A stretch of DNA of 52,382 nt from a bacterium (GCA_030649055.1 JAUSGH010000009.1:1-52382), one strand, 5' to 3'; shown: positions 1 through 52,382, counted from the first letter of the stretch. Notes: generated from the sequence alone by a model not told the origin. Numbers and translations are program-made.

Positions 1-177
1 AAATATCCGGAAAAGGTGAAAGTGTACTATGCAGGACACTCACTCGCTGATGCGTTCAGTAAAGAGTTTTGCGGCGGTCCTCACGTGGATCACACGCTCG
101 TTATTGGCAAATTCAAGATTTTGAAAGAAGAAGCCGTCGCCGCCGGCGTGCGGCGCATTCGCGCGACGGTTGAGTAG
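1..177 (+). CDS. alaS: Alanyl-tRNA synthetase, C-terminal fragment
   Basis: An open frame enters from the left edge and encodes 58 residues before a TAG stop. It contains [10 protein letters not shown] followed by FKILKEE and AAGVRRIRA, the signature of the end of the AlaRS editing/second-additional domain, where Cys and His bind zinc. AlaRS charges tRNA-Ala in the cytoplasm and clears mischarged Ser and Gly. The protein stops right after the IRA segment, so this copy has no long C-Ala domain. Short AlaRS forms of this kind are known in reduced genomes. Everything upstream lies outside the window. A strong hairpin follows the stop codon. Confidence 0.9.
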
Positions 178-191
178 TGCTGAGAAATGAG

Positions 192-225
192 AACCCCGCA
201 GTCGCCGTTGGCGACTGCGGGGGTT
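192..225. terminator. Bidirectional hairpin terminator
   Basis: Perfect inverted repeat AACCCCGCAGTCGC / GCGACTGCGGGGTT-like with a short loop. It lies between alaS and the convergent minus-strand peptidase gene, so it can serve both. A nearly identical hairpin lies at 2001-2035. Confidence 0.75.
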
Positions 226-904
226 ATGCGTTCGCGAAGTGTTGGAAGATGATCGCGACGAGCTTTTCCTTTACCTCTCGCGGAGCGCGTTGCGGAATTT
301 CCAGCGTGATGCCGCGCTTTGCGATGCCCTTCCTTACCGCGTAGACGGTTGCCTGTCCAGCGAGGCGTTTACGCGTGAACCCACCCCCCCGCCATTGTTC
401 AGAGAAGTATCCATTCCGGATGACGACGCTTCCCACGCCTTTCCAGTCAGAACCGGAATGGGGGTTAACGCCGATCTTCGCCGCATCGGCAAAGAGATTC
501 TGAATCTCTTTGCTTTCGGAGGCATCGTCGGTGTCGTAAAGGTACCACTTGTTGCTCCGCTCATGGTCTTCGTGAAATGTGAGGAGGAGGTCAAACGTGC
601 CTGTGTACATGAGCATCAGGTTCGCGCGGACTTCTGTGTCCGGCGATTCGTCGGCGAACATCCGGTTGACGTCATTGCCGGAGGCGTTTCGCCGCCTGCG
701 GAGTCGGACGGCCGACGGGCTCATCTCCGGAACGAAGATGAAGTTGGGCATATCTTGCGCGTGCGCGCGGAGATACTCAGTCACCGGCGCGATAACGCCC
801 CACTCATTTCCGTGTGTTCCGGAATGTATGAGCCACTTGGGATTCTTCCCGTGCGTGTAGTAGCGGAGAGTCATTCCGCAATACACGATCTTGCTTTCCT
901 GCAT
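224..904 (-). CDS. M14-family zinc carboxypeptidase/deacylase-like protein, short form
   Basis: A protein of about 226 residues in the M14 peptidase / succinylglutamate desuccinylase-aspartoacylase fold. Visible motifs are HSGTHGNEWG (the His and Glu of the HxxE zinc site), DVNRMF (substrate-binding Asn-Arg), TFHEDHE (third zinc His) and GITLEIPQ near the C-terminus (likely catalytic Glu). Such enzymes hydrolyse C-terminal amino acids or N-acyl groups; the substrate cannot be read here. It is shorter than its two neighbours at 997-1935 and 2034-2969 and clearly diverged from them. A GTG start at 913 is possible, but the ATG at 904 has a GGGGTG site at better spacing. No signal peptide is seen, so it is probably cytoplasmic. 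It belongs to the Shine-Dalgarno-led class of genes in this window. Confidence 0.75.
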   Translation of the reverse strand: MQESKIVYCGMTLRYYTHGKNPKWLIHSGTHGNEWGVIAPVTEYLRAHAQDMPNFIFVPEMSPSAVRLRRRRNASGNDVNRMFADESPDTEVRANLMLMYTGTFDLLLTFHEDHERSNKWYLYDTDDASESKEIQNLFADAAKIGVNPHSGSDWKGVGSVVIRNGYFSEQWRGGGFTRKRLAGQATVYAVRKGIAKRGITLEIPQRAPREVKEKLVAIIFQHFANA

Positions 905-970
905 TGCGGACACCCCGAAAGACGAATCTGTTTGCTACAAAGTAGCATAGTGCGAAAACAGGAAAAGGGA

Positions 971-998
971 AAGGGCGGTCGCCTAGGCGACCGCCCTT
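971..998 (-). terminator. Hairpin terminator of the second M14 gene
   Basis: Perfect 13-bp inverted repeat AAGGGCGGTCGCC / GGCGACCGCCCTT with a 2-nt loop. On the minus strand it begins inside the stop codon of the gene at 997-1935 and separates that gene from the next peptidase. Confidence 0.75.
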
Positions 999-1935
999 AC
1001 GTCTTCGTGTGGTTCCTTGCCCTGCTATGGAGCTTGGCAAGGCCGCGCACCCATTCCATGTTGACCTCTTCGGCCGCTTCCGGCGGCGTTGTGCCGGTGG
1101 TTTCCGTCGTGATGCTTTCCGTGCCGCGCCATGCGAGGTAGTCGGTGAATGACCCGTCCCGGCAATCCGCGATGCATCCCTGGTCGTCAGTTCGCATCGG
1201 GATGCTTTCGCCGGAAAGGATTTGCGTGTGTCGGAGCACGGGGACATGGCGCTCGATGCGATTCACGATTGTATCGTAGCGTTTGCGCCAACCGCGTTCG
1301 CCGAATGCGTAGAAGTACGCAGCCGGACGGCCGAGTTTTTCCGGATCTTCCCCGTTTTCCACGTGGCAGTGCTGATGCAGATCAAGTGCCGCGACAATGC
1401 GCGCGCCGAGAGCAAGGTCGTTGCGTATCAGCTTATGCATGAGCGCGGTTTCCTGCACAAGTGTGTCGTTAACCCCGTGCTTTGAAAGCTCGGGATCAGA
1501 CGAAATGAACCGACGCGTATAGGTTTCGCCCGAGAGGAGCTCGTCCACAACCCGGCCGTCATTCATCAAGTAACGCACCCAGTCGTCATAGCCTCGCGTA
1601 CCGTTCTCGCCACCCGGCTCTCCGCGCTCAAATCCCGAAGGATTCGCAAGCGGATAGACGATGAGCTTCAGACCGCGGCTATGCACCACTTCGGCAATTT
1701 CGGGCAGATGATGCAGCATCGTCTGCGCTCCCGCCGTTTCGTCACCGTGGAACGTCGCACGAATGAGCATCACCCGGTCTTTGGGCGTGATGTTTCGCGA
1801 GGCAACCCGAGTGAACGGATAGTCGTTTCCGTTGTATCGGATCGCACCCGTAAACTCTTGGATACTAAGATCTCGTCGCCCATGGAGCGATGCGACGAGA
1901 GTATCGTGGTATTCCCACGCGGTCATGGGACCCAT
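997..1935 (-). CDS. M14-family zinc carboxypeptidase/deacylase-like protein
   Basis: 312 residues with the full M14/aspartoacylase-type motif set: ATFHGDETAG (HxxE zinc site, about residue 63), NPSGFERG, LDLHQHCH (third zinc ligand, about residue 186) and SITTETTG (catalytic Glu, about residue 276). It should be a zinc-dependent amidohydrolase acting on a peptide or acyl-amino acid. A clear ribosome site, AAGGAGTG, lies 7 nt before the ATG, and the gene ends in its own hairpin. It is the middle member of three tandem paralogues and is closest to the gene at 2034-2969, with the same N-terminal plan (MGPMTAWEYH versus MKGPMTAEAFY). No signal peptide or membrane segment is seen. Substrate unknown. 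Confidence 0.8.
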   Translation of the reverse strand: MGPMTAWEYHDTLVASLHGRRDLSIQEFTGAIRYNGNDYPFTRVASRNITPKDRVMLIRATFHGDETAGAQTMLHHLPEIAEVVHSRGLKLIVYPLANPSGFERGEPGGENGTRGYDDWVRYLMNDGRVVDELLSGETYTRRFISSDPELSKHGVNDTLVQETALMHKLIRNDLALGARIVAALDLHQHCHVENGEDPEKLGRPAAYFYAFGERGWRKRYDTIVNRIERHVPVLRHTQILSGESIPMRTDDQGCIADCRDGSFTDYLAWRGTESITTETTGTTPPEAAEEVNMEWVRGLAKLHSRARNHTKT

Positions 1936-2000
1936 CGCAGCACTCCTTAACAGTGGCCGATGTAACTACTGCCATAGTGGCACAAATGACCGAAATTGTG

Positions 2001-2035
2001 AACCCCCGCAGTCGCCAGCGGCGACTGCGGGGGTT
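2001..2035 (-). terminator. Hairpin terminator of the third M14 gene
   Basis: Inverted repeat AACCCCCGCAGTCGCC / GCGACTGCGGGGGTT, almost the same sequence as the hairpin at 192-225. It overlaps the stop codon of the minus-strand gene at 2034. Confidence 0.75.
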
Positions 2036-2969
2036 AGTCGTGCGATCGGATGAGTTCTATCATGCCCTGAATCCAGATCGCGTACAGTTGCATGATCCTC
2101 CGGCGCAGGAATCCGTTTGTGGTGTCCACGCACGCGGCGTAGGGGACATTCAGACGCCAGAGGTGTTCGGTAAGCGATCCGTCGTAGTGGTGAATGCATC
2201 CGTCGCCATCGGTCTTCATGACGCGGATGAGCGCGAACCCATCGCTGTTTCGTTCAAACCCGTCGCTGATCCAGCGATGGCGGAGCACAGGAACGGCTTT
2301 TGCGACGCGCCGGACGATGTTTCGGAAGACGCCTTTCACGAATGCGTAGTGAAACGCTCCCGTGGGTGCTTTTCTCGCGAAGTCGTCATCGTCCTGGCTT
2401 TCATGGAGGTCAAGCGCGCCAACAATTTGCCCGTGGTGATTCCAGAAGTCGTTCCCGAGCAGATGATGCATGAGGCGCGTCTCCGGGGGCAGCCGGAGAC
2501 GGAGCCGCCGGTCGGTACTCAAGAACCAGAGTTCCGACGTATCGCGCGTGCCGAGGTCATAGACAATCTCGCCGTTGCGATTGCGGTATACGAGGAAGTC
2601 GTTGTTGCCCCGCTGCAGTTTCGCGTCGCCATAGAGGTTGTAGTGCGTCCCCAGCTCAAACCCCGAGGGATTCATGAGCGGGTAGATGATGACCTTGACG
2701 CCCGCCTTGTGCGCGGCGTTAAGGATCCGGTTCGCGCTTCGGAGCATGAAGAGCGGCCCTGTTGCCTCGTCGCCGTGCATGCCGGTTGTGAGGAGCAGAA
2801 TCCTATCCTTTCGCTCAATGTCGCGCGAGGCGATACGCAGGAAGCGATAGCGCTTTCTCCCGTGCTTTCCGTACGAGAGCGTGTGCCATGCAAGCGTGAT
2901 GTCCGCGCGGCCCTTAAGCACGCGGAGCATGCGCGCATAGAACGCCTCCGCGGTCATGGGGCCTTTCAT
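2034..2969 (-). CDS. M14-family carboxypeptidase/deacylase-like protein with altered catalytic position
   Basis: 311 residues, paralogous to the gene at 997-1935. Zinc-site motifs are kept: TTGMHGDEATG (HxxE), NPSGFELG and GALDLHES (third ligand). At the position of the catalytic Glu, however, the sequence reads YAACVDTTNG where the neighbour reads SITTETTG, so Glu appears replaced by Asp. The enzyme may be slowed, have different specificity, or be a binding protein; the alignment is by eye. GGAGG lies 7 nt upstream of the ATG. The three peptidase genes form a minus-strand array, and at least the two longer ones end in their own terminators. Confidence 0.75.
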   Translation of the reverse strand: MKGPMTAEAFYARMLRVLKGRADITLAWHTLSYGKHGRKRYRFLRIASRDIERKDRILLLTTGMHGDEATGPLFMLRSANRILNAAHKAGVKVIIYPLMNPSGFELGTHYNLYGDAKLQRGNNDFLVYRNRNGEIVYDLGTRDTSELWFLSTDRRLRLRLPPETRLMHHLLGNDFWNHHGQIVGALDLHESQDDDDFARKAPTGAFHYAFVKGVFRNIVRRVAKAVPVLRHRWISDGFERNSDGFALIRVMKTDGDGCIHHYDGSLTEHLWRLNVPYAACVDTTNGFLRRRIMQLYAIWIQGMIELIRSHD

Positions 2970-3030
2970 GGAAAGTCCTCCACAGTTGGATTTTGAGAAA
3001 TCAGACTACGCTTACTATACTCCCAGAATA

Positions 3031-3150
3031 GAAAAAAGCAAAAAAGCATCAAAGCAAAGAAGCAATAAAGCAAAGAAGCAATAAAGCAACGAAGCAAGAA
3101 CAGCCATTAGTTCTTTGTTCCATTGCTTCGTTGCTTACGTGCTTTCTTGT
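3031..3150. repeat. Degenerate AGCAA-word inverted repeat
   Basis: The spacer between the M14 gene and dut is built from variants of AAAGCAAAGAAGCAATAA on the left and the complementary TTGCTTCGTTGCTTACG words on the right, flanking a short unique centre near 3100-3115. The two arms can pair imperfectly. The same word family occurs at 18706-18780 and 26942-27145. Confidence 0.7.
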
Positions 3151-3152
3151 TT

Positions 3153-3596
3153 CTATGTTTGCCCTGTCGTTCCAAACCCTCCTCTTGTTTTGCGGCGCAT
3201 AGATTTCACTTCATGCAGTGCCGCGCGCTTGTAGGGCATGATGAGCATTTGCGCGATGCGGTCGCCGCGCAAAATTGTTACGGGCGCGTTGGTAAAGTTA
3301 AATACAGGAAAGTGATATTCATCGCCATCGCCGGAAAAATCTTCATCGCCGATACCTAGGCCGTTCGGCGTGATGAGTCCGCGTTTATAAAATGAACTGC
3401 GCGCGACAAGCAGTACAAAATGCCCTTTGGGCGGCGCAACGGCAATATTTAACGGCACAAGCGCTGTTTGCTGTGGCGGCACGGTTACGGCTTCCCGTGC
3501 ATGGCAATCAAAACACACGGCACCCTTCGTGTGGTACTGGGGGATCGGGAGTGCGCGGTCGAAACGCTTGATATGCACTTGGAGTTTCTTTGGCAT
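3153..3596 (-). CDS. dut: dUTP diphosphatase (dUTPase)
   Basis: 147 residues with all five trimeric dUTPase motifs in order: AVCFDCHA (motif 1), ARSSF (motif 2), GLGIGDEDFSGDGDEY (motif 3, normally G-x-I-D-x-x-Y), RGDRIAQMLI (motif 4) and RKTRGGFGTTGQT (motif 5, the C-terminal arm that closes the active site). It hydrolyses dUTP to dUMP and pyrophosphate, keeping uracil out of DNA and supplying dUMP for thymidylate. Motif 3 is slightly unusual, with an extra acidic stretch and no tyrosine before the RG position. No Shine-Dalgarno precedes the ATG, as for other housekeeping genes here. Together with tdk at 37384 it points to salvage-based nucleotide metabolism. Confidence 0.9.
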   Translation of the reverse strand: MPKKLQVHIKRFDRALPIPQYHTKGAVCFDCHAREAVTVPPQQTALVPLNIAVAPPKGHFVLLVARSSFYKRGLITPNGLGIGDEDFSGDGDEYHFPVFNFTNAPVTILRGDRIAQMLIMPYKRAALHEVKSMRRKTRGGFGTTGQT

Positions 3597-3635
3597 GCAT
3601 TTCTATCATAAGACAAGGGGCGAATTTCAGCACTA

Positions 3636-3664
3636 TTGACAAATGTGGAAAGGTCTGCTATACT
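3636..3664 (+). promoter_or_regulatory. Promoter of the DGR target gene
   Basis: TTGACA (3636-3641), 17-nt spacer, TATACT (3659-3664). This is a near-consensus sigma-70 type promoter. The start of transcription would be near 3671, giving a leader of about 80 nt before the ATG at 3750. Confidence 0.75.
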
Positions 3665-3749
3665 CTTTGCAGAACCTATTGGTTAGCACGCCCAAATCCT
3701 GCGGTGTAGCAGGTAGTGCGGGCGATGCATTTTGGACAGGAGGTCTGTG

Positions 3750-4343
3750 ATGGGTTCCCCGACATTGGCTACGTTCAATCGGATGGTTCGCGAGGGCCAG
3801 CCGAATGCGGTGACCAACGAGCGCCTCGTGAAGCTCGTGGAAAGCGGGCTCTGGGACGTCGCGGTGGATGCGCCCGACTACGGCGTGGCTGCGGCGACGC
3901 TTCGGGGTGGCGAGGGCATCGTGATGATTCCCCTCACCCCGACCACCTTCGGCCCCTTGATCCAGCCCCCGTTCGTGGACGAGGGTGGCTGGGACCTCAT
4001 CGCCGACGGCCCGGACGAGCTGGACATCGCAAACGTCCGGCAGCTCCCGATGCTCGAGGGCGACGAGACGGTCATCAAGTACGAGGAGGCCGTGCGCCGC
4101 AGCCGGGAGTTCGGCCAGCGCGCTGCGTTCCGGATTCGGGATGCGGGCAACGCCGGAAAGATCTCGAAAGAGGTCTTCCCCGTCGACACCTACGCGCCGT
4201 GCGGGAAGACGGTCTGGCGGCACCGCCAGGGCGGCCGCTGCTACGCCTGGTACGTCGATCGCGATGCGAGCGGCTTCTGCTGCCTCTGCGGCTGGTTCAG
4301 CGACGTCGTGGACTCCAGCAGCCGTCGCCTTGTCAGTAAGTAG
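3750..4343 (+). CDS. DGR target protein with C-terminal variable region
   Basis: 197 residues, starting at the ATG that follows GGAGGTCTGTG; an upstream ATG at 3732 lacks such a site. The conserved body contains IPLTPTTFGPLIQPPF, DEGGWDLIADGP and RQLPMLEGDE, all shared with the gene at 52065. The last 40 residues (from WRHRQGGRCYAWYV to RRLVSK) are encoded by the variable region at 4216-4336. The layout Cys-Tyr-Ala-Trp-Tyr-Val then Gly-Phe then Trp-Phe-Ser fits a C-type-lectin-like DGR ligand-binding fold. Compared with the template, 13 residues differ, mostly Asn or Tyr codons changed to Gly, Asp, Ser, Cys, Arg or Leu. No signal peptide or membrane anchor is seen, so where it acts is open. 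It is followed by a hairpin terminator at 4413-4440. Confidence 0.85.
   Translation: MGSPTLATFNRMVREGQPNAVTNERLVKLVESGLWDVAVDAPDYGVAAATLRGGEGIVMIPLTPTTFGPLIQPPFVDEGGWDLIADGPDELDIANVRQLPMLEGDETVIKYEEAVRRSREFGQRAAFRIRDAGNAGKISKEVFPVDTYAPCGKTVWRHRQGGRCYAWYVDRDASGFCCLCGWFSDVVDSSSRRLVSK
4216..4336 (+). other. DGR variable region (VR)
   Basis: These 121 nt align without gaps to the template repeat at 4765-4885. There are 16 differences. Fifteen fall on template adenines (11 to G, 2 to C, 2 to T) and one on a template T (T to G, in the TAT/GAT codon). This adenine bias is the mark of DGR mutagenic homing. The unchanged 3' end CCGTCGCCTTGTCAG is the likely initiation-of-mutagenic-homing segment, after which the copies diverge. 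It is placed at the end of the target gene. Confidence 0.93.
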
Positions 4344-4344
4344 T

Positions 4345-4400
4345 TGGGCCTTGGGTCGCTGGGTCCCCTTAGGACCCTTTGACCCTTGCGACCCTCGGTC
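4345..4400. repeat. Degenerate GGGTC-word inverted repeat
   Basis: Just after the target stop codon, variants of GGGTCGCTGGGTCC on the left face GACCCTTTGACCC and GCGACCC on the right around a TTAG centre. This is the same style of degenerate inverted word repeat seen in other spacers, but with its own word. Confidence 0.6.
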
Positions 4401-4412
4401 ACTTCGAATCCC

Positions 4413-4440
4413 AACCCCGTGCGTTCATTCGCACGGGGTT
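4413..4440 (+). terminator. Hairpin downstream of the DGR target gene
   Basis: Perfect 11-bp stem AACCCCGTGCG / CGCACGGGGTT with a 6-nt loop, followed by GTTCTATTTT. It is probably the transcription terminator. DGR target sites often carry a hairpin or cruciform 3' of the variable region, so it could also help homing, although it lies about 75 nt past the VR. Confidence 0.7.
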
Positions 4441-4764
4441 GTTCTATTTTGTATACTGAAAGCGGATAGTAGGCGACAACGCGCGGTTCTCCTTGGCAAA
4501 CGTCAGTGATGGCTTCGCGTGGCCGAATTCTAGAATCTTTTTGCGCAGAGTCGGGACGGCTACATTCGCCGATGGGCGAATAGGGTTTTTCCGAGCGTCG
4601 CGAAGAGATTTCTAACAACACGAATAAACTACTTGGTGCCGCGCATTAGGGCATTGTAACCCAGTAGGTCATTCTACTGAATGAGATGCCAAATACGATA
4701 CAGCCGGAGTCCGCCAGCCGGTGGACAATGGGCAAGTGGCGCGGATGATGAGCGGCACATTTTG
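4441..4764. other. Non-coding DGR spacer upstream of the template repeat
   Basis: About 320 bases with no convincing gene. It should hold the promoter of the template RNA, but I see no clear -35/-10 pair. A small hairpin TTCGCCGATGGGCGAA lies near 4565-4580. The 116-residue frame that crosses the template repeat is not a gene. Confidence 0.5.
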
Positions 4765-4885
4765 GGCGGCACCGCCAGAGCGGCAACTGCTACGCCTGGT
4801 ACGTCTATCGCAATGCGAACGGCTTCTACTGCAACTACAACTGGTTCAGCAACGACGTGAACTCCAACAGCCGTCGCCTTGTCAG
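4765..4885 (+). other. DGR template repeat (TR)
   Basis: 121 nt, non-coding, and the donor for the VR at 4216-4336. Read in the VR frame it is rich in AAC and TAC codons (for example GGC-AAC-TGC and TAC-TGC-AAC-TAC-AAC-TGG). Such codons let adenine mutation reach many residues without creating stop codons. It has the same orientation as the target gene and the RT, and it ends 3 bp before the stop codon of the convergent avd gene. Confidence 0.93.
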
Positions 4886-4888
4886 CAA

Positions 4889-5329
4889 CTACTTCTTCGT
4901 GTTTGCTGTTGCCTGCGCGCGACTACTTGCGTCGCGCGCGGCATCAGCTTCAGTTTTGCGCAGCCATCCGCCGAGCATCTTTCCTATCGCGTCAAATTTT
5001 TCAGACAGCGCGGCATACTGTTTCTGCCCGAGATCACCAACTTCCCAAAGTATCATGAGAAAGAATTTTAGCGCATCAAACTTGGTGTTTGCTTTCTGTA
5101 ATGCAGGCAGTTTCTGCGCTTTGGAAATGTATTGCGCGACAAATATCAACTCCAGCGTTTCAACAAACAACGCATCTACCTTTTCGCCTAGCGTATACCG
5201 TGAGGATTTCTGAATGTGAGATTTAATCTCGTGCCACAGTTTATAACTCGCAATCAAATGTTGCAGAATACTCAAATTTCCAGCGGGGGTGGGGTTCAAA
5301 AGGTTATTCCCAAAATTCAATTCACTCAT
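4889..5329 (-). CDS. avd: DGR accessory variability determinant (Avd), four-helix bundle protein
   Basis: 146 residues of almost entirely helical, amphipathic sequence. It carries YKLWHEIKSH, RYTLGEKVDALF, LELIFVAQYIS, KFDALKFFLMILWEVGD and LSEKFDAIGKMLGGWL, the conserved pattern of the bAvd / four-helix-bundle family. Avd forms a pentamer that binds the RT and the template RNA and is needed for mutagenic homing. Here it is encoded on the strand opposite to target, TR and RT. Its start codon (5329) lies at the start of the conserved RT sequence, so the 5' ends of avd and RT overlap head to head. Its 3' end abuts the template repeat. The C-terminal tail (about residues 128-146) is Ala/Arg/Thr-rich and probably disordered. 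Confidence 0.88.
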   Translation of the reverse strand: MSELNFGNNLLNPTPAGNLSILQHLIASYKLWHEIKSHIQKSSRYTLGEKVDALFVETLELIFVAQYISKAQKLPALQKANTKFDALKFFLMILWEVGDLGQKQYAALSEKFDAIGKMLGGWLRKTEADAARDASSRAQATANTKK

Positions 5330-6301
5330 AGGTTTGATGAAATTATTTCGGTTGATAATTTATTGTCGGCGTGGAAAGAGTTTGCCGAGGGCAAGCGAAA
5401 AAAGCGCGATGTGCAGGAGTTCGGGCTACATTTGATGGATAATATCTTCGCGTTGCACAACGACCTTGCCGCGTATAGATATAATCACGGCAGTTATCAA
5501 ATGTTTCGCATCGCGGATCCGAAGCCGCGAGTGATTCACAAAGCTACGGTTCGTGATCGTGTACTCCACCACGCCATTTACCGCATCCTCTACCCGTTTT
5601 TTGACCGGACGTTCATTCCCGATTCTTTTTCTTGTCGAATCGGGAAGGGGACGCACCACGCCATAGAGCGTTTCCGTGCCTTTGCCTATCACGCCAGCAG
5701 CAATCATACACGTACATTATGGGTGCTCCATTGCGACATCAGGAAATGCTTTGCGAGCATTGATCAGCGCATGCTTATCGCGACACTTCATGAATATATC
5801 GCCGATGAAGACGTGCGTTGGCTACTGCGCCAAGTCATTGAGAGCTTTTCCAGCGGAACGCCCCATGTCGGGTTGCCGCTGGGGAACCTCACCTCGCAAC
5901 TGTTTGCTAATATCTATCTCAATACGCTGGATCAGTTTGTGAAACACCGACTGAAAGCCAAATACTATCTCCGCTACTCGGACGATTTCATCTTCTGCTC
6001 TGCTGATCGCGATTGGCTCCTCGGACTTATTTCTCAATTACGCAACTTCCTCGCGGAGCGGCTACATTTGGAGTTGCACCCCAAGAAAATTACACTGAAA
6101 TCGCTTGCGAGCGGCGCGGACATATTGGGCTGGGTGCATTTTACCGACCATCGCGTCCTTCGAACGGCAACAAAGCATCGGATGTTCCGGAGGATTCAGG
6201 AACATCCAACGGAAGGAACACTCCAATCGTACAGAGGGTTGTTGTCGCATGGAAATGCACGCCACCCTGCCCAATTCATAAATTCTAGAGGGAAAGGATA
6301 A
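5216..6301 (+). CDS. DGR reverse transcriptase
   Basis: Up to 361 residues. Conserved RT blocks are HKATVRDRVLHHAIY, FIPDSFSCRIGKGTHHA, LHCDIRKCFASID (motif A with the first metal Asp), GLPLGNLTSQLFANIYL (motif B, with Q-x-x-A-N) and YLRYSDDFIFC (motif C, YSDD at about residues 254-257). Then come HPKKI and GADILGWVHF. This is the RT family paired with bAvd in DGRs; no maturase, HNH or RNase H domain follows, so it is not a complete group II intron. The start is uncertain. Family homology begins near FDEII at 5333, but the only upstream ATG codons are at 5216 and 5258, both inside the antisense avd 5' end. An ATT start at 5306 or 5315 cannot be excluded. The protein ends soon after LLSHGNA. 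Confidence 0.88.
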   Translation: MRFNLVPQFITRNQMLQNTQISSGGGVQKVIPKIQFTHRFDEIISVDNLLSAWKEFAEGKRKKRDVQEFGLHLMDNIFALHNDLAAYRYNHGSYQMFRIADPKPRVIHKATVRDRVLHHAIYRILYPFFDRTFIPDSFSCRIGKGTHHAIERFRAFAYHASSNHTRTLWVLHCDIRKCFASIDQRMLIATLHEYIADEDVRWLLRQVIESFSSGTPHVGLPLGNLTSQLFANIYLNTLDQFVKHRLKAKYYLRYSDDFIFCSADRDWLLGLISQLRNFLAERLHLELHPKKITLKSLASGADILGWVHFTDHRVLRTATKHRMFRRIQEHPTEGTLQSYRGLLSHGNARHPAQFINSRGKG

Positions 6302-6308
6302 TCGGGTA

Positions 6309-6314
6309 TATAAT
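6309..6314 (+). promoter_or_regulatory. Candidate -10 box for the FtsA-like gene
   Basis: TATAAT ends 12 nt before the ATG at 6327, implying a leader of only about 6 nt and no room for a ribosome-binding site. No good -35 is visible. Confidence 0.45.
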
Positions 6315-6326
6315 GAAATTACGCTT

Positions 6327-7535
6327 ATGTTCAGATTTTTAGAAAAAATCATAGGATTGATGCGTAAAAAAGAGCGCTTTTTAGTGCTGGAGCTGTTTCG
6401 GCATGGTATCCGGGCAACGACGATACGCGTTGATACCGAGGGGCGGTTGCTGCGGGTTGGGGCGCCGACAGCGGCAAAATCCGGAGAATCACTCGTAGCA
6501 TTCGCAAAACGTTTAGGGAAACTTTCGCGGATGAATGTCGTGGTGAGCTGTGACGCGGCGCTTGCCGCGACGGTGCAGGGAAACATCGTTGTGCCGAATG
6601 AAGGCGGGGGAGTGCTGGATGAAGCCGCGGTGGAACATATTGTCGCGCAGTCAATCTGGAAGCTGTTTGATGGTGAGCGCTCCGTGGCGGCAAAACGTCT
6701 CGGCGTATCAACGGATGAGCTTGTGCTTGCGGATGCGCGCGTCTGGCGCGTGGCGCTTGATGGGCGGGTGATGCTGAATCCCCTGGGCTATGCCGCGAAA
6801 AATGTTGAAGTGCGTTTGAGCGTCACGATGATGCCGCGCGCGCAACATGCGTTGCTCACTGCCGCGTTTCCGCTGGGGATCGCGTTGATGAGCGAGTCCG
6901 GGGTTTCATGGGCGCGCGTTCTGCAGTCCACGACCGCTGATGACGCGCCATTTTTAGTCGCCGGACTTTTTCCGGAACATGCGGTGGTTGTTGTGGCCGA
7001 TGATGGCATTCGTTATGTTGACGCGTTTGAATGGGGCGAACAGCAATTGATTTCCGGAGTCGCGGTACAGCTCGCGGTGACGCATGACATCGCGCGATAT
7101 GTCATCGGCGCGGCGCGCGACGGGGCGAAAACTTCGCCGCTCTTCACGCGGAAAGTGGGGGATATTGTCGCGGCGGAGCTACAGCTTCTGGTAAACGGGT
7201 TGCAGACGGTCGCGGGCAAATTGCCGGCGCGCAAATGCCTCGTCGTGCCGTTTTACGATGTGACGAGTGTGCTGCTGAGCATTCCGATTAAAAATATGTC
7301 ACGGCGGCTGGCGAAGGTGTTGTTTGTTTCAGCTGAAGATATTAGTAAAAATTTCGGCTTTGCGATACAATGGAAAGTATCGGAGCCCGCGTACGTATCG
7401 CTCGGCGCCGTGATGAGTTTTTTTGATGCGTATATCGCGCCGAAATTTCAAACATTGAACGCCATCGCGCGTCGGCGTGTGCGCTGGCTGCAATCAGGAA
7501 CGCCAGCCGCAAACGCGAACGAAAGGGAACAGTAA
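6327..7535 (+). CDS. FtsA/PilM-like actin-fold protein (tentative)
   Basis: 402 residues, soluble. The segment LNPLGYAAKNVEVRLSVTMM (about residues 151-170) resembles the FtsA/PilM subdomain that follows an N-P-x-G turn. The N-terminal FLVLELFRHGIRATTI resembles the first strand pair of an actin-like ATPase, but the phosphate-binding loops are degenerate, so ATP binding is unsure. The end is Arg-rich and then disordered. It lies 12 nt upstream of a large single-pass membrane protein (7548-9167) with which it probably works, as FtsA or PilM do with envelope partners. The pair sits between the DGR and infA. Neither division nor pilus genes are nearby to decide the role. Confidence 0.5.
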   Translation: MFRFLEKIIGLMRKKERFLVLELFRHGIRATTIRVDTEGRLLRVGAPTAAKSGESLVAFAKRLGKLSRMNVVVSCDAALAATVQGNIVVPNEGGGVLDEAAVEHIVAQSIWKLFDGERSVAAKRLGVSTDELVLADARVWRVALDGRVMLNPLGYAAKNVEVRLSVTMMPRAQHALLTAAFPLGIALMSESGVSWARVLQSTTADDAPFLVAGLFPEHAVVVVADDGIRYVDAFEWGEQQLISGVAVQLAVTHDIARYVIGAARDGAKTSPLFTRKVGDIVAAELQLLVNGLQTVAGKLPARKCLVVPFYDVTSVLLSIPIKNMSRRLAKVLFVSAEDISKNFGFAIQWKVSEPAYVSLGAVMSFFDAYIAPKFQTLNAIARRRVRWLQSGTPAANANEREQ

Positions 7536-7547
7536 TTTTTACATCCC

Positions 7548-9167
7548 GTGCCACAAGAAACGAAAAAAATTTACGTAAACAAAAACGATGACGCGGCCGT
7601 CGTCGCGGAGAAGGTGATTGATGCCGAGGGAAGCCTCGTTGTGCTGCACGTTCCGCGCTTTTCACGTCTCGCGCAGTCCGAAAACAATTTTCATTTACTG
7701 AGACGCGAGAGCGAAGCGTTAAAGAAAACATTGCGCATAGAATCCGTTGATGACGCGGTTGTGGCGCTCGCGAAAGCCGCCTCTATTGAGGCGGAAAATC
7801 CGTTTTTTAGCCGTGTCGGGCGTCCGGTCGCTGATATTGTGACGTTACCAAAGCCGCGTCGCGTGAAACTTCGCAACATTGTTCCGGAGGCATCGCCGCA
7901 AATAGCCGAAGCGGAAGACGAGGCGCCATCCCCGGAACGCGCGCAGGCAACACTCGTTGGATCGACTGAAGAGGTGGTGCAGGAGCTCAATCGGCAGTTC
8001 GGTCCGATGGATGAGGAGCATCAAAAGCGGCACGGTAAGATGTGGCTCGCGGCGCTTATGCTCGTCGGGTGTTCAAGTGTCGCCGCATTTCTCGGGTTGC
8101 GGGTGCTTCCGCGCGCGGAAATTCACATCGTGACGCAGAAAACGGAATGGGCGTATAGCGACGCAATGGTGGCCGACAAGGGCATAGCCGCGCCTGATGC
8201 CGAAGCCGGAAAAATTCCGGGGCAGTTGTTTACGGAAAAGCGTAATGTCACGCTGACATTCCCCGCGACCGGGCATCGCCAGGTGACCACGAAAGCAAGC
8301 GGAAGCATCACCATCTCCAACGCGTACAGTTCTGACGCGCAAAAGCTTGTCGCGACAACCCGCTTTGTTACGCCGGATGGGAAAATATTTCGGCTAACGA
8401 ATAACGTCACGGTTCCGGGCGCGAAGATTGCGGACGGAAAAATAGTTTCCTCAAGTATTGTTGCCGGGGTAATCGCGGATAAGGCGGGGGAGGAGTATAA
8501 CGTTGCCGGCGGAGTCGCGCTTACTATTCCGGGGCTAAAAGGGACGCCGAAGTACGAGGCATTCCGCGGAGAAACAAAAGAGGCGATGCGCGGAGGGTTT
8601 GTCGGTGAGGCCGCGTATCCGACCGACGGTGATATAAAAACAGCAAAAGACGGAATCGCAACGACACTCGCCGACGGTCTGAAAGCCGCGGTGCTTGCCA
8701 AAGTTCCGCAGGCGTTCAAGGTGCTGGACGGCAGTACGAAGTTCCGCGTGGTGAAGCAAACCGTGGATACGGCGGTGAACGCGGCGGGTCAATTCAGTAT
8801 TACCGCGGAAGCGGAGGTGAGCGCGATGGGTATCCGGGAGGCCGACGCGCTTACGGCGCTTCATGGACGCATCGCGAAGGAAATCGTGGGGGAGCATGAG
8901 GTGAAGCGTGAGGCATTAAAATACGGAACGGCGCGTTTTGACGTGGGAGCCGGTCGCATGACCGTGCCTCTTGATTATTCGGCTACGGTCGCGCGCAAAG
9001 TAAACGTCGACGAGCTCCGTGGCAACGTGCTGTTGAAATCAGAGCGTGATCTGAGGGCGATGGTGCTGAATATTTCCGGACTTCTTAGCGCGCGCATCAC
9101 GCTGTGGCCGTTTTGGGTGCGCACGGTGCCGGGCGACGGCGCGAAGGTCAAAATCTCGGTGGAATAA
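7548..9167 (+). CDS. Large single-pass membrane protein with an external beta-rich domain
   Basis: 539 residues starting at GTG, 12 nt after the previous stop, with no Shine-Dalgarno. Residues 1-160 are cytoplasmic and charged. One membrane helix (WLAALMLVGCSSVAAFLGL, about residues 165-185) follows. The rest (about 190-539) is outside and beta-rich, with repeated Thr/Val/Ala strands such as TTKASGSITISNAYS and VTVPGAKIADGKIV. That stretch reminds me of proteins labelled baseplate J-like in Parcubacteria, but I cannot confirm it. It is probably an envelope or appendage component anchored inside by the FtsA/PilM-like neighbour. The function is not known. Confidence 0.6.
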   Translation: MPQETKKIYVNKNDDAAVVAEKVIDAEGSLVVLHVPRFSRLAQSENNFHLLRRESEALKKTLRIESVDDAVVALAKAASIEAENPFFSRVGRPVADIVTLPKPRRVKLRNIVPEASPQIAEAEDEAPSPERAQATLVGSTEEVVQELNRQFGPMDEEHQKRHGKMWLAALMLVGCSSVAAFLGLRVLPRAEIHIVTQKTEWAYSDAMVADKGIAAPDAEAGKIPGQLFTEKRNVTLTFPATGHRQVTTKASGSITISNAYSSDAQKLVATTRFVTPDGKIFRLTNNVTVPGAKIADGKIVSSSIVAGVIADKAGEEYNVAGGVALTIPGLKGTPKYEAFRGETKEAMRGGFVGEAAYPTDGDIKTAKDGIATTLADGLKAAVLAKVPQAFKVLDGSTKFRVVKQTVDTAVNAAGQFSITAEAEVSAMGIREADALTALHGRIAKEIVGEHEVKREALKYGTARFDVGAGRMTVPLDYSATVARKVNVDELRGNVLLKSERDLRAMVLNISGLLSARITLWPFWVRTVPGDGAKVKISVE

Positions 9168-9174
9168 GTGGCTA

Positions 9175-9204
9175 TTGACGGCTTGGAGGTCGTCATGCTA
9201 CGCT
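9175..9204 (+). promoter_or_regulatory. Promoter of infA
   Basis: TTGACG (9175-9180), 18-nt spacer, TACGCT (9199-9204). The predicted start near 9211 leaves only about 4 nt before the ATG at 9215, so infA mRNA would be practically leaderless. Confidence 0.6.
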
Positions 9205-9214
9205 AGATACTTAC

Positions 9215-9457
9215 ATGAGTGATTTTCCTCCCGCAGCCGGTAATCCGTCAAAAAACGTAGTGAGAATCGAGGGTATCGTGGAGGAGTCGCTTCCGGCGAC
9301 GACGTTTCGCGTCAAAATTGAAGGCGGAAGAGAAGTGTTGGCGCATCTCGCGGGAAGACTGCGACTCCACTATATAAAAATTCTTCCGGGTGACCGCGTG
9401 CTCATGGAAATGACCCCGTATGATGATGCAAGGGGGAGAATCGTGAGGAGGTTGTAA
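9215..9457 (+). CDS. infA: Translation initiation factor IF-1
   Basis: 80 residues of an S1/OB-fold protein. Conserved parts are IEGIVEESLPATTFRVKIEGG, EVLAHLAGRLRLHYIKILPGDRV and MTPYDDARGRIVRRL, which match IF-1 almost end to end. An N-terminal extension of about 13 residues (MSDFPPAAGNPSK) is longer than usual. IF-1 binds the A site of the 30S subunit and assists IF-2 and IF-3 during initiation. It heads the block of ribosomal protein genes, with rpmJ next, the common bacterial order. Confidence 0.95.
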   Translation: MSDFPPAAGNPSKNVVRIEGIVEESLPATTFRVKIEGGREVLAHLAGRLRLHYIKILPGDRVLMEMTPYDDARGRIVRRL

Positions 9458-9557
9458 AGCTTCATTAGGGCATTAGCTTCATTAGTGAATCTCGGTATTT
9501 TACTTAATCTCACGACTAACGAAGCTAACAATCTAACGAAGCTAAAAAGCTAACACT
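9458..9557. repeat. Degenerate GCTTCATTAG-word inverted repeat
   Basis: Between infA and rpmJ, left-arm words such as GCTTCATTAGGGCATTAG face right-arm words CTAACGAAGCTAACAATC and CTAACGAAGC around an AT-rich centre. The right arm runs to within 5 nt of the rpmJ ATG. The same word recurs at 40050-40078. Confidence 0.7.
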
Positions 9558-9671
9558 ATGAAGGTTCGCGCATCAGTGAAAAAAATTTGCAGCAATTGTA
9601 AGCTTGTGCGCCGTAAGGGCAGAATTTATGTTACCTGCAGCACTCCGAAGCATAAACAGCGTCAGGGGTAG
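9558..9671 (+). CDS. rpmJ: Ribosomal protein bL36
   Basis: 37 residues beginning [11 protein letters not shown], with the zinc-ribbon ligands C11, C14, C27 and H32 of the classic C+ form of L36 (C-x2-C-x12-C-x4-H). It is a structural protein of the 50S subunit that binds 23S rRNA near the peptidyl-transferase region. Full length for the family. It lies between infA and rpsM, as in most bacteria. There is no Shine-Dalgarno; the start codon follows the CTAACAC end of the word repeat. Confidence 0.95.
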
Positions 9672-9677
9672 ATATAG

Positions 9678-9793
9678 TACTCACGAATGACGCGAATAAC
9701 AAATAAAAATATCGCGAATAGAGCTAAACAACCCCGATCCAAACTAGCCATTCGCATTATTCATCACCCAATTCGCGATATTCGCGAACACTA
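9678..9793. repeat. Paired (inverted) copies of the 45-nt leader element before rpsM
   Basis: The right copy (about 9750-9793) reads CATTCGCATTATTC then CCCAATTCGCG and TTCGCGAACACT, ending 3 nt before the rpsM ATG. The left copy (about 9678-9725) is the same element inverted (CGAATGACGCGAATAAC ... ATCGCGAATAG). Other copies are at 10189, 12066, 12117, 16413 and 37292. Confidence 0.75.
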
Positions 9794-9796
9794 CAT

Positions 9797-10180
9797 ATGA
9801 GAATCGTCGGCATCAACATTCCGGATAATAAAAAAGTTCTTTACGCCCTGCCGTATATCCACGGCGTTGGCCGAGCATTAGCGGAAAAAATCATCAAAGC
9901 GACGAATATCAATCCGGATACGAGAGCAAAAGATCTAACGCCGCAGGAAGTTGCGCACATCAAGGACTATATTGAAAAGAGCGTGAAGGTGGAGGGTGAA
10001 TTGCGCGCGATGGTGAAGCAAAACATTACGTTGCTCAAAGAAATGCTTGCGTATCGCGGCAATCGTCACGCGCGACATCTTCCGGTACGCGGCCAGCGGA
10101 CAAAAACCAATTCACGCACCGTGCGTGGCAACGTCAGAAAGACTGCCGGCAGCGGTAAACGGAAAGTTGAGCTGAAGTAA
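9797..10180 (+). CDS. rpsM: Ribosomal protein uS13
   Basis: 127 residues. It opens with MRIVGINIPDNKKVLYALPYI and contains GVGRALAEKII (helix-turn-helix-like H2TH part), YRGNRHARHLPVRGQRTKTNSRT and a basic tail ending GSGKRKVELK. This is full-length S13 from the head of the 30S subunit, which contacts the P-site tRNA and bridges to the 50S. There is no ribosome-binding site; the ATG is preceded by the leader element ending TTCGCGAACACTACAT. It is the second gene after infA and is followed by rpsK. Confidence 0.97.
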   Translation: MRIVGINIPDNKKVLYALPYIHGVGRALAEKIIKATNINPDTRAKDLTPQEVAHIKDYIEKSVKVEGELRAMVKQNITLLKEMLAYRGNRHARHLPVRGQRTKTNSRTVRGNVRKTAGSGKRKVELK

Positions 10181-10188
10181 ACTAAGAT

Positions 10189-10231
10189 ATTCGCATTATT
10201 TAAACCAAATTCGCATTATTCGCGATTACTC
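10189..10231 (+). repeat. 45-nt leader element before rpsK
   Basis: ATTCGCATTATTTAAACC then AAATTCGCATTATTCGCG and ATTACTC, ending directly before the rpsK ATG at 10234. It is very similar to the element before the SBP gene (16413-16460, minus strand) and to the interrupted copy before tdk (37292-37383). Confidence 0.75.
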
Positions 10232-10233
10232 TC

Positions 10234-10671
10234 ATGGGAAAGAAAAAAGTTGCGCAAAAAAGCGGGGATCAGGCGTCCGGGGACGCGGCGGCGCCGAAGG
10301 CGGCCGTGAAAGAGACGTCCAAAAAATATGAGCGCGGCAGAGCGTATGTCAACGCATCGTACAACAACACCGTCATTTCCATGACCGACGAGAAAGGGAA
10401 CGTATTGGCATGGGGTTCGGCGGGGTCGCTCGGGTTTACGGGTCCGAAAAAAGCAACTCCGTTTGCCGCGTCAAAGGTGGTCGCCGCGCTTGCGGAGAAG
10501 CTTCGTAAATCGGGCCCCGTGCATATTGAGGTGCTGTTAAACGGCGTCGGCGGCGGGAGAGATTCCGCGGTGCGTTCGCTCGCGAACCAGGGGTTTGACG
10601 TGCTTTCCATTAAAGATGTGACGCCGATTCCACATAACGGACCGCGTCAGCGAAAAGTGCGCAGAATATAA
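10234..10671 (+). CDS. rpsK: Ribosomal protein uS11
   Basis: 145 residues. After a Lys/Ala-rich N-terminal extension (about 27 residues) comes the S11 core: AYVNASYNNTVISMTDEKGN, WGSAGSLGFTGPKKATPFAA, GVGGGRDSAVRSL and TPIPHNGPRQRKVRRI at the C-terminus. S11 sits on the 30S platform and binds the 3' end of 16S rRNA near the anti-Shine-Dalgarno. It has no Shine-Dalgarno itself. The stop is followed 4 nt later by the rpsD ATG, so the two are almost certainly co-transcribed. Confidence 0.97.
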   Translation: MGKKKVAQKSGDQASGDAAAPKAAVKETSKKYERGRAYVNASYNNTVISMTDEKGNVLAWGSAGSLGFTGPKKATPFAASKVVAALAEKLRKSGPVHIEVLLNGVGGGRDSAVRSLANQGFDVLSIKDVTPIPHNGPRQRKVRRI

Positions 10672-10675
10672 GACT

Positions 10676-11290
10676 ATGTTTAACACCAGCGAAAAAAGAG
10701 AGCGCGCGTTGGGAATGAAGCTTATGCTGAAGCCGCATCGGTGTGCTTCGCCGAAGTGCGCGACCATCCGTAAGCCGCAGCCTCCGGGTCCGCACGGCGG
10801 AAAGCGCCGCAGAGGCGCCTCCGAATTCGGATTGCAGTTACGCGAAAAACAAAAGATCAAGGCGATGTACGGCATCCGCGAAGCGGCAATGCAAAAAGTA
10901 TTTACGGCGGCGGTAAAATCCGCTGAAGCAACCGGCGAAGCGATGCTTGCTCGCTTGGAGCGCCGTTTGGATAATATCGTGTACCGTCTGGGTTTTGCTC
11001 CGTCGCGTTCGGTTGCGCGTCAGCTTGTCGGTCACGGCCATATTTTTGTGAACGGCCGCAGAGTCGATGTTCCCTCGGCGCTTGTTTCAATCGGGAATGT
11101 TATTACCATCCGCCCCGCATCAAAAGATCACTCGGGATTTAAAGAGCTCGCGGAAACAATGAAAAAGTACGAGGCGCCGGTGTGGCTTTCACTTGACAAA
11201 TCAACGCTTACCGGAAAGATGACGGCGATGCCAAAAGATTTGGAAACGTTGTTTGATACCAACTTGGTCGTTGACTATTATTCAAAATAA
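10676..11290 (+). CDS. rpsD: Ribosomal protein uS4
   Basis: 204 residues. RRGASEFGLQLREKQKIKAMYGI and the S4 RNA-binding domain RLERRLDNIVYRLGFAPSRSVARQLVGHGHIFVNGRRV are textbook. It ends with ALETLF-like DLETLFDTNLVVDYYSK. S4 starts 30S body assembly. The N-terminus holds C23 and C28 (HRCASPKCA), a partial zinc-knuckle pattern. It starts 4 nt after rpsK. Its 3' end is followed closely by rpoA, the order found in many bacteria. Confidence 0.97.
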   Translation: MFNTSEKRERALGMKLMLKPHRCASPKCATIRKPQPPGPHGGKRRRGASEFGLQLREKQKIKAMYGIREAAMQKVFTAAVKSAEATGEAMLARLERRLDNIVYRLGFAPSRSVARQLVGHGHIFVNGRRVDVPSALVSIGNVITIRPASKDHSGFKELAETMKKYEAPVWLSLDKSTLTGKMTAMPKDLETLFDTNLVVDYYSK

Positions 11291-11312
11291 ATTAATCAAA
11301 AAACCGCACACT

Positions 11313-12065
11313 ATGCAGTTTTCCAATCTTGGAGAGAACGTACAAATTAAGAGGATTTCCGAGGACACAAAAGAAGGTGTGTTCGAAATTGAGGGTCTCT
11401 ACACCGGCTACGGCATTACCGTGGGGAACTCGCTGCGCAGAGTTTTGCTTTCTTCGCTTCCGGGCGCCGCGATTACGCAAGTGAAAATCAAAGGTGTCGG
11501 CCATGAGTTTACGACTATCCCGCACGTGATGGAGGATGTGGTGGAGATCGCCATGAACTTGAAGAAAATTCGTTTTCGTTTATATACTGACGAGACGCAA
11601 ACATTAACGCTCAAGGTGAAGGGGGAGAACGTGGTGACCGCGGGGGATATTGAAATAAACGCGAACGTGGAAGTGATCACGCCGGACGCGCACATCGCGA
11701 CAATTTCAGCAAAGAGCGGCGAGCTGGAAATGGAATTTACCGTGGAGCGCGGCTTGGGCTACGTTCCGGTGGAAGCGCGGAAACTGGAGAAGCTCGCGAT
11801 TGGCGTTGTCGCGCTGGACGCGATTTTCACGCCCGTCACGCGCGTGAGCTATTCCGTGGAAAACATGCGCGTCGCGGACCGCACCGACTACAACCGGCTG
11901 CGCTTAGTGATTGAAACCGATGGGAGCATTACGCCGTCGGCGGCGCTTGTCGCATCCGCGAACATTTTGCAGGAACACTTCGCGAAACTTATTGTGCTGG
12001 ATGTGAAGGTGATTGAGGGAGAAAAAGCCGAGCCGAAGAAAAAAACAAAGAAGACAAAAAAATGA
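11313..12065 (+). CDS. rpoA: DNA-directed RNA polymerase alpha subunit lacking the C-terminal domain
   Basis: 250 residues from the ATG at 11313. An in-frame ATG at 11253 lies inside rpsD and is not credible. The N-terminal dimerisation and beta/beta'-binding domain is complete: GLYTGYGITVGNSLRRVLLSS, HEFTTIPHVMEDVVEI, ERGLGYVPVEARK, VTRVSYSVENMRVADRTDYNRLRLVIETDGSITPSAAL-type sequence and ILQEHFAKLI. The protein then ends in a Lys-rich tail (KAEPKKKTKKTKK). The usual linker and alpha-CTD, which bind UP elements and activators, are absent (normal length about 315-335). The stop codon is clean and rplQ follows, so this is not an assembly break. Confidence 0.95.
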   Translation: MQFSNLGENVQIKRISEDTKEGVFEIEGLYTGYGITVGNSLRRVLLSSLPGAAITQVKIKGVGHEFTTIPHVMEDVVEIAMNLKKIRFRLYTDETQTLTLKVKGENVVTAGDIEINANVEVITPDAHIATISAKSGELEMEFTVERGLGYVPVEARKLEKLAIGVVALDAIFTPVTRVSYSVENMRVADRTDYNRLRLVIETDGSITPSAALVASANILQEHFAKLIVLDVKVIEGEKAEPKKKTKKTKK

Positions 12066-12163
12066 AGTAATCACGAATAACGCGAATCCTCGGCAAATAA
12101 TGCGAATAGCTCAAAAACCCATTTGCATTATTCGCCCCCCATTCGCATTATTAGCGAACACTC
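12066..12163. repeat. Inverted pair of leader elements before rplQ
   Basis: The left copy (12066-12112, inverted) reads GTAATCACGAATAACGCG and AAATAATGCGAATAG. The right copy (12117-12163) reads CATTTGCATTATTCGCC and CATTCGCATTATTAGCG then AACACTCC, ending right before the rplQ ATG at 12166. The two face each other over a few nucleotides and could form a long hairpin. Confidence 0.75.
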
Positions 12164-12165
12164 CT

Positions 12166-12510
12166 ATGTTTAGCATCAAAAGAAAACTCCATAGAACCGT
12201 CGGACCGCGCCGTAACTTCGTGCGTATTTTGGCGCACAACCTTATTATGGGCGGAACTATTGAGACGACCGACGCAAGGGCGAAGACAATCCGCCCGATT
12301 ATGGAGAAGCTGGTAACCATCGCGCGGCGGGGAAGACTGCAGGATTTGCGGCTTTTGCTCTCGCGGCTGCCGAAGGACGCCGCGTCAAAGTTGTATTATG
12401 AAATCGCTCCGAAGTATAAAGAGCGTAAAGGCGGGTACCTCCGAATTCTGAAGCTGGGGAATATGCGCCGACGCGATGCGGCAAAAACAGCGACGATATC
12501 ATTTGTATAA
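12166..12510 (+). CDS. rplQ: Ribosomal protein bL17
   Basis: 114 residues from MFSIKRKLHRTVGPRRNF; the upstream extension of the frame is the repeat. Conserved L17 parts are GPRRNFVRILAHNLI, IETTDARAKTIRPIMEKLVTIARRG and YLRILKLGNMRRRDAAKTATISFV. L17 lies at the exit tunnel of the 50S subunit. It follows rpoA, the usual order. There is no Shine-Dalgarno. Its stop codon is separated from the rplM ATG by one base. Confidence 0.95.
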   Translation: MFSIKRKLHRTVGPRRNFVRILAHNLIMGGTIETTDARAKTIRPIMEKLVTIARRGRLQDLRLLLSRLPKDAASKLYYEIAPKYKERKGGYLRILKLGNMRRRDAAKTATISFV

Positions 12511-12511
12511 T

Positions 12512-12853
12512 ATGGATTACATTATTGACGCAAAAAATCAACGACTCGGCCGGCTTGCGACGCAAATTGCGGTGACATTGCAGGGCAAGAAAAACGTGAA
12601 GTATGAGCCTCGCTTGCGGGGTGAAGATCGCGTGGTGGTGAAAAACGCTGGAGGCATCGTGGTGACCGGAGGAAAAGAAAAGAAGAAAATTTATTACCGC
12701 CACACCGGATATATGGGTCATTTGCGCGAGCATTTGTTTGCCGAGGAATTTGCCAAGCATCCGGGCGAGGTATTGCGCGAAGCGGTGCGCAGAATGCTTC
12801 CGAGGAACTTCTTGCGTGATAAAAGATTGGCAATGTTGAAAATAGAAAAATAA
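12512..12853 (+). CDS. rplM: Ribosomal protein uL13
   Basis: 113 residues starting MDYIIDAKNQRLGRLATQIA. Conserved parts are RVVVKNAGGIVVTGGKEKKKIYYRHTGYMG and REAVRRMLPRNFLRDKRLAMLKI. It is shorter than E. coli L13 (142) because the N-terminal WYxIDA lead-in and the last segment are trimmed. L13 is an early-assembly 50S protein. It starts one base after the rplQ stop, which suggests translational coupling without a Shine-Dalgarno. It is paired with rpsI as in nearly all bacteria. Confidence 0.95.
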   Translation: MDYIIDAKNQRLGRLATQIAVTLQGKKNVKYEPRLRGEDRVVVKNAGGIVVTGGKEKKKIYYRHTGYMGHLREHLFAEEFAKHPGEVLREAVRRMLPRNFLRDKRLAMLKIEK

Positions 12854-12859
12854 AAATCT

Positions 12860-13297
12860 ATGATGACCCCGCGTGCTAAAAAAACAGAAGAAAAACCGAA
12901 AGTGGAAAAGATGCGGTATGTTGAAGGGTTGGGCGGCCGAAAAACCGCGCATGCCCGCGTGCGTTTGTACGCGAAGCATGGCGACGTGATAGTGAACGAC
13001 CGACCGCTCGCCGTGTACTTTAGGCTGCCGAAGTTGCAGCAGACCGCGATTGCGGCGCTCAAACTCCTGGGGCTTGAGGAAACGATTTCGGCGACGGTGC
13101 ACGTGAAAGGGGGCGGCATTTCCGCGCAAGCCGACGCGGTGCGGCACGGCATCGCGCAAGCGCTGGTGCGGATGAACGAGGAATACAAAAAGAAACTGCG
13201 GGGCGTGGGATATTTGACCCGCGACGCGCGCGAAGTTGAGCGCAAAAAACCAGGCCTTAAGAAAGCGAGAAAATCTCCGCAGTGGGCGAAACGGTAG
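12860..13297 (+). CDS. rpsI: Ribosomal protein uS9
   Basis: 145 residues with a basic N-terminal extension (about 17 residues). Then comes the S9 core: YVEGLGGRKTAHARVRLY, VNDRPLAVYF, TVHVKGGGISAQADAVRHGIAQALV and the C-terminal GYLTRDAREVERKKPGLKKARKSPQWAKR-type tail, whose last Lys-Arg reaches the P-site tRNA. The final codons GGGCGAAACGG are mirrored by TTTCGC immediately after the stop and repeated directly at 13426-13435, which marks the boundary of an inserted element. Confidence 0.95.
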   Translation: MMTPRAKKTEEKPKVEKMRYVEGLGGRKTAHARVRLYAKHGDVIVNDRPLAVYFRLPKLQQTAIAALKLLGLEETISATVHVKGGGISAQADAVRHGIAQALVRMNEEYKKKLRGVGYLTRDAREVERKKPGLKKARKSPQWAKR

Positions 13298-13435
13298 TTT
13301 CGCACAATGCGGAGAGGGGGTGGGTCGGAGGGGGCGGCGAAACCGCCCCTTCCGTGTTGGAAAACAGGTCGCTCGAGCGACCGTTAGAAACCGTCGGTTT
13401 CTAAGGAGCGAAGCGACACCACATCGGGCGAAACG
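13298..13435 (+). mobile_element. Hairpin-rich element after rpsI, relative of the tRNA-end elements
   Basis: Non-coding. Directly after the rpsI stop the sequence mirrors the gene end (CTCCGCAGTGGGCGAAAC before, GTTTCGCACAATGCGGAG after). Then come hairpins GGGGCGGCGAAACCGCCCC-like, GGTCGCTCGAGCGACC and TTAGAAACCGTCGGTTTC-TAA (13384-13404). These are followed by GGAGCGAAGCGAC (13405-13417), which is identical to the tRNA-His element. It ends in a direct copy of GGGCGAAACG (13426-13435) that is also present in rpsI at 13284-13293. Confidence 0.6.
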
Positions 13436-13442
13436 TTAAAAC

Positions 13443-13468
13443 AAAAACTCCCCGTAAGGGGAGTTTTT
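13443..13468 (+). terminator. Terminator of the ribosomal block
   Basis: AAAAACTCCCC GTAA GGGGAGTTTTT: an 11-bp stem with a T-tract on either side. It closes the infA-to-rpsI block. Confidence 0.85.
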
Positions 13469-13553
13469 GCTAGTTTCGCCCGCTGCGTGGGAGGAAGTAG
13501 TGTGCTAGAATTATAGTAGAATCACTTTCCGTTGTTTTTCTTGGAGGTGGATC

Positions 13554-14696
13554 ATGGCGGATGAAACGCGCCAACTCCCAGCCACGGGAAACGGCGGGGG
13601 GAACAAGGAAAAGGAACTGCTGTTCCTTTGTTGCACGACGCTCGGGGCCGGATTCCCTGCCGGGCATCGGCCGAGCACCTCATCGTTCTTTGTGTGCTGG
13701 AGGAAGTTCCTTTGGCGAGTGACGATCGAGGCCTATGCGCGGCATGTGACGCGCGAGGATCATGCGCGGCATCCGGTGTGCGGGGCAGGGTCAATGATCA
13801 TACTTGAAGATGATCCCTACGTCGCGCTGCTTCGTGAGATCGTCGATGCACGTTGCGGCAAGGACTATGACCGCGAACGGGAGCTGATGCCCTTTGTTGT
13901 CTTTCCCATCAGTGAACGCAAGGGTAGCACGCTGCACGTCATTATCAGCGGGCGCGAGGTGACGCGGGAAGACATTGAGCGCGTGGCGCTTAGTCTTGTC
14001 CGGTGGGAAGGCGGGGACCCTTTGCGGGTGCGTTGTGTCTGGAAAGGTTGCGACGATGCATGGGAGCGGCAATACTGGGAAGAACGAGTTCACAGTGAAG
14101 AGATCAAGCGGCTGCGTCGCGGGCCTCCTCTGGGAGCGAGTCTGGTTTCGCCGGAAAGTATCGCGCGCATCGCCAAGAGGCAGGGTACGACTTCGGAAGC
14201 CGTGCGGAAGCAGCTTTCCGACGACGGTTTTGCTGAAGACGAGTACGGGAATTTCGTTCGCAGGAATCCGGAGTTCGACGAAGGCGACGGCGAAACGTTT
14301 GCGCTGATTCTTCGGGGGTACGCGAAGCACATGAACTATGCGGGGCCGCTGTATCTCTCCGCGCATAGCTGGGAGCAGTTGCTCTTTGTCGCGGAAGGGC
14401 AGCAGTTCGTTACGGAATTCAGCGGAAAGCGGGCGTGGTACGGGTATCTGAAGGATATCAAGCACCTCGTCTGCATCCCGGTGGCGAATCGGTTTGAAGT
14501 CGCCGGGTATACGGCGTATACGGTTCTCGGGGACCCCGACTTCCTCCCTGCGATGGACGAAGTGAGTATCGCAGACAGCGAGCAGGTGAAGGCATCGCTT
14601 GCCCTGCTTGAAGAAAAGGAAAAAAAGAATCGCGAGGCAGGAGAACACGCCGGCGATGAAAAATCCGGTGATGTGACAGAAGAACCGAAAACGTAG
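13554..14696 (+). CDS. Unknown protein, 380 residues
   Basis: I do not recognise this family. GGAGGTGGATC precedes the ATG. Residues 40-75 contain Cys/Trp-rich sequence (FFVCWRKFLWR), and there is a possible zinc or disulfide set of scattered Cys. Residues about 203-225 (SPESIARIAKRQGTTSEAVRKQL) look like a helix-turn-helix, so DNA binding is possible. The middle and end are mixed alpha/beta, and the last 45 residues are a charged Glu/Lys tail. There is no signal peptide. It has its own leader and terminator like the other Shine-Dalgarno genes here. The antisense frame of 285 residues in the same place has no initiation signal and is taken as a shadow. Confidence 0.65.
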   Translation: MADETRQLPATGNGGGNKEKELLFLCCTTLGAGFPAGHRPSTSSFFVCWRKFLWRVTIEAYARHVTREDHARHPVCGAGSMIILEDDPYVALLREIVDARCGKDYDRERELMPFVVFPISERKGSTLHVIISGREVTREDIERVALSLVRWEGGDPLRVRCVWKGCDDAWERQYWEERVHSEEIKRLRRGPPLGASLVSPESIARIAKRQGTTSEAVRKQLSDDGFAEDEYGNFVRRNPEFDEGDGETFALILRGYAKHMNYAGPLYLSAHSWEQLLFVAEGQQFVTEFSGKRAWYGYLKDIKHLVCIPVANRFEVAGYTAYTVLGDPDFLPAMDEVSIADSEQVKASLALLEEKEKKNREAGEHAGDEKSGDVTEEPKT

Positions 14697-14697
14697 A

Positions 14698-14726
14698 ACG
14701 GGAGGTCGCCTCAGGCGACCTCCCGT
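14698..14726 (+). terminator. Hairpin terminator
   Basis: Perfect 13-bp stem ACGGGAGGTCGCC / GGCGACCTCCCGT with a 3-nt loop, directly after the stop codon at 14696 and facing the convergent SBP gene. Confidence 0.8.
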
Positions 14727-14747
14727 TTCCCATATTTCAGAGACGTG

Positions 14748-16412
14748 TTAGCGCCAAACTCTACGCGTGCGGAAGTACCAGGAAGTTACTCCGTCAAAGC
14801 GGTTCGCGGGCGTGGCGACAGTTGCGGCGTCAAACCCTTGTAATTGTTTGTCGGTGACGTAGAGATAGCCGGGGTTGAAAAGGAAGATAGCTGGCCGGTC
14901 GTTCAAAAGTAAATCCTGAAGTTTGCCGATGCTTTTGAGGCGCGCGTCCGGGTTCATTTCTTTGCGGATGGATTCTAAAAGGGTATCAACGGCTTTGTTT
15001 TCGTATACCGATAGGTTTAGTCCGGGCGAGAAGCGTTCAGACGAATGCCAGAACGCGAAAATGTCAGGGTTAGTGCCGAGGATTTCTCCGAAGAGCAGGA
15101 GTTGGTAGTTGCGGGTTTTTAATACATCGTTCGCGATGTCTTGCGGGTTCATAATGAGCGGCGTGAGCTTCACGCCGACGGTCGCCCAGTTCTCTTTTAT
15201 GATATTTGCCGCGTCAATCAAAAATTGGATTTGCGGAACAACCATATCAAGCTCAAGTTTCACTTTGCTACGCCCGAACATCTTTTCGCGCACGCCGTCA
15301 CTTCCCAGCACCCATCCTGCTTTATCAAGCAGTTTTTGCGCGTCTGCCGGTGTGTAGGTCTCGTTTATGTAGCGAGACGCGTCGTATCCTTCAAGTGATG
15401 GAGTAATGGGGCCATATACCGGAGTCACGTGCCCGTCTCCTTCAAAAAGCGTGCCGGCGATATTTGCGCGGTCGGTCGCGCGTGTCAGCGCCTCGCGCAC
15501 ATCGCGCTCTTTGAGCGCCGGATGCAATCCGGTGTTGAAGAACACGGCGTAGTAGCGGGGGATATCCAGGTAGTGGTCATCGTTGCCGACGGTAATGGAG
15601 GATAGATCCTTCGCAGTGAGCCCCCCGATGCCATTGATCACGAACCTATTAAATGAACGCAGGACATCGGCGGTGCCGATGAAAAATTTGAAATGGAACG
15701 TCGCAAGATGCGGTTTGTTTCCGGCAAAATGCGGATTCGCTTCAAGAATATAGTCGGTGATGAACCCATCCTTTTGTTTCTCGTAGCGCCGAAAAACATA
15801 TGGCCCGCTTCCCACCGGTTCCAAATTGTATGTGGAGAGTCGGAGGTTGGCGGCCGGAATATTGCCGAAAATGTGGCGCGGAATAACGCGCAGGTCGCGG
15901 AGGTTATCGGCGAAAAACGCATACGGCGTTTTGAGCGTAAATTTGATCTCGCGCTCACTTAAACGCTCCGCGACAACGCCTTGCCACGTGGGGAAGAGCG
16001 GTGAGCGGCTCGCGATATCCTGGATTGTTTCAAGCGTGAAGAGTACGTCATCGCTCGTCAATGCTTCACTGTCGCTCCACCGGATGTCTTTCTTGAGCGT
16101 CGCCGTCCATACTTTTCCGCCTTCGCTCGGGACAACTTGTTCCGAGAGTTCAGCGAGTCCCGAGAAGAGGAGCGTGATGATGTCCCGGTCCACGTCGTTG
16201 CCTTGGGAAAGCACCGGGTTCACCGTCACCGGCTGCCCGACAATACCTTCCACGTACTCATCGCCGTCCGCGGGCACGAGAGTGGTGTGGGCGTAGACAT
16301 AGCGCGCGCCTCCCGCTATAACGGCGAGCGCGAATAAAGCGACGGAAGCGAAAAACGCGCGTTGCTCAATGCGCGTAAATGTTCGGATGAGTTGGCGAAT
16401 ACGCGTGAGCAT
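14748..16412 (-). CDS. SBP_bac_5-type extracellular solute-binding protein (peptide/oligopeptide class)
   Basis: 554 residues from MLTRIRQLIRTF. A longer frame starts at 16487 but runs through the leader element. One membrane helix (about residues 18-38, FFASVALFALAVIAGGARY) anchors it; there is no lipoprotein Cys. The family pattern is clear: NPVLSQGNDVDRDIITLLFSGL, WSDSEALTSDDVLFTLE, PVGSGPYVFRRY, ANPHFAGNKP, FNTGLHPALKERDVREALTRATDR and LLFGEILGTNPDIFAFWHS. Members bind peptides or other ligands outside the cell for an ABC importer, but no matching permease or ATPase is in the window. It follows secG, the holin-like gene and gpmI on the same strand. Confidence 0.85.
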   Translation of the reverse strand: MLTRIRQLIRTFTRIEQRAFFASVALFALAVIAGGARYVYAHTTLVPADGDEYVEGIVGQPVTVNPVLSQGNDVDRDIITLLFSGLAELSEQVVPSEGGKVWTATLKKDIRWSDSEALTSDDVLFTLETIQDIASRSPLFPTWQGVVAERLSEREIKFTLKTPYAFFADNLRDLRVIPRHIFGNIPAANLRLSTYNLEPVGSGPYVFRRYEKQKDGFITDYILEANPHFAGNKPHLATFHFKFFIGTADVLRSFNRFVINGIGGLTAKDLSSITVGNDDHYLDIPRYYAVFFNTGLHPALKERDVREALTRATDRANIAGTLFEGDGHVTPVYGPITPSLEGYDASRYINETYTPADAQKLLDKAGWVLGSDGVREKMFGRSKVKLELDMVVPQIQFLIDAANIIKENWATVGVKLTPLIMNPQDIANDVLKTRNYQLLLFGEILGTNPDIFAFWHSSERFSPGLNLSVYENKAVDTLLESIRKEMNPDARLKSIGKLQDLLLNDRPAIFLFNPGYLYVTDKQLQGFDAATVATPANRFDGVTSWYFRTRRVWR

Positions 16413-16460
16413 GGAGTAATCGCGAATAATGCGAATTGGTTCAAAATAATGCGAATAAGG
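16413..16460 (-). repeat. 45-nt leader element before the SBP gene
   Basis: On the minus strand it reads ATTCGCATTATTTTGAACC, AATTCGCATTATTCGCG, ATTACTCC and then the ATG. It is the best complete copy and shows the uninterrupted form of the copy before tdk. Confidence 0.75.
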
Positions 16461-16521
16461 GGGCCGCCTAAGAGGAATCGTTGCCACCGCTCATTGCGCG
16501 TTTAAGCGATGAGGGACGTAT

Positions 16522-16740
16522 TTAGAGCACGAGGTTGGCAATCGCAAGTCCTGCGAAGACGATAGTCAAGACAACGGTAGCGATGAAAATCGCTTTTTCA
16601 GCGCCGCGGCGTGTTTGGTAAAATCCGCCTCCGCCTCCGCCGAAAATACCGGATGTCGCCGATGAGCGTTCCTGGAGGAGAATAAGTACGATGAGTAACA
16701 GTGAAACGGCTATTTGGATGACGGGGAGGATAGTTGTCAT
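16522..16740 (-). CDS. secG: Preprotein translocase subunit SecG
   Basis: 72 residues from the ATG at 16740. Two membrane helices (about 4-22 and 51-71) are separated by a Gly-rich cytosolic loop (ATSGIFGGGGGGFYQTRRG), the SecG pattern with the LLQERSS stretch after helix 1. SecG assists the SecYEG channel in protein export. It lies 14 nt after the stop of the holin-like gene, probably in one minus-strand unit with gpmI and the SBP gene. Confidence 0.88.
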   Translation of the reverse strand: MTTILPVIQIAVSLLLIVLILLQERSSATSGIFGGGGGGFYQTRRGAEKAIFIATVVLTIVFAGLAIANLVL

Positions 16741-16753
16741 ATCTTTTGTTCTG

Positions 16754-17131
16754 TTAGGCGTCTTCGTTCGGCGAAGTGCGGGCAAACATACGTATCGCGC
16801 CGCCGAGAATGAAGCTCGTAATACTGATAATAAGGGTTCCGTAGATAAGCGCAGGTATGGACATAATCATAAGGTGTAGCGAGAAAAAGTCAATACTGGC
16901 GAGGATTGCCGCGTTAATGACGATGGTGAAGAGTCCCAGTGTAATAATGACGACAAAGCTGAAAATAAACTTCAATATCGGCCGCAGAACGGCGTTGCCG
17001 AGCATGAGAAGTACCGCGATGGTCGCGATCGCCGTCCAGTCAAAGTCAAGGCGAAAGCCGGGGATGTAGTACGCGGCGAGGAGTAGTCCGGCGGCGTTGC
17101 CGATGAGCGAGGCGATGAGGCTGGTGAGCAT
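16754..17131 (-). CDS. Phage-holin-family IV-type membrane protein
   Basis: 125 residues with four hydrophobic helices (about 5-22, 32-50, 55-78 and 88-112). ISLIGNAAGLLLAAYYIPGF-like and LLMLGNAVLRPILKFI are typical of the small 4-TM family labelled phage holin family protein (pfam04020), found in most bacterial chromosomes. The function is not established; it is not evidence of a prophage here. It is located 10 nt downstream of gpmI and just upstream of secG. Confidence 0.75.
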   Translation of the reverse strand: MLTSLIASLIGNAAGLLLAAYYIPGFRLDFDWTAIATIAVLLMLGNAVLRPILKFIFSFVVIITLGLFTIVINAAILASIDFFSLHLMIMSIPALIYGTLIISITSFILGGAIRMFARTSPNEDA

Positions 17132-17141
17132 AGCGGCTACA

Positions 17142-18692
17142 TTAGCGGAGGTTAGGAATAAGATTCTCCCCGGTCATTTCATCCGGTTTCGGAACGCCCA
17201 TAATGGAAAGGATGGTCGGCGCAACATCGGAGAGGAGGCCGGCGATTTCGGACTGTGATGCGGCAAATTCAGCGTCGGTTTTGACGCTCACGAATTCTTT
17301 GCCAACAATTGCCACGGGTACGGGGCTCGCGTCGTGTTTTGTTTCGGCTTGGCCGGTCAAGGGATTGCGCAGTCGCTCGGCGTTTCCGTGGTCGGCGGTC
17401 ACAATCAGCACCGCGTCGCGCTTGAGGCACACATCCAGCACGCGCGCGAGCTCTTGGTCAACGGTGGTGATTGCAGCCTTTGTTGCCTCAAGGTTGCCGG
17501 TGTGCGCGATGAGGTCGGGGTTCGCGAAGTTGCAAAGAATAAAATCACTGCCGCCTTCTTCCACGGCTTGCACGACGCGCCGGGCGATTTCTCCGGCCAT
17601 CATCTCCGGATGCTCGTCATGCCGCGCGATGTTCTGAGAGGGGACAAGGATGCGGTATTCATTTGGGTACACGGCGTTCGCGAGACCGTCGAAGAAATAG
17701 GTCACGTGGGCGTACTTTTCCGTTTCCGCGATGCGGATTTGTACCAGCCCTTTGTCGGCAAGTACTTTGCCTAAAGGAGCATCCACGCGTTCCATGGGGA
17801 AGGCGACCGGTACCGTGAATTTCGGGGAATACGCGGTGAATGTCGTGACAGAGAGTTTCACGGCCGGAAGTACGGGAAATTTATCAAATGACGGCGCGAT
17901 GAATGCTTCGGGGAGCTGCCGCATGCTGTCTTCGCGGAAGTTAAAGAAGATAATGGCATCGCCCTCCTTGACGCATGCGTCGGGATTGATGGTTGCCGGC
18001 GCGATAAATTCGTCTTCCAGCCCCGAAGCATAACCCTGCTCAATCCATTGGCCGGCATCTTTTGCGGCCGTGCCCTTTCCGGTCATCGCGTCATACGCCT
18101 TTTTGGTGCGGTCATAATGCTCGTCGCGGTCCATCGCGTAGAACCGTCCGCCGATGCTCGCGATTTCGCCTACGCCTTCGTGTTCCAGAACGGCACCGAT
18201 TTTTTTGATGAGTGTTACAGCCGAACGCGGCGCGCCATCTTTGCCGTCGGTAAAAAGATGAAGGGAGAGTTTGGCGACGCCCGCATTTTTGGCGTATTGA
18301 ATCAACGCCTCCAGGTGGTCAAAGCTTGCGTGCACGCTGCCTTCGGTGAGGAGTCCCGCAAGGTGCACGCGGCCACCATTTTTCCCTTGCGCGAACGCTT
18401 TGGCAAGCACATCATTCGCAAAAAAACTTTTGTCTTTGATGGCAAGCGAGATGCGCGGGAAATGCTGATAGATGACTTTGCCAGCGCCGAGCGTCAAGTG
18501 GCCGACTTCGGAGTTTCCCTCCTCGCCCCACGGTAAGCCAACGGCAATGCCCGAGGCCTGCAAGGCCCCCGAAAGATAATTTTTTCGGATATAGTTGATG
18601 GTTTCGGGGTTGGCGAGATATATGGGGTTGGTGTCGTCATCCGCCCCTATGCCAAAACCGTCAAGTACCGCAAGTACGATAGTTCGTCGCAT
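17142..18692 (-). CDS. gpmI: 2,3-bisphosphoglycerate-independent phosphoglycerate mutase (copy 1)
   Basis: 516 residues of the alkaline-phosphatase-like iPGM. LAVLDGFGIG carries the first metal Asp. GEEGNSEVGH holds the catalytic Ser (residue 61). HLFTDGKDG and SIGGRFYAMDRDEHYDRTKKAYDA follow, then TYFFDG, ILCNFANPDLIAHTGN and VTADHGNAE, which supply the remaining metal ligands. It interconverts 3- and 2-phosphoglycerate in glycolysis, using two Mn ions. A second full-length copy lies at 28554-30137 on the same strand. It is the first gene of the group gpmI, holin-like, secG, SBP. Confidence 0.93.
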   Translation of the reverse strand: MRRTIVLAVLDGFGIGADDDTNPIYLANPETINYIRKNYLSGALQASGIAVGLPWGEEGNSEVGHLTLGAGKVIYQHFPRISLAIKDKSFFANDVLAKAFAQGKNGGRVHLAGLLTEGSVHASFDHLEALIQYAKNAGVAKLSLHLFTDGKDGAPRSAVTLIKKIGAVLEHEGVGEIASIGGRFYAMDRDEHYDRTKKAYDAMTGKGTAAKDAGQWIEQGYASGLEDEFIAPATINPDACVKEGDAIIFFNFREDSMRQLPEAFIAPSFDKFPVLPAVKLSVTTFTAYSPKFTVPVAFPMERVDAPLGKVLADKGLVQIRIAETEKYAHVTYFFDGLANAVYPNEYRILVPSQNIARHDEHPEMMAGEIARRVVQAVEEGGSDFILCNFANPDLIAHTGNLEATKAAITTVDQELARVLDVCLKRDAVLIVTADHGNAERLRNPLTGQAETKHDASPVPVAIVGKEFVSVKTDAEFAASQSEIAGLLSDVAPTILSIMGVPKPDEMTGENLIPNLR

Positions 18693-18705
18693 ACATTCAC
18701 TTTAG

Positions 18706-18780
18706 CAAGAAAGCAATAAAACAAGAAAGCAATAAAACAAAGAGTGCTTCTATGTTTTTTTGTTTCGTTGCTTTTTTGTA
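18706..18780. repeat. Degenerate AGCAA-word repeat
   Basis: Between the gpmI start and the next gene: AGCAAGAAAGCAATAAAAC words facing TTTGTTTCGTTGCTTTTTTG. It is the same family as 3031-3150 and 26942-27145. Confidence 0.65.
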
Positions 18781-18874
18781 AAGGCCGTGCTTTACTGTTT
18801 CGTAGTATGGTAATGGCGTTATATCGCGTGGTGCGATAGGCGACAATTGCCGCGTAAGAGTTGAGGAGGTTAAT

Positions 18875-19009
18875 ATGATTGGCCTTGTGGGAGCAATGAT
18901 GCTTAGCATCGCTGCCGGCCTTCTTCTGTGGAGGCATTCGGAACATCACAATGAACTGGAAAGGCGCGTGAGGGCTCTCGAAGCGAAGTCTCCGCCTCCG
19001 AAGTCGTAG
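18875..19009 (+). CDS. Small single-pass membrane protein, 44 residues
   Basis: MIGLVGAMMLSIAAGLLL forms one membrane helix. A charged, helical tail (HSEHHNELERRVRALEAKS) could form a short coiled coil, and it ends PPPKS. GAGGAGGTTAAT places a strong ribosome site 6 nt before the ATG, and a terminator follows at 19029. It resembles the proteins at 21369, 32062 and 43394 in plan (helix, then a Leu-heptad or low-complexity tail) but not clearly in sequence. Function unknown. Confidence 0.65.
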   Translation: MIGLVGAMMLSIAAGLLLWRHSEHHNELERRVRALEAKSPPPKS

Positions 19010-19028
19010 GTAGTTCGTCCGTCGTCAA

Positions 19029-19070
19029 CGCCCGCTCCGGTGGTCATCATCGGAGTGGGCGTATCTTTTT
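19029..19070 (+). terminator. Rho-independent terminator
   Basis: CGCCCGCTCCG / CGGAGTGGGCG stem with a loop of about 11 nt, then TATCTTTTTT. It ends the 44-residue gene. Confidence 0.85.
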
Positions 19071-19191
19071 TAGTTGACGAAACAAAACCTTTTCTATATC
19101 ATGTTAAATATAAGTATGTATACCATTAACACGTTCCTAAAGAATTCGTTTGAGCTTACTGTGGCGAAGAATTTAGCGAACAGCGAACTAT

Positions 19192-20715
19192 ATGTCATCA
19201 ACCCTCATTTCGGGAGGAATATTCGTCATTATCGGGGCAGCCGTCGGGTACATCTTGAGTCTGGTCTTTGCCGGTAAAGGGGCGAAGTCCATTGAGGCGA
19301 AGGCGAAGGCGCAGTTTGAAGAAGCGAAAATCCAGTCGCGGGAAATTTTATTTGAAGCAAAGGACAAGGCAGCGCAGGCGCTGGAGGAAGTGAAGAAAGA
19401 AGAGCGGAATCGCAAAGTCCAGCTGGATAAGCTGGAGGAGCGGCTGGTGAGGAAAGACGAAACCATTGAGCGGCAGCTGCAGGATATTTCCACGAAAGAG
19501 AATCGTCTCGCGGATGAGCTTTCGCGCCTTACAATGGCAAAAACGCAGGTTTCGGAATTGCAGAAAAGCATCAAGGGCGAGTTTGAGCGCATCGCGGGGC
19601 TTTCTGCTGGCGAGGCAAAGTCCATGCTGTTGAAGCAGGTGCAGGAGGAGGCGGGGAAAGAATTGACGCAAACCATTCAGAAACTGGAGAAAGAACGGCG
19701 CGAGGAAGTGGAAAAGAAAAGTTTAGAAATTATCACCTCGGCCATTCAGCGCTATGCGCGTTCGCATGTGGCGGATTTGACGACTAGTATCTTCAACCTT
19801 CCGAACGAAGAGTTGAAAGGCAAAATCATCGGCCGAGAAGGACGGAACATCAGAACGCTTGAACGGCTCACGGGAGTGGAGTTTATCATGGACGAAACGC
19901 CGGACAACATCATTATTTCTTCGTTTGACCCGTTGCGCCGCGAAATTGCTCGCCTCGCGCTTGAGAAACTGATTAAAGATGGGCGCATTCAACCGGTGAA
20001 GATTGAAGAAAAAGTGGAGGAGGCGAAAGCTGAGCTTGATAAGCGCATGATCGAAATCGGCGAAGCGGCGGCGCTTGAAGTCGGCATCATTGATTTTCCG
20101 AAAGAGATTATTCAACTGCTGGGACATTTGCATTTTCGCACAAGCTACGGCCAGAATGTGCTGGTGCATTCCATTGAAATGGCGCATATCTCCGGAATGA
20201 TCGCGGCGGAGTTGGGAGCGAACATTGAGATCGCCAAAAAGGGCGCGTTGGTGCACGACATCGGCAAAGCCATCAGCCACGAGGTGGAAGGCACGCACGT
20301 GGAATTGGGACGGAAGATTCTGCAGAAATACGGCATTGCCGACGCGGTGATTAAAGCGATGGAATCGCACCATGATGAATATCCGTTCTCTACGCCGGAG
20401 TCGTTTATCGTTGCGGCGGCAGACGCCTTATCTGCCGCGCGTCCGGGCGCGCGTCGAGATACGATAGAAAACTACATTAAGCGCTTGGGCGACCTTGAAA
20501 AAACCGCGGCCGGATTTCCTGGTGTCAAAACCGCGTATGCCCTCTCCGCAGGCAGGGAAGTGCGCGTGTTCGTGATTCCGGAGCAGATTGATGACTTCGG
20601 CGCGCTGCAGCTGGCAAAGAACATCGCTTCAAAGATTCAAACGGACCTCAAATATCCCGGCGAGATAAAGGTAAACGTGATAAGAGAAATGCGGGCGGTG
20701 GAATATGCGAGGTAG
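19192..20715 (+). CDS. rny: Ribonuclease Y
   Basis: 507 residues. N-terminal membrane helix (about 6-26), a long coiled coil (about 30-190, rich in Glu/Lys/Arg), KH domain (NEELKGKIIGREGRNIRTLERLTG) and HD domain (SYGQNVLVHSIEMAHISGMIAAELG, ALVHDIGKAISHEVEGTH, AMESHHDEYPF, with metal-binding His-Asp). It ends IKVNVIREMRAVEYAR. RNase Y is the membrane-bound endonuclease that starts mRNA decay in many bacteria. The start lacks a Shine-Dalgarno. Directly after the stop lies a roughly 108-bp structured repeat that is also found after the gene at 22001. Confidence 0.95.
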   Translation: MSSTLISGGIFVIIGAAVGYILSLVFAGKGAKSIEAKAKAQFEEAKIQSREILFEAKDKAAQALEEVKKEERNRKVQLDKLEERLVRKDETIERQLQDISTKENRLADELSRLTMAKTQVSELQKSIKGEFERIAGLSAGEAKSMLLKQVQEEAGKELTQTIQKLEKERREEVEKKSLEIITSAIQRYARSHVADLTTSIFNLPNEELKGKIIGREGRNIRTLERLTGVEFIMDETPDNIIISSFDPLRREIARLALEKLIKDGRIQPVKIEEKVEEAKAELDKRMIEIGEAAALEVGIIDFPKEIIQLLGHLHFRTSYGQNVLVHSIEMAHISGMIAAELGANIEIAKKGALVHDIGKAISHEVEGTHVELGRKILQKYGIADAVIKAMESHHDEYPFSTPESFIVAAADALSAARPGARRDTIENYIKRLGDLEKTAAGFPGVKTAYALSAGREVRVFVIPEQIDDFGALQLAKNIASKIQTDLKYPGEIKVNVIREMRAVEYAR

Positions 20716-20824
20716 AGCGAGCTTCTCAAAATGAGCGATCGCGTTGTTGCCCCTCGTCGGAGTAGCCCTGTGGCTACACCTTTCTCGGGGCGCCTAGCGC
20801 TCATCTCATTTTGAAAAGCTCGAT
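20716..20824 (+). repeat. Structured 3'-UTR element, copy 1
   Basis: Large imperfect hairpin: GAGCTTCTCAAAATGAGCG on the left pairs with CTCATCTCATTTTGAAAAGC on the right. Inside are GATCGCGTTGTTGCCCCTCG and the smaller hairpin GTAGCCCTGTGGCTAC. The copy at 21888-21999, read on the minus strand, aligns along its whole length. Confidence 0.75.
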
Positions 20825-20836
20825 TCCTTAGGTGTC

Positions 20837-20864
20837 TTGTGCTCTATATCGCGCGTGCTATACT
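20837..20864 (+). promoter_or_regulatory. Promoter of the HU gene
   Basis: TTGTGC, 16-nt spacer, TATACT (20859-20864), with a leader of about 45 AT-rich nt before the ATG at 20915. Confidence 0.5.
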
Positions 20865-20914
20865 GATTTTAAGCATTAAAAGTAATATAAAGGTCGTATA
20901 TACAATAAAAAAAT

Positions 20915-21190
20915 ATGAAAAAAGCTGAATTCGCAGAAGCACTCGGCCAGGCATTGGGTCTTGAGACGAAGAAGAAGGGCATGGAAACAGTTGATGCCTT
21001 CCTTGATATCGTGGTAAAGGCACTTTCGCGCGGCGAGGAGGTTTCGTTCCCGGGTTTCGGCGTATGGCGCGTGGTAAAGCGCGCGGCGCGCATGGGCGTG
21101 AACCCGAAGACGGGCGAAAAGATCCAGATCGCGGCTTCCACAAAACCGAAGTTCCGCGTTGGCAAAGCGTTGAAAGAGGCAGTCAAGTAG
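20915..21190 (+). CDS. HU-family DNA-binding protein
   Basis: 91 residues of the HU/IHF fold. KKAEFAEALGQAL (N-terminal helices) is followed by VSFPGFGVWRVVKRAARMGVNPKTGEKIQI with the DNA-clamping arm and its R-x-G-x-N-P-x-T-G-E signature, then PKFRVGKALKEAV. HU bends and compacts DNA as a dimer and could assist site-specific recombination. It is monocistronic, between its own promoter and the terminator at 21242-21277. It is full length for the family. Confidence 0.95.
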   Translation: MKKAEFAEALGQALGLETKKKGMETVDAFLDIVVKALSRGEEVSFPGFGVWRVVKRAARMGVNPKTGEKIQIAASTKPKFRVGKALKEAVK

Positions 21191-21241
21191 CCCCGCGCCA
21201 CATGCTTGTGGCACAGGGCAAACTTTCCTTGCAAGGAAAAT

Positions 21242-21277
21242 AAAAAAGACGCTGCGTGAGGCAGCGCCTTTTTTATT
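21242..21277 (+). terminator. Rho-independent terminator of the HU gene
   Basis: AAAAAAGACGCTGC GTGA GGCAGCGCCTTTTTT: a strong stem with a T-run. Confidence 0.88.
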
Positions 21278-21285
21278 GTCTGACG

Positions 21286-21314
21286 TTGACGGTTTTGTAG
21301 AGGCGCGCTATGCT
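21286..21314 (+). promoter_or_regulatory. Promoter of the 89-residue membrane protein gene
   Basis: TTGACG (21286-21291), 17-nt spacer, TATGCT (21309-21314); start expected near 21321, 48 nt before the ATG at 21369. Confidence 0.65.
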
Positions 21315-21368
21315 AGCCGTAGCGTGTAAGTGGTCGGTTTTCAGCGGGATCCTTTAGGGAGACAAGTC

Positions 21369-21638
21369 ATGGAGTTGCTTGCCATTGGTCTCGTCAGCGC
21401 TGGCATCATTTTGCTGGTCGTTGGCCATCATAAGACGTCGGAAGCTCGTGATTTCTCCGTGAGGATCACGGTCCTGGGCGTCTACTGTTTCGTGGTGGCG
21501 TTGATGGCCCTGATGGTTGTGGAGCACGAGAAGAATGCCGAGAAGAATGCCAAGCTCCGTGATCGCGTCGCTGTCCTGGAAGCGCAGCTCGCAAAGCCCG
21601 CGGCTGGCGCGCCCGCCACGACCACCGAGTCCAAGTAG
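21369..21638 (+). CDS. Small membrane protein with two helices and a coiled tail
   Basis: 89 residues from the ATG after AGGGAGACAAGTC; a longer frame from 21330 lacks a ribosome site. Two hydrophobic helices (about 3-19 and 33-51) are followed by a helical, charged segment (VEHEKNAEKNAKLRDRVAVLEAQL) with heptad Leu/Val spacing and an Ala/Thr-rich end. I do not recognise the family. It has its own promoter and terminator, as do the other Shine-Dalgarno genes. Confidence 0.65.
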   Translation: MELLAIGLVSAGIILLVVGHHKTSEARDFSVRITVLGVYCFVVALMALMVVEHEKNAEKNAKLRDRVAVLEAQLAKPAAGAPATTTESK

Positions 21639-21661
21639 GAAGGAATCCGCGAAGAAGCGTG

Positions 21662-21691
21662 AACGCGGTTGCCACATCAGGCGACCGCGTT
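21662..21691 (+). terminator. Hairpin terminator
   Basis: AACGCGGTTGCC ACATCA GGCGACCGCGTT, then TCCATTTTAT. One internal mismatch. Confidence 0.75.
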
Positions 21692-21887
21692 TCCATTTTA
21701 TATCGAATTAAAAAAGAAGCGCAACGCGCTACATTATCATCACCAACCACCCCAAAAGGTGAAGAGCGTAAAGAGGCAACCCTCCTTTTGAGCCGGCATG
21801 TTGAGTGAGTACAGCGCTGCGCGAAGACCTATGTCGTTGTAACTCACCACCAAAACGTGAGATCCTTCGCTACGCTCAGGATGACAG
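21692..21887. repeat. Gene-free spacer with a REP-like palindrome
   Basis: No gene is seen. At about 21860-21889 lies GATCCTTCGCTACGCTCAGG-ATGACA, a palindromic REP-like unit of a type seen in many unrelated bacterial genomes. The rest (21740-21855) has no clear structure. Confidence 0.55.
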
Positions 21888-21999
21888 GGGCTCGCTTTCC
21901 AAATGAGATGAGTGCTAGGAGCGACGACGAAGCTGTAGCCGTCAGTGCTACTGCGAGGAGGAGCGACAACGCAATCGCTCATTTCGAAAGCGAGCCCAA
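21888..21999 (-). repeat. Structured 3'-UTR element, copy 2
   Basis: On the minus strand it begins next to the stop codon of the gene at 22001: GCTCGCTTTCGAAATGAGCG, GATTGCGTTGTCGCTCC, the central hairpin around GTAGC...GCTAC, then CTCATCTCATTTGGAAAGCG. It aligns end to end with the element after rny at 20716-20824 in the same sense relative to its gene. Confidence 0.75.
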
Positions 22000-22000
22000 G

Positions 22001-22879
22001 CTACTCAATTCCTAGCATTTTTTTCACTGCTATATTCACCTCCATAAACGTCTTATACGCCCCCCGCAGTTCCGCGAACGACTGGTCAACAAGGTTGGAA
22101 ATGCGTTCGTGCGGGGAAATGAGCTCGGCATCACCGGTCTCCGCGGGCATTCCTGGCCGCTCGCGCAGCATCCGCAATACGATATTGGTTGCGTCTTCGT
22201 GCAGGGCTTTTGCTTTCTTTAAGCTCGCACCGCTCGAAGTTACGAGAGGCTCAAGTGTGGTCATGGTGATGAGCTCCGCGCCTTTGAGTTTTCGCAGGTC
22301 CGCAAGTATTTTATCAAACCTTACCGCTGCGGTTTTGAGCGCCACGCGGTTTTGAAGAAGCAGTCCCAGACTCAAGATTTTCCGCACGCCGGGGTTGTAT
22401 GTTTTTTCCCTCCACGCGCGCATGGTAACAGCGATAGCTTTCACGTCGCTTACATTTTTCGCTTCAAGCAGTTTTTTTTCCGCCTCGCTGTAGTAGGCAT
22501 CAAATGACTGCAACATTTGGACAAACGTGCCGGATGTTTCCACGGCATCAAACGTGAAGTCGTCGGCGACCAATTCCTCGATATGTAAATCCGCAAGGCG
22601 CGCCTTCAGGTCTTTTGCCTCCACCAATCCTAACTCGATAATTTTTTGAAGGGTTTGGACTTTTGCGCGGAATTCCTGCTGATCTTTCTCGGCCGGTGGG
22701 GTGTCGTCTTTTGTTTGCGCTAAAGCATTCACGCTTGTTTTAAGGCTTTGGAGCGCGTCAGCGAGCGACGGCATGGTTTTGGGGGAGAACCATGACGCCT
22801 GCGCGATAGTAAACGTAAAGACGCCGATACAGGCGGCGGCTGTTTGAACCGCATAAGTTATGTAGCTCTTTCTCGTCAT
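22001..22879 (-). CDS. Exported helical protein of unknown function
   Basis: 292 residues. The N-terminus MTRKSYITYAVQTAAACIGVFTFTIAQASW looks like a signal peptide or anchor with an Ala-x-Ala-like end near residue 28. The rest is nearly all helical with many Leu/Lys/Glu/Asp and contains no motif I recognise. It is the last gene of the minus-strand group ECF sigma factor (23344-23913), membrane protein (22884-23363), exported protein; the gap to the middle gene is 4 nt. It could be an output or sensor of the sigma system. A structured element follows its stop codon. Confidence 0.7.
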   Translation of the reverse strand: MTRKSYITYAVQTAAACIGVFTFTIAQASWFSPKTMPSLADALQSLKTSVNALAQTKDDTPPAEKDQQEFRAKVQTLQKIIELGLVEAKDLKARLADLHIEELVADDFTFDAVETSGTFVQMLQSFDAYYSEAEKKLLEAKNVSDVKAIAVTMRAWREKTYNPGVRKILSLGLLLQNRVALKTAAVRFDKILADLRKLKGAELITMTTLEPLVTSSGASLKKAKALHEDATNIVLRMLRERPGMPAETGDAELISPHERISNLVDQSFAELRGAYKTFMEVNIAVKKMLGIE

Positions 22880-22883
22880 GGGA

Positions 22884-23363
22884 CTACATTGAGACCGAAT
22901 TCAAAAGTGCGTCAATATCCTTGCTTGCGTCTTTTTGCCGCTCCAACTCCCGCAGTTCTTTGTTCAATACGGCGTCATTCAAATGATCGGGTGCATTTTG
23001 TGAAACGGCTTTCAAGGCAACGGCGACATCCTGCGCTGAGGCGCCATAGTACCCGAATTGCGCGAGTTCTAATTCCGCATCCACACGCGCGGCCTCGGCG
23101 GCGATGCTTTTCGCGTTCAAACTGCCGATGATGAGCGGGGAGGCGCTGGACCAATTCAAGTATGAAAATCCGCCAGCGGCAACCACAATCACGAGTGCCG
23201 TGAGGGACAAGGCGACGCTGTAGCGCACGCTCTCAAAAAATCGGGCGCGCAGCGACTTCTGTAACTGCGGGTTTCCAAGAATCAACGCAATCGAACGGGC
23301 GCGATATGCGTCGTCCGGGGCAAGTTGCTGCAACTTTTTGATGTTAGATAAGAGTATCTTCAT
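22884..23363 (-). CDS. Single-pass membrane protein, candidate anti-sigma factor
   Basis: 159 residues. Cytoplasmic N-terminal part (1-45, helical, LLSNIKKLQQLAPDDAYRARS), one membrane helix (about 48-68, VALSLTALVIVVAAGGFSYL) and an outer helical part. This topology and its position, overlapping the end of the ECF sigma gene by 20 nt, fit an anti-sigma factor. No zinc-binding HxxxCxxC (ZAS) motif is present, so the assignment rests on context only. Confidence 0.6.
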   Translation of the reverse strand: MKILLSNIKKLQQLAPDDAYRARSIALILGNPQLQKSLRARFFESVRYSVALSLTALVIVVAAGGFSYLNWSSASPLIIGSLNAKSIAAEAARVDAELELAQFGYYGASAQDVAVALKAVSQNAPDHLNDAVLNKELRELERQKDASKDIDALLNSVSM

Positions 23364-23913
23364 TGGTTTGGGGTTCGTTGTCGGAGAGAATAGCTCGGAG
23401 ATTCTTGATGGCGCGATGTTGTATCAGTCGCACGGCACCCTCGGTTTTGCCAAGCGCCTCGGCAATCTCTCCCGGGGTCAAGTCATCAACAAATCGCAGG
23501 ATGAGGATGTTCTGGTGGTCATCCGAGAGTTCGCGCATCGCGAGCTGTACGCGGTCGAGCTCCATGGTCTGGTCGGCGGCATGCTCGGTTTGCATCGCAA
23601 GGTCCGCGATACCTTCCGTCGTCTCATCAATCGGAGAGGTGAACTTCCGCGTGCGGTAGTGGTCAATGACTTTGTTGCGCGCAATTTGGTAGAGCCAGCT
23701 GGAAAAAGGATGCCCGCGATGGCGGTAGGTCCCGATGTTTTGCCAGGCGCTCAAAAAGACGTCGTGGGTCAAATCTTCCGCTTCCGCTTTGCTTCCGGTC
23801 TTCAAATAGACAAAGCGGTAGATTTGGGCGATATAATGGTCATAAAGCGCGCTATACGCGCCTCTGTCTCCATCGCAAGCGCTGGCAATAAGTTGTGGCT
23901 CCTGCTCTAACAT
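23344..23913 (-). CDS. ECF-type RNA polymerase sigma factor
   Basis: 189 residues with sigma region 2 (YSALYDHYIAQIYRFVYLKTGSKAEAEDLTHDVFLSAWQNI, then FSSWLYQIARNKVIDHYR) and region 4 (MRELSDDHQNILILRFVDDLTPGEIAEALGKTEGAVRLIQHRAIKNLR). It has no region 3, as in group IV (ECF) sigma factors. It would direct polymerase to a stress- or envelope-related regulon. It is translationally coupled to the membrane protein at 22884-23363. The start lacks a Shine-Dalgarno. Such factors are few in reduced genomes. Confidence 0.92.
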   Translation of the reverse strand: MLEQEPQLIASACDGDRGAYSALYDHYIAQIYRFVYLKTGSKAEAEDLTHDVFLSAWQNIGTYRHRGHPFSSWLYQIARNKVIDHYRTRKFTSPIDETTEGIADLAMQTEHAADQTMELDRVQLAMRELSDDHQNILILRFVDDLTPGEIAEALGKTEGAVRLIQHRAIKNLRAILSDNEPQTNEDTLI

Positions 23914-23981
23914 ATAGAACGATAGACCGATGTTTTAGTTACCAACACCCATCTCAATAAGTATATAGAGTCTGGGTAAAT

Positions 23982-24010
23982 TTTACAGTCCCGATGAGTT
24001 GCTTTATACT
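23982..24010 (+). promoter_or_regulatory. Promoter of the metal ABC transporter genes
   Basis: TTTACA (23982-23987), 17-nt spacer, TATACT (24005-24010); start near 24017, leaving a leader of about 7 nt before the ATG at 24024. Confidence 0.6.
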
Positions 24011-24023
24011 CAATACTAACGAT

Positions 24024-24746
24024 ATGTCGGAATCGATTCTTCGAGTAAAAAATCTCTCCGTGTCCTTTGACGGCAAGCGCGTGCTTTCGGACATCGACGC
24101 GGAGGTGGCGCCGGGCGAGAGCGTGGCGATCATCGGGCCGAATGGTTCGGGGAAGACGGTATTCTTGCGGGCGCTCATCGGCGCCGTGCCGCACGAGGGG
24201 GAAATTCATTGGGCAAAAGACGTACGCATCGGCTATGTGCCGCAGCGCATCGACTTGGAGCGCACGTTGCCGCTCACGGTGCGCGACTTTTTGCTGACGC
24301 GCGCCGCGTCGCTGGGCCTAGTGCATGATACTATCCGGAAAAACATGGGGCTAGTGCGGCTTCCGGAAAGTTTTCTTGATAAAAAACTCGGCAGCTTGTC
24401 CTCGGGTCAGCTGCAGCGGGTGTTGATTGCCTTCGCGCTCATCGGCGATCCGAACGTGCTTCTGTTTGATGAGCCGACCTCCGGAGTTGACCTTCCGCGT
24501 GAGGAGCAGATTTATGAAACCCTGCATCGCCTGCAGGACGAGAAGCATTTCACGCTGTTTTTGGTGTCGCACGACTTGAGCTTAGTCTACCGCTACGCCA
24601 CAAAGGTGCTTTGCATCAATCAGCGCCTTGTCTGTTACGGCACGCCGCAACATGTGCTAACCGAGGAAAATCTGCATCATCTCTACGGCGACCGTGTCAT
24701 TTATCACCATCATCACAGCGAGGGGAGTCGCGAACATCATGAATAG
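24024..24746 (+). CDS. Zn/Mn-type ABC transporter ATP-binding protein
   Basis: 240 residues from the ATG at 24024. Walker A (GPNGSGKT), Q-loop (VPQR), signature SSGQLQR (a variant of LSGGQ), Walker B (VLLFDEPT) and switch His (LVSHD) are all present. Sequence style (DLERTLPLTVRDFLL, GVDLPREEQIYETL) fits the ZnuC/MntA metal family. The last residues are His-rich (YHHHHSEGSREHHE) and may bind the metal. The permease follows with an 8-nt overlap. No solute-binding protein (ZnuA type) or metal repressor is seen nearby. Confidence 0.88.
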   Translation: MSESILRVKNLSVSFDGKRVLSDIDAEVAPGESVAIIGPNGSGKTVFLRALIGAVPHEGEIHWAKDVRIGYVPQRIDLERTLPLTVRDFLLTRAASLGLVHDTIRKNMGLVRLPESFLDKKLGSLSSGQLQRVLIAFALIGDPNVLLFDEPTSGVDLPREEQIYETLHRLQDEKHFTLFLVSHDLSLVYRYATKVLCINQRLVCYGTPQHVLTEENLHHLYGDRVIYHHHHSEGSREHHE

Positions 24747-25506
24747 CGACGCATTAACCATTGTGCTCATGCTCGTAGTCGCGGCGGCCTCCGGCTTGGT
24801 CGGCGTGTTTGCCTTGATGCGCAAGATGACGCTTGCCTCGGACGCCATTTCGCATATTGCATTGCCGGGGCTTGGGATCGCGGTGCTCTTGGAGATCAAT
24901 CCGCTTATCGGCGGCGCGGCGGCGCTTTTGCTTGGGGCGATACTCATTTGGAGCATTGAGCGCAAAACGGAAATTTCAACAGAAACCATCATCGGTGTTA
25001 TGTTTTCCGCCTCACTCGCCATCGGGAGTTTGATTACGCCACAAGAGGAGTTGATTGAAGTACTGTTCGGCGAAGCGCGGACGCCGTCACTTGCCGGTGC
25101 GCTCGTCGGCATGCTCGCCGCGTTCGTGGTTATTGTGTTTATCGTGCGAATGAAAGAACGGCTCACGCTCGCGCTCGTGTCGGAAGACCTCGCGACCGTG
25201 TCCGGTATTTCCGTTTCACGAATGAACTTATGGTTTCTCCTTATCTTCGCGTTGAATATCATTTTGGGTTTGCAGTTTTTAGGTGTTCTCCTTATGGGCT
25301 CACTCATCATCGTGCCGGCAGCCGTGGCGCGCAATCTCGGAACGAGTTTAAAAAACACACTTTTCATTTCTGTCGCCGTGGCGGTTTGTTCCGTCGGCGC
25401 CGGTTATTGGCTTGCGAACGCTTATGCCTTGGCGCTCGGCCCCGTCATCATCAGTATCGCCGCCGCGTTGTTTTTTATGAGCTTGTTTGTTGCGAAAAGG
25501 GCGTAA
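24739..25506 (+). CDS. Zn/Mn-type ABC transporter permease
   Basis: 255 residues from MNSDALTIVLML; this start overlaps the end of the ATPase gene, indicating coupling. About eight hydrophobic helices are seen. ALMRKMTLASDAISHIALPGLGIA and AEE-like QEELIEVLFGE, together with LLMGSLIIVPAAVARNLG, are typical of ABC-3 family (ZnuB/MntB) permeases. It would form the homodimeric membrane channel for zinc or manganese uptake with the ATPase upstream. Confidence 0.9.
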   Translation: MNSDALTIVLMLVVAAASGLVGVFALMRKMTLASDAISHIALPGLGIAVLLEINPLIGGAAALLLGAILIWSIERKTEISTETIIGVMFSASLAIGSLITPQEELIEVLFGEARTPSLAGALVGMLAAFVVIVFIVRMKERLTLALVSEDLATVSGISVSRMNLWFLLIFALNIILGLQFLGVLLMGSLIIVPAAVARNLGTSLKNTLFISVAVAVCSVGAGYWLANAYALALGPVIISIAAALFFMSLFVAKRA

Positions 25507-25515
25507 ACTAAAACC

Positions 25516-25543
25516 TTGACTTCGATGTCGCGCAATATATACT
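25516..25543 (+). promoter_or_regulatory. Promoter of the 113-residue gene
   Basis: TTGACT (25516-25521), 16-nt spacer, TATACT (25538-25543), with a leader of about 30 nt. Confidence 0.6.
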
Positions 25544-25580
25544 CTTAACAGAGTTGGTTTCTTGTTGAAGGAGTGAAGCG

Positions 25581-25922
25581 ATGCGCAAGCGCGATGTGTT
25601 CGTGTTCCTGCTTGGCGTGGCGGCGACCGCGCTGGTGGGGTGGATCGGCGTGTATGCATTCGGCCTGATTTCTCTTGAGCCGCGTGTTGCCTCGATGACG
25701 CATGATATGGACAGCGGCCGCTGCGTCGTCGTCGTTGGCTACGGCACCGGCATGGAATCGGAGTCGCAGAAGCGCGAGGGCGGGTGGCACCTTATCAGCT
25801 GGACGAATTCGGGGAAGCGCCTTGAGCAAGGCGGTAGCGAGGAGTACGCATACATCGTCAACAACAAAGAAGACGCCATTGCGTACCGCGATCGCCTCCT
25901 CAAGGGTCTTCATGGGCCTTAG
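25581..25922 (+). CDS. Unknown membrane-anchored protein, 113 residues
   Basis: A membrane helix near the N-terminus (about residues 6-30, VFVFLLGVAATALVGWIGVYAF) is followed by a small domain: CVVVVGYGTGMESESQKREGGWHLISWTNSGKRLEQGG and EYAYIVNNKEDAIAYRDRLLKGL. The latter could be a compact alpha/beta unit facing outside. GAAGGAGTGAAGCG gives a good ribosome site. It is monocistronic with its own promoter and terminator. I do not recognise the family. Confidence 0.65.
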   Translation: MRKRDVFVFLLGVAATALVGWIGVYAFGLISLEPRVASMTHDMDSGRCVVVVGYGTGMESESQKREGGWHLISWTNSGKRLEQGGSEEYAYIVNNKEDAIAYRDRLLKGLHGP

Positions 25923-25954
25923 TGGTAACAGGCAGCTGGCGCGGAGGAAAGCGT

Positions 25955-25990
25955 GGGGCCGTCGGGTAATCATCCGGCGGTCTCTTCTTT
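25955..25990 (+). terminator. Hairpin terminator
   Basis: GGCCGTCGGG TAATCA TCCGGCGGTC, then TCTTCTTTT; the stem includes G-U pairs. Confidence 0.7.
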
Positions 25991-26014
25991 TACCACAGAG
26001 AGCGGGCCGCCCCT

Positions 26015-26171
26015 GCGGGTAGGGGGAATCTCACGTCGCGCTTGCGCGCTCCTGGGAACCCAGCGGTTCCCAACTTCCGCCACGGGAAAACTACCGTTTT
26101 CCCCGACTTCGTCGACCGAAGCCGACTACGACGGGCGGAGGCCGACCCCTTTCCCGTTCGATTCCCTGCTC
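26015..26171 (-). mobile_element. tRNA-end element at tRNA-Gly
   Basis: On the minus strand, after the tRNA and its terminator: a partial inverted T-arm copy (AGGGAATCGAAC), then CGGGAAAGGGGTCGG, an extra 39-nt hairpin unit, GGGGAAAACGG...GTTTTCCCGTGGCGGAAGT, hairpin TGGGAACCGCTGGGTTCC-CA, then GGAGCGCGCAAGCGCGACGTG. It ends with a 16-bp direct copy of the tRNA 3' end, GATTCCCCCTACCCGC (plus strand 26015-26030). Confidence 0.7.
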
Positions 26172-26206
26172 ATAATAAAAATCCCCGAATAGGGGACTTT
26201 TATTAT
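26170..26206 (-). terminator. Terminator of tRNA-Gly
   Basis: CATAATAAAAGTCCCC / GGGGATTTTTATTATG, a long stem directly after the tRNA on the minus strand. Confidence 0.85.
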
Positions 26207-26207
26207 G

Positions 26208-26278
26208 AGCGGGTAGGGGGAATCGAACCCCCGGCTTCAGCTTGGAAAGCTGAGGTATTGCCATTATACGATACCCGC
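26208..26278 (-). tRNA. tRNA-Gly (TCC)
   Basis: 71 nt. Acceptor GCGGGTA / TACCCGC, anticodon arm TCAGC-TTTCCAA-GCTGA with anticodon TCC, and T-arm CGGGGGTTCGATTCCCCC. Discriminator T; no CCA is encoded. It reads GGN glycine codons. Confidence 0.93.
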
Positions 26279-26350
26279 GCTGATTCCTTTACGAAACTAT
26301 CTTAACAGCCCGCTTGCCTCCTGTAAAGAAAAGGAGTAACTTAATATGTA

Positions 26351-26941
26351 ATGAAAACCCGTCATAAAACGTGGCTGTGGATGGCAATGATAGTGATAGT
26401 CGGTGCGCTGCTCATCCGTTTTATTCTTGTCGGACCGAAGGTGGTTCCGGCGGAATTTACGGCGGCGCGTCAAACAGGTACGCGCCTTACTGAAGAAATT
26501 ATTTTCCTTGCGAGCGCGTCGCGATCAGGATTGGAGGACATCGCGCGCTATGATGCCGAAGCCAACACCTCCGAGGCGCTCATTGCCACCTCGCGCGAAT
26601 TGATACGCAACAAAGATGTCCGTGAGCGCGCGGTCAGCTTGTCCGTGGAACTCGGCAGAATGGCGCAGGCATTGCCGAACATCCAACCGGGAAGCGCGCG
26701 ACAGATCGCGAGCGAGGCCATTGGCTACGAAGTGGCGCTTGTTTCGCGCCTTATTTCATACAATGACATATTAAACCGGCTGTTTGAGCTACTCCGAGCG
26801 AAATTTACCGGACAGGTAACAGAGACAGACGGCAAAGTGCGCGCCATGATCAACGACATTAACGCGGGGGCCAATGCCGCGAATGACTTGAACGCAGCAT
26901 TTGTTGACGCGATGAAGCGGTTTGATGACGTATATCAATAA
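26351..26941 (+). CDS. Membrane-anchored helical protein of unknown function
   Basis: 196 residues. An N-terminal membrane helix (about 7-27, TWLWMAMIVIVGALLIRFILV) is followed by an all-helical outer region rich in Ala, Arg and Glu without motifs I recognise. GGAG lies 14 nt before the ATG, which is far for a ribosome site. The stop codon TAA lies inside the first AGCAA-type word (CAATAAAGC) of the repeat that fills the next spacer. The gene at 27096 follows on the same strand. Confidence 0.65.
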   Translation: MKTRHKTWLWMAMIVIVGALLIRFILVGPKVVPAEFTAARQTGTRLTEEIIFLASASRSGLEDIARYDAEANTSEALIATSRELIRNKDVRERAVSLSVELGRMAQALPNIQPGSARQIASEAIGYEVALVSRLISYNDILNRLFELLRAKFTGQVTETDGKVRAMINDINAGANAANDLNAAFVDAMKRFDDVYQ

Positions 26942-27145
26942 AGCAAAGAAGCAAGAAAGCAAAGAAGCAAAGAAGCAAAAAAACAAGAAAGCAAGGAAGC
27001 AAGGAAGCAAGGAACTGCAAGCGCAAACCAGAGGGGCGTACACCGCTCCTTTTTGGTTTATGCGCTTCTACGGGCGAGTGCTATAATGAAAGCAAATGGC
27101 CCAGCGGATAAAAATCTTTTCTTTGCTTCTTTGCTTCTTTGCTTT
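26942..27145. repeat. AGCAA-word inverted repeat reaching into a signal-peptide coding sequence
   Basis: Left arm (26942-27015): about ten degenerate units of AAGCAAAGAAGC / AAGGAAGC. Right arm (about 27115-27145): TTTTCTTTGCTTCTTTGC then TTCTTTGCTTTGG, inside the coding sequence of the gene at 27096. A second mirrored pair is GCGCAAACCAGAGGGGCG / CTTTTTGGTTTATGCGC near 27020-27065. Confidence 0.7.
27082..27087 (+). promoter_or_regulatory. Candidate -10 box, near-leaderless start
   Basis: TATAAT ends 8 nt before the ATG at 27096, so transcription would begin at or just before the start codon. The -35 is weak. Confidence 0.5.
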
Positions 27146-28472
27146 GGTGCTTTTATCGTCCGTCGCCTTTGCCCAGACCGCTGACCAGCTCATTGATCGC
27201 ACCTATCGCTTCACGTTTACGACTTCCGTGACCGGCGGACCCGCGTATCATTTGGTTGTTTTAGTGCAGCTACCGGAAGATGTCATGGCCGCGGTGACAA
27301 ACGACTCCGTGCGCTACGCCGACCGCGTGTTGTATCTTGTGGCACCAGGGACAGTGCAGCCGGGTACTTCGTGGAATACGGAGTTTGTGCTGCGTGGCGC
27401 GGCGCAAGCATTGAACGCGCTGGAAGGCGCTCCGGCACCGTTTATTTGGCGCGATGATTTCTTCAGCGGCGAGGGTTCGGTGGATTTGAGCAAAATTGTG
27501 GTGAGCGAGCAGCCGTTGGGATTTTTGCAGACCATCGGTAATACCATCAGGGAACTCCGCGCGAATCCCGAGGTGGTGCGTCAGATCAAAACCGTTGCGG
27601 TGCCGGTGTCGGTGACGCTTGGCGCCGTTGGCGTGGGGATTTTGACCACCACCGCCGCTTCGTCCAGCGCGCCGTTCGCGCTTAATTTAATCCAACTCCT
27701 CCGTTTTCTTGCGCTCGGTTTTTTGCGATTTGAGCGCCGCCGGCCGTGGGGGAGGGTATACAGCGAGTTGACCGGCAACCCCATTCCCGGCGCGACGGTG
27801 CGCATCTATGACGCGCAATTTAAGAAAGTGAAAGAAACGCAGATTACCGATCGCGATGGCCGATTCGGGTTTTTGGTTTCGCCTGGAACATATTTTTTGC
27901 AGATTGTGAAAAAAGGATTCACCGCGGTGGAGACGGGGGTCGTGCATGTTGCCGACCCCAAGGAAGTGGTCGCGCTGGAGATTCCTGTAAAATCCGAAAC
28001 CAAAGAAGTAGATGAACGGTCGTTGCGGTTGCTCCGGACGCTCAACACCATCAAATCGGTGTTTGATCTCGTCAATCCGTATCTGTTTGTCTTCGGCACG
28101 GGGCTCAGCATGTTTATCGCCGTGATTGTGCCGACGGGCTTCAATTACGGTGTCTTGGTTTTGTATCTTGCGTTGGATGCGGTAAAGATTTTGTTGGCGC
28201 GCTGGTCGCTGAAGTCGTTTGGCATCGTGGCCGACGTGAAACTCAAAACCCCGCTGCCGCTCACGGTGGTACGCGTGTTTGATGAAAAGCGCAGCTGGCT
28301 CCTCGGCACGCATGTTACCGATGAACTTGGCCGCTTCAACTTTTTGCTTTCACCTGGTTCGTACTATGTTTCGTGCGCAAAAACGGGATACAAACCATAC
28401 CAATCAAAACCCGTGTTCTTGAAGAAATCCGGAATCATCACGTTTGATGTGCAGATGGAGCGATTGCGGTAG
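27096..28472 (+). CDS. Exported membrane protein with two carboxypeptidase-regulatory-like domains
   Basis: 458 residues. Signal peptide MAQRIKIFSLLLCFFALVLLSSVAFA; its hydrophobic codons come from TTTGCTTC-type repeat words. After a beta-rich N-terminal domain (about 30-165) there is a membrane region (about 168-205). Then comes GRVYSELTGNPIPGATVRIYD...TDRDGRFGFLVSPGTYFLQIVKKGF (carboxypeptidase regulatory-like / Cna-B-type fold). A second membrane pair (about 335-375) is followed by a second such domain (TPLPLTVVRVFD...TDELGRFNFLLSPGSYYVSCAKTGY). It is probably an envelope protein; function unknown. No Shine-Dalgarno. Confidence 0.75.
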   Translation: MAQRIKIFSLLLCFFALVLLSSVAFAQTADQLIDRTYRFTFTTSVTGGPAYHLVVLVQLPEDVMAAVTNDSVRYADRVLYLVAPGTVQPGTSWNTEFVLRGAAQALNALEGAPAPFIWRDDFFSGEGSVDLSKIVVSEQPLGFLQTIGNTIRELRANPEVVRQIKTVAVPVSVTLGAVGVGILTTTAASSSAPFALNLIQLLRFLALGFLRFERRRPWGRVYSELTGNPIPGATVRIYDAQFKKVKETQITDRDGRFGFLVSPGTYFLQIVKKGFTAVETGVVHVADPKEVVALEIPVKSETKEVDERSLRLLRTLNTIKSVFDLVNPYLFVFGTGLSMFIAVIVPTGFNYGVLVLYLALDAVKILLARWSLKSFGIVADVKLKTPLPLTVVRVFDEKRSWLLGTHVTDELGRFNFLLSPGSYYVSCAKTGYKPYQSKPVFLKKSGIITFDVQMERLR

Positions 28473-28480
28473 CAATCGCA

Positions 28481-28553
28481 CAATTGACAGAAAACAATTG
28501 ACATTTGACCAGAGGAACTCAAGTTAATTGTCACGTGTCACCGGTCAAATGTT
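28481..28553. repeat. Degenerate TTGACA-word inverted repeat
   Basis: ACAATTGACAGAAAACAATTG then ACATTTGACC on the left; GTTAATTGTCACGTGTCACC and GGTCAAATGT on the right. It fills the whole space between the 458-residue gene and the convergent gpmI. Confidence 0.65.
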
Positions 28554-30137
28554 CTACGGCAGCGGCAGTTGCCCGATAACCTTAATTAAGCTTGTCCCCG
28601 TCATTGCTTTTGGTTTTTTGAGCCCCATCATTGCAATGATGGTCGGCGCGACGTCTGCAGAAATACCGCGCGTGATGATGGTGGACACGGGGTTCGCGGG
28701 TGTCGTGCGTTTGTTGTCTGATGCCGCGATCCAAAACGGCACCGGATTAGTGGAGTGTTCGGTGTCCGCCTCGTCGTTTTCCAGATTAATCATTTCCTCG
28801 CAATTGCCGTGGTCCGCGGTCACGTAGAGCACGCCGCCCACGTTTAATGTTTCATTCATGATGGTGCCCACGCACTCATCAATAACTTCCAGGCCGATAA
28901 TTGCGGCGCTGATGTTTCCGGTGTGGCCAACCATGTCGCCGTTCGCGAAATTCACGGCGACGAAGTCGTATTGTTTAGAGCGGATCGCTTCAATTACTTT
29001 GTCGGCGATTTCCCGCGCGCTCATTTCCGGCTTCTGGTCATAGTCGGTCACGTTCGCGGCTGAAGGCACGATGACGCGGTCTTCGTGTTCAAACGGCTCC
29101 TCGCGCCCACCGTTCAAAAAGTAGGTGATGTGCGCGTATTTTTCTTTCTCGGCGATGTGGATTTGGCGCAACCCCGCGTCCGCGATGACTTTGGCGAGCG
29201 GTTCTGCGATGTGCTGTGAGGGGAATGCGATGTGCGCGGGGAGCGTCTCGTCATATTCGGTCATGGTCGCGATGAAAAGATTTTTGAACGCCGTGCGTGG
29301 AAACTCTTTGAACATCGGGTCAACGAAGGGGAGGAGCAGTTGCCGCATGCGATCCGGTCTAAAGTTCCAGAACAACAGCGCGTCGTTGTCGTGAACAGCG
29401 CCAATGGGCGTGCCATCGCGGACAATTGTTGTGCCGGGAATTACTTCGTCGCTGATGTTTTCTTTATATGCACCATCAAGCGCCGCTTGGATATCGTCCG
29501 CGTTTTTTTCTCCCTTGCCGATGATGGCGTCATAGGCGCGTTTTGTCCTGTCCCATTTTGCGGCGCGGTCCATGCCAAGGTAGCGGCCGGAAACGCTTGC
29601 GATTTCTCCCAGTCCCACCGCGGCAATTTCTTTATTGAGCAAATCAAAAAATAGCGGCGCGGATTGCGGCGGCACGTCGCGTCCGTCCGTGAACGCGTGG
29701 ACAAATACCTTTCCGAAAAAGCCGAGCTGTTTTATGGCGCGAAGCAATGCAAAAAGGTGGTCAATGTGCGCGTGCACGCCACCGTTGGAAAGGAGGCCCG
29801 CAAGGTGGATTGCGGAATTGTTTTTTGTGGCGTGCGCCACCGCGTCTTTCCATACCGGTAAATCAAAAAATGTTTTGTCCTCAATCGCGAGGTTCACTCG
29901 AGGGAGGTGCTGATAGATGACGGTGCCGGCGCCGATGTTGGAGTGCCCGACTTCAGAATTGCCGACTTCACCCCACATAATGCCCACAGCAATGCCGGAG
30001 GATTGGAGTGCCGTACCCGGATAGAAATGACTCAAATAGCGCAAATGGGGGAGCCGTGCCATTGCTACGGCGTTGCCTTTCGTTTCAAGTGATAAGCCGA
30101 AGCCGTCTAAGATGAGGAGAACATGGGGACGATGCAT
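28554..30137 (-). CDS. gpmI: 2,3-bisphosphoglycerate-independent phosphoglycerate mutase (copy 2)
   Basis: 527 residues with the same motif set as the copy at 17142-18692. LLILDGFGLS carries a metal Asp and GEVGNSEVGH the catalytic Ser61. HAFTDGRDVPP, SVSGRYLGMDRAAKWDRTKRAYDA, TYFLNGGREEPFEHEDRV, AVNFANGDMVGHTGN and VTADHGNCE follow. All metal ligands appear present, so it should be active. The two copies are clearly diverged in between, so the duplication is old. No Shine-Dalgarno. It is monocistronic on the minus strand. Confidence 0.93.
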   Translation of the reverse strand: MHRPHVLLILDGFGLSLETKGNAVAMARLPHLRYLSHFYPGTALQSSGIAVGIMWGEVGNSEVGHSNIGAGTVIYQHLPRVNLAIEDKTFFDLPVWKDAVAHATKNNSAIHLAGLLSNGGVHAHIDHLFALLRAIKQLGFFGKVFVHAFTDGRDVPPQSAPLFFDLLNKEIAAVGLGEIASVSGRYLGMDRAAKWDRTKRAYDAIIGKGEKNADDIQAALDGAYKENISDEVIPGTTIVRDGTPIGAVHDNDALLFWNFRPDRMRQLLLPFVDPMFKEFPRTAFKNLFIATMTEYDETLPAHIAFPSQHIAEPLAKVIADAGLRQIHIAEKEKYAHITYFLNGGREEPFEHEDRVIVPSAANVTDYDQKPEMSAREIADKVIEAIRSKQYDFVAVNFANGDMVGHTGNISAAIIGLEVIDECVGTIMNETLNVGGVLYVTADHGNCEEMINLENDEADTEHSTNPVPFWIAASDNKRTTPANPVSTIITRGISADVAPTIIAMMGLKKPKAMTGTSLIKVIGQLPLP

Positions 30138-30145
30138 ACAATAAC

Positions 30146-30180
30146 TTTAACAGAAGTAAGATGTAAGAAGTAGGAAGTAA
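30146..30180. repeat. AAGTAAGAAGTAGG-word repeat
   Basis: AGAAGTAAGATGTAAGAAG and TAGGAAGTAAAAAAGG directly upstream of the gpmI start. The same word occurs at 30900-30993 and 40865-40897. Confidence 0.6.
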
Positions 30181-30189
30181 AAAAGGAGC

Positions 30190-30310
30190 GCGCTGTCATT
30201 GCGAGGCGCAGCGGCGACGAAACAATCTCTCCGCCGGAAAGATGAAAGCGCTCCGCGCCAAATGTCTACTACCATGTCCGATCGGGCATGATAGTGGACA
30301 TAGCAAATTT
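30190..30310. repeat. REP-like and palindromic spacer
   Basis: Contains a GTCATTGCGAGGCGCAGC-type REP-like unit (from 30197) and an imperfect palindrome ATGTCTACTACCATGTCC / GGGCATGATAGTGGACAT centred at about 30283. No gene is seen. Confidence 0.5.
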
Positions 30311-30321
30311 GTAAAAATGCA

Positions 30322-30354
30322 AACGCCCGGTACCAGTATGCGGTACGGGGCGTT
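30322..30354. terminator. Hairpin
   Basis: AACGCCCGGTACC AGTATGC GGTACGGGGCGTT, one mismatch. It probably backs up the terminator at 30367-30399. Confidence 0.55.
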
Positions 30355-30366
30355 CGAGTGCTTTGA

Positions 30367-30399
30367 GATCCTTCAGCCGATGGTCATCGGCTGAAGGAT
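30367..30399 (-). terminator. Terminator of the 123-residue gene
   Basis: CATCCTTCAGCCGATG / CATCGGCTGAAGGATC with a short loop, 16 nt after the stop codon on the minus strand. Confidence 0.65.
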
Positions 30400-30414
30400 G
30401 ACGTCTGTTGGGTG

Positions 30415-30786
30415 TCACTTCTTTTCGTTGGGCTTCAGTTCGTCGGGGAGCGGATAGTGCTTCGCGTCGCCCTTCTTTGCGGCCTCCATGATGAGCGTGA
30501 AGCCCGCCTTTTCGGTGACCGTGGAAAGGGGGCGACCCAGCACCCAGATGCCGTCGTTCTCGCCGTGCCCCTTGATGATCGTGACGAAGTAGGTGTCACT
30601 GGTCGGCATCGCCTCGGCGGGAATGGTGAAGCCCGTCGTCTTCGAGGCGTTTGCCTCGACGACGTTCGTCGCCGTATTCTTGTCTTGCGTGATGTTCTTG
30701 TTGGCGACTCGGTTTAGCAACACCGCGCAAACGCCGACGGCCGTCATCGTGATGACGATCAACAACGCCGCGATTGTCTGTTTCAT
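30415..30786 (-). CDS. Unknown membrane-anchored protein, 123 residues
   Basis: An N-terminal membrane helix or signal anchor (about 4-26, TIAALLIVITMTAVGVCAVLL) precedes a Thr/Asn-rich linker and a small domain (TYFVTIIKGHGENDGIWVLGRPLSTVTEKAGFTLIMEAAKKGD). It ends in Pro/Lys/Glu-rich sequence. AGGAGAGGACCGAG before the ATG is a strong ribosome site. Its promoter is at 30865-30893 and it has its own terminator. I do not recognise the family. Confidence 0.65.
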   Translation of the reverse strand: MKQTIAALLIVITMTAVGVCAVLLNRVANKNITQDKNTATNVVEANASKTTGFTIPAEAMPTSDTYFVTIIKGHGENDGIWVLGRPLSTVTEKAGFTLIMEAAKKGDAKHYPLPDELKPNEKK

Positions 30787-30818
30787 CTCGGTCCTCTCCT
30801 AATGAGCCATTTCTCGAT

Positions 30819-30845
30819 GGTCATCCCGACACAAGTCGGGATGAA
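30819..30845. repeat. REP-like palindrome
   Basis: GGTCATCCCGACACAAGTCGGGATGA, within the leader of the 123-residue gene. Confidence 0.55.
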
Positions 30846-30864
30846 ACAATTGTTTACTGCAACT

Positions 30865-30893
30865 AGCATAGCACAGGGCGTCTGAAAATGCAA
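30865..30893 (-). promoter_or_regulatory. Promoter of the 123-residue gene
   Basis: On the minus strand TTGCAT (30893-30888), 17-nt spacer, TATGCT (30870-30865); leader of about 70 nt. Confidence 0.6.
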
Positions 30894-30899
30894 ACGCCT

Positions 30900-30993
30900 G
30901 GCTGAGACATAAGACGTAAGAAGTAGGAAGTAAGGCGACAGGTGGGCGTTCTCGTTGCTCTTACTTCTTATTTTCTATGTCTTACTTCTTCCC
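30900..30993. repeat. AAGTAAGAAGTAGG-word inverted repeat, overlapping a stop codon
   Basis: Left arm GACATAAGACGTAAGAAG then TAGGAAGTAA; right arm TTACTTCTTATTTTC then TATGTCTTACTTCTT. The right arm supplies the last codons and the TAG stop of the epimerase gene that ends at 30975. Confidence 0.7.
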
Positions 30994-31982
30994 AAGAACC
31001 ACTCCACCGTTCTCTTCAACCCTTCCTTAAACTTCACTTCCGGAACATAACCGAGCCATTCCTTTGCTTTGGAAACATCCGCGTGCGTGTCACGGACGTC
31101 GCCCAACCGCGGCGGGCGAGCTTCAAGCTGCAGTTTTTTGCCGGTATATTGCTCAATTAACTTGCGCGCTTCGTTTACGGTTGTGCGTTCGCCGTGGGCG
31201 ATATTGAACATTTCACCGTTTAACTTTTTCGGCGCCTGCATGGCAAGGATGTTCGCGCGGACGACGTTGTCTACGTAGCAAAAGTCGCGTGACTGCGTGC
31301 CGTCGCCTTCAATAAACGCCTTTTTATGCTTCGGAAAATAGAGCGATTCAAGCCACGCGGAAATCACCGTGGAGTAGGGCGAGTCACCGTATTGTCCGGG
31401 ACCGAAGACGTTAAAGTAGCGGAGCGACACGGTGTCTAACCCATAGAGTTCGGAAAACATTTTGCAAAACGATTCGCCGACATATTTTTGGAGCGCGTAG
31501 GGCGATTTGGGATCTGCCGGATTTTCCGATTCTTTGGTCGGGAGTTTTTTTGCTCCGCCATAGGCCGCGGATGAAGCCGAATATATAAAGCGTTTGATGC
31601 CGTTATTTTTTGCCGCTTCAAGCAAGGCAACGGTGCCCCCGATGTTCACGAGCGTCGTTTTCGCTGGCTGCTCAATGGAATATGACACGCGGGGGAGTGC
31701 CGCGAAATGAAATACGTATTCGGGTTTATGTTTTGTGAAAATCTTCGCTAACAGTTTTTCGTCTAAAATAGAGCCCTCATAAAAAACGAAAGTTTTTTTG
31801 CCCTGAGCGGAGTCGAAGGGCGTTAATACTTCGTGCCGTCCGGTTGAAAAATCGTCAATTCCGACGATGGCGACCTTCGGAAACTCGCGGTGAAATTGCG
31901 CCACAAAATTGCTGCCGATAAATCCGGCGCAGCCAGTGACTAAAATCGCTCGAGGTTGGATGTTGGAAGTTTGAGGTTTCAT
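30975..31982 (-). CDS. NAD-dependent nucleotide-sugar epimerase (UDP-GlcNAc/UDP-Glc 4-epimerase type)
   Basis: 335 residues of the extended SDR family. VTGCAGFIGSNFV (NAD-binding GxxGxxG), ASSAAYG with SPYALQKYVGE (Ser plus YxxxK catalytic pair), RYFNVFGPGQ and GDGTQSRDFCYVDNVVRANI are all present, close to WbpP/TviC-like UDP-GlcNAc 4-epimerases. It supplies sugars for envelope polysaccharides. Residues TPFDSAQGKKTF (about 51-62) are encoded by an in-frame REP-like unit (31796-31821), so an insertion has been tolerated in a surface loop. The last residues (RSKT) and the stop come from the AAGTAAGA word repeat. A TATGAT box just before the ATG suggests a leaderless mRNA. Confidence 0.9.
   Translation of the reverse strand: MKPQTSNIQPRAILVTGCAGFIGSNFVAQFHREFPKVAIVGIDDFSTGRHEVLTPFDSAQGKKTFVFYEGSILDEKLLAKIFTKHKPEYVFHFAALPRVSYSIEQPAKTTLVNIGGTVALLEAAKNNGIKRFIYSASSAAYGGAKKLPTKESENPADPKSPYALQKYVGESFCKMFSELYGLDTVSLRYFNVFGPGQYGDSPYSTVISAWLESLYFPKHKKAFIEGDGTQSRDFCYVDNVVRANILAMQAPKKLNGEMFNIAHGERTTVNEARKLIEQYTGKKLQLEARPPRLGDVRDTHADVSKAKEWLGYVPEVKFKEGLKRTVEWFLGRSKT
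31796..31821. repeat. REP-like unit inside the epimerase gene
   Basis: GCCCTGAGCGGAGTCGAAGG-GC, a variant of the palindromic unit found at 37350-37369, 42551-42572 and 45050-45070. It is read in frame as FDSAQG. Confidence 0.7.
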
Positions 31983-32023
31983 CTACGTTATCATACATAA
32001 CTCCGGGTGTTATAAAAAGTTGC

Positions 32024-32052
32024 AGCCCGCCCACACATCGTGTGAGCGGGCT
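32024..32052 (-). terminator. Terminator of the 69-residue gene
   Basis: AGCCCGCTCACAC GAT GTGTGGGCGGGCT on the minus strand, followed by GCAACTTTTTATAAC. Confidence 0.8.
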
Positions 32053-32061
32053 TGCGGGGCT

Positions 32062-32271
32062 CTAGTTCTCGGATGGCGGCCGCAGAGCCGCCTCCCGCGC
32101 CTGGATCTTGCGGACCCAGGCGCCGTGCTCCTTCTGGAGCTCGACGTCGCGGGTTGCCGCCTCCCGCGCCAACTGCGCCTTCAAGGCGCGGAGGCTGTAG
32201 CGGAAGATGAGACACGTGAGTACCAAACCCACGATCGCAGACGCGTCCAGGATGTTCATGGATTCGAACAC
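32062..32271 (-). CDS. Small single-pass protein with coiled tail, 69 residues
   Basis: It starts at GTG (32271), 5 nt after GGAGG; the next ATG (32259) is too far from the site. A membrane helix (about residues 9-27, ASAIVGLVLTCLIFRYSL) is followed by a charged helix (RALKAQLAREAATRDVELQKEHGAWVRKIQAREAAL). It has the same general plan as the proteins at 18875 and 21369. The promoter is at 32346-32374 and a terminator follows. Function unknown. The longer overlapping frame (31991-32416) has no support. Confidence 0.6.
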   Translation of the reverse strand: MFESMNILDASAIVGLVLTCLIFRYSLRALKAQLAREAATRDVELQKEHGAWVRKIQAREAALRPPSEN

Positions 32272-32345
32272 GGCATCCTCCAGTGAAAGAAACCCTTGGT
32301 TTTCCCTTCATTTGCAGGCTAACACCACCTGCATTTACTACATAC

Positions 32346-32374
32346 ATTGTACGCCTTAAATACGGTTTTGTCAA
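32346..32374 (-). promoter_or_regulatory. Promoter of the 69-residue gene
   Basis: On the minus strand TTGACA (32374-32369), 17-nt spacer, TACAAT (32351-32346); leader of about 70 nt. Confidence 0.75.
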
Positions 32375-32451
32375 TAGTATGAGATAATGCGATGCTTGGC
32401 GTGGTAAAACCAACAAAATCCATCGGCAATTCGGTGGTCAAGGAGAGTAAC

Positions 32452-32493
32452 GAGTGCTTCCTAACTTCACGATCGTGAAGTTAGGAAGCACTC
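32452..32493. repeat. 42-bp perfect palindrome
   Basis: GAGTGCTTCCTAACTTCACG followed by ATCGTGAAGTTAGGAAGC and ACTC: 21 bp on each side with no loop, centred on GATC. It lies between the promoter region at 32346-32374 and the tRNA-Pro element. No T-run is attached, so it is not a typical terminator. Confidence 0.75.
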
Positions 32494-32516
32494 TACATTC
32501 GTATAAAAAAACTTTT

Positions 32517-32646
32517 GTCGGGCCGCTGGGAATTTCACGTCGCGCTTGCGCGCTCCCTAAAACCCAGCGGTTTTAGTATTTCCGCCACGGAAAAACTTCC
32601 GTTTTCCCGGCCCCTTTCCCGTTCACTTCCGCATCCCTCCCTTCAG
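32517..32646 (-). mobile_element. tRNA-end element at tRNA-Pro
   Basis: On the minus strand after tRNA-Pro: GTGAACGGGAAAGGGGCCGG, then GGGAAAACGG and AAGTTTTTCCGTGGCGG, hairpin CTAAAACCGCTGGGTTTTAG, then GGAGCGCGCAAGCGCGACGTG. It ends in an exact 18-bp direct copy of the tRNA end, AATTCCCAGCGGCCCGAC (plus 32517-32534). There is no separate terminator hairpin between tRNA and element. Confidence 0.75.
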
Positions 32647-32717
32647 TCGGGCCGCTGGGAATTGAACCCAGTCAACATGCTCCCAAAGCATGCGTACTAC
32701 CGGTATACGACGGCCCG
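32647..32717 (-). tRNA. tRNA-Pro (TGG)
   Basis: 71 nt. Acceptor CGGGCCG / CGGCCCG, anticodon arm CATGC-TTTGGGA-GCATG (anticodon TGG), T-arm CTGGGTTCAATTCCCAG, discriminator A. No CCA is encoded. Confidence 0.93.
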
Positions 32718-32782
32718 CAATATTGCCATTCTACCCTAAAATTGCATAAAACGTCAAAAGTTGATAATGTATAAACAAAATC

Positions 32783-32854
32783 GCCCCCGTAGCTCAATGG
32801 ATAGAGCAGTGCTCTTCTAAGGCATTGATGTAGGTTCGATTCCTACCGGGGGCA
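32783..32854 (+). tRNA. tRNA-Arg (TCT)
   Basis: 72 nt. Acceptor GCCCCCG / CGGGGGC, anticodon loop CTTCTAA (TCT), T-arm GTAGGTTCGATTCCTAC, discriminator A. No CCA is encoded. The anticodon stem includes two G-U pairs. Confidence 0.92.
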
Positions 32855-32855
32855 C

Positions 32856-32894
32856 AGAATGACAAAGCCACGCAATGCGTGGCTTTGTCATTCT
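32856..32894 (+). terminator. Terminator of tRNA-Arg
   Basis: AGAATGACAAAGCCACGC AAT GCGTGGCTTTGTCATTCT, a perfect 18-bp stem. Confidence 0.85.
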
Positions 32895-33046
32895 GTCTGG
32901 TAGGAATCGAACCGCGGGCTCCCTGTTTACCCAAGAGCGTAGAGATTGGCTCGTAAACAGCAGTACTTTAGTGTCGCAAGCTCCGGTGAGGAGCTGAAGA
33001 TTTCAAACTTCAGCAGAAGTTTGAGGCGATTCCTACCGGGGGCACA
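32895..33046 (+). mobile_element. tRNA-end element at tRNA-Arg, divergent type
   Basis: After the terminator comes a perfect inverted T-arm copy GGTAGGAATCGAACC (32899-32913). The core is unlike those at Gly, Pro and His: hairpin TGTTTACCC...GGCTCGTAAACA, then GTCGCAAGCTCC, GGTGAGGAGCTGAAG and CAAACTTCAGCAGAAGTTTG. It ends in an exact 20-bp direct copy of the tRNA end, CGATTCCTACCGGGGGCACA (33027-33046). The architecture is the same, the cargo different. Confidence 0.65.
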
Positions 33047-33080
33047 AATCAGAATACCGCCTTACGCGGTATTTTGATTT
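33046..33080 (+). terminator. Second terminator-like hairpin after the copied tRNA-Arg end
   Basis: AAATCAGAATACCGC CTTAC GCGGTATTTTGATTT. It is followed by GTGCCAGGAATCGG, again a partial inverted copy of the tRNA end. The remaining bases to 33184 hold only the TATACT box near 33130. Confidence 0.75.
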
Positions 33081-33184
33081 GTGCCAGGAATCGGACGAAA
33101 AAATTCCTCGTAGCGCTATCGAATAGTGTATACTAATTTCATAGCGTCATAACGCGGTCGAATTAAAATAAAAAAAATTCTTTC

Positions 33185-33454
33185 ATGGAAAATATAGACC
33201 AATATAAAGCGTTGCTTTCCGAAGTGATCGCGAAGGAGGCGGTGATTCTGGGGCCCGACATCGCAATACTCAAGGCGCGCAATGTCGCGGAGCTTGCGAT
33301 CTCGGATAAGGGCGAAGTGACTGACATTACGGGGAATCCCGATGAGGCGGTGCAGAAGCTCATCGAGGAGTACGTGAATCTTTCCGGGCTCATTGTTAAA
33401 AACGTCACAAAGTCGATTTTTGAGAAGTATCAGATGATGCAGCCGAAAAAGTAA
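33185..33454 (+). CDS. Unknown cytoplasmic protein, 89 residues
   Basis: MENIDQYKALLSEVIAKEAVILGPDIAILKARNV... a small alpha/beta protein without signal peptide. It ends in helical sequence YVNLSGLIVKNVTKSIFEKYQ. A TATACT box lies about 50 nt upstream and no Shine-Dalgarno is present. It is the first of three close genes followed by a 4-TM protein (33481) and a histidine kinase (33909), which suggests a shared signalling unit. I do not recognise the family. Confidence 0.6.
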   Translation: MENIDQYKALLSEVIAKEAVILGPDIAILKARNVAELAISDKGEVTDITGNPDEAVQKLIEEYVNLSGLIVKNVTKSIFEKYQMMQPKK

Positions 33455-33480
33455 AACGCATCATCGTACGTAACATCAAT

Positions 33481-33891
33481 ATGAAAAAAGGATTATTGTT
33501 CGGAACGGTTGCCGCATTTGTCGCGCCACTTCTTGCGCTTGCGCAGGAAAGCGCGGGAATGACGACGCTCTATACGATTCAGCTGATTCCTGAGGGCGGA
33601 GTGATGGATATCTTCCACTTCCTGAATTTAGCACTTGGTCTCTTTGCGGCATTTTACGCAGTGAAACTCGCGGCGCTTTCGCAGGGCGGGGAGCTTGAGA
33701 AGACATGGAACGCGCTTGCGTTTGCTGCGGTATTGTTCGCGCTGACACACATCGCAAACGTTATGAGCGCGCTTGGCTTTGTCTCTATCGGTGGCATTAA
33801 CGAGGTGCTCGGATTGCTTCTCTCGGGAACGCTTCTGTATGTCTTTATGAGGACGCGGAGCGCGCTTTTGGGGAGAATTCTTGGAAAATAG
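33481..33891 (+). CDS. Four-helix membrane protein next to the histidine kinase
   Basis: 136 residues. Signal-like first helix (about 4-21), then three further helices (about 44-62, 78-100 and 107-125). AQESAGMTTLYTIQLIPEGGVMDIFHFLNLALGLFAAFYAVKLAAL contains charged His/Asp near membrane edges. It lies 26 nt after the previous gene and 17 nt before the kinase gene. It may be the sensor or partner for the kinase, which has only one N-terminal helix of its own. The family is not recognised. Confidence 0.6.
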   Translation: MKKGLLFGTVAAFVAPLLALAQESAGMTTLYTIQLIPEGGVMDIFHFLNLALGLFAAFYAVKLAALSQGGELEKTWNALAFAAVLFALTHIANVMSALGFVSIGGINEVLGLLLSGTLLYVFMRTRSALLGRILGK

Positions 33892-33908
33892 CTGGTAGAT
33901 CTTAGTTA

Positions 33909-35654
33909 ATGGAAGCAACGACCATCATCATTGCGGTGCTCGCGGTTGGGTTTGGGCTGTTCTCTTATTGGGAGAACCGCGCGTTTAAGCGCGTTCTTTC
34001 CCAAAGCGCCGAGGAAGCAAACCGCCGCATGTACGAGCTTGCGATGTTGAAAGAACTTGGTGAACGCACCGGCTACTCGTTAAATATTCAAAACATCGTT
34101 GACGTCATCACCGGGTCGCTGCATCAGTTTATTGAGTACAGCGCGGTGTCGTATATGCTGCTGGAGCCCGAGGCGGTGATGTTTAAGATACACCTGGAGC
34201 GGTCGGTGCCGCGCAAGTTTATTGACGATGTGCGCGACCGGATGCTCGGTTCGCTTTCGGCGTTGCTGGACCGGACATTCCAAAAGCAGCAGGTTGCCGA
34301 GGTTGTCTCCGGCTCCATACTCGTGGAGGATCCGGCGTTGTCCGTGCGGTCATTTTTCAACATTCCGATCATCATCGGCGAAAATCCGGTTGGCGTCATT
34401 ACGGTCGCGCATACCGAGCCAGGCCACTTTGCGGAGGAAGAGATGACCATTCTCTATAAAATCACGCAACAGGCTTCGCTCGCCGTGACGCGGCTGCAGG
34501 AAGTCGTGGAAACCGAACAACGGAAACTCTCCGCGATGGTGGAGAGTATCACCGAAGGGGTGGTGATGACCGGGCTGGACTATCGTATTGTCGCGGTGAA
34601 CCCCGCGGCAAAACGCATGGTGGGCATTGCCCCGGGGAAAAAAGACGTCACGCTCTTTGATTTTGTGGAGCATCTGGGCGGGAAATTTGATATGAAGGGG
34701 AAGCTGGAGGAAAGCGTGAAATTGGATAAGGTGCTGGAGGTGTCGGAGGCGCTTATCGGGGAAAAGTATTATCAGATTTTTGTAGCACCCGTCAAAAGCA
34801 GCGCCGGCGTCGCGCAAGGAGAAGTGTTGGGCGGCGTCGTTATTTTTCATGACATTACGCACGATAAAGAACTGGAGCGGCTGCGGGACGATTTCACGGC
34901 GATGATTGTGCACGAGCTTCGTTCGCCGCTCACGGGTATTAATAAGCTTGCCGAGGTGTTGCAGCTGCCCAATATCGCCGCCGACAAACAGAAGCGCGCG
35001 AAAGACATCGTGCTTATTTATGATGAATCGCGCCGCATGATCGCGCTCGTGAACGACTTACTGGACGTCGCGCGGCTGGAATCCGGGAAATTTGAGATGA
35101 CAAAGGTGCCGTCGGATACCTGCGGCGTCATCCGCGAGCGCGCGACGTTTTATACTGCAGCGGCCGAGGGCGCGGGTGTGACGCTCGCGGTTTCCTGTGA
35201 TGATCGTTTGCCGAAAACCGTTGCCTTTGACCCGTTGCGCATCGCGCAGACGCTCAATAATTTGATTTCTAACGCCATCAAGTTTTCGCCTGCCGGAGGC
35301 ACGGTACTGGTGGAGGCGTTGCGTCACGCGGAAGGCGAGTTGATAGAAGCGGAGGCGAAGGCGGCGGGCTTTGCCTGGCTGTGGGTAAAAAGCGAAGAGC
35401 GGCTGAAAAAAATCGGGGACGCGGTGGTGGTCGCCGTAACGGATGTCGGAGAGGGGATTCCGGCGGATGAGATTCCGCTGTTGTTTACAAAATTCAAGCA
35501 AGTTCAGCGTGGCATATTGGGGCAGGAGAAAAAAGGCGCGGGGTTGGGGCTCGCGATCGCGAAAGGACTTGTGGAGGCGCACGGGGGCATTATTGGCGTT
35601 TACTCGCGCGAAGGCGAAGGAAGCGTGTTCTATTTTACCATTCCATTGGCGTAG
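33909..35654 (+). CDS. Sensor histidine kinase (GAF-PAS-HisKA-HATPase)
   Basis: 581 residues. One N-terminal membrane helix (about 4-20), a GAF-like domain (about 45-200, FFNIPIIIGENPVGVITVAH) and a PAS domain (about 205-320, MVESITEGVVMTGLDYRIVAVNPAAKRMVG). HisKA follows with the phospho-acceptor His335 in MIVHELRSPLTGI. HATPase_c then has the N-box LNNLISNAIKFSP, G1 VTDVGEGIP, F-box LFTKFKQVQ and G2 GAGLGLAIAKGLVEAHGG. It should autophosphorylate and signal to a response regulator, none of which is in the window. Confidence 0.95.
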   Translation: MEATTIIIAVLAVGFGLFSYWENRAFKRVLSQSAEEANRRMYELAMLKELGERTGYSLNIQNIVDVITGSLHQFIEYSAVSYMLLEPEAVMFKIHLERSVPRKFIDDVRDRMLGSLSALLDRTFQKQQVAEVVSGSILVEDPALSVRSFFNIPIIIGENPVGVITVAHTEPGHFAEEEMTILYKITQQASLAVTRLQEVVETEQRKLSAMVESITEGVVMTGLDYRIVAVNPAAKRMVGIAPGKKDVTLFDFVEHLGGKFDMKGKLEESVKLDKVLEVSEALIGEKYYQIFVAPVKSSAGVAQGEVLGGVVIFHDITHDKELERLRDDFTAMIVHELRSPLTGINKLAEVLQLPNIAADKQKRAKDIVLIYDESRRMIALVNDLLDVARLESGKFEMTKVPSDTCGVIRERATFYTAAAEGAGVTLAVSCDDRLPKTVAFDPLRIAQTLNNLISNAIKFSPAGGTVLVEALRHAEGELIEAEAKAAGFAWLWVKSEERLKKIGDAVVVAVTDVGEGIPADEIPLLFTKFKQVQRGILGQEKKGAGLGLAIAKGLVEAHGGIIGVYSREGEGSVFYFTIPLA

Positions 35655-35655
35655 T

Positions 35656-35750
35656 ACGAGTATTTAGTATTGGGTATCCAGTATTCAGTATGGGAGGACA
35701 ACGACCCTCGAGCCCATACGAGATACTGAATACTCCATACGTAATACTTT
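35656..35750. repeat. Degenerate AGTATT-word inverted repeat
   Basis: GAGTATTTAGTATTGGGTATC and CAGTATTCAGTATGGG on the left; CCCATACGAGATACTG and AATACTCCATACGTAATAC on the right, around GGACAACGACCCTCGAG. It directly follows the kinase stop. Confidence 0.7.
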
Positions 35751-35764
35751 CGCGGGGGCATCTA

Positions 35765-35793
35765 TTGACAAAAGCCTAGCACTATGCTAGGAT
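35765..35793 (+). promoter_or_regulatory. Promoter of the two small genes at 35859 and 36075
   Basis: TTGACA (35765-35770), 17-nt spacer, TAGGAT (35788-35793); leader of about 59 nt. Confidence 0.65.
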
Positions 35794-35858
35794 GTTTTTG
35801 GTTCCGAAGGTGGGTAGCTCAACGGTTGGGCGAACCGCTTTCGTGTAAGGAGGAAGTC

Positions 35859-36059
35859 ATGAGAAAGCGCAGCGAGATCACGGAAGTCCGGATCGGACGG
35901 GTGCGCCCGGTGCGTACGAGGCGGGATCGGCAGCTGCTCGACCGGCCGCCATGTCAGGAGAAGCCCGAGGTCTCCTCGAGACCCGAGAGGACCTACACGA
36001 TCGACAAGGACTACGACGACCACAGGCAGATGATCTTCGCTTCGATGGGAGTTCAGTAG
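35859..36059 (+). CDS. Small basic protein, 66 residues, unknown
   Basis: Starts 5 nt after AAGGAGGAAG; upstream in-frame ATG at 35784 has no site. The sequence is rich in Arg/Glu/Pro (MRKRSEITEVRIGRVRPVRTRRDRQLLDRPPCQEKPEV) and then YTIDKDYDDHRQMIFASMGVQ. It looks mostly disordered with a helical end; nucleic-acid binding is possible but unproven. It lies 15 nt upstream of the acidic protein gene at 36075 and is probably co-transcribed with it. The opposite charges of the two products suggest a complex. Confidence 0.55.
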   Translation: MRKRSEITEVRIGRVRPVRTRRDRQLLDRPPCQEKPEVSSRPERTYTIDKDYDDHRQMIFASMGVQ

Positions 36060-36074
36060 AAGGAGAAGAACGAG

Positions 36075-36329
36075 ATGGGAACGAGCAATCTGACCCGGCG
36101 CGCGCCTCGTCGTGAGGCATGCGGCGTTAGGCGCGAGATCGCGGAGGGGATCGACAAAATTCGCGTCGCCCTCGAGGACGATAGCCGTTACCTGTACGAG
36201 GTGTGCGATTGCGAATTCGATGACTGGGGAGACGACTTCTTCGAGTTGCCGCGCGATGACCCGTATCCGAACCCTTTCGAAAACGATGGTGAGGAGTGCG
36301 GAGAGGAGGACGCGGACGAGGAGGACTAG
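36075..36329 (+). CDS. Small acidic protein, 84 residues, unknown
   Basis: AGAAGGAGAAGAACGAG precedes the ATG. It has a basic first 20 residues (TRRAPRREACGVRREI), a helix (GIDKIRVALEDDSRYLYEV) and a strongly acidic second half (DCEFDDWGDDFFELPRDD, ending EECGEEDADEED). Cys residues at about 16, 47 and 77. It might neutralise or chaperone the basic product upstream. It is followed by a terminator at 36337-36372. Not recognised. Confidence 0.55.
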   Translation: MGTSNLTRRAPRREACGVRREIAEGIDKIRVALEDDSRYLYEVCDCEFDDWGDDFFELPRDDPYPNPFENDGEECGEEDADEED

Positions 36330-36336
36330 TAGCGAC

Positions 36337-36372
36337 GAGCCCTGCGATGCGTGGAGACGCATTGCAGGGCTC
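36337..36372 (+). terminator. Hairpin terminator
   Basis: GAGCCCTGCGATGCGT GGAG ACGCATTGCAGGGCTC, then ATTCGTTTTT. One mismatch. Confidence 0.85.
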
Positions 36373-36427
36373 ATTCGTTTTTAGAGAACGATAGTACCCA
36401 TAAAAGCTCTTGAGGTATAATTACCTT

Positions 36428-37120
36428 ATGGCAAAGCATGGTTATGTAGGAAATTGTGACATTCGTTGGTCGGCAAATCTTGCATATGGAATAGGGCTCA
36501 TCGCCTCTGATGGAAATGTCCACAAGAACGGGAAAGGGATTCTATTTAAGTCCGCAGAAGAAGAGCTCATGTTGAAATTTCGGGACGCATTGGGCATCAC
36601 AAATAACATTGGGCGAAGTGCCCGCGGAGGGGAGAGCGAGAAGAAATATTACTACACGCAATTTAGCAGCGTTGCGTTCTGGCGATTTTTGAACAGTATC
36701 GGAATAACGCCGGCAAAATCAAAAACTATTAAATCTGTCGCCGTACCCAATCAATTTTTCCCGGATTTTTTGCGCGGCCTTTTTGATGGAGACGGCACAT
36801 TCTATTCTTCGTGGGATAAACGGTGGCCGCGAAGTTTTGTTTTTCAAGCATCGTTTGCGTCCGCGAGTTATCCTTTTGTTTGGTGGTTGAAAGAGATGCT
36901 TGCCGATAAGTATGGAATGAAGGGATTTATCCGGAAAGGAGCGGGAGTGTATAATTTGCGGTATGTGAAAGGCGACAGCAAGAAGTTATTCTCGGCCATG
37001 TACTATAAGCCGGGGCTATTGTTTTTGAGTCGCAAGTACGATAAAATGGTGAAAGCGTTTGAGTATGATAATCTTTTGAAATCAGACGCAAATATTGCAA
37101 TAGCCGCGGTAGCTCAGTAG
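36428..37120 (+). CDS. LAGLIDADG-type homing endonuclease
   Basis: 230 residues from MAKHGYVG (the ATG at 36410 is also possible). Two LAGLIDADG motifs are seen: YGIGLIASDGNV near the N-terminus and FLRGLFDGDGTF in the middle, each with its catalytic Asp, so it is a single-chain enzyme. Between and after are the beta-rich DNA-binding segments (KKYYYTQFSSVAFWRFL, FIRKGAGVYNLRYVKGDSKKL). It would cut a long specific site. It stands alone, not inside an intron or intein. Its last codons and stop lie within the first 18 bases of the tRNA-Phe gene. Confidence 0.85.
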   Translation: MAKHGYVGNCDIRWSANLAYGIGLIASDGNVHKNGKGILFKSAEEELMLKFRDALGITNNIGRSARGGESEKKYYYTQFSSVAFWRFLNSIGITPAKSKTIKSVAVPNQFFPDFLRGLFDGDGTFYSSWDKRWPRSFVFQASFASASYPFVWWLKEMLADKYGMKGFIRKGAGVYNLRYVKGDSKKLFSAMYYKPGLLFLSRKYDKMVKAFEYDNLLKSDANIAIAAVAQ

Positions 37121-37174
37121 TAGAGCAGTACCCTGAAGAGGTACGTGTCGGGGGTGCGATTCCCTCCCGCGGCA
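37103..37174 (+). tRNA. tRNA-Phe (GAA)
   Basis: 72 nt. Acceptor GCCGCGG / CCGCGGC, anticodon arm GTACC-CTGAAGA-GGTAC (GAA), T-arm GGGGTGCGATTCCCTC (imperfect at the base), discriminator A. Its 5' 18 nt are shared with the 3' end of the endonuclease gene. No intron is present. Confidence 0.92.
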
Positions 37175-37219
37175 CAATAATATAAATAACCCCCGCAAAA
37201 CGGGGTTATTTATATTGTG
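37173..37219 (+). terminator. Terminator of tRNA-Phe
   Basis: AATATAAATAACCCC / GGGGTTATTTATATT stem, extended outward by ACAAT / ATTGT after a small bulge. The following GTGCAGCGGC is a partial mirror of the tRNA end, as seen at the other tRNA genes, but no direct copy follows. Confidence 0.8.
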
Positions 37220-37291
37220 CAGCGGCGAGCAAGCGCAAACCAAAAGTTGCCCCCGTCAATTCATCTCTGCTACAATTTTCGTGAGGAGCGG

Positions 37292-37383
37292 ATTCGCATT
37301 ATTTTGAAACAGATTCGCATTACAGTTCGACAGTGCTCACTGTCATTATACCCTGAGCTTGTCGAAGGGTTCGCGATTACTCC
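37292..37383 (+). repeat. 45-nt leader element before tdk, interrupted by a REP-like insertion
   Basis: ATTCGCATTATTTTGAAAC and AGATTCGCATTA (37292-37322), then 47 foreign nt (37323-37369: GTTCGACAGTGCTCACTGTC plus CCCTGAGCTTGTCGAAGGG), then TTCGCGATTACTCC and the tdk ATG. The SBP copy (16413-16460) shows the same element without the insertion. Confidence 0.8.
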
Positions 37384-37962
37384 ATGTTACACGCCATCGT
37401 CGGTTGCATGTGGAGCGGAAAAACCGAAGAACTCTATCGGCGGCTTTTGCGGTTTGTGCTCGCGAAAAATAATGTTGTGATTTTTGAGCCAAAAGCGAAC
37501 ACGCGCAAAGTCCGGAGTATACACGCGTTCCAAAACAAAGCGAAAGCGAAAATGCCGGAGCCGATCGCGATTACGCATCCGAAAGAAATTTTGACCGCGC
37601 ATAAACGGCTGGTGAATCGGGCGGATGTAATTGCAATTGATGAGGCGCAGTTTTTTCATGCCGAGAAGGATGTTGCCGACTTATTGCGCGTTGTGGAGGA
37701 GCTTGGAAAAACGAAAGTCGTGTTTGTCGCGGGGCTTGATACGGATTTTTTGCACCGGCCGTTCGGCGCCGTGCCGCATGTGTTGGCGGTGGCGGATCAT
37801 GTCACAAAACTTTCCGCCGTATGTATGCAGTGCGGGGGAGACGCGACGTATACACAGCGTCTCGTGAGCGGGGTGCCGGCATCTGCGGATTCACCGCTGA
37901 TTTTGGTGGGGGATATGTCGTCGTACGAACCGAGGTGCAGGAAGTGCTTCAAGATAGGGTAG
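37384..37962 (+). CDS. tdk: Thymidine kinase (type II)
   Basis: 192 residues. P-loop GCMWSGKTEEL, metal/Walker B VIAIDEAQFF (catalytic Glu), FVAGLDTDFLHRPF and the lasso region. The zinc site consists of the pairs CMQCGG and CRKCF. It phosphorylates thymidine to dTMP for salvage and is full length for the family. Residue Trp in CMWSGK replaces the usual Phe of PMFSGK. There is no Shine-Dalgarno; the leader is the 45-nt element described at 37292-37383. With dut (3153) it suggests that thymidylate comes from salvage. Confidence 0.93.
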   Translation: MLHAIVGCMWSGKTEELYRRLLRFVLAKNNVVIFEPKANTRKVRSIHAFQNKAKAKMPEPIAITHPKEILTAHKRLVNRADVIAIDEAQFFHAEKDVADLLRVVEELGKTKVVFVAGLDTDFLHRPFGAVPHVLAVADHVTKLSAVCMQCGGDATYTQRLVSGVPASADSPLILVGDMSSYEPRCRKCFKIG

Positions 37963-37963
37963 A

Positions 37964-38008
37964 AGCGGATAGACACGGATGACAACGCGGATAAACGCGG
38001 AAGCGGGC
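37964..38008. repeat. Degenerate GCGGATA-word repeat
   Basis: AGAAGCGGATAGACACGG, ATGACAACGCGGATAAACGC and GGAAGCGGG. Related words occur at 43625-43690 (ATAGAAGCGGATACGCG, AACGCGGAAGTACGCAG). Confidence 0.55.
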
Positions 38009-38009
38009 A

Positions 38010-38537
38010 ATGAAACAAAAAGAAAATAATTTTGCGTATATAGACGGAGCGAATTTACACAAGGGCATCGCTGGCCTTGGCTGGGTGCTTGATTATGGGC
38101 GATTTCGAGTTTGGTTGTCTGAAAAATACGGCGTGAAAACTGCCTATATTTTTATTGGACTGATACCAAAATATAAGGACTTATATACGTTCCTGCAGAA
38201 AGCCGGCTACACCCTTATATTCAAAGAAGTTATATACGACGACAACGGAAAGCCGAAAGGTAATTGCGATGCTGATTTGGTTTTACAGACCGTCCGAGAT
38301 GTGTATGAATCGGAAATAGATAAAGCCGTTATTGTTTCGAGCGACGGTGACTATGCGGGGCTTGTTAAGTTTCTCCAAGAAAAGCAGAAGATGGCGGTTG
38401 TGCTTTCTCCGGCGAGTGAGAAGAAGTGCTCAATTTTACTTAAAAGAACCACGGTAAAGATATCATATCTGGGCGATCAGAAGAATATTTTGATGGCCAA
38501 TAAAGAAAAAGCCCCCAACGGAGACAGAACTCCATAA
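38010..38537 (+). CDS. NYN-domain (PIN-like) putative ribonuclease
   Basis: 175 residues. FAYIDGANLHKGI has the first catalytic Asp. KGNCDADLVLQTVRDVYE and AVIVSSDGDYAGLVKFLQEKQKMAVVLSP carry the other acidic residues of the NYN/LabA-like fold, relatives of PIN nucleases. It likely cleaves RNA; the target is unknown. A NYN protein beside mobile features could be a defence or RNA-processing factor, but nothing proves it. The last residues (KEKAPNGDRTP) and the stop lie within the terminator hairpin 38506-38547. The start lacks a Shine-Dalgarno. Confidence 0.82.
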   Translation: MKQKENNFAYIDGANLHKGIAGLGWVLDYGRFRVWLSEKYGVKTAYIFIGLIPKYKDLYTFLQKAGYTLIFKEVIYDDNGKPKGNCDADLVLQTVRDVYESEIDKAVIVSSDGDYAGLVKFLQEKQKMAVVLSPASEKKCSILLKRTTVKISYLGDQKNILMANKEKAPNGDRTP

Positions 38538-38547
38538 GGGTCTTTTT
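38506..38547 (+). terminator. Terminator overlapping the NYN gene end
   Basis: AAAAAGCCCCCAACGGAG ACAGAA CTCCATAAGGGTCTTTTT: an interrupted stem with a T-run; the stop codon is inside it. Confidence 0.65.
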
Positions 38548-38596
38548 CGTAGTGAATACGATAACTATATAGCAAGCCGCGGATAAAAGTCAATAC

Positions 38597-38626
38597 TTGA
38601 CAAACGCAGTGCGCTTGTGCTATACT
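38597..38626 (+). promoter_or_regulatory. Promoter of the 104-residue gene
   Basis: TTGACA (38597-38602), 18-nt spacer, TATACT (38621-38626). Transcription would start near 38633, just before a long stem-loop. Confidence 0.75.
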
Positions 38627-38640
38627 GTATGCAGTTCCAG

Positions 38641-38723
38641 TCAGCCCTCACATCAATGCGGGAAGTATAGCGATTCAAATTTAACGGAAAGCAGTAGTAC
38701 GCTCGCATTGATGTGAGGGTTGG
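38641..38723 (+). promoter_or_regulatory. Long stem-loop in the 5' leader
   Basis: CCCTCACATCAATGCG (38645-38660) pairs perfectly with CGCATTGATGTGAGGG (38704-38719), extended by a few G-U and A-U pairs. It encloses a 43-nt apical region with no strong inner structure. It occupies most of the leader between the promoter and the ATG at 38760, so it is likely an RNA element. Confidence 0.7.
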
Positions 38724-38759
38724 CAAGTTTCAAATAATTCCAGCGATGGAGAAGTTTAG

Positions 38760-39074
38760 ATGTTACACGTAATGTTCCGAACGCAGGGAGAGGAAGTTCG
38801 CGTGTGCCTCAGGTGTGATCTTTGGATTCCGCTTCCTCACGAAGGAGAAAGGGACCCGCTCGATATGAGTGATCTCAACCTGGGGCTCTGTTACGAGCAG
38901 CAGGAGGACATCCGGATGGTTCAGATGTTCTTTGACTTCGTGGACGGGAGAGGCATTTGCCCGACTCGCAAACCTCAGAATGCTGTTGGGTTGCACGTCT
39001 GGTACGTCACAGAAAAGGATGCTGTGGCGATCAGACGGTGGCTTCTCCGGCAGAGCGGTGTGCAGGTGGAGTAG
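38760..39074 (+). CDS. Unknown protein, 104 residues
   Basis: MLHVMFRTQGEEVRVCLRCDLWIPLPHEGERDPLDM... The CLRC pair, together with C44 and C68, might bind zinc. The rest is mixed with a helical end (DAVAIRRWLLRQSGV). GGAGAAG lies about 5-12 nt before the ATG; ATG at 38772 is an alternative. It has its own promoter, structured leader and terminator. I do not recognise the family. Confidence 0.6.
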   Translation: MLHVMFRTQGEEVRVCLRCDLWIPLPHEGERDPLDMSDLNLGLCYEQQEDIRMVQMFFDFVDGRGICPTRKPQNAVGLHVWYVTEKDAVAIRRWLLRQSGVQVE

Positions 39075-39076
39075 TC

Positions 39077-39098
39077 CGGTCCGGGGAGCGAGTTCGCT
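39077..39098 (+). terminator. Hairpin terminator
   Basis: GGGAGCGAGTTCGCTCGCTCCC, a perfect palindrome-type hairpin just after the stop. Confidence 0.7.
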
Positions 39099-39193
39099 CG
39101 CTCCCTGCTATCCTTCAGCCCACGATATTTTTCGAACATGGATTCGATCGTGGCCTGAATGATGGTTTGTACCTTGAATTGAAGGAGGTCGTC

Positions 39194-39409
39194 ATGGGAG
39201 TTCTGAACTTCATGAAGGGGATGTTTGTCGGCGTCGGGCGCAAGAACCTCAAGTCTGGCACGCATGTCATCGTTCATTTGGACGGAGTGGACGTGCTCGG
39301 CGTTGTGGTGTCGGACAAGGACGGTAGCCGCCGCAAGCGCGTGCGGGTGAAGCTCGCCAGTGGCGGCGATCCTGTCGTCGTGCGCAGGCGCGACGTGACC
39401 GTGGACTAG
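39194..39409 (+). CDS. Small basic beta-rich protein, 71 residues
   Basis: GAAGGAGGTCGTC precedes the ATG. MGVLNFMKGMFVGVGRKNLKSGTHVIVHLDGVDVLGVVVSDKDGSRRKRVRVKLASG... reads like a small SH3/KOW-like beta barrel with a basic surface and ends VVVRRRDVTVD. RNA or DNA binding is a guess. It is followed 20 nt later by a gene for another small beta-rich protein (39430); the two likely share one mRNA and may be distant relatives. Confidence 0.6.
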   Translation: MGVLNFMKGMFVGVGRKNLKSGTHVIVHLDGVDVLGVVVSDKDGSRRKRVRVKLASGGDPVVVRRRDVTVD

Positions 39410-39429
39410 GTTTCGGAAGGAGGTGAACG

Positions 39430-39651
39430 ATGATGTACGTCATTCCGACCATCGTTCCGGAGCGTCATCCCCCCGACTTCATCGCTCTCGTGCGTTTCAC
39501 GCGGCGAGGGCGTCTGGAGGTGGGAGTGTTCGTCGGGATGAGCGCTGATGGACTGGTGGACATCCTCCGGCCCGTCAGCAACAGCGAGACCGGAAAGATG
39601 GAACTGGGAACGCTCCGGCGGCTTGACCAAGTGGAGATTTTTCCGCTCTAG
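39430..39651 (+). CDS. Small beta-rich protein, 73 residues
   Basis: GAAGGAGGTGAACG gives a strong site. MMYVIPTIVPERHPPDFIALVRFTRRGRLEVGVFVGMSADGLVDILRPV... is a likely small barrel, similar in plan to the protein at 39194 (strand, short basic turn, GVxVG/VVVS, strand). It ends LDQVEIFPL. Function unknown. It is the second gene of a two-gene unit ended by the terminator at 39674-39705. Confidence 0.6.
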   Translation: MMYVIPTIVPERHPPDFIALVRFTRRGRLEVGVFVGMSADGLVDILRPVSNSETGKMELGTLRRLDQVEIFPL

Positions 39652-39673
39652 TGGCGGAAGGGAGAAAAGCAAT

Positions 39674-39705
39674 GAGGCGAGGTTCACAATCGTGGACCTC
39701 GCCTC
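39674..39705 (+). terminator. Hairpin terminator
   Basis: GAGGCGAGGTTC ACAATCGT GGACCTCGCCTC, then AAATCATTTTATT. Confidence 0.8.
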
Positions 39706-39723
39706 AAATCATTTTATTGAGTA

Positions 39724-39729
39724 TATAAT
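39724..39729 (+). promoter_or_regulatory. Candidate -10 box giving a leaderless mRNA
   Basis: TATAAT ends 6 nt before the ATG at 39736, so +1 would fall on the start codon itself. Confidence 0.5.
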
Positions 39730-39735
39730 AGAGAG

Positions 39736-40038
39736 ATGAACGAGAAAGTTTTATCAATGCCGCGGATTATTGCGGGAGTTGTCTTGAGTTTGCTTGTTGG
39801 GGGATTGGGGCACATTGTCTTGGGCTTTTGGCGCCGGGGTCTTGCGTGGTTCGCGCTGGGATCGGTGCTTGCGCTGGCGCTTAGTTATTTCATCCCCGAG
39901 CTTATTTTGCCGAACCGCGTAACGCTCTTCGGCGTCACCTTCGGAATACTTGCGGCGCTGGATGTATGGCGCGTTGCCGAGCTGCACAACGTCGCTGCGC
40001 GCGAGCGGACGGAAAATCCGCCGGCGGAAGAGGTGTAA
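39736..40038 (+). CDS. Small membrane protein with two to three helices
   Basis: 100 residues. Helices at about 10-30 (IIAGVVLSLLVGGLGHIVLGF), 35-52 and 62-78, a charged end (HNVAARERTENPPAEEV). The GGLGHIVLGFWRRGLAWF stretch recalls small TM2-like membrane proteins of unknown function, but the match is loose. It appears to be translated from a leaderless transcript (see 39724-39729). Confidence 0.6.
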   Translation: MNEKVLSMPRIIAGVVLSLLVGGLGHIVLGFWRRGLAWFALGSVLALALSYFIPELILPNRVTLFGVTFGILAALDVWRVAELHNVAARERTENPPAEEV

Positions 40039-40049
40039 GGGGTAAGCAC

Positions 40050-40078
40050 AGCTTGTTAGCTTCGTTAGCTTGTTAGTC
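40050..40078. repeat. GCTTCGTTAG-word repeat
   Basis: CAGCTTGTTAGCTTCGTTAG then CTTGTTAGTCGG, the same word as the spacer before rpmJ (9458-9557), but without a second arm. Confidence 0.55.
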
Positions 40079-40164
40079 GGAAACTCGGTGAATGGGCTTG
40101 GCGGCTAGTCGTGTTCTCCTTGCGTTTGGTGTTTCGGTTATGATATTATAGTGAAGCAAAACAC

Positions 40165-40236
40165 GGCGCTTATAGTTTAATGGTAGAACTCCGCTCTGTG
40201 GCAGCGGTAGCGAGGGTCCGATTCCCTCTAAGCGCC
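40165..40236 (+). tRNA. tRNA-His (GTG)
   Basis: 72 nt with the extra G at position -1 paired to C73 (specific to tRNA-His). Acceptor GCGCTTA / TAAGCGC, anticodon arm CCGCT-CTGTGGC-AGCGG (GTG), T-arm GAGGGTCCGATTCCCTC. No CCA is encoded (CAA follows). Confidence 0.93.
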
Positions 40237-40237
40237 C

Positions 40238-40273
40238 AAATGACAGTATTGCTGAAAAGCAATGTTGTCATTT
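40238..40273 (+). terminator. Terminator of tRNA-His
   Basis: AAATGACA-TATTGCT / AGCAAT-TTGTCATTT with one mismatched pair and a small loop. Confidence 0.8.
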
Positions 40274-40392
40274 GGGCGCTGGAAGCGGACGGGAAAGGGG
40301 TCGGGAAAACGGGAGTTTTCCCGTGGCGGAAGTATTGAAACCGCTGGGTTTCAAGGAGCGAAGCGACGTTCGATTCCCTCTAAGCGCCCAAA
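40274..40392 (+). mobile_element. tRNA-end element at tRNA-His
   Basis: Mirror of the tRNA end (GGGCGCT..GGAAGCGGAC, with a gap), then CGGGAAAGGGGTCGG, GGGAAAACGGGAGTTTTCCC, GTGGCGGAAGTA, hairpin TTGAAACCGCTGGGTTTCAA, GGAGCGAAGCGACGT. It ends in an exact 22-bp direct copy of the tRNA end from the T-loop outward (40371-40392, CGATTCCCTCTAAGCGCCC plus AAA). Confidence 0.75.
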
Positions 40393-40409
40393 GTATTAAG
40401 AAATAATTT

Positions 40410-40871
40410 ATGGCAACACATCCCAAAAAACTCCTCGCGGTACACGAAGTTGAAAACGTCGTTGTGGCGTGTATTGATTTCCGTTTCCGGCACGCGTTGC
40501 ACGAGGCAATCCGTGAGGCGTTTGGGATTGACCATTATGATGAGATTAAGCTTGCGGGCGGGGCGAAGAATTGCTCGCTCCCGGGCGTTGAATCGCGCCG
40601 CGAAGTGGTGCGCGACGACGTGGCGTTGGCGCTGGAGAAGCACAAGGCGCAACGCATTATTTTGTTAAATCATGAAAACTGCGGGAAGTATGCCGCCGAG
40701 GGGAACACGTTTGAACATTTTCCCGACGAGCGCGTATTCCATCAGAAAGAATTGAAAGCCGCGGGCGCGTGGGCGAAAAAGCATTTTCCGAAAGCGGAAG
40801 TACGCATGGGGTTTGTGTATGTGGAGGGGGAGGACAAGGTGAAGATTGAGGAGGTGGACGGAAAGAAGTAG
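40410..40871 (+). CDS. Beta-carbonic-anhydrase-like protein
   Basis: 153 residues. ENVVVACIDFRFRHAL has the C-x-D-x-R motif and RIILLNHENCGKY the H-x-x-C motif that bind zinc in beta-class carbonic anhydrases. The protein is shorter than classic enzymes (about 190-220) and belongs to a carbonic-anhydrase-like group, so CO2 hydration is not certain. No Shine-Dalgarno. The stop codon TAG is inside the first unit of the AAGTAGGACGTAAG word repeat. The convergent gene at 40942-41616 encodes another protein with a similar motif pair. Confidence 0.75.
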   Translation: MATHPKKLLAVHEVENVVVACIDFRFRHALHEAIREAFGIDHYDEIKLAGGAKNCSLPGVESRREVVRDDVALALEKHKAQRIILLNHENCGKYAAEGNTFEHFPDERVFHQKELKAAGAWAKKHFPKAEVRMGFVYVEGEDKVKIEEVDGKK

Positions 40872-40897
40872 GACGTAAGAAGTAAGAAGTAAGAAAT
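40865..40897. repeat. AAGTAAGAAGTAGG-word repeat
   Basis: AAGAAGTAGGACGTAAGAAG then TAAGAAGTAAGAA; it begins within the last codons of the gene before it. Same family as 30146-30180 and 30900-30993. Confidence 0.6.
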
Positions 40898-40899
40898 GG

Positions 40900-40935
40900 A
40901 AACGCCGGGCTCGAGATTCTCGAGCCCGGCGTTTT
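40900..40935. terminator. Bidirectional terminator
   Basis: AAACGCCGGGCTCGAG ATT CTCGAGCCCGGCGTTT: a perfect stem with A and T tracts on both sides, between convergent genes. Confidence 0.88.
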
Positions 40936-40941
40936 CGCTGT

Positions 40942-41616
40942 CTATCGGCGCGCGTTCCATGCTGCGAAGCGTTCGCGGTTCACGCGATGTGCCACTTCGC
41001 GCTCACCGCGGAGCACTCGGCAGATGGGAACGATGTGCAGGTCGTGCTCGCCGGCGATGCGTTCGCGGACCACATCCTCGGCCGCGAGTACCTTTGCGGT
41101 GATGACTGCGAGGTCCCAACCGAGGTTGTTCGCCACGCCGCACGGGGCGTGAGCGACGAGGAGTAGTGTCTCGATACCATTCATCTCCTCCGCCGCCTTG
41201 ATGTTCGCGAGAAGCACGACGCTGGTCATGGGGCCGAGGAGGCGTTTCGTCTTCGTTCGAATGACGAGATGCTCGCCGTTCGGGAAGATGAGGCGGAATC
41301 GGATCTCCTCGATACTCTTCATCGGCGCATCGTCGTCGATGCAGACATCCAAGGTGATCGGATTCGCAAACGGGTCTTCCGCCGCTTGTGTCGCTCCGCC
41401 GGCGACACCGCACGCATGCGACCGCCGCTTCGTACGCTGCGCCGATCCGAGATCCCAGATGTCCTGCATCGCGTCGTGGAATCGGTCGCCGTCAGCACAG
41501 AGTACCGCGATGACGCCGTCCGCCTGAGGGATGCTCTCGGGCTTGAGTTCCTCGAAGATGCCTTCTTCCATGAACCGTCCGTAGATGAGTTCGTCCGTTG
41601 CCGAGAGTTTCAGCAT
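40942..41616 (-). CDS. Unknown protein with carbonic-anhydrase-like zinc motifs, 224 residues
   Basis: From the ATG at 41616, which follows GGAGGACGC. GVIAVLCADGDRFHDAMQDIW and LLLVAHAPCGVANNLGWDL resemble the C-x-D-(x)-x-R and H-x-x-C zinc motifs of the beta-carbonic anhydrase superfamily, with one extra residue in the first. Between them is an inserted beta-rich segment (RFRLIFPNGEHLVIRTKTKRLLGP). Soluble, no signal. It has its own promoter (41673-41701) and a bidirectional terminator. A role in CO2 chemistry is not shown; it may be a distant, non-catalytic relative. Confidence 0.6.
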   Translation of the reverse strand: MLKLSATDELIYGRFMEEGIFEELKPESIPQADGVIAVLCADGDRFHDAMQDIWDLGSAQRTKRRSHACGVAGGATQAAEDPFANPITLDVCIDDDAPMKSIEEIRFRLIFPNGEHLVIRTKTKRLLGPMTSVVLLANIKAAEEMNGIETLLLVAHAPCGVANNLGWDLAVITAKVLAAEDVVRERIAGEHDLHIVPICRVLRGEREVAHRVNRERFAAWNARR

Positions 41617-41672
41617 GCGTCCTCCTTTTCCCATAAATCCGCATCCGAACTATTCAGATGCTACTGTCGGCC

Positions 41673-41701
41673 ATGATAGCAGGAAGTAATGCGATGGTCA
41701 A
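41673..41701 (-). promoter_or_regulatory. Promoter of the gene at 40942-41616
   Basis: On the minus strand TTGACC (41701-41696), 17-nt spacer, TATCAT (41678-41673); leader of about 50 nt. Confidence 0.65.
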
Positions 41702-41741
41702 TGCTTGCATTTTTTTGGGCGCACTTTTACACTAAAAATAT

Positions 41742-42461
41742 ATGAAAAACATTTTCAGTACTCGTCGGGGTGAGCTTTCGGTTCCGCTCGCGATTATCGT
41801 CGCGGGACTTATTATCGGCGTTTCGGTCATTTACGCGGTCGGAAAAAAGTCCGTTACCGGTCCGATTGCGGATGACGGAGCGGATGTTTCGGGAACCGCG
41901 AATGCGCTGGATAAAGCGCGGGCCGTCGGCGCGGACGACCACATTCTTGGCGATCCGAATGCTCCGGTAAAAATTATTGAATATTCCGACACCGAATGTC
42001 CGTTCTGTAAACGGTTTCATGAAACCATGCGGCAGCTGGTTGCCGAGTATGACGGCAAAGTGGCGTGGGTGTACCGGAACTTCCCATTAGATTCATTGCA
42101 TCCGAAAGCCCCGAAAGAAGCCGCGGCGGCGGAGTGCGCGGCAGAGCTTGGCGGCAATGAAGCATATTGGACATATCTAAACCGGCTTTATGAGATTACA
42201 CCGTCCAACAACGGTCTTGATTTTGCCGAGTTGCCGAAGATCGCCGCCTACGCCGGACTTAACATCGCGGAGTTTAACGCATGCGTGGCAAGCGGAAAGA
42301 CGACAGCGCGCGTGTCGGCGGATTACGCGGAAGCGGTTGCGGTTGGCGCGCGTGGAACGCCGTTTAGCATCGTCGTAAGCGCGAGCGGACAAAAAACAAC
42401 GATTCCGGGAGCATTGCCGCTGGAGTCGGTGAAGAATATTGTTGATGAGGCGTTGAGGTAA
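41742..42461 (+). CDS. DsbA-family thioredoxin-fold protein, membrane-anchored
   Basis: 239 residues. One N-terminal helix (about 15-34, PLAIIVAGLIIGVSVIYAVG) anchors it outside. After a linker comes the thioredoxin-like domain: APVKIIEYSDTECPFCKRFHE has the C-P-F-C redox pair, VYRNFPLDSLHPKA and the cis-Pro segment GARGTPFSIVV are typical of the DsbA/DsbG-like group. It probably forms or exchanges disulfides in exported proteins. No DsbB/VKOR partner is seen here. No Shine-Dalgarno. Confidence 0.88.
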   Translation: MKNIFSTRRGELSVPLAIIVAGLIIGVSVIYAVGKKSVTGPIADDGADVSGTANALDKARAVGADDHILGDPNAPVKIIEYSDTECPFCKRFHETMRQLVAEYDGKVAWVYRNFPLDSLHPKAPKEAAAAECAAELGGNEAYWTYLNRLYEITPSNNGLDFAELPKIAAYAGLNIAEFNACVASGKTTARVSADYAEAVAVGARGTPFSIVVSASGQKTTIPGALPLESVKNIVDEALR

Positions 42462-42550
42462 GTATTATTATCAGTAATTATTATTTCCTGAGTACAGTCG
42501 ACCGCGTGCCGCCTTAGCTTTAGCGGTGGCGCAAGGAATACAATAGTGTA

Positions 42551-42572
42551 GCCCTTCGATAAACTCAGGGAC
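42551..42572. repeat. REP-like unit
   Basis: GCCCTTCGATAAACTCAGGG, a slightly altered copy of the CCCTTCGACAAGCTCAGGG palindrome, just upstream of the gene at 42589. Confidence 0.6.
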
Positions 42573-42588
42573 TAACGGTGCTATATAT

Positions 42589-43383
42589 ATGAAGAACCCC
42601 ATGTATTATGTAGCAGTAGCTGCGGCAACAATGATTGTTGCGATGCCGGTTGTGGCGCAGGAACCGGGTGCCGCGGCGCGGGCGGTAACGGCTCCGGTCA
42701 AGGCTGTTCGTGAGGCGGCAAAAGAGAAGGTGCAGGAGGCGCGGGAGGCAGTGCGCGGAGAAGTGAAAGATATTCGCGCCGAAGCAAAGAGAGTGGCTGC
42801 CGATCTTCGTGTTGTCCGCGTGGAAAAGCGCGAACAATTCAAAAAAGAAATCAGCGACGCGCAGGAAAAAATGCGTGCGCGTGTGCAGGAGAAGAAAGAC
42901 GAGCTGAAAGCGAATCTCGCGAAAATTAAGGATGAGAAAAAGCGCGCCGCCGTGGAGCGTATATATGCGGAGATGACGAAATTGAACGCGACACGCACTG
43001 ATCGGTTTACCGAAGCGTTGGAGAAGCTGGAGGCGGTAACGGAGCGCGTCAGGGATCGTTCCGACAAGGCAAAAGAAGCTGGCCGCGATGTGGTGGCGGT
43101 TGAAGCGGCAATTGCGGACGCGTTAAAAGCGATTGATGCGGCGCGTCTTGTCGTCAAAGCGCAGGCGGGACAAGTATACAAGCTCGGCGTAGAGAGCGAA
43201 GCGACGTTGAAGACAAAAGCGGGGAATTTGCGTAAAGTGCTTCACGAAGATCTGAAGAAAACGGAAGACGCGGTGAAGGCGGCGCGCGAGGCGGTACAAA
43301 ACGCCGCGCGCGAACTAGGCAAAGTCCCGGGTATCAAAGAGTTTAAAACACCCGCCCCGGTAACAGCGCCGGTAGCTCAGTAA
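42589..43383 (+). CDS. Exported coiled-coil protein
   Basis: 264 residues. Signal peptide about 1-23 (MYYVAVAAATMIVAMPVVAQ) and then almost continuous Ala/Lys/Glu/Arg-rich helix with heptad spacing, e.g. VREAAKEKVQEAREAVRGEVKDIRAEAKRV. It ends in a Pro/Ala/Val-rich tail (KTPAPVTAPVAQ). No enzymatic motif. It is probably an extended structural protein of the envelope. The small membrane protein at 43394 follows 10 nt later and has a similar Pro/Val tail, so they may be partners. Confidence 0.7.
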   Translation: MKNPMYYVAVAAATMIVAMPVVAQEPGAAARAVTAPVKAVREAAKEKVQEAREAVRGEVKDIRAEAKRVAADLRVVRVEKREQFKKEISDAQEKMRARVQEKKDELKANLAKIKDEKKRAAVERIYAEMTKLNATRTDRFTEALEKLEAVTERVRDRSDKAKEAGRDVVAVEAAIADALKAIDAARLVVKAQAGQVYKLGVESEATLKTKAGNLRKVLHEDLKKTEDAVKAAREAVQNAARELGKVPGIKEFKTPAPVTAPVAQ

Positions 43384-43393
43384 CACCAACATC

Positions 43394-43627
43394 ATGAACA
43401 AACTTTCTATTGTACTTATTATCGCGATTGTGGTCGTTGGCGCGTGGCTCTGGTGGATGAACGCGGAACCCTCGGAGGTAGTCGTGGCTCCGATAACGGC
43501 GCCGGTTGTTGAGGTGACTCCCGAGGTAAGCCCGACCTCCGACATTGATGCCGATCTGGGAGCGATTGACATTGGTGATGTCGGAGCGGATTTTCAGGGA
43601 ATCGATGCGGACTTGAACCAATTATAG
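43394..43627 (+). CDS. Small membrane-anchored acidic protein, 77 residues
   Basis: One N-terminal helix (about 3-22, KLSIVLIIAIVVVGAWLWWM), then Pro/Val/Thr-rich linker (APITAPVVEVTPEVSPTS) and an acidic end with repeated short pattern (DIDADLGAIDIGDVGADFQGIDADL), where Asp-rich GxD/DAD units could bind calcium. It follows the coiled-coil gene after 10 nt. Function unknown. Confidence 0.6.
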   Translation: MNKLSIVLIIAIVVVGAWLWWMNAEPSEVVVAPITAPVVEVTPEVSPTSDIDADLGAIDIGDVGADFQGIDADLNQL

Positions 43628-43690
43628 ATAGAAGCGGATACGCGCGCCTGCCTGCGGTAGGCAGGGATAGCAACGCGGAAGTACGCAGAA
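43625..43690. repeat. GCGGATA-word repeat with a small palindrome
   Basis: ATAGAAGCGGATACGCG, then the palindrome GCCTGCCTGCGGTAGGCAGG, then AACGCGGAAGTACGCAG. It looks like the word repeat of 37964-38008 interrupted by a REP-like palindrome. Confidence 0.55.
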
Positions 43691-43721
43691 CCAAAAAGGC
43701 CCATTTGAGGCCTTTTTGGTT
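43689..43721 (+). terminator. Rho-independent terminator
   Basis: AACCAAAAAGGCC CATTTGA GGCCTTTTTGGTT. Confidence 0.85.
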
Positions 43722-43730
43722 GTATTGCCC

Positions 43731-43766
43731 CAACGGCTCAACGGGACGGCCTCCGTTGAGCCGTTG
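43731..43766. terminator. Second hairpin
   Basis: CAACGGCTCAACGG GACGGCCT CCGTTGAGCCGTTG, a perfect 14-bp stem 9 nt after the previous terminator. No T-run. Confidence 0.6.
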
Positions 43767-43823
43767 CGCGCTCATACCCTTATTCGCGCGAATAAGAGAA
43801 TAAGAGACAACAAATTTGACATA

Positions 43824-43852
43824 TTGACAAATCGGGCGGCTTTTGGTATACT
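43824..43852 (+). promoter_or_regulatory. Promoter of the gene at 44008
   Basis: TTGACA (43824-43829), 17-nt spacer, TATACT (43847-43852). Nearly consensus; very like the DGR-target promoter, sharing the TTGACAAAT start. Confidence 0.78.
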
Positions 43853-43858
43853 TTCTGC

Positions 43859-43995
43859 AACCTCGTAAGAGGCGCGCTCATCGGAACGGGAGCGTTTCCG
43901 TTCGACCTATACGAGAGGGGCAAGTCTCTCGAGGCGGCTGCGTTCGCAGCTGCCGAACAGTACCTCACAATCCGTCCTTTGGACGGAGTATTCTG
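43859..43995 (+). promoter_or_regulatory. Structured 5' leader of about 140 nt
   Basis: Three local hairpins are visible: AACGGGAGCGTTTCCGTT, GGCGGCTGCGTTCGCAGCTGCC-type, and TCCGTCCTTTGGACGGA. They precede the ribosome site GGAGGTGGGTC. This may be a regulatory RNA leader; no known riboswitch was recognised. Confidence 0.5.
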
Positions 43996-44007
43996 TGGAG
44001 GTGGGTC

Positions 44008-44802
44008 ATGAGACCCAAGGATCTGTTGGTGGCGTCTTACGATTCCGTGAAGAAGACGGCGGTCATCACGCCGATTCCTCCCGAGGGATGGATTACCGTG
44101 TGTGGCGCAAGTTGCCGCATGAATGTGGAGACAGGCGAGGGCATCCATGCACTCGTCGTCGTTCCCGAGGAAGGATCCAAGGACGTCATCGCTCTCGTGG
44201 TTAGCTACTTGCCGCCTATCGGGAAGTATGGGCATCGCGAGGATCAGTGCTTCTTCATTGAGGTGACGGGCGGCGTGGACAAGCCGGTGGATCTCGAAGA
44301 TGTGTGGATTCCTCCCGCCGATCGCCTCGCCACGGTGACAGATTCGTCAGTGATGGTGGAGATCGAGGGCGTGCGCTACATTGGACATAGGTACCCGAAT
44401 TGCGGGGGCGCGTCGTCCGGCTACTACGTAGGCCCGAACCTGCTCTGCAAGTATCTCGCGGGCAAGGTCACGGCCGAGGAGGTGAAGGCGGCCGCGAAGG
44501 AGTTCAAGAAGGACGAGCTGTTCCTCTCTCAGAAGGAGCAGAAGAAGCTCCTCGCGGAGGCGGAGTGGCTCCGGAATGAGAACATCTCCATGAGCGAGCG
44601 TGCGCGGATGGCGGAACAGCTGGCGCGTGGTCTCAATCATGAGCTCCATGAGATGCGCAAGAAGCTCGGCGAATTCCCTGTCGAGATGGCGGAGCTCCGG
44701 CGCATCTCGATCGGGTTTCACGATGCGGCGAAACGTCAGTGGTTCAAGTCGAAGGCGCTTCGGAGGGCCATCGCAGACCACAAGGCTTACCATCGTATCT
44801 AG
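44008..44802 (+). CDS. Unknown protein, 264 residues, beta domain plus helical tail
   Basis: Starts after GTGGAGGTGGGTC; the longer frame from 43843 crosses the leader and is not used. Residues 1-140 are mixed/beta (LLVASYDSVKKTAVITPIPPEG, VIALVVSYLPPIGKYG) with several Cys and the segment YIGHRYPNCGGASSGYYVGPNLL. Residues 150-264 are a long charged helix (AEEVKAAAKEFKKDELFLSQKEQKKLLAEAEW...). Promoter, leader, ribosome site and terminator match the other Shine-Dalgarno genes. Not recognised. Confidence 0.65.
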   Translation: MRPKDLLVASYDSVKKTAVITPIPPEGWITVCGASCRMNVETGEGIHALVVVPEEGSKDVIALVVSYLPPIGKYGHREDQCFFIEVTGGVDKPVDLEDVWIPPADRLATVTDSSVMVEIEGVRYIGHRYPNCGGASSGYYVGPNLLCKYLAGKVTAEEVKAAAKEFKKDELFLSQKEQKKLLAEAEWLRNENISMSERARMAEQLARGLNHELHEMRKKLGEFPVEMAELRRISIGFHDAAKRQWFKSKALRRAIADHKAYHRI

Positions 44803-44842
44803 CGAGGCCAACGGGACCAAGTAGGTCCCCAAGCGAAAACAG

Positions 44843-44884
44843 GCCCGACGTCAGTAACCATTCTGACGTCGGGCTCTTCATTTT
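44843..44884 (+). terminator. Rho-independent terminator
   Basis: GCCCGACGTCAG TAACCATT CTGACGTCGGGC, then TCTTCATTTTT. Confidence 0.88.
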
Positions 44885-44906
44885 TATTGGGACTTACGCA
44901 ATCGGT

Positions 44907-45070
44907 GTCATTCCCGCGAAAGCGGGAATCTAGAGCTTTCAAAAATGACGTATTACTGGATTCCCGCTTTCGCGGGAATGACAGAAAAGCGCAACCCCTT
45001 TATTTTCTCAAATCACCGTGTTATAGTATTGTCTTACGTAGTGGAAACGCCCTTCGACAAGCTCAGGGTA
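44907..45070. repeat. REP-like inverted pair and a second REP-like unit before typA
   Basis: GTCATTCCCGCGAAAGCGGG-AATC (44907-44930) and its inverse GATTCCCGCTTTCGCGGGAA-TGAC (44959-44982) flank 28 nt. At about 45050-45070 lies CCCTTCGACAAGCTCAGGG, 9 nt before typA. Both types are widespread REP-like palindromes in bacterial genomes. Confidence 0.7.
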
Positions 45071-45078
45071 TAAATAAT

Positions 45079-46896
<1,818 letters not shown>

Positions 46897-46910
46897 CATC
46901 GCGCAAAAAC

Positions 46911-46936
46911 CAACACCCCCGTATAGTGGGGGGTGT
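46911..46936 (+). terminator. Terminator of typA
   Basis: AACACCCCC GTATAGT GGGGGGTGT, then CGTTGTT. Confidence 0.75.
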
Positions 46937-46979
46937 CGTTGTTCGCGTACACAGTTTAGTTTTGTTATATTAAAAATAT

Positions 46980-49169
46980 ATGAATATAAAAAATATTAGG
47001 AACCTTTTTACCACGGTCGCGTTGGCGTCGTCGTTCGTCGCGGGTTTTGTCGGTATCGCGGGGGCGCAGGTGGCGTCGCCGGTTATTACAGAAGTTGCCA
47101 CCGGTTGTCAGCACTCGCTTGCGTTGACGTCCGGAGGAACCGTTTTCGGATGGGGCAGGAATGATTATGGTCAGGTAGGGGACAATACAATAGTAAACCG
47201 TTCAACCCCGACACCAATCTCGGGTTTGAATGGCGTTATCGGAATTGGGGCCGGATGTTATCACTCGGTCGCGGTGAAGTCCGACGGCACGGTTTGGGAA
47301 TGGGGTTCGATGAATGGTAAGCGCATTCCGACGCAAATTCCCGGTATAACCGGAGTTACCGCGGTTGCCGGTGGTGGCGGTGGCGGCACTGCCGGTGGTG
47401 GTTATGACTATTCAATCGCGCTTAAAAACGACGGTACGGTGTGGGCATGGGGGAGCAATATATATGGAAAACTCGGAGATGGAACAACTCTTAACAGGGA
47501 AACTCCGGGCCAAGTTCTTAATCTTACAGGGATAACAAAAATTTCCGCAGTAGCGTTGGCGGAACATTCTCTTGCGCTTAAAAACGACGGTACGGTGTGG
47601 GCATGGGGAAGAAATAACAGAGGAGAAATCGGTAATGGAACCGGCGGAACCGGACAATTTCAGGCGACACCGGTTCAGGTTTCAAACATTACGGGCGTAG
47701 TGGATATCAGCTCCGGTTTCGCGCACTCCTCCGCGGTGACGGGTGACGGGCTGGTGTGGCAGTGGGGATGGAACCGCAGGGGAGAGTACGGCAACGGCAC
47801 AGGTTCCGATTCTAATATTCCATTACAAACTCCGCCCGGCTTTAACACGGGTAGCAGAATAGCCGGTGGCGTTGCGCATACGCTTATTCTTGAGAATGAC
47901 AGCGATGTTTGGGGTTCCGGTGAAAATGTCAGCGGACAACTCGGCAACGGCACATTTGTGAATACGCTTACTCCGGTACAGACAGTGATTAGTGGAGTTG
48001 CGGCTATCGCGACGGGCGGTAATCAATTTTGCGGAGCTGCCTGCAGTTGGTTCGGTCACTCGTTGGCGATAAAATCCGATACCACCGTCTGGGGCTGGGG
48101 ATATAACGCGAATGGTCAGGTGGGGGACGGGACGCTCACGAATCGGAATGTTCCGGTGCAGATTTTCTTCGTGCCACTGGTGGATGTGACCCCGCCGACC
48201 GCGCCAACCAATGTTGCCGCGAGCGCGTTAAGCAGCGCGCAAATCAACGTAACATGGGGTCCGTCAACCGATAACGTCGGTGTTGCGCAGTATCTTTTGT
48301 ATCGCTGTGCGGGAGCAAGTTGCGCGCCGGTAACCCAGATTGCGGCTCCAACAGGCACGAGCTACTTTGATGTGGGCCTTACTGGTAGCACGGTATATGG
48401 ATACAAGGTAGTGGCGGTTGATGCGTCGGGAAATCATAGCGCAGATTCCGCGGTGGTGTACGCGACCACGTTTGCTCCGCCGGATCTCACGGCGCCGACG
48501 GTGACTTCTGCCGCAAGTCCGGCATCGGGCACAACGGCAGATTCATTTACGTTCTCCGCTACTGCAACTGATAATGTCGGTGTGCACATGATAACGATTT
48601 TTGTTGATGGCATCGCGGTTCAGCAGTGTCTTGCGGCGTCATGTGTATACAGCACGACGTTCGGCGCCGGAACGCACACATATTACGTAGAAGCAACAGA
48701 TGCCGCGGGAAATATTGGGCGCGATCCGATGACGGGAACAGGCAATGTGAATGTTTTCGCGCCCGGAGAAGATGATGGTGACGGTATTCTAGAGGGAGAC
48801 GATGAATGTTCGGGAACTGTTGAGGATGCGATTGCGCCGGAAGAAGGACGTTTTATGTGGTCCGGCGGTACGCACTTCAAAACAAAAGATCCGAAATCAA
48901 AACAGGTCGTTGATAGCGCATATACCATGACGGATACGCGCGGATGTTCGGCGACGCAAATTCTTTCTCGGAAACCCGGCAATAATTCCGGAGAGTTGAG
49001 AAACGGAGCCACAAAGGGTACGATGGATAATTTCATCAGACAGCGGCGACCGTCAGCGACAAGAACCGGCGGGATACCGATTGCGTACGCGGCATCAGAA
49101 AGTGACGGATGGTTCGGTACATCATTGTGGTCAACAATAAAGGAATTTTTTGGGATCGCGGGTGAGTAA
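46980..49169 (+). CDS. Secreted RCC1-propeller protein with FN3 and Ig-like domains
   Basis: 729 residues. Signal peptide about 1-29 (ending IAGAQ). Seven RCC1-type repeats (about 40-395) such as VFGWGRNDYGQVGDNT, VWAWGSNIYGKLGDGT and VWGWGYNANGQVGDGT predict a seven-bladed propeller. Next a fibronectin III-like domain (DVTPPTAPTNVAASALSSAQINVTW..., about 398-495), an Ig-like domain (TVTSAASPASGTTADSFTF..., about 500-590), an Asp/Glu-rich segment (GEDDGDGILEGDDE) and a C-terminal Arg/Ser region. Two RCC1 units share an identical DNA stretch (at about 47419 and 47575), which shows recent duplication. It is probably a surface adhesin or binding protein. A TATATT box 8 nt upstream of the ATG suggests a leaderless mRNA. 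Confidence 0.85.
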   Translation: MNIKNIRNLFTTVALASSFVAGFVGIAGAQVASPVITEVATGCQHSLALTSGGTVFGWGRNDYGQVGDNTIVNRSTPTPISGLNGVIGIGAGCYHSVAVKSDGTVWEWGSMNGKRIPTQIPGITGVTAVAGGGGGGTAGGGYDYSIALKNDGTVWAWGSNIYGKLGDGTTLNRETPGQVLNLTGITKISAVALAEHSLALKNDGTVWAWGRNNRGEIGNGTGGTGQFQATPVQVSNITGVVDISSGFAHSSAVTGDGLVWQWGWNRRGEYGNGTGSDSNIPLQTPPGFNTGSRIAGGVAHTLILENDSDVWGSGENVSGQLGNGTFVNTLTPVQTVISGVAAIATGGNQFCGAACSWFGHSLAIKSDTTVWGWGYNANGQVGDGTLTNRNVPVQIFFVPLVDVTPPTAPTNVAASALSSAQINVTWGPSTDNVGVAQYLLYRCAGASCAPVTQIAAPTGTSYFDVGLTGSTVYGYKVVAVDASGNHSADSAVVYATTFAPPDLTAPTVTSAASPASGTTADSFTFSATATDNVGVHMITIFVDGIAVQQCLAASCVYSTTFGAGTHTYYVEATDAAGNIGRDPMTGTGNVNVFAPGEDDGDGILEGDDECSGTVEDAIAPEEGRFMWSGGTHFKTKDPKSKQVVDSAYTMTDTRGCSATQILSRKPGNNSGELRNGATKGTMDNFIRQRRPSATRTGGIPIAYAASESDGWFGTSLWSTIKEFFGIAGE

Positions 49170-49211
49170 TGCGTTAGAATTGCAGGTACGCGGTGCGTTA
49201 TCTATAAACAC

Positions 49212-49243
49212 AAGACACAACCCTTCCATGGGGGTTGTGTCTT
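49212..49243 (+). terminator. Hairpin terminator
   Basis: AAGACACAACCC TTCCATGG GGGTTGTGTCTT, a 12-bp perfect stem. Confidence 0.85.
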
Positions 49244-49250
49244 ATCGCGG

Positions 49251-49279
49251 TTGATAAAAGAGCATTTTTCTGGTAACAT
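49251..49279 (+). promoter_or_regulatory. Promoter of obg, leaderless
   Basis: TTGATA (49251-49256), 17-nt spacer, TAACAT (49274-49279). Position +1 would be about 49286, the A of the obg ATG. Confidence 0.6.
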
Positions 49280-49285
49280 ATACGC

Positions 49286-50272
49286 ATGATTGTTGACGAA
49301 GTAAAAATTCATATCCATGCCGGAAACGGAGGCGACGGCAAGGTTGCTTTTGATACGTCCAAAGGCGGGCGGGGAGTGACCGGTGGCAGCGGTGGCAGGG
49401 GAGGTGATGTATACGTTGAGGGCGTGTCAAATTTGAGCGCCTTAAAACAATTTCGGCACAAAAAAGATTTTGCGGCGGGGAATGGGGAGAACGGAAGGGC
49501 GAAGACGTTGGACGGCGCCAACGGTGTGGATCTTGTGCTGAAAGTTCCCACCGGAACGATTGTGCATAATCTGGACACCAAAAGCGACGTGGAAATTTTG
49601 CGCGTGGGGGAGAGGGTACGGGTGGCGCGTGGCGGACGGGGCGGCAAAGGCAATTTTCTTTTCAAAGGCCCGCGGAATACCAGCCCCACGCAGTTTGAAG
49701 AAGGGAGGCCGGGCGAATTGTTCGAGATGTTGCTGGAGCTGCGCCTCATCGCCGACGTGGGTCTCATCGGATTGCCGAACGCCGGAAAATCATCGCTGTT
49801 GAATGAGCTCACGAGTGCCGCGGCGCGCGTTGCGGACTATCCCTTTACAACGCTCGAGCCGAACCTCGGGGTGTTTTATGGTAAACACGGGCGTCTGATT
49901 CTCGCGGATATCCCGGGGCTTATTGAAGGTGCTTCCGCCGGTAAAGGGCTGGGGCATAAGTTTCTGCGGCATATTGAACGGACAAAAGCGTTGTTGCATT
50001 GCATTGCCGCTGACAACGCCGACATTCGGGGAACTTATGATACTGTACGCGCGGAACTCGTGGCGCACAGTCCCGGACTCGCGGAAAAAACTGAATACAT
50101 CTGCCTCACAAAAACCGACCTTCTGGGCGACAAGGAACGCGCGGTGAAGATGAAAGAGCTCCGGAAGATGAGCAAGGGCGCGCTTGTAGTTTCTATTTAT
50201 AACCCCGAGGAAATAGAGGAGCTTCGGAAATTTCTGGATGCTATGATAGACGAGCAAAATCAGGTAAGATAG
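49286..50272 (+). CDS. obg: Obg/CgtA GTPase
   Basis: 328 residues. The Gly-rich Obg fold (1-158: IHAGNGGDGKVAFDTSKGGRGVTGGSGGRGGDVY...) is followed by the G domain with GLPNAGKSSLLNEL (G1), YPFTTLEPNLG (G2), LADIPGLIEGASAGKGLG (G3), TKTDLLG (G4) and VSIYNPEE (G5 region). The C-terminal OCT domain of longer homologues is absent, which is common. Obg is needed for 50S maturation and stress control. The two genes that follow (50278, 51325) are closely spaced and probably co-transcribed. Confidence 0.96.
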   Translation: MIVDEVKIHIHAGNGGDGKVAFDTSKGGRGVTGGSGGRGGDVYVEGVSNLSALKQFRHKKDFAAGNGENGRAKTLDGANGVDLVLKVPTGTIVHNLDTKSDVEILRVGERVRVARGGRGGKGNFLFKGPRNTSPTQFEEGRPGELFEMLLELRLIADVGLIGLPNAGKSSLLNELTSAAARVADYPFTTLEPNLGVFYGKHGRLILADIPGLIEGASAGKGLGHKFLRHIERTKALLHCIAADNADIRGTYDTVRAELVAHSPGLAEKTEYICLTKTDLLGDKERAVKMKELRKMSKGALVVSIYNPEEIEELRKFLDAMIDEQNQVR

Positions 50273-50277
50273 TTTGT

Positions 50278-51312
50278 ATGGAGTCAGCACGGGCACAGCA
50301 TTACTTTTTCCTCGGATTGCTTATCATCGCGCTCGCATTAAACGCGCTTATTTTTTTGCCGTACGTAGGCACGTTGGTGTTCGCCGCGACGCTCGCGGTG
50401 GTGTTCGCGCCGGTATATGAGCGCGTCGCTCGCGCGATACCCAAAGCGCCGAGCGTTGCGACACTGCTTACGATGGCGGCAGTGCTCGTTGTGATTGTAC
50501 TGCCCGCCTCATTTTTCGGCACGCTGGTTTTTGAACAGGCGCAGGATCTCTATGTTCGTTTTGCGGATGAGGAAAGCGGGCTTTCGGCGACGCAAGGATT
50601 ACTGCAAGAACTTGGAAGCATGTTGCCATTCCAAGTGAGCGAGAAGCTTATTCCGAACGTCGGGCAATACGCGCGCGAGGCGCTTTCATATATCGTTGGT
50701 AATTTGGGAAAGATATTCTCCGGCGTTGCGACAGCGGGGTTAAACGCGTTACTCGCCATTTTCGCTCTTTTTTTCTTTTTGCGCGACGGAGGGCGCATGA
50801 AAGACGCGCTGGTGCGCTTGAGTCCTTTGCGCGACAGCGATGACCAGCGAATCGCCACGCATCTCGGCAATGCCGTGAACGCGGTCATTAAAGGCGCGTT
50901 GCTAATATCGCTCGCGCAAGGCGTCGTGGCGGGAATAGGTTACGCGCTTTTCGGAGTGCCGAACGCCGCCCTGTGGGGCGCCGCGACGGTATTCACGTCA
51001 TTTATTCCCGGCATCGGGACAGCGGCAGTGCTTGTGCCGTCGGTTATGTATCTTTGGAATATAGGAAATGTTGGCGCGGCTATCGGACTTATCGTGTGGG
51101 GAGTGCTTGTCGTGGGACTTATGGATAATGTCTTGAAACCGAAACTCATTGCGAAGGGCGTCGGCGTCCATCCGTTTCTTATTCTCCTTTCTGTGCTCGG
51201 TGGCCTGCACATCTTTGGTATTTACGGATTTTTGCTTGGTCCGTTGCTCCTTGCATTACTCGTTGCGTTGCTTGAATTGTATGCTGCCGGCGTTGCGCCA
51301 CATACCGATTAG
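50278..51312 (+). CDS. AI-2E family transporter (PerM/YdiK-like) membrane protein
   Basis: 344 residues with about eight hydrophobic helices. LGLLIIALALNALIFLPYVGTLVFAATLAVVFAPVYERV at the start, LFFFLRDGGRMKDAL in the middle, and TSFIPGIGTAAVLVPSV, GVHPFLILLSVLGGLHIFGIYGFLLGPLLLALLVALLEL at the end are typical. Members are proposed exporters of small molecules or ions; the substrate is not known. It begins 6 nt after the obg stop. No Shine-Dalgarno. Confidence 0.88.
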   Translation: MESARAQHYFFLGLLIIALALNALIFLPYVGTLVFAATLAVVFAPVYERVARAIPKAPSVATLLTMAAVLVVIVLPASFFGTLVFEQAQDLYVRFADEESGLSATQGLLQELGSMLPFQVSEKLIPNVGQYAREALSYIVGNLGKIFSGVATAGLNALLAIFALFFFLRDGGRMKDALVRLSPLRDSDDQRIATHLGNAVNAVIKGALLISLAQGVVAGIGYALFGVPNAALWGAATVFTSFIPGIGTAAVLVPSVMYLWNIGNVGAAIGLIVWGVLVVGLMDNVLKPKLIAKGVGVHPFLILLSVLGGLHIFGIYGFLLGPLLLALLVALLELYAAGVAPHTD

Positions 51313-51324
51313 TATCTCAGATTA

Positions 51325-51966
51325 ATGTTCCAGGATATTGAATTTTGGCTGCGGGAACTCATTGCGGCGCAAGGCGCGCTCGGCGTTTTTTTAATTGGCA
51401 TTTTAGAAGAGGTGGTGTTCATTATTCCATCTTCGCTCGTATTTCTTGGCGCCGGATTTTTGCTTATTGCACCCGAGGCGTCATTCGCGAACGCCGTATT
51501 CGCGGCATTGATTAACATCGGTATTCCGGCCGCGCTTGGCGTTACGCTCGGTTCATTCTTTATTTACGGCATCGTTTATGCCGGAGGCAAACCGACCATC
51601 GCGCGTTTTGGGAAATATGTGGGGCTGACATGGGAAGAAATTGAAGCAGCGGAGAAAAAATTTACGGCGGGGCGCATGGATGAAACATTGTTGTTTATCC
51701 TCCGCGCGCTGCCGATTTTTCCAATATCTATTATTTCCGCGGTCTGCGGACTGATACGTCTGCCGTGGAAAGAGTTTTTCGTCGTAACGCTTTTAGGCGC
51801 CTTTGTGCGCGCATCCGGCTCCGCGCTTGTCGGCTGGGGAGTGGGGAAGGAGTATGCGTATTACGCGAGCCAGTTTGAGGTGGTAGAGAAATACGGCCTT
51901 GTCGCGCTTGTGATCGGCGGAATCGTGGCGTATTGGCAGATTAAGAAGCGCCTCTTGACAAATTGA
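51325..51966 (+). CDS. DedA-family membrane protein
   Basis: 213 residues, five to six helices. EEVVFIIPSSLVFLGAGFLL, IGIPAALGVTLGSFFIYGIVYAGG and the conserved LLFILRALPIFPISIISAVCGLIRLPWKEFFVVTLLGAFVRAS (with the R-x-x-P motif) mark the DedA/VTT (SNARE-associated) fold. DedA proteins are linked to lipid carrier or phospholipid flipping and membrane potential. The last codons TTGACAAATTGA form the -35 of the promoter for the next gene. Confidence 0.88.
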   Translation: MFQDIEFWLRELIAAQGALGVFLIGILEEVVFIIPSSLVFLGAGFLLIAPEASFANAVFAALINIGIPAALGVTLGSFFIYGIVYAGGKPTIARFGKYVGLTWEEIEAAEKKFTAGRMDETLLFILRALPIFPISIISAVCGLIRLPWKEFFVVTLLGAFVRASGSALVGWGVGKEYAYYASQFEVVEKYGLVALVIGGIVAYWQIKKRLLTN

Positions 51967-51983
51967 GGAAGCACGTGTATAAT
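51955..51983 (+). promoter_or_regulatory. Promoter of the second DGR-target-like gene
   Basis: TTGACA (51955-51960), 17-nt spacer, TATAAT (51978-51983): fully consensus. The -35 overlaps the dedA stop codon region. The leader is about 75 nt and contains GGTCAGCCGAATG and GGTCAGCCCTGGAGG, a small direct repeat. Confidence 0.82.
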
Positions 51984-52064
51984 GCTTTTTAGAACAAAGT
52001 GGGTCAGCCGAATGTTCGCACGGTGCGGACAAACGGTCAGCCCTGGAGGAAAGGACGTAGAGCC

Positions 52065-52382
52065 ATGGGTATCGAAAACGGCACGGGACGCGACCAGTCC
52101 ATCCAGGTGATGGCGGTGCTCGGATGCAACGCCAAGTGGGACAACGTTCTCACAGAGGTTGCCCAGCGGATCATCAACAATCCGAAGGGTTCGGGCGAGC
52201 AGTTCACGCGTTTCCTGCAGAACGGCGGCGTGTGCATTCCCCTCACCCCGACCACCTTCGGTTCCGAGATCAAGCCCCCGTTCGAGGACGAAGGAGGATG
52301 GGACATCATCGCCGACGGCCCGGGAGACGATCTGTTGGATGTCGCAAACATCCAACAGCTCCCGATGCTCAACGAGGGTGAG
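52065..52382 (+). CDS. DGR-target-like protein, N-terminal part (cut by window end)
   Basis: 106 codons to the edge, starting after TGGAGGAAAGGACGTAGAGCC. From residue 62 on it matches the DGR target at 3750: VCIPLTPTTFGSEIKPPFED, EGGWDIIADGPGDD and ANIQQLPMLNEGE, against VMIPLTPTTFGPLIQPPFVD, EGGWDLIADGPDE and ANVRQLPMLEGDE. A 26-nt stretch of DNA (starting ATTCCCCTCACCCCGACCAC) is identical in both genes, indicating a fairly recent duplication. The first 55 residues differ. A variable region would be expected beyond the window, but it cannot be seen. Confidence 0.8.
   Translation, partial: MGIENGTGRDQSIQVMAVLGCNAKWDNVLTEVAQRIINNPKGSGEQFTRFLQNGGVCIPLTPTTFGSEIKPPFEDEGGWDIIADGPGDDLLDVANIQQLPMLNEGE

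Follow-up and report, generated by a model that had tools for sequence, protein, structure and literature searches.

A patescibacterial diversity-generating retroelement with an inverted avd, a hairpin behind its template repeat and several mosaic targets

Known systems and the present cassette

The diversity-generating retroelement (DGR) of the Bordetella phage BPP-1 has the gene order mtd-avd-TR-brt, with avd co-directional and upstream of the template repeat (TR), and the spacer between the TR and brt folds, recruits the complex of reverse transcriptase (RT) and Avd and primes cDNA synthesis (PMC12875486). The presence of DGRs in Patescibacteria is also established, as the initial annotation of the present locus had pointed out, and includes a Patescibacteria-restricted 'DGR clade 2', the main text of that study making no mention of avd (Roux et al., 2021, PMC8144416). 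The 'inverted' DGRs of DiGReF, found in Shewanella, Vibrio and Photobacterium, have the RT inverted with respect to TR, variable repeat (VR) and target, and other DGRs have several or remote VRs, e.g., four in Pseudogulbenkiania (PMC3521204). A survey of cassette patterns covered TR, VR and RT, not avd (PMC6642488).

The stretch of DNA analyzed here (the window, 52,382 nt) is contig C9 of an 875-kb genome in 23 contigs, a search of which found only one TR and one RT. Its relevant features are the following:

3636-3664, + strand: sigma70-type promoter of target gene T1 (TTGACA-17-TATACT with extended -10; 11 of 12 consensus positions in a consensus scan)
3750-4343, + strand: target gene T1, an ORF of 197 aa with ATG after AGGAGG (Shine-Dalgarno); its C-terminal domain is common to VR-bearing targets of other DGRs
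4216-4336, + strand: variable repeat VR1
4353-4385, + strand: nested stem-loop just 3' of VR1 (folding), candidate homing stem-loop by analogy with BPP-1 (PMC12875486)
4412-4441, + strand: intrinsic terminator of T1 (12-pair stem, T-rich tail)
4765-4885, + strand: template repeat TR, the only one in the genome
4889-5329, - strand: avd (accessory variability determinant, 146 aa; PF22296, NF033474), between TR and RT
4913-4941, + strand: hairpin separated from the TR by 27 nt and antisense to avd codons 130-139 (MFE z; position conserved and covariation present in relatives)
5258-6301, + strand: DGR reverse transcriptase (RVT_1; 8ub7; GLPLGNLTSQ and YSDD motifs)
51955-51983, + strand: promoter of the second target gene T2 (TTGACA-17-TATAAT, 12 of 12)
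52065-52382, + strand: 5' part of T2, which the contig end truncates; its central module matches the one on contig C11 over 141 nt at 100% identity

Differences between TR and VR fall essentially on TR adenines in three VRs, an RT of the DGR type lies near the TR, an accessory protein of the Avd kind is encoded beside it, and VR1 occupies the C-terminus of a target gene and is followed by a stem-loop. Homology and the adenine-restricted differences together agree with the earlier view of a complete DGR with TR, VR, RT and Avd. The named relatives of the RT come from Uhr-, Vogel-, Nomura-, Yanofsky- and Taylorbacteria, in keeping with the patescibacterial (CPR) origin that had been assumed. By these marks the element is classed as a chromosomal DGR of a patescibacterium, of a known kind, and we are highly confident that it is a DGR with adenine-restricted rewriting of several targets, an assessment that leaves the role of the hairpin aside. 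All facts stated in the initial annotation stood; the account was incomplete in that the inverted avd, the hairpin behind the TR and the further targets had been missed.

The RT, already recognized by its YSDD motif, matches RVT_1 at E 2e-20. Its start is ambiguous between GTG 5216 and ATG 5258, the latter being likely, and conservation begins at about 5330. The closest solved structure is 8ub7 (E 7.6e-45; entry title 'Reverse transcriptase'), which we take to be the BPP-1 DGR complex. Relatives of the RT at 32-66% identity adjoin TR/VR pairs, annotated phage DGRs among them, and a search of viral contigs returned no relative of the window's RT with the patterns used. The RT hit DRT, retron and intron families with scores well under the NCBIfam cut-offs, which the common RT domain explains, and PADLOC gave no hit; a DRT or retron reading was rejected because TR, VR and Avd are present.

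Compared with BPP-1, the locus is alike in its TR, C-terminal VR, stem-loop behind the VR, error-prone RT and Avd, in the restriction of changes to adenines and in having the TR upstream of the RT on one strand. It differs in that avd is inverted between TR and RT, on the minus strand at 4889-5329, and that a short hairpin follows the TR, so that the spacer is an antisense avd with a conserved hairpin. DGR clade 2 is similarly cellular and patescibacterial, with modular targets that carry a C-terminal VR and lack recognizable domains, a likeness by description and not by tree placement (PMC8144416). The inverted DGRs of DiGReF also have one cassette component on the other strand, apparently in a single lineage; there it is the RT, whereas here avd alone is inverted (PMC3521204). 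As in the multi-VR DGRs such as that of Pseudogulbenkiania, one TR and RT serve several targets, some of them far away, but the targets here are chimeric, with different N-terminal modules, and one pair has a very recently duplicated C-terminal part.

Target genes and adenine-restricted rewriting

Recomputation of the alignment between TR and VR1 confirmed 121 nt without gaps and 16 differences, 15 of which fall on TR adenines (11 A>G, 2 A>C, 2 A>T), as had been reported; the sole exception is a T>G at 4806. With 28 A in 121 nt, the hypergeometric probability of 15 in 16 is p = 9.8e-11. The T1 gene continues for 7 nt past the end of VR1. Use of the TR as query over the rest of the genome, a search suggested in the initial annotation, revealed two more VRs, at C15:137-242 and C7:73161-73266, both with 88% identity to the TR. 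From TR position 16 onward, 13 of 13 differences in each of them are on TR adenines (p 3.3e-10), and across the three VRs the adenine restriction has p 6e-10 to 1e-10. Both also carry three non-adenine differences, all within the first 14 nt, which mark the end of the flanking-gene homology.

When compared with each other, the C15 and C7 VRs differ at 14 sites, all of them TR adenines, while their flanks have 0 differences in 121 nt upstream and 120 nt downstream (241 nt identical). Since the two VRs differ at TR adenines only and the flanks are identical, rewriting must have gone on after a recent duplication; mutagenic homing thus evidently continued once two targets had been duplicated. This pair, together with three VRs that differ from the TR almost only at adenines, bears out the earlier claim that the element has been active in its lineage.

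Judging from these comparisons, at least three target genes are served by the one TR, and they are mosaics in which different N-terminal modules precede one variable domain. T1 consists of an N-terminal module, a central module and the C-terminal variable domain, and the consensus scan upheld the strong promoter of its own that had been attributed to it. The promoters of T2 and of a third gene, T3, are perfect (TTGACA-17-TATAAT), and the N-terminal modules of these two genes differ from each other and from that of T1, with which they share the central module (83% over about 130 nt). T2 at the window end and T3 at the start of C11 are identical over 141 nt and both stop at the same base, and the downstream halves on C15 and C7 begin at the same base; this is what would result from two target genes with a common repeat that the assembly collapsed, and either N-terminal half (T2 at the window end, T3 on C11) could then belong with the C15 or the C7 VR. 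Folding also places a counterpart of the 4353-4385 stem-loop behind the C15 VR. Another gene, C15:530-1285, has promoter, leader and N-terminal module in common with T1 (81% over 205 nt) and, judged by eye, is similar to a target belonging to a different DGR from Patescibacteria (locus L040). A variable domain that has diverged occurs on C20. No TR for either of these target-like genes was found in the genome, and both look like orphaned targets. Roux et al. (2021, PMC8144416) proposed recombination of this kind as a general feature of DGR targets.

Two other explanations deserve attention. It could be argued that the C15 and C7 VRs are a single locus sampled from two strains that the assembly mixed, as the two contigs break off at an identical base and have in common a VR flank of 241 identical nt. 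However, the downstream sequences diverge past the shared stretch, with the first mismatch 120 nt after the VR, the two VRs lie on separate contigs with other genes around them, and the upstream half likewise exists in two versions (the end of C9, and C11) whose N-terminal modules and promoters differ. We consider the mixed-strain explanation improbable and retain two target genes. The differences between the C15 and C7 VRs are DGR-made either way. The single non-adenine change in VR1 (4806), on the other hand, would fit an old and now inactive element whose adenine pattern is a fossil. Yet the RT and avd frames are open with intact motifs, and T2 and T3 combine identical flanks with VRs that differ at 14 TR adenines, so that we regard a fossil element as highly improbable and recent activity as the better account.

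Regarding the variable domain, the initial annotation had not recognized the target family, and indeed no Pfam, NCBIfam or PDB match was obtained. About 30 targets of patescibacterial DGRs contain this domain; it has no Pfam match, and a profile search of the PDB gave nothing below E 0.7. A model of the whole T1 protein was weak (pLDDT 66) and had no fold match. The model of T1 residues 64-197, built with 26 sequences, has a mean pLDDT of 85 and the order beta-beta-alpha-alpha-beta-beta-beta-beta. Searches against PDB and viral folds gave it no match at E <= 0.001 (8oks, with probability 0.25, was the best PDB entry), and the C-type lectin fold was not recognized in it. The variable positions appear to alternate along two strands of the model (105/107/109 and 114/116/118), as if they occupied one face of a sheet. 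The targets are probably ligand-binding proteins made of interchangeable N-terminal modules on a beta-rich variable domain.

The inverted avd and the hairpin behind the TR

Patescibacteria are rich in DGRs. Our survey comprised 172 non-redundant RT loci of Patescibacteria and phages, with Avd detected by an iterated profile and TR/VR pairs by an adenine-aware scan. The avd gene was antisense and upstream of the RT in 144 loci, on the same strand in 13, antisense and downstream in 1 and undetected in 14, 7 of which are at contig edges. The distance between TR and RT in the antisense-avd loci is mostly 390-460 nt. Wherever RT identity was at least 42% and upstream sequence was present, avd was antisense, with the exception of L049, an RT fragment. 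The usual co-directional order was seen in phage DGRs and a few distant patescibacterial ones; among nine phage DGRs, avd was upstream on the same strand in 7 and none was detected in 2.

A tree of 100 RTs has one branch (100/98) that parts 20 canonical or unassigned rows from the remaining 80, where avd is antisense whenever it was detected; this side comprises a main clade (95/96) of 74 rows and a second, six-member group. One inversion of avd would suffice for this tree, which is unrooted and whose bootstrap is not fully settled. On the present comparison the architecture is a variant common to a large patescibacterial lineage, the element itself being of a known kind. A literature search gave no description of an avd antisense between TR and RT; the surveys of Paul from 2017 and Wu from 2018, the former of which reportedly concerns DGRs in Patescibacteria, were outside the search, and the layout may already have been described.

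In the window, the avd stop codon is 3 nt after the TR and the start overlaps the 5' end of the RT gene. The region 4886-4965 folds with an MFE z of -3.35, and the hairpin at 4913-4941 has no T-tract. Within the first 80 nt after the TR, a stem beats 95% of dinucleotide shuffles in 88 of the 114 main-clade loci (mean MFE z -2.79), and bins before the TR and farther downstream remain at background (5-10 of 114). Over the same 80 nt, the nine phage DGRs lack a comparable signal (2/9), and the second antisense group has the hairpin in 1 of 6 only; it is therefore not needed for every DGR with an inverted avd. The stems differ in sequence among loci. A covariance model of the hairpin alone, built from 12 well-registered sequences and used to align 64 loci, gave 97.2% of cells paired and 108 double-changed cells vs. 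28 in shuffles, with double changes at 9 of 9 pairs; sliding the partner by 1-3 columns reduced pairing to 36-63%. The 64-locus alignment (A3) was fitted to the structure, which biases the covariation upward, while the shuffle test on 114 loci is alignment-free. On the window's own hairpin the model is marginal and out of register (20.9 bits, E 0.065), and Rfam gave no match at E <= 1. The median stem lies at +13 to +37 after the TR; in 55 loci, 28 stems are inside the avd ORF, 19 span its stop codon and 8 are beyond it. A candidate outer helix, pairing the 3' end of the TR with post-hairpin sequence (CAGCTC/GAGCTG or CAACTC/GAGTTG in a few loci), was rejected, as self pairs scored 11.53 vs. 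11.45 for non-self pairs (permutation p 0.39). As to a promoter for the TR, consensus-like sites with >= 10 matches were only slightly in excess within the VR-TR gap, at 10 of 119 loci vs. 4 in shuffles.

That the antisense frame is not avd, and that the spacer between TR and RT merely looks coding, may be suggested by its lying antisense to the expected TR transcript. Nevertheless, PF22296 is matched above its cut-off (E 2.5e-14), NF033474 is matched as well, if below its curated cut-off (E 6.6e-17), and a profile search located homologues in the corresponding position of 143 other loci. We give this doubt practically no weight, and the Avd-type protein adjoining the RT stands as initially annotated. 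With an antisense avd in the stretch between TR and RT, the hairpin would do the job of the spacer in short form, end the TR RNA, or both. The hairpin might simply be an intrinsic terminator that yields a short, separate TR RNA, with RT and avd under promoters of their own. On the TR strand, 42 of 55 loci have a T-tract after the stem, and on the avd strand 0 of 55 do; this, and the reading CTCTCC..GGAGAG-TTTTGTTTT in most close relatives, is in line with a plain terminator. Yet 13 of the 55 have a strong stem without a T-tract, including the window hairpin and most loci at RT identity 46-48%, and the spacer between TR and RT has no excess of promoter-like sites. The terminator is thus a serious candidate to which we accord somewhat less than even credence, and the survival of the stem in loci that have lost the T-tract inclines us slightly toward a functional 3' element. 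Termination and RT recognition are compatible and not exclusive. Overall, some role of the hairpin in the TR RNA beyond termination seems to us modestly favored; most likely it would be a functional 3' element that marks the 3' end of this RNA and presents it to RT-Avd.

Proposed mechanism and implications

One TR would diversify at least three target genes in trans. By extension from BPP-1, the TR RNA would be copied by the RT with Avd into cDNA that is mutated opposite adenines, and this cDNA would replace VRs with a matching 3' end and a downstream stem-loop (PMC12875486). With avd inverted and filling the TR-RT spacer, the RNA 3' of the TR would be antisense to avd, and the hairpin, at a fairly fixed distance after the TR, could serve as a short form of RT-Avd recruitment and priming, as the end of the TR RNA, or as both. 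A bolder combination would have the recruiting and priming RNA compressed to a short hairpin encoded antisense at the 3' end of avd, either inside the gene or next to it, the avd mRNA complementary to the 3' region of the TR RNA and controlling the DGR by sense-antisense pairing, and the variable domain forming a scaffold other than the C-type lectin; that all of this holds jointly we consider unlikely.

The T2/T3 pair constitutes a natural experiment, with A-only rewriting after a duplication inside one genome, and the mosaic targets indicate how new targets may be recruited by module exchange. Mechanistic work on DGRs rests mainly on the BPP-1 phage element, where RNA between TR and RT starts cDNA synthesis. 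If a large patescibacterial lineage indeed has an antisense avd and a conserved hairpin instead, the rules of priming and RT-Avd recognition would be broader than in the BPP-1 model, and the hairpin would offer a compact, testable element.

Other features of the window

Four further features were noted in the window:

224-2969, minus strand: three ORFs side by side, carrying HGDE/HGNE motifs
3153-3596, minus strand: gene oriented divergently to the promoter of the target gene
4452-4493: TTTTGTATACTGAA..GGATAGTAGGCGACAACGCGCGGTTCTCC stretch behind the target gene
51955-52382, window end: perfect promoter and 5' portion of another DGR target gene

Judging from their sequences, the three ORFs look like paralogous succinylglutamate desuccinylase/aspartoacylase-type proteins, while the product of the divergent gene reads like a dUTPase (motifs ARSSFYKRGL, GDRIAQ and RGGFGTTG). 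The central module of the target gene at the window end matches a module on contig C11 of the same genome without any difference over 141 nt.

Target-like genes lacking a template

A target-like gene at 530-1285 of contig C15 (locus L005) carries the promoter and N-terminal module found in the target gene of the window, while its C-terminal type is that of another DGR lineage (compare locus L040). No TR for this gene was found in the genome, and it thus looks like an orphaned target. The TTTTGTATACTGAA..GGATAGTAGGCGACAACGCGCGGTTCTCC stretch, which follows two target genes, is also present on C15, downstream of the VR of that contig. In addition, a diverged paralogue of the variable domain, with the sequence WRRRYGHRYVWCVDRDASGW..., is located at 2727-3110 of contig C20 (locus L052, minus strand); no TR matching it was found.

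Relatives of the retroelement

Six loci (L174, L175, L176, L177, L180, and L182) make up a deep group of patescibacterial DGRs, the second one in which avd is antisense; here the avd stop codon mostly lies right at the TR end and the hairpin is absent. Finally, several RT relatives (L017, L018, L025, and others) contain in-frame stops within the matched stretch, and therefore some DGRs of the group to which these relatives belong may be decaying.
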